NCBI GenBank assembly: GCA_016282915.1
Contig: JAEELW010000118.1
Location: 1 to 34,876, forward strand
Direction: 5' to 3'
Source of the DNA: Lachnospiraceae bacterium
GTDB lineage: Bacteria; Bacillota; Clostridia; Lachnospirales; Lachnospiraceae
DNA: 34,876 bases
A model generated the notes under the pieces. It was not told the origin of the DNA. It saw nothing but the letters and a program-made list of their open reading frames with translations, and searched no databases. Each line of letters begins with the position of its first letter. The stretch's first letter is position 1. Below, piece after piece: positions 1 through 34,876 of this stretch. The translations under genes and the position numbers were made by a program.

Positions 1-169
1 GAGTAACTTTGCATGCATTTGCTCCTTTCTGTTCTCAACTGATGATGAATAGGTTACATCCTGCAGTATACAGAACGGCGCACCGTTTGTTCAGAATAAA
101 TGTACAGCTACATCGGAATAGGCGCACCGTTTATTTCGGAATGTGCGCACCGATTGGCCGGAATTTGCA
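1..169 (-). mobile_element. End of an IS21-like insertion sequence (partial)
   Basis: Three related segments (77-97, 121-142 and 144-164) share the core GCGCACCG followed by a GAAT-type end, a pattern like the multiple terminal repeats of IS21-family elements. The outer edge appears to be ...TTTGCA at 169, because the reading frame of the neighbouring gene is sensible up to that point and becomes IS sequence after it. At the left edge of the window a minus-strand AAAGGAG precedes an ATG (near 13-15), where the first transposase gene would start; only a few codons are visible. Family assignment is inference from terminal architecture; no transposase sequence can be read. Confidence 0.45.
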
Positions 170-502
170 CCCGGCATGTAAAGAACTGTATAACTTCTCT
201 ATTTCATTGTCAGAATACGCCACAACGACCTTTTCGATTAATTTCAGTCTGCTCTCAGCTTCTTTCAAAACAGCGTCATTGTAATTCTTCTGCGCCAACT
301 GACATGCCAATTGAATATTATCCTTTGTAATGTATACCCCCTGCTTGTCATTAACACAATGATAGTATCTGAACCTTTTCCCATCCTTTGATATGCGTAA
401 CCATCCAGCCGGAGGAGTTGTATCCTGCATCTTTCTGGTCTTTAATATGATCCTTTTCAAATACTCTTGCTCCTGCAATAACATTTCTATAAATCCATAC
501 AT
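131..502 (-). pseudogene. Truncated hypothetical protein (N-terminal part), cut by the IS21-like end
   Basis: A strong ribosome site (GGGAGGGG) precedes the ATG at 502. The 123-residue product looks like the N-terminal third of a hypothetical protein family common in Lachnospiraceae: an N-terminal helix, a SKDGKRFRYYH segment, a GVYITKDN segment, and an AQKNYNDAVLKEAE helix. From memory, full-length members continue into a restriction-endonuclease-like domain; that part is absent here. The last dozen residues (CKFRPIGAHIPK) are encoded by the insertion-sequence end, so the natural frame was interrupted after about residue 111. No function can be assigned; it is probably inactive. Confidence 0.6.
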
Positions 503-917
503 ATCATTCCCCTCCCATATTTATCTTGGTTTTTCTCTTGTTAACTCGCTTTTTCTCAGTTTTTCAAAAAGTTTTAGATGAGCTTTTCGTCTATGTCATT
601 CCCCTTGGCCCTTTATTCAATGGATTATCAGGTATCCGGAGTGCACGAAATAAGACGTCGTCTTATATCGCTATGATCGGCCTTCTCTTCTCCCCGGTTC
701 CTTACGGCAGCACAACCTCCCATGTCATACGGGATATCCTCATCAAGAGGTTCCTTAATTCCTTCGTTCTGCTTATCCATAAAGGGGCGTCATAATGCTC
801 CCTCGCTGAGTCATTGCTCTGATGGTGCAAAATCTGACTACGGCTCTCTATGTTCTTTCTGGTCCAGTTCTCTCGGCACCTTACGGTGGACGTCTTCCCT
901 CGATCCCTGTTTTGTCC
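503..917 (-). ncRNA. Non-coding 3' flank of the IS110-family transposase; candidate bridge RNA region
   Basis: About 415 bases lie between the transposase stop and the next gene without a convincing coding frame. IS110-family elements carry a structured guide (bridge) RNA in a non-coding end, located upstream of the transposase in some groups and downstream in the IS1111 group. Here the downstream flank is much the longer one. It contains a 7-bp stem with 3-base loop at 650-666 (ATAAGAC/GTCTTAT) and further short stems. The assignment is inference from position and length; neither the RNA ends nor the guide loops could be defined by eye. Confidence 0.3.
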
Positions 918-2345
918 TTATGCGGCCGCTGGTCTTCGGATATCGCTCATCATCTTCTGTGGATCATATGCGACACCCTTAGTCAGTACTGCGTAGAACA
1001 CTCGTATCAGCTTACAGCTGATGGCTATCACGGACTGCTTCTTCTTCAATGGATTGCTCTCTCTTGTCGTGTAATATCTGTGCAGCTCTCGGAATTCCGG
1101 GTTCGTAGCTATCAGCGGGATGGCAGCATTAAACAGTATGGCTCGCAGCTTACTTCGACCTCTTTTACTTATGGTCGTCTGTCCCTTATGCTTCCCTGAG
1201 CTATTCTCCCTCAGCGATAATCCGGCAAGCTTCTGGATCTGTCTGGGTGATTCGAAACGCCTCACATCACCCACCTCTGCCAGAAACCCTGCAACCGTGA
1301 TCAGTCCGATACCTTGAATGGCAAGCAGTTGCTCGCTTTCGGGTATCAACCTACACAAACGTTCTATTTCTTTCATGATCGAGTCCAGCTGTGCCTTCTT
1401 GTAGTCATAATCCTGAAGCAACAGGTTCATTTCATATCTTGCTGCGGCAGTCCCCTTTTTTAGACCGATGCTCTGCTTTGCTATCTCATACAGGGTCGTT
1501 GCCCGTTTTATCCCGACAGCTCTCAGCTTCGCATCCCGCCAGATCTGATTTACGCCTTCAGCGCCAAGCGTTATGACTTCTTCCGGCAGACATGCCTTTC
1601 GTAATACCAGCATGCTACTCTGTGACTCGTAATCACCAAACACATCCGTGTATTCGGGAAAGTAAATGGCAAACCATCTGGCAAACCGGTTCTTGACCTG
1701 GGTAAGCTCCCTGATGAGCCGTTTACGATTGTTTACCAGTACTCTTAAGTCTGCGTATACGCCATCCGGTGTATACGGTGCGGAATACCTTCCTTCGATG
1801 ACCAGTTTTGCTATCACCTTCGGATCTTTGTTATCATTCTTACTCTGGCTGTTGTCATCCAGTTCCTTGGTCTGCTTTACCGCATAGGGGTTCACCATGA
1901 CTAGCAGGATGCCTTCATCCTCAAGGTAAGCACCAAGATCGAACCAGTAATGACCGGTCGGCTCGATCCCCACGATCACTTCTGCCTTCCCATGCTTGTC
2001 TTTTAAGTGCTGCATCCAGTCTTTCAGGCCTACAAAGCCTCCTCGGCTGTTGCTGAATTTAAAGACCTTTCCGAGTTCAATGCCCCTCCAGTCAAAGGCT
2101 CTGGCATACTGTGTCGTGCTCCCGATATCAATCCCTACCACCAAAGTAGATTCTTTTACTTGATTGATCTTCTGATTTTGTTTACAATTCATTTGTGAGG
2201 GTCTCCTTTGTTTAATGATTTAGTCAACCGCCAAGTTAACAATCATTATTCTATGGGAGTCTCTCACTTTTTACAAACCCATCATTTGTTCCTTAACAGG
2301 AATGCTCCCTAATATGTTATATTGACTCCTTTATGGTCTCCTGAT
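520..2345 (-). mobile_element. IS110-family insertion element (ends approximate)
   Basis: The element comprises the transposase, a short upstream flank of about 150 bases and a long downstream flank of about 400 bases. IS110 elements usually lack terminal inverted repeats and leave little or no target duplication, so the ends cannot be fixed by inspection. The right limit is set by the start of the tandem array (first arm at 2352) and the left by the ribosome site of the truncated gene at about 510. The element is a probable recent arrival since its transposase is uninterrupted. Confidence 0.5.
918..2192 (-). CDS. IS110-family transposase (DEDD/serine recombinase type)
   Basis: This 424-residue protein has the two-part layout of IS110 transposases. 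The N-terminal RuvC-like domain opens with VGIDIGSTTQYARAFD and continues through GIEPTGHYWFDLG and a KNDNKDPKVIAKL block, giving the acidic residues. The C-terminal Transposase_20 domain contains IQGIGLITVAGFLAEVGD and AGLSLRENSSGKHKGQ, where the serine of the SSG segment is the expected nucleophile. Length is normal and the frame is intact, so it may be active. An AAAGGAG-type site lies about ten bases upstream of the ATG. The gene sits between a truncated hypothetical gene and the 54-bp repeat array. Confidence 0.93.
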   Translation of the reverse strand: MNCKQNQKINQVKESTLVVGIDIGSTTQYARAFDWRGIELGKVFKFSNSRGGFVGLKDWMQHLKDKHGKAEVIVGIEPTGHYWFDLGAYLEDEGILLVMVNPYAVKQTKELDDNSQSKNDNKDPKVIAKLVIEGRYSAPYTPDGVYADLRVLVNNRKRLIRELTQVKNRFARWFAIYFPEYTDVFGDYESQSSMLVLRKACLPEEVITLGAEGVNQIWRDAKLRAVGIKRATTLYEIAKQSIGLKKGTAAARYEMNLLLQDYDYKKAQLDSIMKEIERLCRLIPESEQLLAIQGIGLITVAGFLAEVGDVRRFESPRQIQKLAGLSLRENSSGKHKGQTTISKRGRSKLRAILFNAAIPLIATNPEFRELHRYYTTRESNPLKKKQSVIAISCKLIRVFYAVLTKGVAYDPQKMMSDIRRPAAA

Positions 2346-2351
2346 GATGCG

Positions 2352-3568
2352 GTCACATGGCCTCCGGCGATCCTGTGACCTATTTCGCTGGTTTTGCCTT
2401 TTTACAGTCACATGGCCTCCGGCGACTCTGTGACCTATTTCGCTGGTTTTGGCATTTACAGTCACATGGCCTCCGGCGACTCTGTGACCTATTTTGCTGG
2501 TTTTGCCTTTTGCAGTCACATGCCCTCCGGCGATCCTGTGACCTATTTCGCTGGTTTTGCCTTTTGCAGTCACATGGCCTCAGACGACCCTGTGACCTAT
2601 TTCGCTGGTTTTGCCTTTTACAGTCACATGACCCTCGGCGATCCTGTGACCTATTTCGCTGGTTTTGGCATTTACGGTCACATGGCCTCAGGCGATCCTG
2701 TGACCTATTTCACTGGTTTTGCCTTTTGCAGTCACATGCCCTCCGGCATTCCTGTGACCTATTTCGCTGGTTTTGCCTTTTACAGTCACATGCCCTCAGG
2801 CGACTCTGTGACCTATTTCGCTGGTTTTGACATTTACAGTCACATGGCCCTCGGCGACTCTGTGACCTATTTCGCTGGTTTTGGCATTTACAGTCACATG
2901 GCCTCAGGCGACTCTGTGACCTATTTCGCTGGTTTTGCCTTTTACAGTCACATGGCCTCCGGCGATCCTGTGACCTAATTTGCTGGTTTTGCCTTTTGCA
3001 GTCACATGGCCTCCGGCGACTCTGTGACCTAATTTGCTGGTTTTGGCATTTACGGTCACATGGCCTCAGGCGACTCTGTGACCTATTTCGCTGGTTTTGC
3101 CTTTTACAGTCACATGGCCTCCGGCGATCCTGTGACCTATTTCGCTGGTTTTGGCATTTACGGTCACATGGCCTCCGGTATTCCTGTGACCTATTTCGCT
3201 GGTTTTGCCTTTTACAGTCACATGGCCCCCGGCGATCCTGTGACCTATTTTGTTGGTTTTGGCATTTACGGTCACATGACCTCCGGCGACTCTGTGACCT
3301 ATTTCGCTGGGTTTGCCTTTTACAGTCACATAGCTTCCGACGATCCTGTGACCTATTTCGCTGGTTTTGGCATTTACAGTCACATAGCTTCCGACGACTC
3401 TGTGACCTATTTCGCTGGGTTTGGCATTTACGGTCACATGGCCTCAGGCGACTCTGTGACCTATTTCGCTGGTTTTGACATTTACGGTCACATGGCCTCC
3501 GGCAACTCTGTGACCTATTTCGCTGGTTTTGCCTTTTACAGTCACATGGCCTCAGGCGACTCTGTGAC
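2352..3568. repeat. 54-bp tandem repeat array, 23 hairpin copies
   Basis: Each unit starts with GTCACA, then a 16-base loop (consensus TGGCCTCCGGCGAYYC), then TGTGAC, then a 26-base spacer (consensus CTATTTCGCTGGTTTTGSCWTTTACR). Starts are at 2352, 2407, 2461 and then every 54 bases to 3541; only the first interval is 55. Both 6-base arms are identical in all 23 copies, while loop and spacer carry many substitutions. The period is a multiple of three, so long frames read through on both strands, but the forward frame has TAA stops in the units at 2947 and 3001. No family of known repeats is recognised. Confidence 0.95.
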
Positions 3569-3726
3569 TCATATTACATTTATAGAATTAGAGGCCTCCT
3601 GATCTTTACTATAGGTCGACTCCTTAAAGTTTTTTGAGAATTTACAGTCAACAAAATATTGACTCTGAAGATGTTAGCTGAATCTGCGATAAGCAGAGAA
3701 AAGATATCAGAATCCTGATAATACAA
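3569..3726. other. AT-rich flank of the repeat array, no gene seen
   Basis: This stretch between the last hairpin and the rpsI terminator has no supported gene. It shares short words with the left flank of the array (GACTCCTT and CTCCTGAT occur on both sides, at 2325-2346 and 3596-3626 in different order). A minus-strand TTGACT near 3640 resembles a -35 element, but no good -10 element follows. Confidence 0.4.
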
Positions 3727-3750
3727 CCCGGAAGCCAGAGGGCTTCCGGG
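3727..3750 (-). terminator. Probable terminator after rplM-rpsI
   Basis: A perfect 10-bp stem (CCCGGAAGCC with GGCTTCCGGG, loop AGAG) lies 36 bases past the rpsI stop. In the minus direction it is followed by TTGTATT, a weak U-tract, so termination may be partial. Confidence 0.65.
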
Positions 3751-3786
3751 GAAATATCTTTAATGAAAATAACTCTTTTAAAATTA

Positions 3787-4188
3787 TTATCTCTTGCTGA
3801 ACTGAGGTGCACGTCTTGCGGCTTTGAGACCGTATTTCTTACGCTCTTTCATACGAGGATCGCGGGTAAGGTAGCCGGCCTTTTTCAGAACCGGGCGATA
3901 CTCTTCGTCCGCATGTACCAGCGCACGGGCGATACCGTGACGAACCGCACCTGCCTGACCGGTGAATCCGCCGCCCTTAACGGTAACATAAGCGTCGAAC
4001 TTGCCCTCCGCTTCCAGAGCGGTCAGAGGCTGCTTAACGATCACCTTGAGGGTCTCCATGCCGAAATACTCATCCAGATCGCGGCTGTTGATGGTGATCT
4101 TTCCTTTACCGGGAGTCAGAAAGACTCTTGCTACAGATTTCTTACGTCTGCCGGTCCCGTAAAACTTTTCCGTTGCTTTCTTTGCCAT
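3787..4188 (-). CDS. rpsI: 30S ribosomal protein S9
   Basis: The 133-residue product has the standard S9 signature: [16 protein letters not shown] at the N-terminus, the [19 protein letters not shown] core, and the basic tail [13 protein letters not shown] whose C-terminal residues contact P-site tRNA in the small subunit. Length is normal. The start is set by GGGAGG about nine bases upstream of MAKKATEKF. It follows rplM by 16 bases, the usual L13-S9 operon, and ends before a hairpin at 3727-3750. Confidence 0.98.
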
Positions 4189-4204
4189 TTTTTATATCCT
4201 CCCG

Positions 4205-4633
4205 TTAAAACGACAGTGCTTCCGGCTTCTGTGCCGCATGCTTGTGCTCCGGCCCTGCATATACAAAGAGCTTCTTGTACATCTCTCTGCCCAGAGGTCC
4301 CTTGGGAAGCATACCCTTCACTGCCAGCTCGATCACCTCTTCCGGCTTCTTTGCCAGCTTCTCACGAAGGCTAGCTTCCTTCATGCCGCCGACATAATCG
4401 GAATGGCTGTAATAAATCTTCTGATCCATTTTCTTACCGGTCACCTTGATCTTTTCCGCATTCACGACGATCACATAATCGCCAAGATCCATGTTCGGTG
4501 TAAATACCGGCTTATTCTTACCACGCAGCACCTTGGCGATCTCACTGGCCAGGCGCCCTAAGGTATATCCGCTCGCGTCCACCACGTACCACTTACGCTC
4601 GATCGACTGCGGCGATGCCATATAAGTCTTCAT
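4205..4633 (-). CDS. rplM: 50S ribosomal protein L13
   Basis: This 142-residue protein matches L13 throughout: [19 protein letters not shown] at the start, [31 protein letters not shown], and the [21 protein letters not shown] block. It is an early-assembling large-subunit protein. AGGAGG lies at good spacing before the ATG at 4633. Expression comes from a consensus promoter at 4721-4749 with an 80-base leader, and rpsI is cotranscribed downstream. Confidence 0.98.
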
Positions 4634-4668
4634 TCTCGCTTACCTCCTGTAAACTGCCGATTACAACT

Positions 4669-4706
4669 GTTCCGGCGTCTCATGTGATGTCCGGGCACAT
4701 AAGAAC
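4669..4706 (-). promoter_or_regulatory. Possible L13-type leader hairpin in the rplM 5' UTR
   Basis: Within the roughly 80-base leader, nested complementary segments can form a stem (outer GTTC/GAAC, inner ATGTG/CACAT, with an alternative CCGG/CCGG pairing). Firmicute rplM genes often have an autoregulatory L13 leader in this position. Matching to that family is by position and general shape only. Confidence 0.3.
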
Positions 4707-4720
4707 CGTCACGAAAACAC

Positions 4721-4749
4721 ATTATAGCCTATCCCTTCGTATATGTCAA
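4721..4749 (-). promoter_or_regulatory. Sigma-A promoter of rplM-rpsI
   Basis: On the minus strand TTGACA (4744-4749) and TATAAT (4721-4726) are both perfect consensus hexamers with a 17-bp spacer. Transcription should begin near 4714. It is back-to-back with the tRNA-Gln promoter. Confidence 0.92.
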
Positions 4750-4769
4750 ATATTTATTTGCCGTCTCTG

Positions 4770-4798
4770 TTTACAAAAAAATAGGTCTGTGTTATCAT
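4770..4798 (+). promoter_or_regulatory. Promoter of tRNA-Gln
   Basis: TTTACA (4770-4775) and TATCAT (4793-4798) are separated by 17 bp, with an expected start near 4805, 15 bases before the mature tRNA. Confidence 0.8.
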
Positions 4799-4819
4799 TC
4801 CTTAAGTAAAATATACTTT

Positions 4820-4892
4820 TGGGCCATCGCCAAGCGGTAAGGCACAGGGTTTTGATCCCTGCATCTCGCTGGTTCGAATCCAGCTGGCCCAG
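4820..4892 (+). tRNA. tRNA-Gln (anticodon TTG)
   Basis: A 73-base cloverleaf can be drawn: acceptor TGGGCCA/TGGCCCA, anticodon stem CAGGG/CCCTG around loop TTTTGAT giving anticodon TTG, and T-arm GCTGG/CCAGC around TTCGAAT. The CCA end is not encoded. A run of six T follows at once and may end transcription. miaA begins about 80 bases downstream. Confidence 0.96.
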
Positions 4893-4972
4893 CTTTTTTA
4901 TTCCGGTTCATCTTTATCGCTGTCAGGATAAAAGTGTTCCGACGGACCGCAGCTGCGGATACTTCTCTCCCA

Positions 4973-5929
4973 ATGATAAACGAAAGAAGCAAAGCCAAAG
5001 AACTGATCATCATCGCAGGCCCTACCGCTACCGGAAAGAGCGATCTGGCCGTGGCCCTTGCCAAAGAGACCGGCGGCGAGGTGATCAGCGCCGATTCCGT
5101 GCAGGTCTACCGCGGTCTGGATATCGGTTCCGCCAAACTCACGCCCGAAGAGATGCAGGGCGTGCCCCATCATCTGATCGACGTGCTCGATCCCGAAGAG
5201 CCCTTCAATATCACCCTTTTTCAGAAAATGGCAAAGGACGCGATCGAAAGTATCCGTTCCCGCGGACATGTCCCTATCCTCTGCGGGGGCACCGGCTTTT
5301 ATATCCAGTCCGTCCTTTATGATATCGAGTTCTCGGAGGAGAAGGACGGCGACGCCTACCGCAAAAGCCTCGAAAAGCTTGCCGCGGATGGACGCGCTGA
5401 CGAGCTTTACGATCAGCTTCGCGCGATCGATCCCGCTTCCTGCGAAAAGATCCATCCCAACAATATCAAACGCGTGATCCGCGCGCTGGAATACTATCGT
5501 GAGACCGGCCGGCCGATCTCGGAACATAACGAAGAACAGCGCGCCCGGACCGCAGCCTATGATGCCGTTTTTTTTGTCCTGAGCGATGAGCGCCGTGCCC
5601 TTTACGAGCGGATCGACCGCCGTGTGGACCGCATGATCGACGCCGGGCTCGTGGAAGAAGTGCGGCGGCTGAAAGACGCCGGCGTACCGCGGCATTGCAC
5701 TTCCATGCAGGGACTCGGATACAAAGAGATCTATGCGTATCTGGAAGGGGAATGCAGCCTGGACGAAGCCATCACTGCCATAAAGAGCGGCAGCCGGCAT
5801 TTTGCAAAACGCCAGCTGACCTGGTTTCACCGCGAACCGGATGCACTCTGGTTTGACCGCAGCCTCTATGCGGATCCTTCCCGCGAAATCTTAAATGAGA
5901 TGCTGAAACTCCTTCAAAAAGACTGCTGA
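4973..5929 (+). CDS. miaA: tRNA dimethylallyltransferase
   Basis: MiaA transfers a dimethylallyl group to N6 of A37 in tRNAs that read UNN codons. The 318-residue product shows the P-loop IAGPTATGKSDLA near residue 12, ISADSVQVYRGLDIGSAK, the GGTGFYIQSVLYD segment, IHPNNIKRVIRALEYY, and the C-terminal KRQLTWFHRE typical of the family. The ATG at 4973 gives a normal N-terminus but has no clear ribosome site; a GTG at 4934, preceded by AGGA, would add 13 residues. It is the only long plus-strand gene on this side of the window and ends four bases from the convergent GGDEF gene. Confidence 0.96.
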   Translation: MINERSKAKELIIIAGPTATGKSDLAVALAKETGGEVISADSVQVYRGLDIGSAKLTPEEMQGVPHHLIDVLDPEEPFNITLFQKMAKDAIESIRSRGHVPILCGGTGFYIQSVLYDIEFSEEKDGDAYRKSLEKLAADGRADELYDQLRAIDPASCEKIHPNNIKRVIRALEYYRETGRPISEHNEEQRARTAAYDAVFFVLSDERRALYERIDRRVDRMIDAGLVEEVRRLKDAGVPRHCTSMQGLGYKEIYAYLEGECSLDEAITAIKSGSRHFAKRQLTWFHREPDALWFDRSLYADPSREILNEMLKLLQKDC

Positions 5930-5933
5930 AGCC

Positions 5934-7340
5934 TCAGCGGTATCTTTCGTGTGTCTCGTAGTATTTCCGTTTATCCTCATACATGCGCTCGTCCGCTTTC
6001 CGCAGGGCCTGGCGCACCTCATTCAGTCTCGGCACGGAACTGCCGCCCATGGCAAAGGAAACATCCCCGCTTTTTTCCGCATTTCTGCGGATCTCTTCGA
6101 TCTTTTCCGCGATCCCTTCCTCGGTCAGTCCGCAGACGATGATTGAAAACTCATCCCCACCCGCGCGGTAGATGTCGCTCTCGTCAAAGCTCTGTCTCAG
6201 AACATCCGCCGCATCCTGCAGAAGCCGGTCTCCTGCCGCATGCCCCTTTTTGTCGTTCACTTCCTTTAAGCCGTTCAGGTCCGCAAAGATCACCCCGACA
6301 GACATATCCGTATCTTCTTTTTTTGTCGCGATGCCGTCTACGAAATTGTTCATTTCATTACGGTTCATCACGCCCGTGAGCATATCGCGGGAGCTTAAGA
6401 GCTTCAGCCTGTCCACCAGCAGATAATTTCCGATCTCGGACCCCAGGATAAAGCTGGCGATCTCCATCGTCTCCTTGATCTCCACCGCTTTCTCGGAATT
6501 GAAATTGAGCGCCCACATATAAGCCAGGGTATGCTCTGCGGATTTCAGCGGGAAAAAGACGATGCTCTTCGCCCCTGCTGCCGTCAGCGACTCATACCAG
6601 ACGGGATTGCGTTCCTTTATCACTTCCATGTCCTGCTCATCCTTGATGATCAGGCAGTTGCTGCCCGCAATGGTTCCCGGCCAGGTCTCGGTGATCGCAT
6701 AGAAAGATCCGTCCAGATAGCGCTCCATCGGAAGAAGCTTTGACCCTTCCGCAAAAGACTCGCCGAGCACTTCGCAGCTTTTCCTTATATCGTCCACCAG
6801 AAGGATGCAGCAATGCTCCGCCGCACACATTTCACGCACATCACAGATCACATCTTTGATCGTCTCGCGGAAATCCTTTGTCCCCCGCAGCTTGATACTC
6901 GTTTCCAATACCGCTGCCGCGCGGTCTCCGGAGATATTGGACATATTCTCCGAGCTGGCCTCGAAGCTGATCTCCATCATATAGATACAATAGCTCAGAT
7001 TTCCGTCGTCCGGGATCAGTGGAAGAAAGGTCATGTTCAGCCATATGCCGCTCATACGGTCGGGACTCACGTAGGAATGCAGGCATTTTTTCTCCACGGC
7101 CGCCCGATAGCAGTAATCTTCAAAATTCAGATCCCGTGTCAGGTATCTCGTATATTCGCTGTTCGGGACAAATTCTTTTGTAAGCATCTCCGCGCCGGGA
7201 GCCGGATGCTCGATGGAATCGATATAGGCCGCATTCCCCGTAACAACGCGGAATGGCCCACGGCGGCCATCCTCATGTCTTTCGACGGATACCACGCAGG
7301 CCATCGCACTCATATGATCAACGACACTCTGAAAATCCAT
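5934..7340 (-). CDS. GAF-GGDEF protein, probable diguanylate cyclase
   Basis: The C-terminal domain (about residues 320-465) is a GGDEF cyclase domain: SSRDMLTGVMNRNEM, IFADLNGLKEVND, and an intact GGDEF motif at about residue 394, so synthesis of cyclic di-GMP from GTP is expected. A central GAF-like region (about 150-310) and an N-terminal PAS-like region probably sense a signal; no membrane segment is visible, so it is cytoplasmic. The inhibitory I-site (RxxD five residues before GGDEF) is absent, the position reading FDES. The start at 7340 is chosen because GGGAGGGG precedes it; an upstream ATG at 7418 has no ribosome site. A good promoter lies at 7462-7490. Confidence 0.88.
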   Translation of the reverse strand: MDFQSVVDHMSAMACVVSVERHEDGRRGPFRVVTGNAAYIDSIEHPAPGAEMLTKEFVPNSEYTRYLTRDLNFEDYCYRAAVEKKCLHSYVSPDRMSGIWLNMTFLPLIPDDGNLSYCIYMMEISFEASSENMSNISGDRAAAVLETSIKLRGTKDFRETIKDVICDVREMCAAEHCCILLVDDIRKSCEVLGESFAEGSKLLPMERYLDGSFYAITETWPGTIAGSNCLIIKDEQDMEVIKERNPVWYESLTAAGAKSIVFFPLKSAEHTLAYMWALNFNSEKAVEIKETMEIASFILGSEIGNYLLVDRLKLLSSRDMLTGVMNRNEMNNFVDGIATKKEDTDMSVGVIFADLNGLKEVNDKKGHAAGDRLLQDAADVLRQSFDESDIYRAGGDEFSIIVCGLTEEGIAEKIEEIRRNAEKSGDVSFAMGGSSVPRLNEVRQALRKADERMYEDKRKYYETHERYR

Positions 7341-7461
7341 CCCGATCCCCTCCCGTAAACACAGTAGTACTTCCGTACACGGATTCCGCGATCCGCTCTG
7401 TCTCTTCCGGTCTGTCATGATATGCCGCTATAACGGAAACACGGTTTCAGATATATCCTAT

Positions 7462-7490
7462 ATGTTAGCATAGAATAGCTCCGCTGTCCA
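7462..7490 (-). promoter_or_regulatory. Promoter of the GGDEF gene
   Basis: Minus-strand TGGACA (7485-7490) and TAACAT (7462-7467) are spaced by 17 bp, with the start expected near 7455, leaving a leader of about 115 bases before the chosen start codon. Confidence 0.6.
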
Positions 7491-7596
7491 CTTTGGGCTG
7501 AATTCCGCTGTTCCGGAAGGCTGGCGATCCTGCATGGCGGCAGGCACGTTTCGCCCAGCGGCCGACAGGCAAGCGGACAGTATCGAAAACGTGACT

Positions 7597-7630
7597 TCAA
7601 AAAACAGCGTTCCGAAAACAGAACGCTGTT
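7597..7630 (-). terminator. Terminator after the beta-helix lipoprotein gene
   Basis: A perfect 10-bp stem (AACAGCGTTC/GAACGCTGTT, 8-base loop) begins 15 bases past the stop codon and is followed on the minus strand by TTTTTTG. Confidence 0.88.
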
Positions 7631-7644
7631 GTAAGGTACCGGAT

Positions 7645-9042
7645 TCATTCGACCGGCTGCGTCCGGCTGTCCTGATTGGGCTGCGTCTGGCCTTCCCGGT
7701 CCGGAGGCATCTGACCATTCCGCTCCGGCGGCGTCTGGCCATCCCATTCCGGCGGTGTCTGCCCATCCCATTCCGGCGGCGTCTGCCCGTTCTGCTCCGG
7801 GTGCATTCTCATGCCCTCACCGGCTCCGTTTTTTCCTCCGCGGCCGCCCATACCGCCGCCCTGCCCGCCGAACATCTGATTACTGATCGCGTTTGTCTCT
7901 TTCCCGTTCTCGATGATCGTACCGCCGTTGTATTCGGCACTGCCGTCATAGTCAAAAGCGGACTGTCCGCTGATGTCAATGGTACCTCCGTTGATCCGGA
8001 TATCGCCGTTGGAATCCACGCCGTCCGTGTCGCCTGCTCCCATCACGATGCTGACTTCACCGCCGTTCAGTTCAAAGAGCGGAACGCAGAGGCTGCTCTT
8101 CTGCGCGGCGTTGATGCCGTCATCCGAAGCGTCGACCGAGACGCTTCCTCCGTTGATCCGGACGACCGTAGCTTCGATCCCCTCTGCTGCCGTAAGCTTC
8201 AGCGCTCCGTCGTCTACCGTTATGAGCGTCGTCGCATGGATCGCATCGTCCGCGGCGCTGATCGTCAGGCTGCCTCCACCGATATAGATACTGCCCGTGC
8301 TGTCGTCTTCATCGTCCTCGGCATGCAGTCCGTCGTTACAGCGGCTGATCGTAAGGCTTCCGTCCGCCACGGCGATCTCTTCATGCGCTTCCAGCGCGCT
8401 TCCTTCGCATTCGACTGTAAGCGTTCCTCCGGTGAGCTTCAGCGAATCTTTGGACGTGATCCCGTTATCGGACGAAATGATGCTCAGACTCCCCGTCCCG
8501 TTCAATACCAGATCGTCCTTCGAAAAGATCACGGCGTCCGTATTCGTATCCCCGTCGGCCGTAAAACTGCCGCTCACACTCAGTTCATTATCTTCCGATG
8601 CGCTCGTGATAAATACCTTATCGGCACTCTTTACATAGATACAGGGCTGATCCTTATTGCTGACGCTCAGTCCGTCCAGTACCAGCTGTACTTTGTCTTC
8701 GCTTCCGGCTTCCACCTTTACCGTCACGTTCTCTGCACTGCCGCTCAATACATACACGCCCTCTTTATCGATCGTGATGTCGCTGCCGCTTTCCACGCTC
8801 AGAGTGACGGCCTCAGACAGATCCGGCGTCTGCTCCATATCTCTGTCCGTAAAGAGTTCTTCCGCATCCGGCTCCGCAAAAACGCTGCTGTCGCCGCTTG
8901 CTGATGAAGCCGTTCCCCCACCGCTTCCTTTTACGGACTGTGATGCCCGCGCGGCTGCCTGAAGCTCCGCGCTGTCGGCCGCGCCGCACGCTGTCAGCAT
9001 TACCATTGCGCTTATGATAGCCATGATCATCTTTTTCTTCAT
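7645..9042 (-). CDS. Beta-helix carbohydrate-binding-type lipoprotein (Cthe_2159-like)
   Basis: The 465-residue protein begins with a lipoprotein signal (MKKKMIMAIISAMVMLTAC, lipobox LTAC, Cys19), so it should be anchored outside the membrane. Residues about 75-385 are made of short recurring blocks such as LTGGTLTVE, INGGSVSVDASDDGINA and INGGTIDISG, the pattern of right-handed beta-helix proteins of the Cthe_2159 family (known to bind acidic polysaccharide). A glycine-rich linker follows, then a low-complexity tail with five near-repeats of GQTPPEWD type. GGAGG lies eight bases before the ATG. It is the last gene of the VTC-DUF4956 unit and has its own terminator. The ligand here is unknown. 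Confidence 0.82.
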   Translation of the reverse strand: MKKKMIMAIISAMVMLTACGAADSAELQAAARASQSVKGSGGGTASSASGDSSVFAEPDAEELFTDRDMEQTPDLSEAVTLSVESGSDITIDKEGVYVLSGSAENVTVKVEAGSEDKVQLVLDGLSVSNKDQPCIYVKSADKVFITSASEDNELSVSGSFTADGDTNTDAVIFSKDDLVLNGTGSLSIISSDNGITSKDSLKLTGGTLTVECEGSALEAHEEIAVADGSLTISRCNDGLHAEDDEDDSTGSIYIGGGSLTISAADDAIHATTLITVDDGALKLTAAEGIEATVVRINGGSVSVDASDDGINAAQKSSLCVPLFELNGGEVSIVMGAGDTDGVDSNGDIRINGGTIDISGQSAFDYDGSAEYNGGTIIENGKETNAISNQMFGGQGGGMGGRGGKNGAGEGMRMHPEQNGQTPPEWDGQTPPEWDGQTPPERNGQMPPDREGQTQPNQDSRTQPVE

Positions 9043-9137
9043 ATCCTTTTCCTCCGTTCTTTTTCCGCTCGTTTTTCACTGCAGATCATATATGTCCAGC
9101 TTTTCCACACGCGTTATGTTATATTTATCAGTTCACG

Positions 9138-9390
9138 CAGCGCATCCGCCGCCTCCGTCATCCTGCCGGGCCGGGTCCGGCCTTCCCCCTTCTCGCCCGG
9201 TGCGCCTTATCATATCCCGCTCACGTTTTACCATACTCTTCATCTCTTACAGCGCATCCGCCGCCTCCGTCATCCTCTCCGGGCCGGGTCCGGCCTTCCC
9301 ACTTCTCGCCCGGTGCGCCTTATCATATCCCGCTCACGTTTTGCCATACTCTTCATCCCTTACAGCGCATCCGCCGCCTCCGTCATCCTG
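9138..9390 (-). repeat. Tandem duplication of the DUF4956 gene end (two 112-113 bp units plus the original)
   Basis: A segment beginning CAGCGCATCCGCC occurs at 9138, 9250 and 9363. The 9363 copy is the last 28 bases of the DUF4956 gene, including its stop; the two others lie downstream with nearly identical intervening sequence (112 and 113 bp periods, a few substitutions). Each unit carries a GGCCGG/CCGGCC hairpin. The rest of 9043-9359 holds no gene. The duplication lengthens the gap before the lipoprotein gene. Confidence 0.9.
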
Positions 9391-10040
9391 CCCAGGCTGA
9401 TCTCGAGATTCCCGTTCATGGTCCGCAGTTCATCCAGAAATTCCTTCGAAGATACATGCTCCTTCAGGATCACATTCAGTGTGAGCTTGTACAGACTGCC
9501 CATATTCGTAAGCCTCACTTCCTCATAGCTGTATTCCTTCAGGTACTTCCGGAAGCTCTCCTCGAAGAGTCCCTCATAATCCAGGTTTTCCGGGACCAGG
9601 ATCTTCAGCATCCTGACGCCCCTGTTTTCCGAGCCGAAATGTGTCACGTTCAGCAGCAGATTGATCGCGGATATGATCAGCGCAAAGAGCAGCGCGATCC
9701 AGATATAGCCCATGCCTGCGGCCAGACCGACGGCCATTGCCAGAAAGATCCCGGTGATCTCCTGCCCGCGTCCGGGTGCCGAGCGGAAGCGTACCAGGCT
9801 GAAGGCGCCGGCCACGGCCACTCCCGCGCCGATGTTGCCGTTCACCAGGATGATCACCAGCTCCACGACCGCCGGAAGCAGCACCAGCGTGGTGACAAAG
9901 CTTCTTGAATAGCGGTTTTTGATCATGTACGCTCCCGCGATGATCACTCCGCAGAGCAGCGCGACGAGCGTTGTGATCATGAATTCGCTTCCGCTGAAAG
10001 TTCCGTTTGAGATTATTGAAGTAAAAATATCGTTAAACAT
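9360..10040 (-). CDS. DUF4956 family membrane protein
   Basis: The 226-residue protein has an N-terminal membrane region with about four helices (residues 20-135), including the family-typical VAGAFSLVRFRSAPGRGQEI loop, followed by a cytosolic domain of about 85 residues. The biochemical function of DUF4956 is not established. Its start overlaps the end of the VTC gene by eight bases, so the two are translationally coupled, and the pairing DUF4956 + VTC domain recurs in many bacteria (from memory). The stop region has been copied twice downstream. Confidence 0.87.
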   Translation of the reverse strand: MFNDIFTSIISNGTFSGSEFMITTLVALLCGVIIAGAYMIKNRYSRSFVTTLVLLPAVVELVIILVNGNIGAGVAVAGAFSLVRFRSAPGRGQEITGIFLAMAVGLAAGMGYIWIALLFALIISAINLLLNVTHFGSENRGVRMLKILVPENLDYEGLFEESFRKYLKEYSYEEVRLTNMGSLYKLTLNVILKEHVSSKEFLDELRTMNGNLEISLGRMTEAADAL

Positions 10041-10806
10041 ATGCCACCTCTCCTTTCGTTCTTCCGTATATGCCTTCCGTTTCCTGCAGCTTCACGCTCC
10101 TTACGCCGCAGCTGCTCCGCATCATATCCTTGTATCCTTCTCCGTATTTGGAGAACGAAGCCGGAAATACCTTCTGCTCATTCAGCTTCCGTGCCAGCTC
10201 CGGCGGCAGCGCATTCGCCACCTTGATCTCCATCAGATACTGCCCCGGCTTTAAGATCGGCTTCCCAGGCTTTTGCTGCCGCAGATCCCTGCATTCCGCA
10301 TTCCACTCGATGTTCCGGTCAAAGGTTACCCGGAAATCCGGATCGAGGATCCCGGCCATCGCCATCCTTTCGTAACAGATGCTCATGGCCGGCCGCAGGT
10401 CCTTATAGCGTTCTTCGAAAGAGAGGATCTCCTTTGCGATCTGTGAAGATCCGAGATCCAGATTTTTCCCCTCCATATGCCCCTGCAGCTTTTCGTAGCT
10501 GCCGGAGATGCGGCGTTTGTAGACGATCCCTTTATACTTCTTTTTGATCTCGATAAAGGCGTTCGTGCCGTCCTCCGTCTCTCCATAGGTACGCAGCCTC
10601 AGTTTTTCCTTGTAAAGCGGTTTTTCCAGTGAGGTGCGGACCAGCAGGTAATCTTTGGTATCAAAGTATATATTGTTGATCCTGGATATCCCGTAACGGT
10701 CGGTCCTCGCTATCCCGTCCAGGAACGCTTTCACTTCACGGTACTGCTCTTCGTCCAGCAGGTATTTGATCTCTTTACGTTGAAACACTTCCCTGTATTC
10801 TCCCAT
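10033..10806 (-). CDS. VTC-domain protein (polyphosphate polymerase-like)
   Basis: The 257-residue product matches the VTC/triphosphate-tunnel fold of eukaryotic polyphosphate polymerase Vtc4: FQRKEIKYLL at the N-terminus, NIYFDTKD, EKLRLRTYG, FIEIKKKYKGIVYKRR, FRVTFDRNIEW, LMEIKV and FSKYGEGY supply the basic and acidic residues expected to line the tunnel. The start at 10806 is chosen for its AAGGAAG site and family-like N-terminus; a longer frame reaches 10938 but crosses the upstream terminator. No membrane segment is present; the partner DUF4956 gene overlaps its end. Whether it makes polyphosphate or another anionic polymer is unknown. Confidence 0.86.
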   Translation of the reverse strand: MGEYREVFQRKEIKYLLDEEQYREVKAFLDGIARTDRYGISRINNIYFDTKDYLLVRTSLEKPLYKEKLRLRTYGETEDGTNAFIEIKKKYKGIVYKRRISGSYEKLQGHMEGKNLDLGSSQIAKEILSFEERYKDLRPAMSICYERMAMAGILDPDFRVTFDRNIEWNAECRDLRQQKPGKPILKPGQYLMEIKVANALPPELARKLNEQKVFPASFSKYGEGYKDMMRSSCGVRSVKLQETEGIYGRTKGEVAYV

Positions 10807-10881
10807 GTTCGTCACTTCCTTCCGTTCTTTCTTTTTTCCTTCTATGCCCGTATGATAAGATCCGAATATTAAACGAACATT

Positions 10882-10917
10882 AAAAAAGCACCGGAAAAAC
10901 AAAAATTTTTCCGATGC
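10882..10917 (-). terminator. Terminator after the histidine kinase gene
   Basis: A 12-bp stem (GCATCGGAAAAA pairing with TTTTTCCGGTGC, one G-U) is followed on the minus strand by TTTTTT. It separates the two-component operon from the VTC-DUF4956-lipoprotein unit, although no clear promoter was found after it. Confidence 0.85.
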
Positions 10918-10995
10918 CTTCAAACTTCCCCGCATCACGGCATATTTGATGCTCTTGTATCCGAAACTGCCTTTTCCATCCCCGCGCCGCAGCCC

Positions 10996-12276
10996 TCAGC
11001 GCAGCGTGATCCTGAATACCGTTTCCCCGTTTTCGGAATACGCCCGTATATCCCCGTTATGATTCCGCGCGATCCTTCTGGCGATCGCAAGTCCTAGCCC
11101 GTAACGGTTTTCCTGCCGGCTCCTCGCCTTGTCCCCGCGGTAAAAGCGTTCAAAGATCTTTTCCCGCTCTTCCTCCGGGATCGGATCGCCGCGGTTGATC
11201 ACAAGGATCTCAACGCCGTTTTTCCCCTTCATCCTTTTTGCGCTCACCCTTACCGCGCTGTCGCGGTAAGCATGACGTACCGCGTTGTCCAGGATCGTCG
11301 CGGCGAGCTGCTCGATCTCTTCCTTATTGCAGACAAGACGCAGACCCTCTTCAATCCCGGTCTCCACGGAAACGCCCTGCTCAAACGCCACCCCCTCGTA
11401 GGAAAGACAGCTTTTTTCCAGTATCCTTGACAGATCCTCCTCCCGGTAAGCCGCGCGGTCTCCCCCGTTTTCCAGTCTGGAAAGATTTAAGAGCCCGGCG
11501 ATCAGCCTTCCCATGCGGTCCGCCTCGTAGCGGATATCCTCCAGCTTTTTCTTATCCTCCTCCGCGGCCGACATCTCATCGGCCGAAGCCATGATCACGG
11601 CCAGCGGGGTCTTCAGTTCGTGGGAGGCATCCGCGATGAACTCCTTCTGCCTCTCGAACGCTTCCGCCGCGGGCTTTGTGATCCAGGCCGTGATCCTCCG
11701 GGATGCAAAGACGATCAGCGCTTCCAGCACGGCAAAAAGCAGCAGGGACTGCAGCAGCAGTTCGAGAAGCTTTCGCGAGATCCCGCTCCTGTTCAGGATC
11801 ACGATGGATTCCATATAGCGGTAACGATAGGAATAGCCGTTGATATAGAGATTTCCCACATACATCGCATCGCCGCTTTCTTTCGAAAGAATCTCCTCCG
11901 CTGCCCGGGCCGCGTCAAAATCTTCCGATGCGTTTCCGTGATCATAGATCGCCGCGACGGCACCGTCCTTAAGCTCTGCCGTATAGATCTCATAATCCAT
12001 GATCATCATGTTTTCCAGATCATGTGGACGCAGCCTCTGCCCCTCGGGGCCCTGCGTATCCTCCGGCGGCAGCACGTCTTCCGGGCGCATTCCTTCTCCC
12101 TCGCCGGCCCTGCCGTTCCGGAAAGCCCTGCGGTCCTCCAGGATATCGAGACTGCGCCGTATCCCCTCTTCCTCCCGCGCATAATTCCGCACGTTCACAA
12201 AGACCAGCACGGCTATGAGGATCGCACTGAGCATGAAAAAGACCGTGAGCATTGTCTTCTTTCTTAATTCCTTCAT
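10996..12276 (-). CDS. Sensor histidine kinase
   Basis: The 426-residue protein has a membrane helix at about 8-28, an extracytoplasmic region to about 165, and a second helix at about 168-191. The HisKA box FIADASHELKTPLAVI places the phosphorylated histidine at 219, and the ATPase domain shows ILDNAVRHA (N box), FERFYRGD (F box) and YGLGLAIARRI (G box). The sensor region is acidic and proline-rich near residues 60-85. It begins six bases after the response-regulator stop, so the pair is one operon. The stimulus is not evident; proximity suggests control of the VTC/lipoprotein genes. Confidence 0.95.
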   Translation of the reverse strand: MKELRKKTMLTVFFMLSAILIAVLVFVNVRNYAREEEGIRRSLDILEDRRAFRNGRAGEGEGMRPEDVLPPEDTQGPEGQRLRPHDLENMMIMDYEIYTAELKDGAVAAIYDHGNASEDFDAARAAEEILSKESGDAMYVGNLYINGYSYRYRYMESIVILNRSGISRKLLELLLQSLLLFAVLEALIVFASRRITAWITKPAAEAFERQKEFIADASHELKTPLAVIMASADEMSAAEEDKKKLEDIRYEADRMGRLIAGLLNLSRLENGGDRAAYREEDLSRILEKSCLSYEGVAFEQGVSVETGIEEGLRLVCNKEEIEQLAATILDNAVRHAYRDSAVRVSAKRMKGKNGVEILVINRGDPIPEEEREKIFERFYRGDKARSRQENRYGLGLAIARRIARNHNGDIRAYSENGETVFRITLR

Positions 12277-12282
12277 AAAAGC

Positions 12283-12960
12283 CTACTCTTCATACTCCAG
12301 TTTATATCCCATGTTGCGGATGGTTTTGACCGATACCTTTGATCCGATGAGCTTCAGCTTCTTTCTCACAAAGGACATATATGCTTCCAGATTATTCGAG
12401 ACCGCCTCGGAATCCATCCCCCAGACCCGGTCGTAGATCATCTCCCTTGAGAGGATACGGTCCGGATTGCTCATCAGATACTCGATCAGCTGGAACTCCT
12501 TATTGTTGATCCCCACATCCTCGTTGTTTGCCGCACAGCGTATCGCCGACGCCTTATAATCCAGTATCAGGTCTCCGTACTGCAGGAGATTTTCAACAGC
12601 TTTTCCGATATTCAGTTGGGCGTTGACGCGCGCCGCCAGCTCATCGACATGAAAAGGCTTCGGTACATAATCGTTCGCCCCGCTGCCGAAACCGAGAAGA
12701 CGGTCTTCCAGTTCGGCCTTTGCGGTGAGCATGATGACCTTCACTTCCCTGTTCTCTTTTCGCAGCTCTTTCAGGATCTCGATGCCGTTCTTTTTCGGCA
12801 GCATGATATCCAGTATGATCAGGTCATACATCCCCGAGAGCGCATTATATGCCCCCTCCTCTCCGTCATTGGAGATATCCACGATATAATGGTCCCGTCT
12901 GAGCCGCTCCGCCACCAGCTCCGCCAGTGCAGCCTCATCTTCCACGATCAGTATACGCAT
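12283..12960 (-). CDS. OmpR-family response regulator
   Basis: The 225-residue protein has a receiver domain (1-120) with the acidic pair E7/D8, phosphorylation site Asp51 in LIILDIMLP, T79 and K101 in VPKPF, followed by a winged-helix DNA-binding domain (about 128-223) ending in VKTIRNMGYKLE. It is the transcription factor partner of the histidine kinase that follows. A long inverted-repeat element sits just upstream at 12976-13050, so its promoter is either within or beyond that element. Confidence 0.96.
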   Translation of the reverse strand: MRILIVEDEAALAELVAERLRRDHYIVDISNDGEEGAYNALSGMYDLIILDIMLPKKNGIEILKELRKENREVKVIMLTAKAELEDRLLGFGSGANDYVPKPFHVDELAARVNAQLNIGKAVENLLQYGDLILDYKASAIRCAANNEDVGINNKEFQLIEYLMSNPDRILSREMIYDRVWGMDSEAVSNNLEAYMSFVRKKLKLIGSKVSVKTIRNMGYKLEYEE

Positions 12961-12975
12961 TCATTAACCCTTTCC

Positions 12976-13050
12976 GTTGAAGACAGGGGGACGGTCCTTC
13001 TGTCCTCAACGTCCCTCTGAAGACAGAAGGACCGTCCCCCTGTCTTCAAC
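12976..13050. repeat. REP/MITE-like inverted repeat (29-bp perfect arms), copy 1
   Basis: Arms 12976-13004 and 13022-13050 are perfect reverse complements around a 17-base loop. Each arm contains GGGGACGGTCC next to GAAGACA and CTGTC. The same sequence family occurs at 15353-15463. There is no U-tract, so it is not a standard terminator, though it lies between the DUF362 gene end and the response regulator. Confidence 0.92.
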
Positions 13051-13063
13051 GTCCCTCCGCTCC

Positions 13064-14191
13064 TCACGGCATCGTGATCAGTTCGTATTCCCTCGATCCT
13101 ACGCCGATCTTTTCCGCATGCTCCAGAGTCTCGACCCATGAAACGTTGTGGTTGCTGTTATGCCATACATCTCCGTGATCGTGGAAGCCCTCGCGCGCCA
13201 TATTATCCCCGAGCTGGCTGTTCCTTATCGGTTCCGCTTTCTGACACAGATCCACACAGGCCTGATCCAGGGCGACAGGATCAAAAGACGCCAGCATGCC
13301 GATATCCGGAAGTATGGGCGCATCGTTTTCGCCGTGGCAGTCGCAGTTCGGCGACACATCCGTGATCAGGCTGATATGGAAGCTGGGCCGCCCGCTTATG
13401 ACCGCCGCCGTGTATTCCGCCATTCTCCTACCCAGCATCTGCGGTGCATCCCAGTTGTCGTTTTCAATGGCGTCAAAGGCGCAGGCGCCGATACATCTGC
13501 CGCAGCCCTTGCATTTTTCCGGATCGATCCACGCCTTATTTCCCTCATAGCTTATGGCGTCCGAACCGCATTCTTTCGCGCATCTGCGGCAGCCACGGCA
13601 CAGATCTTCAATAACATGCGGATGTCCGCTGTTGTGCTGCTGCATCTTTCCGGCTCGGCTCCCGCAGCCCATGCCTATATTCTTGATCGCGCCGCCGAAA
13701 CCGGCCTGCTCATGTCCCTTAAAGTGGTTGAGCGAGATCACGATATCCGCATCCATGACGGCGCGTCCGATATATGCCTCTTTGCAATACTCCCCGTTGG
13801 GGACAGGCACCGCGATATCGTCCGTTCCCCTCAGACCGTCCGCTATGATGATCTGACAGCCGGTCGTCACGGTATTAAAGCCGTTGATATTTGCGCAGTC
13901 CAGGTGCTCCAGCGCGTGCTTGCGGCTGCCCGGATAAAGCGTATTACAGTCCGTCAGAAAAGGCAGCCCGCCGTATTGCTTGACCAGATCCGCCACGGCT
14001 TTTGCATAATTCGGCCTCAGATAGGCAAGATTTCCAAGCTCGCCGAAATGCATCTTTATCGCCACAAATTTCCCTTCCATGTCGATGGATGCCATTCCCG
14101 CCTTGCGGATCAGCTTCTTCAGCTTTTCCGAAAGACTCACCCCCAGAACCGTCCTGAAATCGGTAAAATACACTTTTGATCTTTCCATCAT
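13064..14191 (-). CDS. DUF362 protein with two [4Fe-4S] ferredoxin motifs
   Basis: The 375-residue protein has the DUF362 core (FVAIKMHFG, TDCNTLYPGSR, ISLNHFKGHEQAGFGGAIKNIGMG) interrupted by two CxxCxxCxxxC clusters at Cys198-208 and Cys227-237, each expected to bind one [4Fe-4S] cluster. The molecular role of DUF362 proteins is not settled; some act in electron transfer or oxidation chemistry. AGGAGG precedes two adjacent ATG codons; the second (14188) has the better spacing. It follows the acyltransferase gene by about 20 bases, and both are bracketed by the inverted-repeat elements. Confidence 0.88.
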   Translation of the reverse strand: MMERSKVYFTDFRTVLGVSLSEKLKKLIRKAGMASIDMEGKFVAIKMHFGELGNLAYLRPNYAKAVADLVKQYGGLPFLTDCNTLYPGSRKHALEHLDCANINGFNTVTTGCQIIIADGLRGTDDIAVPVPNGEYCKEAYIGRAVMDADIVISLNHFKGHEQAGFGGAIKNIGMGCGSRAGKMQQHNSGHPHVIEDLCRGCRRCAKECGSDAISYEGNKAWIDPEKCKGCGRCIGACAFDAIENDNWDAPQMLGRRMAEYTAAVISGRPSFHISLITDVSPNCDCHGENDAPILPDIGMLASFDPVALDQACVDLCQKAEPIRNSQLGDNMAREGFHDHGDVWHNSNHNVSWVETLEHAEKIGVGSREYELITMP

Positions 14192-14212
14192 GAACCCTCC
14201 TGCCTGCGGCCG

Positions 14213-15304
14213 CTATACATCTTTCTTTTGAGCTTTTTTCCCGGCTCCCATGAGAAAACGGAGCAGCGGTATCCTTAAACATATCTCCGCACAGATAAAC
14301 GTTACGATATAAGAAAGGATTACAGGTACAATGTACAATAAAACGATATTTTTTTCAAACAGATCCGCAAACCAGTACTGGAACAGGACGATCCAGAGAA
14401 AATGAAGGCTGAAATACGGAAACGACCTTTGGGACATGTAATCCGTAAATTCCCCTCTGAAATCGAGGCTCAGCTTTCCGATCCCGATCAGCGCCAGCAT
14501 CATGAACCATTCTTCCAGAGCCTTGGCGATGGTATTGACGATCCCGAAATCCTTTCCCGACCACAGGAACATATACACATCCGCGATCCCGGCGATCAGA
14601 GCTATGGCCAGCGTGACATAGCGGTACTTCTCCGCCTTTTCCATCACCTTCTCATCCGATATGAGGTAATAACCCAGAAGAAAGATAAAGAGATATTCCG
14701 CAAAGCTTTTTCCGCCTACCGAGAGCAGGTCATAGAGAAAAGGAAGCACGATCACCGGCAGGCAGATCAGCGGGAAAGGGATATCGTGATCCCCCGACTC
14801 TTTCTTTGCGATACGCCGGACCAGGACAATGATCCCCAGGGAAACCAGCGAGATCACAAAGAGAAAATACAGAAACCAGAACTGTCCGACGGAAAAGCCG
14901 CCGTCAAAACCGGACAGATCCGTCCATTTTGTAAAGAATATGACGTAGTGCTCCGCAAAGCTTCCGGAATACCCGCAGTTGGTCTTATCTCCGATATAAG
15001 CCAGAATCGGGCAGAAAACAAGCGTCCCGAAAAGGAAAGGGATCAGCAGGCGCTTCACTCTTTCCGCAAAATATTGAAAGCAGGATCGTTTTGCGAGCGC
15101 ATAACGTGTACTGATCCCTGCGAGAAGAAACAGCAGGGGCATGAAAAAGGGACTGAAGAACACGATAAAGCTGCTCAGCACCCTGTTCCCGCCGAAAAAG
15201 ATGTAATTCCCCTCCCCCCAGGTATTAAAGGCCTGCGCCGCATGGTACGGGATCAGCCAGATCACGTCCATCCATCTCAGATTATCGATAAAATTCTTTC
15301 TCAT
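14213..15304 (-). CDS. Membrane acyltransferase, Acyltransferase_3 family
   Basis: The 363-residue protein has about ten hydrophobic helices and the family N-terminus (RKNFIDNLRWMDVIWLIPYHA), where the family's usual motif includes a conserved His of the RxxxxxxxxxxxH type, here His21 in the IPYHAAQAF segment. Such enzymes move acyl groups to extracellular sugars or lipids. The start at 15304 is chosen for GGGAGAAG upstream; a longer frame reaches 15361 but overlaps the inverted-repeat element. It is likely cotranscribed with the DUF362 gene. The acceptor is unknown. Confidence 0.88.
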   Translation of the reverse strand: MRKNFIDNLRWMDVIWLIPYHAAQAFNTWGEGNYIFFGGNRVLSSFIVFFSPFFMPLLFLLAGISTRYALAKRSCFQYFAERVKRLLIPFLFGTLVFCPILAYIGDKTNCGYSGSFAEHYVIFFTKWTDLSGFDGGFSVGQFWFLYFLFVISLVSLGIIVLVRRIAKKESGDHDIPFPLICLPVIVLPFLYDLLSVGGKSFAEYLFIFLLGYYLISDEKVMEKAEKYRYVTLAIALIAGIADVYMFLWSGKDFGIVNTIAKALEEWFMMLALIGIGKLSLDFRGEFTDYMSQRSFPYFSLHFLWIVLFQYWFADLFEKNIVLLYIVPVILSYIVTFICAEICLRIPLLRFLMGAGKKAQKKDV

Positions 15305-15352
15305 ATCCGCTTCTCCCAACGAAAGCACAGCAAAACACGTGGACGCTTCTCT

Positions 15353-15463
15353 TGAAGACACGGGGACGGTCCTCCTGTCCTCACTTTTGAAGACAGGAGG
15401 ACCGTCCCCGTGTCTTCACTGTCCTCAAGAATGAAGACAGAAGGACCGTCCCCGTGTCTTCAC
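15353..15463. repeat. REP/MITE-like inverted repeat, copy 2 with an extra third arm
   Basis: Arms 15353-15379 and 15392-15418 form a perfect 27-bp inverted repeat with a 12-base loop. A third arm (about 15432-15463) repeats the right arm but carries the AGAAGG variant found in copy 1. The shared core is GGGGACGGTCC with GAAGACA ends. The element lies between the tRNA terminator and the acyltransferase gene. Confidence 0.92.
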
Positions 15464-15485
15464 GTGCAATATCCCTGAAACAGAG

Positions 15486-15510
15486 AAAACCCTTGAAGTT
15501 CAAGGGTTTT
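15486..15510 (-). terminator. Terminator after tRNA-His
   Basis: A 12-bp palindromic stem (AAAACCCTTGAA/TTCAAGGGTTTT, one central base) ends in TTTT on the minus strand, closing the Arg-His tRNA unit. Confidence 0.8.
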
Positions 15511-15521
15511 CCGCATTTTCG

Positions 15522-15596
15522 GGTGGGTAAAGGGACTCGAACCCTTGATCTCCAGAACCACAATCTGGCGCGTTAACCAACTACGCTATACCCACC
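15522..15596 (-). tRNA. tRNA-His (anticodon GTG)
   Basis: On the minus strand the acceptor GGTGGGTA pairs with TACCCACC, giving the extra G-1:C73 pair that marks tRNA-His. The anticodon loop TTGTGGT contains GTG and the T-arm has GGTTCGAGTCC. It lies 32 bases after tRNA-Arg in the same transcript. Confidence 0.96.
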
Positions 15597-15628
15597 ATAT
15601 ATAATTATTCAATAAACAGGAACTTTCG

Positions 15629-15702
<74 letters not shown>

Positions 15703-15737
15703 CCGCCGGCAGGCTCGTTATCCTGCACAACGGGTGT

Positions 15738-15766
15738 ATTATCTCAAAAAATACGGTCGCTGTCAA
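15738..15766 (-). promoter_or_regulatory. Promoter of the tRNA-Arg/tRNA-His unit
   Basis: Minus-strand TTGACA (15761-15766) and GATAAT (15738-15743) with 17-bp spacing; the start is expected near 15731. The -35 element lies just past the stop of the Sel1-repeat gene. Confidence 0.88.
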
Positions 15767-15771
15767 GTGTT

Positions 15772-18186
15772 TCAGCGAAGAGTATAATTTCCGGCAGCAT
15801 CGCGTACCATACGGCCCAGCCATTTCTTTGATTTTTCATCCCCATGACTGGCTGCCTTGGTGAAGTGCGCTGCCGCGCTGTTCAGATCCGGTCCCTTATC
15901 AAAGGACTGCAGGTCATAATAACCAAGGATGAACTCTGCCTTCTTCTCGCCCTCGGCCAGCGCCTTTTCGGCATAGGATCTGGCTTCCTTGAAGGCTTCC
16001 TCGTCCGGGTGCATCCCGTATTCCTTTTCGGGATCCACCAGACACCATGCGATACGGTACATCGCGAAACGGTCGTTTGCGACACGCTCCAGAAGCTTCT
16101 TGTACCAGTTGACCGCTTCCTTTCCGTTCTTTGCCGTACCGCTTCCGAAGTCGTAGGCTACCGCCAGGTTGCGGATCGCCTTTTCCTGACCGGCCTGTCC
16201 CGCCTTCAGGTTCCACTTCAAAGCTTCCTTCGGATCCTTCTTTACGCCGTCGCCATAGAGGTAGCACTGTCCTACCATCGCCATAGCCGCCGGGCTGCCG
16301 AGCTCGGCACATTCTTTGTAATAACGGAATGCTTCGGGCATGCTCTTTTCCACCGTGAGGCCTTCTTCGTAGATACGGCCAAGGCAGTAGAGTGCATGTG
16401 ACTTCTCGTACTCGTCCTCCTGGATCTCTTCATCCTCCAGGGCTTCGGTCAGCATCTTCTTCAATGCTTCCGGCTCTTCCGGCAGTTCCTTACGGTTACG
16501 CAGGATCAGGTCGGTATAGTAGATCCTGCCGCGGCTGCGGCCGCTTGCCGCCGACACACGCAGAAGCGGTGCCGAAAGCTTGTAGGAATGCTCCTGATAA
16601 TAGGTAACCCCGAGGATCTCGCAGATGATCCAGTACTGCTCTGCGGTGTCGCACTGCTCGGGATGGATCTCGGCCTTACGGAAATACTCATGATACTTGT
16701 CCAGCGCGGTCTCCAGGATCGTTCTGGCTTCCTCACTGTCCTCTTCGCACTTATCGAGCGCTTTCTTTCCGAGCTCGGCGCTCTCTTTCTTCAGCGTCTG
16801 TATTTCCTTCGCCTTCTCCTCGGCTGCCTTGCGGGCCGCTTCCTCGGCCTCACGGCGTTTTCTCTCTTCTTCTTCCTTACGCCGGGCCTCTTCCTCCGCA
16901 CGCTTCCGTTCTTCTTCCTTACGGCGTGCTTCTTCCTCGGCGCGCTTTCTTTCTTCTTCCTTACGGCGTGCTTCTTCGGCGGCCTTTCTGGCTGCCTCTT
17001 CCTCGGCACGTTTCTTTTCTTCCGCTGCCTTGCGGGCCGCTTCTTCCTCGGCACGCTTCTTTTCTTCCGCTGCCTTGCGGGCCGCTTCTTCCTCCGCGCG
17101 CTTCTTCTCTTCCTCGGCCTTCTTTGCAGCCTCTTCTGCCGCGCGTCTGCGTTCTTCCTCCGCCTTCTTTGCAGCTTCCTCGGCAGCTTTCTTTGCTTCC
17201 TCCGCCTTCTTTGCTGCTTCTTCGGCGGCACGCTTCCGTTCTTCTTCCGCCTTCTTCGCAGCTTCCTCGGCGGCTTTCTTTGCTTCCTCGGCTCTCTTTG
17301 CGGCTTCTTCGGCGGCGCGTTTGCGTTCTTCTTCCGCCTTCTTCGCAGCCTCTTCCGCTGCACGTTTCCGCTCTTCTTCCGCCTTCTTCGCAGCTTCTTC
17401 GGCAGCCCTCTTTTCTTCCTCCGCCTTCTTTGCTGCTTCTTCCGCTGCCTTCTTTGCCTCTTCTTCTGCGCGCTTCTTTTCTTCTTCCGCTCTGCGCGCG
17501 GCAGCTTCGGCCGCCTGCTTCCGGTCTTCCTCGGCTTTACGTGCGGCAGCTTCGGCTTCCTCACGGGTAAGGCCTACCGGCACCGGTATGGGTGCGGGCT
17601 GGACCGGCGCCGCCGGAACGGGCGCAGGCTGAACCACCTGCCCTGCCTGGGGCATCGTCCCCGGCATAGCCTGCGGCATGGTCCCCGGCATAGCCTGAGG
17701 CATCGTCCCCGGCATAGCCGCCGGAGCGCCGTTCATCACAGGCTGGCCCTGCGTCGGTGCGGCAAGCATAGGGTTATTCGGCATCGACTGCACGCTCACG
17801 GGCGCCTGATTCTGCGTATTCATTTTCTGTTCCGAAACAAAAGTAGGTGCAGTAGGCACTCCCGGATCCGATTTTACCGGACCGCCCAGACCGGCCGAGA
17901 AATCTTCGGCACTTTTCAGGAAATCAAGTTCGGGTGCCTTCGGTGCAGGCTCTTCCTTCTTTTCATCCAGAAAAGAAAGCGAGATCGTCCCGTCACAGGG
18001 CTTTCCGCAGGACCAGCAGAACTTGGCTTTGAAATCCAGTGCGGAACCGCAATACATGCAGCTTCTGCCCTTCGATGTAGCGCCGAAAAAGTTGGATTTC
18101 ATCTCCTTGTACTCGGATGATCCGCACTTCCCGCAGAAGCGGTCATTCTTTCCCAGCTTGTTTCCGCATTGTGCACACACTCTCAT
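15772..18186 (-). CDS. Zinc-ribbon / long charged helix / Sel1-repeat protein
   Basis: The 804-residue protein is built in four parts. Residues 1-65 hold two zinc ribbons (CAQC/CGKC and CMYC/CWSC). Residues about 70-205 are a Pro/Met/Gln-rich linker with repeated PGTMPQAM units. Residues about 210-470 are an uninterrupted run of KKAEEE-, RKRAAEEAA- and RRKEEE-type repeats, predicting a very long coiled coil or single alpha-helix. The C-terminal 330 residues contain Sel1-like TPR repeats (ALYCLGRIYEEG, AMAMVGQCYLYGDGVKKD, AIRNLAVAYDFGSGT). It is probably a cytoplasmic scaffold; no enzymatic motif is seen. It has its own promoter at 18253-18281. No strong ribosome site precedes the ATG, but no alternative start exists nearby. 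Confidence 0.88.
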   Translation of the reverse strand: MRVCAQCGNKLGKNDRFCGKCGSSEYKEMKSNFFGATSKGRSCMYCGSALDFKAKFCWSCGKPCDGTISLSFLDEKKEEPAPKAPELDFLKSAEDFSAGLGGPVKSDPGVPTAPTFVSEQKMNTQNQAPVSVQSMPNNPMLAAPTQGQPVMNGAPAAMPGTMPQAMPGTMPQAMPGTMPQAGQVVQPAPVPAAPVQPAPIPVPVGLTREEAEAAARKAEEDRKQAAEAAARRAEEEKKRAEEEAKKAAEEAAKKAEEEKRAAEEAAKKAEEERKRAAEEAAKKAEEERKRAAEEAAKRAEEAKKAAEEAAKKAEEERKRAAEEAAKKAEEAKKAAEEAAKKAEEERRRAAEEAAKKAEEEKKRAEEEAARKAAEEKKRAEEEAARKAAEEKKRAEEEAARKAAEEARRKEEERKRAEEEARRKEEERKRAEEEARRKEEEERKRREAEEAARKAAEEKAKEIQTLKKESAELGKKALDKCEEDSEEARTILETALDKYHEYFRKAEIHPEQCDTAEQYWIICEILGVTYYQEHSYKLSAPLLRVSAASGRSRGRIYYTDLILRNRKELPEEPEALKKMLTEALEDEEIQEDEYEKSHALYCLGRIYEEGLTVEKSMPEAFRYYKECAELGSPAAMAMVGQCYLYGDGVKKDPKEALKWNLKAGQAGQEKAIRNLAVAYDFGSGTAKNGKEAVNWYKKLLERVANDRFAMYRIAWCLVDPEKEYGMHPDEEAFKEARSYAEKALAEGEKKAEFILGYYDLQSFDKGPDLNSAAAHFTKAASHGDEKSKKWLGRMVRDAAGNYTLR

Positions 18187-18252
18187 GTTTTTTAAACGTT
18201 TCCGGAAAACTCCGTTTCCGTACTCCTCCTTTCCCCCATTCCAACAGTTCCC

Positions 18253-18281
18253 ATTATAGTATAAAATTACAGATTTTTCAA
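18253..18281 (-). promoter_or_regulatory. Promoter of the zinc-ribbon/Sel1 gene
   Basis: Minus-strand TTGAAA (18276-18281) and consensus TATAAT (18253-18258), 17-bp spacer; leader of about 60 bases. Confidence 0.85.
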
Positions 18282-18329
18282 GAAATCTGACGGAATTTAT
18301 GCGTCACATCCAGTCTTTTTTGTGAAAAA

Positions 18330-19649
18330 TCACGGTCTTTGTATCGTTACGTACAGCAGTTTCCTCCCCCAGCGCACGGCGTCTTCATGGCTCTCAAAAT
18401 ACATGTCGATCCTGTTTCCCCGGATACCGCCGCCGCAGTCTTCCGCAATAAAGGTTCCAACGCCCTCGATCGTCACCCTGCTGCCGTAGGGGATCACCGA
18501 AGGATCCACCGCGATGGTCCGTCCCTGCTCCGGTACCGTACCGGTTGCGGTATGCGCTATGCCGCCCCGCACCTCGGGACTGTAATTGCCGCAGCATTTT
18601 TTACAGGAACAGTATGCGGTTATGGAGAAAAGGATCGGCGCCCCGCTCTGTCTGGCGTAATCCGTGGCCGAAAGCAGCCGTTCCTCCAGCACATAGCCGC
18701 TGAGTCCGTCATACTGCACCATGGTATAATCACCGCTTTTCCCGAGGATCAGCACCTCGGCTCCGGCAGGAAGACTGATGATCGTTTTGCTCTCCTCCTC
18801 CGGCAGTGTGCGCATGTTGGTCCTGGATCCGATCTTGTAGCTGACCCGCGAGCCACGTCGTCTTGCCTCGTCTTCCTCCGCAAAGACTGCCTCCGCGCTT
18901 CGTTCCTTTTTCTGCTCGGGCATCACGATCGCAGCACCGCCTTCCTCTTCCGCGATCTGCGGCACCACAACCTGCGGTGCTTCCGCCCTTGCACGTTTAC
19001 GGTTCCCGATGCCCGCAGGCAGGCTGTCCGCCTTCAGGCAGTCCCCGTAAACATATCCTTCCATATCATTGTAAAGCACATGATAATATCCGTTCTCGCC
19101 CACGTCCAGGAAACTGAGTTTTTCCCCGGCCGGGATCTGGCAGAGGCAGGCGCTGTCGGTCGTGGACGCTTTGCGGAAATTGGCCGTCGATGCAACGATA
19201 ACGATCGCTTTGCTGTTCTTTGACGGAAGCGAGAAATTCATGGCGAGCACGGCGGCATAGCGTCTGCGCTCTTCATGCCCCTGCAGTGAAGCCCCCGATT
19301 CCTCCTCCGGCTCTTCCGCTGCCTCCTCTTCCTCATCCTCTGCGACGGCGTCCTCTTCTTCCCCGTCCGCTTCGACCGCTCTGAGTACGTCCGTCAGAAC
19401 ATAACCCTTCACGTCCTCAAACTGCACAAGCGTGTATCCTCCGGATTCGCCGCCGATCATCGTTACCAGCGCCCCTTCGGGCAGCGTCATCAGCCAGACC
19501 CCTTCCACGGAAGGCGTCTTACGCAGATTGGCCCGCTCGGTCACTTCATAGATTTTATCTTCGCCTTCCGCCCTGCTTTCCAGCCCGATCGAAGAGCATA
19601 AAAGCAAAAAAAACAGAGACCAAAGGCATACATATACCTTTTTCGACAT
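18330..19649 (-). CDS. Secreted SH3-3D domain protein (cell-wall associated)
   Basis: The 439-residue protein has a signal peptide (hydrophobic 8-22) and three bacterial SH3-type modules (about 33-90, 150-205 and 275-330, each with an ANLRK/TNMRT-like opening and a GYV close). These are followed by a C-terminal 3D domain with FSITAYCSCKKCCG, TATGT, AVDPSVIPYGSRV and AEDCGGGIRGNRIDMYF, the aspartate-rich pattern shared with MltA-like and YabE-like wall enzymes. Glu-rich linkers separate the modules. Peptidoglycan binding or cleavage is expected from the family. The ribosome site is weak (CAGAAG right before the ATG). A good promoter lies at 19691-19719. Confidence 0.9.
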   Translation of the reverse strand: MSKKVYVCLWSLFFLLLCSSIGLESRAEGEDKIYEVTERANLRKTPSVEGVWLMTLPEGALVTMIGGESGGYTLVQFEDVKGYVLTDVLRAVEADGEEEDAVAEDEEEEAAEEPEEESGASLQGHEERRRYAAVLAMNFSLPSKNSKAIVIVASTANFRKASTTDSACLCQIPAGEKLSFLDVGENGYYHVLYNDMEGYVYGDCLKADSLPAGIGNRKRARAEAPQVVVPQIAEEEGGAAIVMPEQKKERSAEAVFAEEDEARRRGSRVSYKIGSRTNMRTLPEEESKTIISLPAGAEVLILGKSGDYTMVQYDGLSGYVLEERLLSATDYARQSGAPILFSITAYCSCKKCCGNYSPEVRGGIAHTATGTVPEQGRTIAVDPSVIPYGSRVTIEGVGTFIAEDCGGGIRGNRIDMYFESHEDAVRWGRKLLYVTIQRP

Positions 19650-19690
19650 CTTCTGTAAACCATTCCGGGGATATGGATTTCCCCATACCG

Positions 19691-19719
19691 ATGATAAAAT
19701 GGAAAAAGAACCCTGTCAA
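19691..19719 (-). promoter_or_regulatory. Promoter of the SH3-3D gene
   Basis: Minus-strand TTGACA (19714-19719) and TATCAT (19691-19696) separated by 17 bp; leader of about 35 bases. Confidence 0.85.
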
Positions 19720-19746
19720 GCCGCTAGATTTAGCGCAAAAAAAATG

Positions 19747-19772
19747 AAAAACGAGCCACATGTAGTGGCTCG
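19747..19772 (-). terminator. Terminator after the HPr-like gene
   Basis: An 8-bp stem (CGAGCCAC/GTGGCTCG, 5-base loop) followed on the minus strand by TTTTT lies 12 bases past the stop codon. Confidence 0.88.
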
Positions 19773-19784
19773 CAAGAGGACTTT

Positions 19785-20027
19785 TTATTCGAAACAACCG
19801 GCCAGTTCGCTGATGGCAAGCTGCTCATCCGCGCCTTCAGCCACAAGATCAAAACTGCAGCCCCGGCTGAGACGCAGGATCGTCATCCCCATGATACTCT
19901 TCATATTGATGTTCCTGCTCCCCTCTTCGATATGGAGGGCACAGTTGTAATGGCAGGCCGACTGGACGAGGTACGGGATGATGTCCCCGCCGAATTCCTT
20001 TTTCACTTCGATTGTTCTTCTGATCAT
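19785..20027 (-). CDS. HPr-like protein lacking the phosphocarrier histidine
   Basis: The 80-residue protein aligns with HPr/Crh over its whole length. The segment LVQSACHYNC corresponds to HPr LVQTASKYD, and NMKSIMGMTILRLSRG corresponds to the HPr regulatory region, keeping the equivalent of Ser46 (Ser44 here). The active-site region, normally GIHARP, reads GGDIIP, so both His15 and Arg17 are missing. It therefore cannot act in the PTS phosphorelay; a regulatory role through seryl phosphorylation, as for Crh, is possible but unproven. The start at 20027 follows AAGGAG at good spacing. It lies between tRNA-Gly and the SH3-3D gene with its own terminator. Confidence 0.82.
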   Translation of the reverse strand: MIRRTIEVKKEFGGDIIPYLVQSACHYNCALHIEEGSRNINMKSIMGMTILRLSRGCSFDLVAEGADEQLAISELAGCFE

Positions 20028-20091
20028 GTCGCTCACTCCTTTTTTTCTGAAACCCCCACAGACCCCAAAAAAGAATGAGAACACATTTTGC

Positions 20092-20117
20092 AAAAAAAAA
20101 TGCTGAACGTCTCAGCA
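20092..20117 (-). terminator. Terminator after tRNA-Gly
   Basis: A TGCTGA/TCAGCA stem with 5-base loop (20101-20117) is followed on the minus strand by nine T residues. Confidence 0.88.
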
Positions 20118-20126
20118 CTTTTTTCG

Positions 20127-20199
20127 AGCGATAGACGGGACTCGAACCCGCGAGCTCAACCTTGGCAAGGTCGTGTGCTACCAACTGCACCACTATCGC
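20127..20199 (-). tRNA. tRNA-Gly (anticodon GCC)
   Basis: Minus strand: acceptor GCGATAG/CTATCGC, D-arm with GGTAGC, anticodon stem CGACC/GGTTG around TTGCCAA (anticodon GCC), T-arm CGGGTTCGAGTCCCG. CCA is not encoded. Confidence 0.96.
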
Positions 20200-20201
20200 A
20201 T

Positions 20202-20222
20202 CTTGTCTGTTCAACAGACAAG
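20202..20222 (-). promoter_or_regulatory. Hairpin in the 5' leader of tRNA-Gly
   Basis: A perfect 9-bp stem (CTTGTCTGT/ACAGACAAG, 3-base loop) ends two bases before the mature tRNA and overlaps the expected transcription start. Confidence 0.6.
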
Positions 20223-20226
20223 TTGT

Positions 20227-20255
20227 ATATTACTCTTTTCAGAGTAATTTGTCAA
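20227..20255 (-). promoter_or_regulatory. Promoter of tRNA-Gly
   Basis: Minus-strand TTGACA (20250-20255) and TAATAT (20227-20232), 17-bp spacer. Confidence 0.88.
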
Positions 20256-20264
20256 GCACTTTTT

Positions 20265-21605
20265 TTATTTATTTAATTCCATACTGAATATGCGGATCAG
20301 AGACTCATCAATACGCTCTTCGCTGATGGTCCCCGCCTGCACCTCGGCGATCAGGGTATCCCTCGCCTGCACAAAGTCATCCCGGTCACGCACATAAAGC
20401 ACATCCGCTCCGGCCAGGACCGCTCTCAGTGCCCAGTCGCCCGGTGTCTGCCGTGCGGTGCAGGCAGCCTGCTCCAGAGGTGCCGTAACGATCACGCCTT
20501 CAAACTGCAGTTCATCCCGCAGAAGCCCGCTGACCACTTTTTCGGATATGCTCGCAGATACGCCGCTGTCGATCGATTCCGCTACCAGATTGCTCACCAT
20601 GATCATATCCGCCTTGCTTTCCGTAAAAGGCTTCAGTTCAAAATCGCGCATCTCCTCCAGCGAGCGTTCCGTCTTCAGCGCGCCTTTTTCCGGATCGGTA
20701 TTGGAAAAGCCTTCTCCCGGGAAACCCGTCAGGCAGGCGTGGACGCCGCTGAGATGCAGTCCCTCCACCGCCTCGGCCAGCATGGATGCCGCCATATCCG
20801 CATCATCGGAGAAGCAGCGTTTTCCGAGATAGCACTGATCCGATGCCTTCACCGAAGCCACCGGTGCCAGATCGCCGTCGATCCCGTATTCGGTCAGCAG
20901 CGCGCCGATATCGGAATAAGCCTGACGCGCGTTTTCGTTATTTCCGCTCTCGCCGATCTCCTGCGCGCTCTTCTGCGGATCCACACCCTGTACTTTGGAC
21001 GAGATCGTATTGTATGCGCCTTCTTCATATACAAAAGCAAAGAGATCGCGCTCGTATTTTTCAAAGTACCATTTCTTGGTCTGGGAGATCATGTTCTTGA
21101 ACTTCTCCCCGTCCACAACATTCTTCTCCGTATAAGCCACGCCGAAGACATGATATTCGCCGATGCCTTCTTCGGTCTTTCCGCCGGCTACGGTTGCCCA
21201 GTCATTCTTCACGCCTGCCAGGGCTTCGGGACTGATGAGAAAAAGGTTTTCGACCTTGCTTTCCAGATCCATGCCGTCCAGCAGGGCCTGTACTTCCGGA
21301 TCCACTGCCGGCTCTTCCGGTTCCGCTTCCGTCGGCGTGGGATCCAGGAGCTCCTCCATGGATTCCGGCGTGGAAATAGTTGCCTGTTCCTCCTCCGGGG
21401 TGGGCGTTGCCGAAGGCGTCGCCTCCGCGACAGCCGTATCGTCCGCCGCCCGGCTTTTGCTTCCTTCCTTCAGCAGCTTTATCCCGAATATCACCAGCAG
21501 CGCGATCGCCGCCAGGATCACCAGCAGGACCAGATAGGCCAGCACCTGGTTACGCACCCTGCGCCTGTGCCGGTATTCTCTCCGGTCCGGACTCTTCTTC
21601 GCCAT
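20265..21605 (-). CDS. Membrane-anchored GH3-fold protein, probably catalytically inactive
   Basis: The 446-residue protein has a basic N-terminus, one membrane helix (about 21-43), a Pro/Glu/Thr linker to about 105, and a domain resembling the TIM barrel of family 3 beta-N-acetylhexosaminidases (NagZ type). The barrel landmarks are recognisable but altered. The KHFPGHG loop reads TGFPGEG (293-299), the substrate-site DxEGG strand reads YEEGA (193-197), and the nucleophile strand VIVTD reads VIVTA, with Ala375 where the catalytic Asp belongs. Hydrolysis is therefore unlikely; ligand binding or a structural role at the cell surface is inferred. GGAGG precedes the ATG and a promoter lies at 21644-21672. 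Confidence 0.78.
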   Translation of the reverse strand: MAKKSPDRREYRHRRRVRNQVLAYLVLLVILAAIALLVIFGIKLLKEGSKSRAADDTAVAEATPSATPTPEEEQATISTPESMEELLDPTPTEAEPEEPAVDPEVQALLDGMDLESKVENLFLISPEALAGVKNDWATVAGGKTEEGIGEYHVFGVAYTEKNVVDGEKFKNMISQTKKWYFEKYERDLFAFVYEEGAYNTISSKVQGVDPQKSAQEIGESGNNENARQAYSDIGALLTEYGIDGDLAPVASVKASDQCYLGKRCFSDDADMAASMLAEAVEGLHLSGVHACLTGFPGEGFSNTDPEKGALKTERSLEEMRDFELKPFTESKADMIMVSNLVAESIDSGVSASISEKVVSGLLRDELQFEGVIVTAPLEQAACTARQTPGDWALRAVLAGADVLYVRDRDDFVQARDTLIAEVQAGTISEERIDESLIRIFSMELNK

Positions 21606-21643
21606 AATACACCTCCGATTACCACTTATGTAAACTAGAGCCT

Positions 21644-21672
21644 ATCATAGCATGAATACGTATAAAAAGCAA
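21644..21672 (-). promoter_or_regulatory. Promoter of the GH3-like gene
   Basis: Minus-strand TTGCTT (21667-21672) and TATGAT (21644-21649) with 17-bp spacing; leader about 35 bases. Confidence 0.65.
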
Positions 21673-21909
21673 GTTTCTGATCCGTAAAAAGCACAAAATA
21701 TCGCCGCCGCAGAGCGAAAAACGACACTATATAGTGTATCAGCGGGAAGAGCTTTCCCGGCAGCCCTTTCCCGGCCGGACAGCTGCAGCCGAAACCGCAT
21801 TCCGAAAAAATCCCTGCTTTCCCGGGCAGAGTTTCCGCAGACATACGCGCGAAGCCGTAACTGTATTCCGGAAATCCATGCTCCCCCGGCAGTTCCTCAC
21901 CGGAAAAGC
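21673..21909. other. Gene-free stretch upstream of the GH3-like gene
   Basis: No coding frame with a ribosome site was found. It contains a 14-bp perfect palindrome (ACACTATATAGTGT, 21724-21737) about 50 bases upstream of the -35 element, which could be an operator, and several scattered TTCCCGG words. Confidence 0.4.
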
Positions 21910-21957
21910 AAAAAAATGAAGGCCCCTGCAGCTTTTTGCTCTCTGCAAGGGGCCTTC
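21910..21957 (-). terminator. Strong terminator of the orphan transcription unit
   Basis: A 9-bp stem GAAGGCCCC/GGGGCCTTC extended by TGCAG/CTGCA across one bulged base, followed on the minus strand by ATTTTTTT. It belongs to no annotated gene. Confidence 0.9.
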
Positions 21958-22342
21958 ACTGTGCCTCACTATCCAATGGACTATACCTCCTGTCTTCATG
22001 CTGTCCATCGACGCAACCTTCGTCCGTTTCCCAGTTTAACCTGCGGACTCTCCATATTCACTTGACCTTCTCCCCAGCTTCTTCTGCCTATCATCCTCCA
22101 TCTTTGCACATCTGCTGCAGCGGTTGCCGTATGTTCTTCGCTGCTATCCTCGATGAAACTTAAATAAGCTTTTCTGCTGAGTTCCTGTACCCTGTCTGTT
22201 TCCCGCGGATGATATGATCAATTGTTTTTGGAAAGCTCATCCTGCTTCTTTACAGCTCTGAGAGTACATTACTTAATTTTCGGGTGGACCGTACCTCCAT
22301 CTCTTTTTATGTGATCAACAAGTTTTGTTTTCTTGTTGTTAT
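21914..22342 (-). ncRNA. Candidate orphan RNA, about 430 bases, unidentified
   Basis: This interval begins just after a promoter (22349-22376) and ends at a strong terminator (21910-21957), so a discrete transcript is expected. No frame with a ribosome site spans it. Possible pairings include AACAAG/CTTGTT near the 5' end, GCAACC/GGTTGC in the middle and ATGGAC/GTCCAT near the 3' end. It does not show landmarks of tmRNA, RNase P RNA, SRP RNA or T-box leaders. Two broken reading frames with protein-like text (one including KTIDHIIRGKQT, the other VQELSRKAYLSFIED) leave open that it is a decayed gene. Confidence 0.5.
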
Positions 22343-22348
22343 GTGTTT

Positions 22349-22376
22349 ATCTTATCACATTTCCAAAAATTGTCAA
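22349..22376 (-). promoter_or_regulatory. Promoter of the orphan transcription unit
   Basis: Minus-strand TTGACA (22371-22376) and TAAGAT (22349-22354) separated by 16 bp, inside an AT-rich tract. Confidence 0.75.
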
Positions 22377-22538
22377 TACTTTTTTACACATTTTTTTATT
22401 TTTTTTAAACTTCTCTTCTCCATGCTCCCGAATGACATTCCCACGGCGTTTTTCCGCTTTCCGGGGATCACAGGGCTGTTTTCTTTTACTGGTTCAGTTG
22501 CCTTCCGCCCTGCAAAAGCTGCTTCGCCGACAGACGGT

Positions 22539-22600
22539 AAGCCTGCTGATCAAATACCGGCTTCACCGGAAGATGGCAAGCCTGCTGATCATAATACCGG
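22539..22600. repeat. Short direct repeat (22-23 bp, twice, 39-bp period)
   Basis: AAGCCTGCTGATCA followed by an AATACCGG end occurs at 22539-22560 and 22578-22600. It lies in the gene-free stretch 22377-22656 between the lysC terminator and the orphan promoter, where nothing else was recognised. Confidence 0.8.
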
Positions 22601-22656
22601 CCCGCAGCCACGCAGCAGCGCCGCCGGGATCCGGATCGTTATCGTTTCCTGCGCAG

Positions 22657-22684
22657 AAAAAAACAGCGGCCTTAGCGGCCGCTG
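22657..22684 (-). terminator. Terminator after hom-lysC
   Basis: An 8-bp stem (CAGCGGCC/GGCCGCTG, 5-base loop) followed on the minus strand by TTTTTTT, about 40 bases past the lysC stop. Confidence 0.92.
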
Positions 22685-22722
22685 CTGTAATGCGAAGTAT
22701 TCGGATATGCCTTATTTCCGGC

Positions 22723-23931
22723 TTATTCCTCGAGTCCGAAGATCTCGTGTGCCGCATTCATGGCCTTTTCCACTTCCTTTTCGTCGATCAGGACCGTAAC
22801 GCGGATTTCGGAAGTCGAGATCATCTTGATGTTGATATTGCAGTTGTAAAGCGCTTCGAACATCTTTGCCGCAACGCCGGGATTGCTCATCATGCCGGCA
22901 CCGACCACGGATACCTTGGCCACGCCCTTCTCACATGCCAGATCCTGGTATTTCAGGCGGCTCTTGTTCTCTTCGATCACACGGATCGCATCATCCGCAT
23001 AGTCGCCGGTCACGGTAAATGCGATATCCTGGCTGTTATCGCGGCCCACGCTCTGAAGGATCATGTCCACATTGATATTAGCCTGTGCCAGCGCGTCAAA
23101 GAGACGGAATGCGCTGCCGGGCTTATCGCTCAGGCCCATAACAGAGATCTTTGCACAGTTCTTATCCGAAGCTACACCGCTTACCAACATTCTTTCCACT
23201 TTTACTTCCTCCTTCACTACGGTTCCTTCTTCATTTGTCAGGCTGGAGCGCACCACAAGCTGCACTCCGTATTTCTTGGCCAGTTCCACGGAGCGGTTAT
23301 GCAGAACGCCCGCGCCGAGGGTTGCCAGATCCAGCATCTCATCATAGGTGATCTCGGGGAGCTTGCGCGCCTTTTTCACCACACGGGGATCCGCGGTATA
23401 TACGCCGTCCACGTCGGTATAGATCTCGCAGGCGTCCGCCTTCAGCGCCGCAGCCAGTGCCACGGCCGTGGTATCCGAACCGCCTCTGCCGAGGGTCGTA
23501 AAATCACCGTATTTATTTATGCCCTGGAAGCCGGTCACCAGCACGATCTTTTTCTGATCCAGCTCATGACGGATACGTTCCGTATCGATACGCTTCAGAC
23601 GCGCATTGGAATAATTGGACGTGGTATGCATCGCGACCTGGAACGCGTTCAGCGATACCGCGGGGATCCCCAGCGTCGCGAAAGCCATGGCCGTGAGCGC
23701 CACGCTGATCTGCTCGCCGGTGGTGAGCAGCATGTCCATCTCGCGGCGGGACGGGTCGGGATTAATGGTCCGGGCCAGTTCGATCAGTTCATCGGTCTTC
23801 TTTCCCATCGCGGAAAGCACGACCACCACATCGTTTCCTTTTTTGTATTCGTCCGCGCAGCGCCGCGCCACATTCAGGATCCTCTCCCTGTTGGCAACGG
23901 ATGTGCCGCCGAATTTTTTTACGATCAGCAT
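22723..23931 (-). CDS. lysC: Aspartate kinase
   Basis: This 402-residue enzyme phosphorylates aspartate at the head of the lysine/threonine/methionine pathway. The kinase domain (1-250) shows the KFGGTSV signature, LLTTGEQIS, FTTLGRGGSDTTA and the EIYTDVDGVYTADPR segment. The C-terminal part (about 265-400) holds two ACT-type regulatory domains (AKISVMGLSDKPG and KVSVVGAGMMSNPGVAAKMF), so feedback inhibition by an end-product amino acid is expected. GAGGAG precedes the ATG. It is the second gene of a hom-lysC operon, 105 bases after hom, and is followed by a terminator. Several Clostridia use other gene symbols for this enzyme. Confidence 0.97.
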   Translation of the reverse strand: MLIVKKFGGTSVANRERILNVARRCADEYKKGNDVVVVLSAMGKKTDELIELARTINPDPSRREMDMLLTTGEQISVALTAMAFATLGIPAVSLNAFQVAMHTTSNYSNARLKRIDTERIRHELDQKKIVLVTGFQGINKYGDFTTLGRGGSDTTAVALAAALKADACEIYTDVDGVYTADPRVVKKARKLPEITYDEMLDLATLGAGVLHNRSVELAKKYGVQLVVRSSLTNEEGTVVKEEVKVERMLVSGVASDKNCAKISVMGLSDKPGSAFRLFDALAQANINVDMILQSVGRDNSQDIAFTVTGDYADDAIRVIEENKSRLKYQDLACEKGVAKVSVVGAGMMSNPGVAAKMFEALYNCNINIKMISTSEIRVTVLIDEKEVEKAMNAAHEIFGLEE

Positions 23932-24036
23932 ATTCTTCTCCTCTTGATCCTTTTATTGATTGCTGTATTAATGTTACTGTCCAAACCCGGGCCGCGCGCC
24001 TCCTGTGTGGCTGCGGGCCGATACTTTGACCAGCCT

Positions 24037-25284
24037 TTACATACGTATCCAATGGATCACACCGTCGGTCTGTGCGATCTTCTTCTTAAACTCGCGCTCC
24101 GTCATGCACGCGCTCACCAGCGCTTCCTCATCGGAAAACGCAGACGCATCCAGCACGCCGGCCGGAATCTTCCCCGCCAGCAGCTCCTCTGTCACGAGCA
24201 GCTCGCGTTCGGCGGAAAGTATCTCCTTTGCCTTCGCTGCGGCATCGCGCTTTACACGCACGAGATATTTCTGTTTCAGTTCATCGCAGTCGGCCAGCGC
24301 AAGCTTTTCCTCCGACCAGCCGCATTCAACGGTCCTGCCCGCGTTCTGCGCGCATTCGACGGCGTCCCCGACCACAGCCGATGCCGTGGCAAGCTTTCCG
24401 GCGCCGCGGCCGTAATACATGGAATCATCCAGCATATTGGAATGGATCAGCACCGCGTTGAACACATCCTTCACACTGTAAAGAGGATTGTCCTGCGTCA
24501 CGACGCGGGGACTGACGATGGCACGGCAGCCGTCCTCCGAAAACTCACTCTTCGCGATCAGCTTCACGGTTCCGTCAAGGGCCCATGCATAAGCCAGATC
24601 CTTTAAGGTAATGCTGCTGATCCCCTCCATCGGGATATCGTTGTAATCCAGCTTTTTCCCGCATACGAGCGACGCAAGGATCGCGATCTTGCGGCAGGGA
24701 TCATGCCCCTCAATGTCCGCCGTGGGATCCTTCTCCGCATAGCCCATATCCTGCGCTTCTTTGAGCGCCGTTTCAAAATCCAGCCCGCCGGTCTCCATAC
24801 GGTGCAGGATATAATTGGTCGTGCCGTTCAGTATGCCGCAGATGCAGTCGATGCGTTCCGCGGTAAGGGCCTGCGTAATGGTACGGATCAGCGGGATCCC
24901 GCCGCCCACGCTGGCTTCAAAAAGATAGCTGCAGCCGTGCTCTTTTGCCATACGGGACAGCTCCGCACCGTGCAGTTCCACCAGTTCCTTATTGGAAGTG
25001 CAGACGCTGATGCCCGCGGAGAGCGCGCGCTTCGTATAATCATAAGCAAAGGTCGCACCGCCCATGGTCTCGCAGATCACTTTGATCTCCGGATCCGCAT
25101 AGATCGGCGCCGCATCATGAACGATGCGGTCTTCATAAGGATCCCCGGGGAACTCCCGCAGATCCAGGATATACTTCACATGCAGGCCGCCGCAGCGCTG
25201 CGCGATCTGCGCCGCATTCTGCCCGATCACTTCCGCGACACCGCTTCCGACGGTACCGTATCCGAATATCGCTATCTCCGTCAT
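24037..25284 (-). CDS. hom: Homoserine dehydrogenase
   Basis: The 415-residue enzyme reduces aspartate semialdehyde to homoserine. It shows the nucleotide-binding IFGYGTVGSGVAEV at the N-terminus, the TSNKELVELHG and EASVGGGIPLIRTI segments, and the NGTTNYILHRME and KDPTADIEGHDPCRKIAIL catalytic blocks (with the conserved Asp and Lys). The last 80 residues resemble a divergent ACT domain (YLVRV start), the usual threonine sensor. The promoter is at 25332-25360. No lysine riboswitch or T-box was recognised in the short leader. Confidence 0.97.
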   Translation of the reverse strand: MTEIAIFGYGTVGSGVAEVIGQNAAQIAQRCGGLHVKYILDLREFPGDPYEDRIVHDAAPIYADPEIKVICETMGGATFAYDYTKRALSAGISVCTSNKELVELHGAELSRMAKEHGCSYLFEASVGGGIPLIRTITQALTAERIDCICGILNGTTNYILHRMETGGLDFETALKEAQDMGYAEKDPTADIEGHDPCRKIAILASLVCGKKLDYNDIPMEGISSITLKDLAYAWALDGTVKLIAKSEFSEDGCRAIVSPRVVTQDNPLYSVKDVFNAVLIHSNMLDDSMYYGRGAGKLATASAVVGDAVECAQNAGRTVECGWSEEKLALADCDELKQKYLVRVKRDAAAKAKEILSAERELLVTEELLAGKIPAGVLDASAFSDEEALVSACMTEREFKKKIAQTDGVIHWIRM

Positions 25285-25331
25285 GCGATCTTTCCTTCTT
25301 TCTTAAGTGTAAATGAATAATAACGCAAAGT

Positions 25332-25360
25332 ATGATAACACATCATAAACGCGCAGGCAA
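25332..25360 (-). promoter_or_regulatory. Promoter of hom-lysC
   Basis: Minus-strand TTGCCT (25355-25360) and TATCAT (25332-25337), 17-bp spacer; leader about 40 bases. Confidence 0.75.
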
Positions 25361-25394
25361 GATTTTTTTCTATATAATGGAGATTCCGTAAGAT

Positions 25395-25561
25395 TCAGAG
25401 CAGACGCTATTCACAGCCGAATCGCGCACTTGCTGCGCGATTACGGTCCAAAACTTATGGCACAGGATGGGTTTTGCCCATCGCCGCAGGCGATCTTAAA
25501 TGGCAAAACCCGTTACTATTCACGGCCTGATGGCCGTGAATAGTAACTCAGAGCAGACGCT
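25395..25561. mobile_element. MITE-like insertion with 14-bp direct repeats
   Basis: The 14-base sequence TCAGAGCAGACGCT occurs at 25395-25408 and 25548-25561; the second copy is the very end of tetR. Between them lie 139 bases with near-matching termini (TATTCACAGCC and GGCCGTGAATA). The interior is almost entirely foldable: AATCGCGCA/TGCGCGATT, GGGTTTTGCCCAT/ATGGCAAAACCC enclosing ATCGCC/GGCGAT, and TTACTATTCACGGCC/GGCCGTGAATAGTAA. No coding frame is present, so it would need a transposase in trans. Confidence 0.75.
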
Positions 25562-26144
25562 TCATGACATCGATGTGTTTCTGTACTTCCATCAGATAAC
25601 GGGAAGGAGAAAATACCGGCGAACGGTATCCGTCGGCCAGAAGTGCCTCGATCGTATAGTCCAGCATATCGATGAGCAGCAGATAATCCTCATGATTTCT
25701 CAGCAGCGTATAATCCGCCTGCATCATGATCTCGGAAAGCTGCTCGGCATATTTCTGCCTCGGTTCGCGGATCAGCTTCTCGACGTCGGGATCCTCCTCA
25801 CGGACAATGCTGTTGAGAAAAAGCGGCAGATAGGGGTACTTTTTCATCATGCTCATCTTGCACTCTTCCACCGCATAGCGCAGCGTGAAATAGTCCGCGC
25901 CCTCGGGAACCGTCATCATCGAGATCTCCAGCATGGCATATTTCAGGCCATAGCTGGCCACAAAGGAATAAAGACCGGGCTTGTTCTCAAAATAATGAAA
26001 CCAGAGTCCCTTGCTCACGCCGCAGACCCTGACCATCTCGTCCGTACTGGAATGCCGGTAGCCATACTGGGAAAAAACCTGCATGGCGCCGTTGATCATC
26101 CTGTCCTGTTTTTCCTTTTTCAGCGAATAGAATTTCTCGTTCAT
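25548..26144 (-). CDS. TetR-family transcriptional regulator
   Basis: The 198-residue protein has the TetR helix-turn-helix at about residues 15-60 (AMQVFSQYGYRHSSTDEMVRVCGVSKGLWFHYFENKPGL, key part STDEMVRVCGVSKG with FHYF after it). The ligand-binding C-terminal domain is divergent and gives no hint of the effector. It is transcribed divergently from the small membrane protein gene at 26295, a likely target or simply a neighbour. The ribosome site GAGGG is close to the ATG. The stop codon lies within the 14-bp repeat bordering the MITE-like insertion, but the frame is intact. Confidence 0.92.
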   Translation of the reverse strand: MNEKFYSLKKEKQDRMINGAMQVFSQYGYRHSSTDEMVRVCGVSKGLWFHYFENKPGLYSFVASYGLKYAMLEISMMTVPEGADYFTLRYAVEECKMSMMKKYPYLPLFLNSIVREEDPDVEKLIREPRQKYAEQLSEIMMQADYTLLRNHEDYLLLIDMLDYTIEALLADGYRSPVFSPSRYLMEVQKHIDVMKRLL

Positions 26145-26176
26145 GGCCCTCTGATTGACCGCTCCGGTCTATAGCA

Positions 26177-26204
26177 ATCATAGCATATTTTCTTTTTTTT
26201 TCAA
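26177..26204 (-). promoter_or_regulatory. Promoter of tetR
   Basis: Minus-strand TTGAAA (26199-26204) and TATGAT (26177-26182), 16-bp A-rich spacer, start about 25 bases before the ATG. Confidence 0.7.
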
Positions 26205-26237
26205 GCGTTATCTCTTTTCTTTTTTCCGATAATAGCT

Positions 26238-26243
26238 TATAAT
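26238..26243 (+). promoter_or_regulatory. -10 element for the small membrane protein gene
   Basis: Consensus TATAAT lies about 50 bases upstream of the ATG at 26295. The -35 region is T-rich with no clear hexamer, so this promoter may depend on an activator or on the divergent regulator. Confidence 0.4.
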
Positions 26244-26294
26244 ACAGCATGAGTACATTACCAAATCATTACCGTTTGAAAGGAGAGTACGATC

Positions 26295-26699
26295 ATGGCA
26301 AAGAAACTTGGTGGCTTTATCTTATTCGGGCTGGCTGCCGGTGCGGCTGCTGCAGGTGTCTACCACTATCTCAGCACCCGCGAGAAGGAACTGGCCGATA
26401 TCGATGATTTTGACGACCTGGAAAACAGCGGTGAGGAAAAAAGCAAACGCTCCTATGTAAATCTGGACAGCGTTAAGACCTTTGCCGGCGAGACCTTTGA
26501 CAAGGCAAAAGGCTTTGCAAAGGAAGCTTATGATAAGGTAAGCAAAAAGGTCCAGGAAGTCGTTTCCGACAAGAAGGACGATGCGGCAGAAGCTGTGGAA
26601 GAGGCTGCAGAGGCTGCAGAAGACGTGGCAGAAGCTGCGGAGGACGCCGCGGAAGAAGCCGCTTCCGAAAGCGAGGATTTCTTCGACGACAAGGAATGA
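26295..26699 (+). CDS. Small membrane-anchored acidic protein (YtxH-like)
   Basis: The 134-residue protein starts with MAKK and a Gly/Ala-rich membrane helix (about 6-24), followed by an acidic region, a FDKAKGFAKEAYDKVSKKVQEV amphipathic helix (key part KAKGFAKEAYDKV) and a tail of EAAEAAEDVAEAAEDAAEEAA-type repeats ending in DFFDDKE. This resembles YtxH/LEA-like envelope proteins of Gram-positives, whose role is not established. AAGGAG precedes the ATG, and a terminator follows at 26730. It is one of only two plus-strand protein genes in the window. Confidence 0.85.
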   Translation: MAKKLGGFILFGLAAGAAAAGVYHYLSTREKELADIDDFDDLENSGEEKSKRSYVNLDSVKTFAGETFDKAKGFAKEAYDKVSKKVQEVVSDKKDDAAEAVEEAAEAAEDVAEAAEDAAEEAASESEDFFDDKE

Positions 26700-26729
26700 G
26701 TTTAAGCCAAAAGCAAAAGCATTAAAAGT

Positions 26730-26753
26730 GGAGGCGTTAAGCCTCCCTTTTTT
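26730..26753 (+). terminator. Terminator between convergent genes
   Basis: GGAGGC/GCCTCC stem with 5-base loop followed by CTTTTTT on the plus strand. On the minus strand the same stem is followed by ACTTTT, so it may also end the glycosyltransferase operon. Confidence 0.88.
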
Positions 26754-26781
26754 GATCCGCAGCCGTTACCGTCCCACAGCT

Positions 26782-27600
26782 TCAGTTTCCGCTTTTCTTC
26801 CGCTCCGCCACGGCTTTTTCCAGATGCCGCAGCGTGGCTTTTGACAGTCCCTGCGGCTCCCGGAGGAGCTGTTCCTGCATCTCTTCCAGATCCCTTAGAA
26901 TAATGGGATGGATCGACTCCCCCGTGGAAACGCCGCCGCCCACGGCGTGCTCGAGGAAGATCCTCCGCGTAAAGGCAAAACGTGCACCCTGCTGCAGAAG
27001 CCTTATGATATAGGGAAAATCGTCGAGGAGGCGGTAGCGCGTATCCGGCATCCCGTATTCCGCGAAAAGCCGCTTGCTGTACGCTGTACAGCAGGAGCTG
27101 ATCAGATTATGGCGCCGTATCATGTAATTCATGAGCGCCTTCGGGAAATGCTTCAGAAAAAAGCCGGTGATCGCGAAAGGGCGTACCCGTCCGCGCGCGT
27201 CCCTCATGTCGCGGCGCCTTCCCGTAAGGATGGGTACCCCGCTCTTTTCAAAATCTCCAAGGATACCCGCTACGGTACGGGATGTGGGAAAACGGTCCCC
27301 CGGGCTGATAAAAACGATATATTCCCCGCGCGCCAGCTCGAACAGCCGGTTAAAATGCGCGACCGAGCCGAGATTCTTCTCATTGATATTGACGCGCACA
27401 TCGGCAAAGCGGCCTTTCAGCCCCTCTGCCGCCCGGTAGAGCTGCGCGGTATCATAGGCGGTGGAACCGTCATCGGACAGGATCACTTCCACATCCGCAC
27501 AGTCCTCCTGCGCCGCGATGGACGCAAGGCTTTCCTCCGCCTCGTCAAAATTGTTATACAAAACAAACAGGATGCTCGCCCTCAGCTTTTCCGTATTCAC
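26782..27600 (-). CDS. Family 2 glycosyltransferase
   Basis: The 272-residue protein has the GT-A fold opening ASILFVLYNNFDEAEESL, the nucleotide-site VILSDDGS, and ARGEYIVFISPGDRF, where PGD stands in place of the usual DxD-type metal motif. The rest (FPYIIRLLQQG, FLEHAVGGGVSTG) fits GT2 enzymes making surface polysaccharide. The start is read as GTG at 27600: it overlaps the upstream stop in a GTGA arrangement and has GGGAG eight bases before it, while the ATG at 27615 lies inside that ribosome site. Donor and acceptor are unknown. Confidence 0.88.
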   Translation of the reverse strand: MNTEKLRASILFVLYNNFDEAEESLASIAAQEDCADVEVILSDDGSTAYDTAQLYRAAEGLKGRFADVRVNINEKNLGSVAHFNRLFELARGEYIVFISPGDRFPTSRTVAGILGDFEKSGVPILTGRRRDMRDARGRVRPFAITGFFLKHFPKALMNYMIRRHNLISSCCTAYSKRLFAEYGMPDTRYRLLDDFPYIIRLLQQGARFAFTRRIFLEHAVGGGVSTGESIHPIILRDLEEMQEQLLREPQGLSKATLRHLEKAVAERKKSGN

Positions 27601-28538
27601 AGCACAAGCTCCCATTTTTCATAAATATCTGTACGCCCGCCGAAGCTTTCCTTCTGGGCGATGAGACCTTCGTTCAGGATGCGGCCGCCCTCCTCGGTGG
27701 AGATGCCGAAATCCAGCCACTGCACGCTTTCCGGCAATCCGGAGATGATGCTGTCGATGACCAGATCCAGTGCTCCGAGCTGCCTGGCCGTATCGTCCGC
27801 CGCCATATACTGGGTATGGACCAGAAGCGGATAGCAGAAGATCACACAGCCGGCGATGAGCTTCTCCTCATAAAAAGCGCCGTAAAGCCGTATCTCTTCG
27901 GAGAAACGGCTGTGGAGCAGCCAGAGTTCCCCGGAGCTGTGCACCGCATGGGTGTTATGCCGCTCTTCGAGCACGCCGTCTTCCAGCTCCATAAAGCGGC
28001 GGTAATCCTCCGGTGTCTCCAGCAGCCTTACGCTCACGCCTTCGCGTCTGGCACGGGAGATCTGCGCCTTGCGGCCCTTGGTACGCTTACAGGGGTCCGA
28101 AAGCTTTATGACCGTCGAAGCCGTGATCTCGCTCTGCCCCGCACCGCAGCGGAACAGCGCGTAACGGTCCTCCTCCGCCGGCTGGGAATGATAGATATGC
28201 GGGATGCATTTATAGACAAGGCGTTTAAAACCCCTGTCGCGCAGATAAGCGCAGAGCTGCTCCATGCATTCCAGCACCCTGTACTGGCGGATCTCCGTCC
28301 CCATGATCAGGCCGCCGAAGGTCAGTCCCTGATGACTGTACAGCACGCCCTCCGCCTCATTGGCGGGAAGCAGCGCCATCAGCTCCTCTTCTTCATAAAA
28401 AAGCAGGGAATGATCCCGGAAACGGTCACTGTGATAATCCATATAATCCCGGCAGAACATAAAAAGAGAGTTCTTCGCTTTCCTTACAAAAGCGTCCCAC
28501 TCTCCTTTTCTTTCTTCACTGTACCGGACGATCCTCAC
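27597..28538 (-). CDS. FemAB/GNAT-fold acyltransferase
   Basis: The 313-residue protein resembles the BioF2-like/FemAB group of acyltransferases: an N-terminal half with SLFMFCRDYMDYHSDRF and YSHQGLTFGGLIMG, and a C-terminal half with KAQISRARREGVSVRLL, LYGAFYEEKLIAGCVIFCYP and YMAADDTARQLGALDLVIDSI (key part AALDLVID-like). Members add amino acids or acyl groups to cell-wall or surface sugars. The start codon is GTG, overlapping the DUF2225 stop by four bases, so translation is coupled. The substrate cannot be read from the sequence; operon context with a glycosyltransferase suggests surface-polymer modification. Confidence 0.78.
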   Translation of the reverse strand: MRIVRYSEERKGEWDAFVRKAKNSLFMFCRDYMDYHSDRFRDHSLLFYEEEELMALLPANEAEGVLYSHQGLTFGGLIMGTEIRQYRVLECMEQLCAYLRDRGFKRLVYKCIPHIYHSQPAEEDRYALFRCGAGQSEITASTVIKLSDPCKRTKGRKAQISRARREGVSVRLLETPEDYRRFMELEDGVLEERHNTHAVHSSGELWLLHSRFSEEIRLYGAFYEEKLIAGCVIFCYPLLVHTQYMAADDTARQLGALDLVIDSIISGLPESVQWLDFGISTEEGGRILNEGLIAQKESFGGRTDIYEKWELVL

Positions 28539-29395
28539 GCCTGCTCTTCCTTCATTTTGCTTTTCAGCACTTCGAGCACATCCCGTGCCCTTTCCTTCAG
28601 TTTCTCACCGGCCGAATTCGATCCGAGAACGGATGCCAGCATACGCCCTCCGTCCTGCAGACGCTCCCCGGTCTCGGCGCTGAGTGCGCCGATCAGATAG
28701 TCGAGCGTCACCTCGTTCATCCCCGCATAGGGAGGCGGTTCCTGCCCGCGCGCCTTGATAAAGCCTTCCAGCGCATTCACCATATATTCTTTTTCCTGCG
28801 GCTTCAGCTGCTGCAGGAGCTTCTTTCCTTCCAGGCTCTCCGTATCCGCCTTCTCCATCCAGGCCCGGAGCAGCCACGCGGTCTTTAAGCAGATGAAGCC
28901 TTTCTCGCTGTTTTTGCCCTGCCGGACCACCGCATTGAGCAGCGCCAGCTTATAGCGCTGAAATGCTTCCTCGTATGTGATCTCGTCCTTTACCGTGGCG
29001 GGCATCTGCTTGAAATTGGCGGAGATATTGTCCTTGATCAGTTGCTTGTGCGGTTTCGCCAGCGCGGCGTAATAGCGCGTGAGCACCGCATAACCACAGT
29101 ACGGACAGAGGATCACGTCATATTTCGTGGAATCGATCCCGTCAAAGACCGGACGCAGGATACTGTCCTGCGAAATGAGCTTGGCCTTTCCGGGACGCAT
29201 CGTGCGCTGCTTGAACTTTCTCGCGCAGATATGGCACTCAAATTCCTTCGTCAGAAGAAAATCGGCCTCGCGCACTTCGCGCACCTGCACGGTCTCTTCC
29301 GCTTTCTTTTCCTTCTGCTGCGGTTCCTCGGCATAAATATCCACACTTCCGAGACCGCCCAGCCCCATGCTCTCCAGTCCGTCAAAAAGTCCCAT
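28535..29395 (-). CDS. DUF2225 zinc-binding protein
   Basis: The 286-residue protein carries the DUF2225 pattern: LLTKEFECHICARKFKQR with a CxxC near residue 55, and VILCPYCGYAVLTRYY with a second CxxC near residue 97, likely forming one zinc site. The remainder is helical and TPR-like (YKLALLNAVVRQG, FICLKTAWLLRAWME). Function of the family is unknown. AAGGAG precedes the ATG and it heads the three-gene overlapping operon. Confidence 0.88.
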   Translation of the reverse strand: MGLFDGLESMGLGGLGSVDIYAEEPQQKEKKAEETVQVREVREADFLLTKEFECHICARKFKQRTMRPGKAKLISQDSILRPVFDGIDSTKYDVILCPYCGYAVLTRYYAALAKPHKQLIKDNISANFKQMPATVKDEITYEEAFQRYKLALLNAVVRQGKNSEKGFICLKTAWLLRAWMEKADTESLEGKKLLQQLKPQEKEYMVNALEGFIKARGQEPPPYAGMNEVTLDYLIGALSAETGERLQDGGRMLASVLGSNSAGEKLKERARDVLEVLKSKMKEEQA

Positions 29396-29471
29396 AGCCT
29401 CTCCTTACCCTGTGCCTCTTTCGGGATTGCGAAAGAGGATCCCGGCCGACGATGCGTTTTTTCATCTGTGC

Positions 29472-29498
29472 AAAACAGCGGAGCGTACACTCCGCTGT
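29472..29498 (-). terminator. Terminator after the DHH phosphoesterase gene
   Basis: 9-bp stem ACAGCGGAG/CTCCGCTGT with 6-base loop, followed on the minus strand by TTTTG, ten bases past the stop. Confidence 0.8.
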
Positions 29499-29506
29499 CC
29501 GATCTT

Positions 29507-30502
29507 TTATTCTTTGTTGCTGACGATCCGTATCCCTACCGGCTTGTTCTTGTTATCGTTGACCACACCGTCCGGGAAGATCTCGTCGTAGTGGACCAGA
29601 TCATCCAGAAGAAGCGGGATATTGATATCCATCGTCTCATCCGGGAACTGGCAGGTGCCCACCTTGCGGTGGCCGCCGCCGCCGTACTTCAGCATCAGCG
29701 CACCGACATCCACATGGCAGCTGCGGTTCAGGATGCTGTAGCCCGTAGCGCAGGAACAGCCCTGGCCGCCCTTGCCGCTGACGATCCATACCGAAACATT
29801 CTGCTCCGGATACATGCTGTAGATCATAAAACGGTTCCCGGAATAGATCGGGTCAACACCGCGCAGATCCGAAATGATAACATTATTTTCCACTCTTGTG
29901 TGGGCTTTGACCATTTCCTTGAACTTGGCCGCCTGCTCACGATAGACTTCGATACGCTCCACCACATCCGGCAGTGCCAGGATCTCGGAGGTGTTCATGG
30001 TACGGCAGGCTTCCATCAGTACTTCCATCAGGCGGTAGTTGGGGATCGTAAAGTTGCGCCAGCGTCCCAGACCCGTACGGGGATCCATCAGAAGCCCCAC
30101 AAGGATCCAGCCCTCGGGATTCTGGATCTCATCGATGGTCAGATTGCCGGAATCCACCTTGTCTACGGCCGCCATCATCTCGTCAAAATGGGCGAAGCGA
30201 TCCTCGCCGCCGTAATATTCGTATATGATCCTCGCGCAGGAAGGGGTGATACGGCTTTCGCCCTTATATTTTCCTTCCAGCTCATTTCTCTCAAATTCAC
30301 TGGAGTGATGATCAAACCAAAGACCGCATCCCTCCACGAAAGGAACGTTTGCAAGACAATCGTTTTCGCCGATCTCGATCAGCCCGTCCTGCAGATCCTT
30401 CGGATGGACAAATTTCCAGTGGTCGATGATACCCGCTTCCAGAAGCAGCGTACCGCAGGCCAATCCGTCAAAATCAGATCTCGTGATCAGTCTCATTGCC
30501 AT
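29507..30502 (-). CDS. DHH-family phosphoesterase
   Basis: The 331-residue protein has the DHH metal-binding motifs SDFDGLACG near the N-terminus and LWFDHHSSE (the DHH triplet near residue 65), AAVDKVDSG, and a C-terminal GGGGHRKVGTCQF of DHHA1 type. Such enzymes cleave phosphodiesters in nucleotides, oligonucleotides or polyphosphate; this cytoplasmic member resembles exopolyphosphatase-like proteins but its substrate is unknown. The ATG at 30502 (MAMRLITRSD) has GAGGG upstream; an in-frame TTG nine bases earlier is less likely. It has its own promoter and terminator. Confidence 0.9.
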   Translation of the reverse strand: MAMRLITRSDFDGLACGTLLLEAGIIDHWKFVHPKDLQDGLIEIGENDCLANVPFVEGCGLWFDHHSSEFERNELEGKYKGESRITPSCARIIYEYYGGEDRFAHFDEMMAAVDKVDSGNLTIDEIQNPEGWILVGLLMDPRTGLGRWRNFTIPNYRLMEVLMEACRTMNTSEILALPDVVERIEVYREQAAKFKEMVKAHTRVENNVIISDLRGVDPIYSGNRFMIYSMYPEQNVSVWIVSGKGGQGCSCATGYSILNRSCHVDVGALMLKYGGGGHRKVGTCQFPDETMDINIPLLLDDLVHYDEIFPDGVVNDNKNKPVGIRIVSNKE

Positions 30503-30557
30503 AAATCTCAACCCTCACATTCCGCAAACATATGTGTGAATAAACCACGCCGCCTAT

Positions 30558-30586
30558 ATGATACAATATTTTCTTCAAGCTTGCAA
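30558..30586 (-). promoter_or_regulatory. Promoter of the DHH phosphoesterase gene
   Basis: Minus-strand TTGCAA (30581-30586) and TATCAT (30558-30563) with 17-bp spacing; leader about 50 bases. Confidence 0.72.
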
Positions 30587-30615
30587 GATTGTTTGTTTCT
30601 ATAAGTTTTAAAAAT

Positions 30616-31215
30616 TCATGAAGCCGGCCCGCCGGCGCTATCGCCTTCCAGCAGTGCGTACACCTCGTCCCGCCCCTGCTTCGTCTCCGAGGAAAAAGGG
30701 ATCAGGACCGCATCCTTCTCCATTGCAAGGCTCTCCCGGATCAGCTTTTTCTGCTTATCGATCTGGCTCCTCTTGATCTTGTCCAGCTTCGTGGCGAGCA
30801 CTACAGGCTCATAGCCCTGCGCACGGATCCACTCATACATCTGCCGGTCCGTCGCCGCCGGCTCATGCCGGATATCCACAAGGAGAAATACGTTAACAAG
30901 CTGCTTTGAGCTGTTCAGATATCTCTCCACCATGCGTCCCCAGGACGCGGATACCACCGCACCGGCCTTTGCATAGCCGTATCCCGGCAGGTCCACAAGG
31001 TAAAAGCGGTCGTTGACATTATAATAATTCACGGTAGCCGTCTTCCCCGGCTGTGAGGATGTCCGCGCCAGGCTTTTGCGCTGCATCAAGGCATTGATCA
31101 GCGAGGATTTTCCCACGTTGCTGCGCCCGGCAAAAGCATATTCCGGCATATCCGTTTCCGGGAATTCACTCCGTACGCCGCAGACGCAGGACAGCTCCGC
31201 CCTGGTGATCTTCAT
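30616..31215 (-). CDS. engB: Ribosome biogenesis GTPase EngB (YihA/YsxC)
   Basis: The 199-residue GTPase acts in large-subunit assembly. It shows AFAGRSNVGKSSLINAL (G1), SQPGKTATVNYY (G2), LVDLPGYGYAKA (G3), LATKLDKI (G4) and IPFSSETKQG (G5), at normal family length. Its start overlaps the lon stop by four bases, and the order clpX-lon-engB is conserved in Firmicutes. Confidence 0.97.
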   Translation of the reverse strand: MKITRAELSCVCGVRSEFPETDMPEYAFAGRSNVGKSSLINALMQRKSLARTSSQPGKTATVNYYNVNDRFYLVDLPGYGYAKAGAVVSASWGRMVERYLNSSKQLVNVFLLVDIRHEPAATDRQMYEWIRAQGYEPVVLATKLDKIKRSQIDKQKKLIRESLAMEKDAVLIPFSSETKQGRDEVYALLEGDSAGGPAS

Positions 31216-33593
31216 CGCGTACCGCTCCTCTGGTAAAAGGCCTGTCCGAGCACTTCGTCCATGGTCTTCATATACAGGATCTCCACGCCGCCGGTGATCT
31301 CCTTATCGATCTCTTCCACATCCCTGCGGTTTTCTTCGGGAAGAAGCACCGTGCGTATCCCCAGCGTCTTTGCCGCCAGGATCTTTTCCTTCAGCCCGCC
31401 TACCGGCATCACGCGTCCGCGCAGCGAGATCTCGCCGGTCATGGCCAGATCCCTGCGGAGCTTCTTCCCGGTAATGGCCGAGAGTACCGCTGTCGCCATC
31501 GTGATCCCCGCGGAAGGTCCGTCCTTGGGTACCGCTCCTTCGGGAATATGGATATGGATATCATGCTCCTGGAAATAAGTGGCGGCAATGCCGTAACGTG
31601 CAGCGATGGAACGCACATAAGAGAGGCCCGCCATCGCGGATTCCTTCATCACGTCGCCCAGCTGTCCGGTCAGGGCCAGCTCGCCTTTCCCGGGCATAAT
31701 GTTCACTTCGATCTGAAGCGTATCGCCGCCGACACTGGTCCAGGCCAGCCCGCGTGCGATGCCCACTTCGTTCTTTCCTTTCAGTCTTTCCTTCGGGAAG
31801 CGTATCTTTCCGAGGAATTCTTCGAGGTTTGCCTCGCTCACGCGGATCGCTCCGCTCTCCTTACGGCTTCCCCTCTTTCCCCTGCGCTCCAGGATCTTTA
31901 CGGCTGCCTTGCGGCAGAGCTTGTCCAGCTCGCGCTCCAGCTCGCGTACGCCGGCTTCGCGGCAGTAGCACTCGATGATCAGGCGGATCGCTCCGTCCGA
32001 TACATGCAGCTGTGAATTCTCTATCCCGTTACGCTCAAACACCTTTTTGATCAGGTGTTCCTTTGCGATATGAAACTTTTCGTTCGCCGTATAACCGGCG
32101 ATCTCGATGATCTCCATACGGTCCAGCAAGGGCCGCGGAATCGTGCTCTCATCATTGGCCGTCGCGATAAAGAGTACCTGCGACAGGTCCATGGGCAGCT
32201 CCACATAATGATCGCGGAAATTCCGGTTCTGCTCCGAATCCAGTACCTCCAGCATGGCAGAGGCCGTGTCGCCGTGATAATCGGCGCTCATCTTGTCGAT
32301 CTCGTCCAGAAGCATCAGCGGATCCTTTACACCCGCCTGCTTCAGGCCCGCGCTGATCCGGCCCGGCATCGCACCCACATAGGTCTTGCGGTGCCCGCGG
32401 ATCTCGGCTTCGTCACGCACGCCGCCGAGGCAGATCCTCACATAAGGACGCTCCGTAGCCTCCGCGATGGATCTCGCGATGGAGGTCTTGCCCGTTCCGG
32501 GAGGTCCCACCAGACAGAGGATGGGGCTGTCGCCCTTTTTCGTAAGACTGCGTACCGCAAGATACTCGAGCACGCGCTCCTTCACATCCTTTAAGCCGTA
32601 ATGGTCGCGCTCCAGCACTTCCCGGGCTTTTTTGATGTCCACAGTACCGTTATAGCCTTCCGACGTCTTGTCCCAGGGCAGATCCAGCAGGGTCTCGATA
32701 TAGGATCGCAGCACGGCGCTCTCCGGATTGCTGAAGCCGTTCTGCTCCAGGTGGCGGATCTCCTTCGCCAACTTGTCCTTCACTTCCTGGGGTGCCTGAA
32801 GCTCCTCCGCTGCCTTGCGGTACTGCTCGGCTTCGGAAAGCTCGTCTCCGTCCTCTTCCAGTTCGCTCTGGATATAAGCCATCTGCTCACGCAGGATATA
32901 TTCCTTCTGATGCTGGTCCACCTGGCGGCTGATCTTTTCCGAAAGCTCTTTCCGCTCCTGAATGATCGCCACTTCCCGATCCAGGCTCTTCACCAGCTCC
33001 TCACAGCGCAGGGCGCAGTCTTCGATCTCAAAGATGCGCTGCTTCTCGTCATCGTCCATCGGCAGATTGGCGCAGATCCGGTCCGCAAGCTCCCCGAGCT
33101 TTTTCACACGGCGGAGGATCAGCGCAAGCCGCTGGTCGCCGGAGCCGGATTCACGGACGAAACGTTCGTAAGCCGCCAGCACTTCGCGGCGGATCGCTTC
33201 GCTCTTTGTCGCATCCTTCGGCTCACGCTCTTTTACTTCGCGCAGTTCCGCCGAAAAAAAGCCTGCGGAATCCTCTTCCAGATTCACAAGCTTCGCCCGC
33301 TGCAGTCCCTGTACCTGAATGCGCATCAGACCGCTGCCCAGCTTCAGTACCTGACGGATCAGCGCCACGCAGCCCACTGCTGCCGGCTTCTGTTCCTTCC
33401 CGTCTTCCGACAGGTCACGCACGATAAAAGCCTGCTGGTCGGATATCATCGCCGTCTCCACGGCTTTCATCGCCGCTTTCTGCGACAGGTCAAATTGCAG
33501 ACTGACCCCCGGAAAGAGGGTCAGTTCATTTTCCAGGATCGCAGGCAGATTCCGGATATTATTATTTTTCTTTGATGTTTCTTCTCTATTCAT
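31212..33593 (-). CDS. lon: ATP-dependent protease Lon
   Basis: The 793-residue protein is a full-length LonA: N-terminal substrate-binding domain (about 12-205), coiled helical region, AAA+ module with Walker A GPPGTGKT at 363-370 and Walker [11 protein letters not shown], sensor regions, and a C-terminal protease domain with the catalytic dyad Ser694 (PKDGPSAG) and about Lys737 (GGLKEK). It degrades misfolded and regulatory proteins in the cytoplasm. It starts four bases after the clpX stop and overlaps engB, so the three are one operon. No CIRCE or CtsR operator is visible inside the window, since the operon promoter lies outside. Confidence 0.98.
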
Positions 33594-33597
33594 TTCC

Positions 33598-34876
33598 TCA
33601 CGCGTGTTTGCGCTCGATCTTCACCTTCCGGTCAGTTTTCTTGGATTTTTTATCCGATCTGGTCCCGTGTTCGATCTTCGGCGGCTCCGTTCCCTCTACC
33701 GAAGCACGCGTGATCACGCACTTGGTAATGGTCTCGTCCGAAGGGATCGTGTACATCACGTCCATCATGGTATCCTCCAGGATAGAACGCAGGCCTCTGG
33801 CACCGATCTTGCGGTCAAGAGCCTTCTGCGCGATCAGATCCAGCGCATCATCTTCAAATTCCAGTTCCACACCGTCCATTTCAAACAGACGGATATACTG
33901 CTTTGTCAGAGCATTCTTCGGCTCCTTCAGGATACGTATCATCGCATCCCTGTCCAGCCCGTCCAGCACCGCGCCCACCGGCACGCGCCCGACAAATTCG
34001 GGGATCAGGCCGAATTTGATAAAATCCTGCGGCGTCACCGAATGCAGCAGCTTGGAGATATCCTCCTCGCGCTTGCTCGTAAGCTCCGCCTTGAAGCCTA
34101 TGGTCTTTTTGTTCAAACGGTCACCGATGATCTTTTCCAGGCCGTCGAAAGCGCCTCCGCAGATAAAGAGGATGTTGGTCGTATCGATCTGCAGAAGCTC
34201 CTGCTGCGGATGCTTGCGTCCACCCTGGGGCGGTACCGACGCCAATGTACCCTCGATGATCTTTAACAGAGCCTGCTGCACGCCTTCACCGGACACATCA
34301 CGGGTGATGGACACGTTCTCGCTCTTTTTGGTGATCTTGTCGATCTCATCGATGTATACGATGCCGTACTGCGCTTTCTCGATATCGTTATCCGCCGCCT
34401 GGATCAGCTTGAGCAGGATGTTCTCCACGTCCTCACCGACATAACCGGCCTCGGTCAGCGTCGTCGCATCGGCGATGGCAAAAGGCACGCCCAGCGTTCT
34501 CGCCAGGGACTGCGCCAGATAGGTCTTACCCGAACCCGTAGGTCCCACCATAATGATATTGGACTTCTGCAGCTCCACATCGTCCTTTTTCTTCGGGGCC
34601 GTGATCCTTTTGTAATGGTTGTAGACCGCGACCGAAAGGATCTTCTTGGCCTCTTCCTGGCCGATGACGTAGCTGTCCAGGAACTCGCGGATCTGCTGCG
34701 GCTTGAGGAGGTTGATCTCCATATCCGCCACGCCGCCGTCCTCGTTGTAATCCGGGAATTCGTCCTCTTCCGAGATGATATCCGAGCAGATCTCCACGCA
34801 CTCGTCGCAGATATAGATCCCCTCGGGGCCGGCGATCATCCGCCTTGCCATATCCTGCGGCTTCCCGCAGAAGGAA
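33598..34876 (-). CDS. clpX: ATP-dependent Clp protease ATP-binding subunit ClpX (5' end outside window)
   Basis: The open frame runs to the window edge, with codons for SFCGKPQD before the first visible ATG (34851), so the true start lies beyond. The zinc-finger remnant (FCGK, then [14 protein letters not shown]) is followed by the AAA+ module with [15 protein letters not shown] (Walker A), YIDEIDKI (Walker B), the pore-loop GYVGED, the [11 protein letters not shown] region and the [12 protein letters not shown] sensor-2 segment. ClpX unfolds substrates for ClpP. The C-terminal tail is lysine-rich. lon follows by four bases. Confidence 0.97.

Follow-up and report, generated by a model that had tools for sequence, protein, structure and literature searches.

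The window (the whole stretch of 34,876 nt from a Lachnospiraceae bacterium that we analysed) carries, at positions 2352..3568, an array of 23 copies of the dyad GTCACA-N16-TGTGAC with a period of 54 bp. Beyond the last dyad (3541..3568) lie rpsI, which encodes ribosomal protein S9 (3787..4188, minus strand), and an adjoining minus-strand gene (4205..4633), which we take to be rplM-like and whose ORF, used as a query, has matches beside rpsI in relatives. A terminator-like hairpin, CCCGGAAGCC-AGAG-GGCTTCCGGG, is recognizable by eye 3' of rpsI (3727..3750, minus strand). The first dyad (2352..2379) faces a transposase gene of the IS110 family (918..2192, minus strand; DEDD_Tnp_IS110, 1.9e-30; Transposase_20, 4.2e-25), whose element, with flanks at 2193-2352 and 503-917, abuts the array; by eye, array-like sequence ends at the outer edge of this dyad, after the outermost TGTGAC arm. 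Elsewhere, the window holds a 113-bp tandem repeat in 2.3 copies (9138-9392), tandem repeats of 40 and 35 bp in two copies each (12978-13057 and 15352-15420) around GGACCGTCCCCCTGTCCTC that look REP-like by eye, and tandem repeats (16866-17535) that encode a long Ala/Glu/Lys-rich region of an 804-aa ORF (15772-18186, minus strand).

On the far side of the IS110-family transposase gene lies the N-terminal fragment of a PD-(D/E)XK-like nuclease gene (131..502, minus strand; 123 aa), 60 per cent identical to residues 2-110 of the protein at locus L074 of a congener; the array, read in the nuclease-gene sense, is likewise on the minus strand. The C-terminal part is found on another contig of the same genome (G000:C145:124-600; 82 per cent, residues 104-262 of L074). 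By eye, CCGGAATTTGCA lies near the edge of the 1..172 segment and likewise near the edge of the C145 fragment. Because both fragments end at one short sequence, the gene is probably split by a second insertion sequence, one end of which would be positions 1..172 (boundary by eye). Judged by its sequence, the fragment at 131-502, which the initial annotation missed, belongs with the window array, and the pair in this genome has probably been broken twice, by the IS110-family element between array and gene and by a further element within the gene. Perfect arms persist beside the broken gene, so either the break is recent or the arms are kept in some other way. We rejected the IS110-family element as the owner of the array, as the array-bearing loci L067 and L074 have no IS110 match. 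A portion of the non-coding region upstream in this element (approximately 2195-2308) also has a match near a nuclease-array locus of another genome (L051 of G022).

Pattern matching recovers the 23 arm pairs without a single arm change, at 21 intervals of 54 bp and one, the first, of 55 bp (n = 22), exactly as the initial annotation had described, and TRF reports a period of 54, 22.5 copies, and 88 per cent matches. The accompanying claim that only the arms are invariant was wrong: among units 2-22, 33 of the 54 columns are invariant, and these comprise not only all 12 arm columns but also 4 of 16 loop and 17 of 26 spacer columns, that is, 21 outside the arms. Random placement would put all 12 arm columns among the invariant ones with P = 0.001 (a post hoc calculation). 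Since so much sequence outside the arms is invariant as well, the window array alone cannot separate selection from homogenization.

The window repeat unit is private to its genome among those searched. A longer pattern of the unit matches 22 times in its own genome, every time inside the window array, and matches to the unit were found in none of 34 other genomes of the genus and, with up to 2 mismatches allowed, in none of 396 other genomes sampled from the family. Blastn searches with the array against plasmid and phage collections gave no match, and Rfam at gathering thresholds found four tRNAs in the window and nothing on the array. Folding z-scores of four single units range from -1.1 to -2.5. 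In a background scan for dyads in 800-bp tiles from 20 stretches of the same genome plus the window, 3 of 358 tiles were flagged, and two of the three are the window array. The third (L276 7346-7657, on G000:C21) is an alternating-dyad array with a period of approximately 61 bp and the arms AAGAGC/GCTCTT. We rejected a protein-coding repeat, as none of the three ORFs over the window array matches a Pfam family and, in relatives, 339 of the 495 arm intervals are not divisible by 3. The alternating inverted arms and similar spacers also differ from the identical repeats and unique spacers of a CRISPR array. A promoter scan around the arrays detected neither a signal nor an enrichment.

In two congeners (L067 and L074), arrays of 53 and 54 bp that differ in sequence from the window array lie downstream of rpsI, and each is directly followed by a gene for a PD-(D/E)XK-like nuclease, the protein having 261 or 263 residues. 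Altogether, 12 related array-nuclease loci sit downstream of rpsI. In two further congeners (L063 and L069), a ParB-like gene, read from the sequence, occupies this place instead. The region 3' of rpsI may be a hotspot for insertions.

The association extends across the genus and family. Of 29 nuclease places in the genus, 27 were oriented and scanned, and 20 of these have a TRF array (period 50-130) ending no more than 550 bp upstream of the nuclease match; of the other seven, one is the window fragment and three are preceded by less than 150 bp of sequence. Across 57 loci flanked on each side by 800 bp or more, TRF arrays (period 35-130) lie upstream at 40 and downstream at 6. When flanks are divided into 700-bp bins (period 45-130), the proximal upstream bin contains an array at 40 of 63 loci, compared with 0/58, 0/59, and 3/60 further upstream and 3/78, 4/75, 0/70, and 2/70 downstream. 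Several TRF-negative upstream regions have visibly degenerate arrays by eye. We also scanned for dyads, defined as at least 5 alternations between an exact 6-mer and its reverse complement. They were flagged in 52 of 100 regions upstream vs. 4 of 76 downstream and in 0 of 300 single-base shuffles, which preserve base composition only. The regions scanned include one array twice (L092 = L127), and L132 and L135 are near relatives; several of the 48 regions below the threshold contain degenerate dyads by eye.

A second set, drawn from other genera of the family, behaves in the same way: 23 of 52 upstream regions are flagged vs. 0 of 260 shuffles of the same kind. This set took 58 of 93 places (leaving out the genus of the window, fragments, and places with little upstream sequence), of which L210, equal to L185, and five places with less than 300 bp upstream were dropped. 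When 75 arrays were scored against shuffles that likewise preserve base composition only, 36 reached P ≤ 0.05, so some arms are chance dyads. The distance from the end of the array to the start of the nuclease gene match is 14-53 bp in some cases, and at L090, L108, L109, L144, and L195, arrays lie on both sides of the gene. Clustering of the neighbors of 80 loci found no other gene common to most of them; the largest cluster spans 11. Separately, L099, L102, and L106 carry further arrays of 40-41 bp (approximately four helical turns), approximately 50-430 bp downstream of the nuclease match, with sequences unlike those of the upstream arrays. On this comparison of sequences, the window array is one example of a widespread array-nuclease pairing in gut bacteria.

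The proteins of the nuclease family that we scanned have no Pfam or NCBIfam match above the curated cut-offs; seven Pfam families each weakly match one of 72 members. In a PADLOC search, the C-terminal half of the L074 protein matches PDC-S68 (E = 6.1e-26) and HEAT_CxxC_PDDEXK (9.1e-7). Four residues, E160, D191, E206, and H207, are invariant in all 72 aligned relatives, and we read E160, D191, and E206, with H207 beside them, as the putative catalytic set. A structure predicted for the relative at L119 (pLDDT 94.8, pTM 0.79) has as its top PDB matches DrdV, followed by BamHI and a Pyrococcus repair endonuclease, all of which we take to belong to the PD-(D/E)XK superfamily; these matches are weak (best E = 0.036, none at 0.001 or better), and a search of the sequence against solved structures gave nothing better than E = 0.07. 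With conserved acidic residues in a predicted alpha-beta core, the family has the features of a PD-(D/E)XK nuclease, the fold matches being weak. In the N-terminal part of the model, a helix of 36 residues follows a small beta-sheet, and by analogy with three-stranded arm-binding domains, this part may be a DNA-binding and pairing module. A viral structure library gave two matches at E < 0.001, both uncharacterized, and PHROGs matches are to families of unknown function only (best E = 0.00018). Partial matches were also found in 2 plasmid and 3 phage records, one covering 79 per cent of the query.

A scan of genome contigs yielded at least 566 confirmed stretches encoding the nuclease. Among the 80 records listed, most are assigned to Lachnospiraceae, its genera, or Clostridiales/Eubacteriales, and one to Fibrobacter. 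Matches occur in 15 of 35 genomes of the genus and, at E ≤ 1e-10, in 52 of 150 sampled genomes of the family, some of the latter being fragments or nuclease domains inside long open frames; one genome (G106) has seven near-complete matches. Examples of the domain inside frames of 1112-1245 residues are at G112:C13:69371-69739, G068:C1:955692-956057, and G121:C6:156031-156396, approximately the size of the candidate defence protein PDC-S68.

The spacing of the dyads follows the helical repeat of DNA. Of 495 intervals between arms of the same orientation, 319 are 52-55, 105 are 62-64, 49 are 73-75, and 11 are 84-85 bp long, which correspond to approximately 5, 6, 7, and 8 turns of B-DNA. Thus, 484 of the 495 fall into these classes; of the remainder, 2 measure 43 bp and 9 take other values, and the ranges 56-59, 65-68, and 76-83 bp are empty. 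Thirteen arrays hold intervals that differ by at least 6 bp, and 11 of them consist entirely of whole-turn classes (e.g. L110 alternates 53 and 62, and L176 has 63, 63, and 73); L142 and L182 have one off-phase interval each. The second set gave 216 intervals, 210 of them inside windows, covering 22 of 56 possible values, that were derived from the first set and fixed before the second was examined. Spacing locked to whole turns in both sets supports the earlier suggestion that the dyads lie on the same face of the helix. Whole-turn spacing together with exact arms is not what amplification or conversion would produce by itself, which argues for selection.

Comparison within arrays points in the same direction. 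The initial annotation had suggested that the dyad is selected, or else that amplification with conversion was very recent, and had named arms mutating as often as spacers in relatives as an outcome against it; after alignment of the arrays, change averaged 0.070 in arms vs. 0.163 in loops and was lower in arms in 37 of 46, an outcome in favor of selection. In 22 of the 51 arrays with at least 3 regularly spaced arms, the sequence between arms (8-base samples) is less than 50 per cent identical, and in some near random, while the arms are exact and regular; as the scan requires exact 6-mers, exactness is partly built in, and the evidence is how many sites there are and how regularly they are spaced. 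The proposal of a selected dyad is thereby borne out, as relatives keep exact arms with unrelated DNA between them. The selected form seems to be DNA rather than RNA, mainly because the spacing follows turns of B-DNA. Hairpin units acting as RNA are disfavored by this helical quantization, and the strand bias of mismatches expected of them is not clear: over 46 arrays, we counted 95 G.T vs. 86 A.C mismatches, and in the 32 best-supported dyads, 63 vs. 55. Without the misregistered arrays L099 and L162, the counts are 90 vs. 70 (P = 0.13), which is compatible with a mild sense-strand bias.

The arms differ not only between genomes but also within them. All four loci of G022 have different arms (L090, L106, L116, and L118), as do five of the seven loci of G106 (L223, L232, L235, L237, and L256, the last of which is below the dyad threshold with 4 alternations). 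Since arms differ between loci of one genome, the simplest assumption is that a protein encoded at the same locus reads them. Across 49 arrays, mean arm similarity is flat at 0.33-0.40 when the nuclease proteins are less than 60 per cent identical, 0.55 at 60-75 per cent, and 0.87 above 75 per cent; the overall correlation is weak (Spearman 0.118, a value reached by 2 of 500 permutations). The loci closest to the window have GTCA/TGAC in common in their arms. A search for specificity residues between two arm groups placed 3 of 13 fixed differences in residues 34-60 and 4 of 13 in residues 61-96, with no concentration in the beta-sheet.

Given these observations, we think it rather probable that array and nuclease form a two-part system, with the array as its cis-acting DNA component and the PD-(D/E)XK-like enzyme, encoded immediately 3', as the other. 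The N-terminal domain of this enzyme, with its predicted beta-sheet and long helix, would read the arms in inverted pairs, and many copies bound on one face of the DNA would pack into a single nucleoprotein body, which would restrain the nuclease and probably its gene. More speculatively, the restrained enzyme may be a harmful DNA nuclease that is set free only in a conflict, for example when a phage attacks or the element is lost. A stronger form of this proposal, possible though doubtful, is a DNA-based antidote, in which the phased array serves as a private decoy scaffold that silences the adjacent nuclease, and array loss, replication, or occupation by an invader frees the enzyme.

Other explanations account for parts of the data. 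In a selfish or homing-type element, the nuclease would cut the dyads or unoccupied sites, and repair would both spread the array along with the gene and expand it. The patchy presence of the family (15 of the 35 genus genomes and 52 of the 150 family genomes), several paralogs per genome, arrays on both sides of some genes, and the invariant putative catalytic residues would all suit such an element. However, the twelve loci downstream of rpsI keep their place, which suggests residence, cutting its own many sites would presumably break the chromosome, and whole-turn spacing is unnecessary for cutting; we therefore regard this explanation as unlikely. It is quite improbable that the arrays are operators or partition sites read by a protein other than the nuclease. 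Iterons and partition sites are typically phased multi-site arrays, but no other gene is common to most of the 80 loci, and the different arms of paralogous loci within one genome are most simply explained by a reader that the locus itself encodes.

We consider a system resembling type III toxin-antitoxins, in which transcribed hairpin units would inhibit the nuclease as ToxI does ToxN, very improbable. Its gene order matches that of ToxIN, the repeats lying directly 5' of the nuclease gene (in the window, with the IS110-family element now in between), the arrays that end 14-53 bp before the gene match might be part of a leader, and G.T mismatches outnumber A.C once the two misregistered arrays are dropped. 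Against it stand the locking of the spacing to B-DNA turns, an excess of G.T on the sense strand that is not clear in the other two counts, loops that are unrelated within many arrays, a nuclease that appears to be PD-(D/E)XK-like, and an array that has no Rfam match. Finally, a functionless, strain-specific tandem amplification with gene conversion would fit the homogeneity of the window array (33 of 54 columns) and its absence from the other genus and family genomes searched. We give this explanation almost no credence, as arrays of this class recur in the same place, with unrelated sequence, beside one gene family, and their arms and spacing persist where the remaining sequence is unrelated.

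With these loci, the idea that a DNA array can restrain a nuclease is open to direct test. Genes of the nuclease family are often accompanied by hundreds of base pairs in which little constraint is visible apart from the inverted arms and their spacing by whole helical turns. In nature, phasing at the DNA level and concerted change of specificity over many sites are seldom recorded so cleanly, and the loci provide a large number of candidate protein-site pairs that differ from one another. Were the decoy scaffold real, a shift in the specificity of the enzyme would require a matching shift in every arm of its array, and many private specificities would have turned over fast within one bacterial family. 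Our search of the open-access literature, as far as its texts were available, found no description of such an array-nuclease pair. The single ingredients are known, to our knowledge not in combination, and the array-nuclease combination is apparently undescribed.

Several known systems have features in common with these loci. The ToxIN system has its repeat array 5' of the nuclease gene and in the same orientation, and the type III toxin-antitoxins in general (ToxIN, CptIN, and TenpIN) resemble the loci described here in having tandem repeats immediately 5' of a nuclease gene. According to the abstract of PMC8860590, the toxin of these systems is an endoribonuclease and the antitoxin consists of multiple RNA repeats. 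Those repeats act as RNA on an endoRNase, whereas the present arrays follow the helical phase of DNA and adjoin a gene for a PD-(D/E)XK-like protein, which has no Pfam or NCBIfam match above cut-off that would place it in the ToxN/AbiQ family and whose top structural matches are PD-(D/E)XK enzymes. The candidate defence proteins PDC-S68 and HEAT_CxxC_PDDEXK of PADLOC have, by sequence, a similar C-terminal PD-(D/E)XK domain; the PDC-S68 models, however, span approximately 1200 positions, of which only the last 130 or so match, and the N-terminal half of the present nuclease has no match.

REP/RAYT systems likewise combine palindromes with the adjoining gene of a DNA-processing enzyme. Unlike these, the nuclease has no match to a tyrosine transposase, the window dyad is not dispersed in its own genome, and the arrays are long and regular. 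Homing endonucleases are similar in the position of a nuclease gene beside its presumed recognition sites and in their patchy distribution, but the sites described here are many, intact, and phased, and cutting is putative. Iterons, parS/parC-type sites, and operator arrays resemble the present arrays in having several helically phased sites next to a gene whose product is presumed to bind them. In contrast to iterons and partition sites, the adjacent protein is a predicted nuclease with invariant putative catalytic residues rather than Rep or ParB, and the arms turn over between loci.
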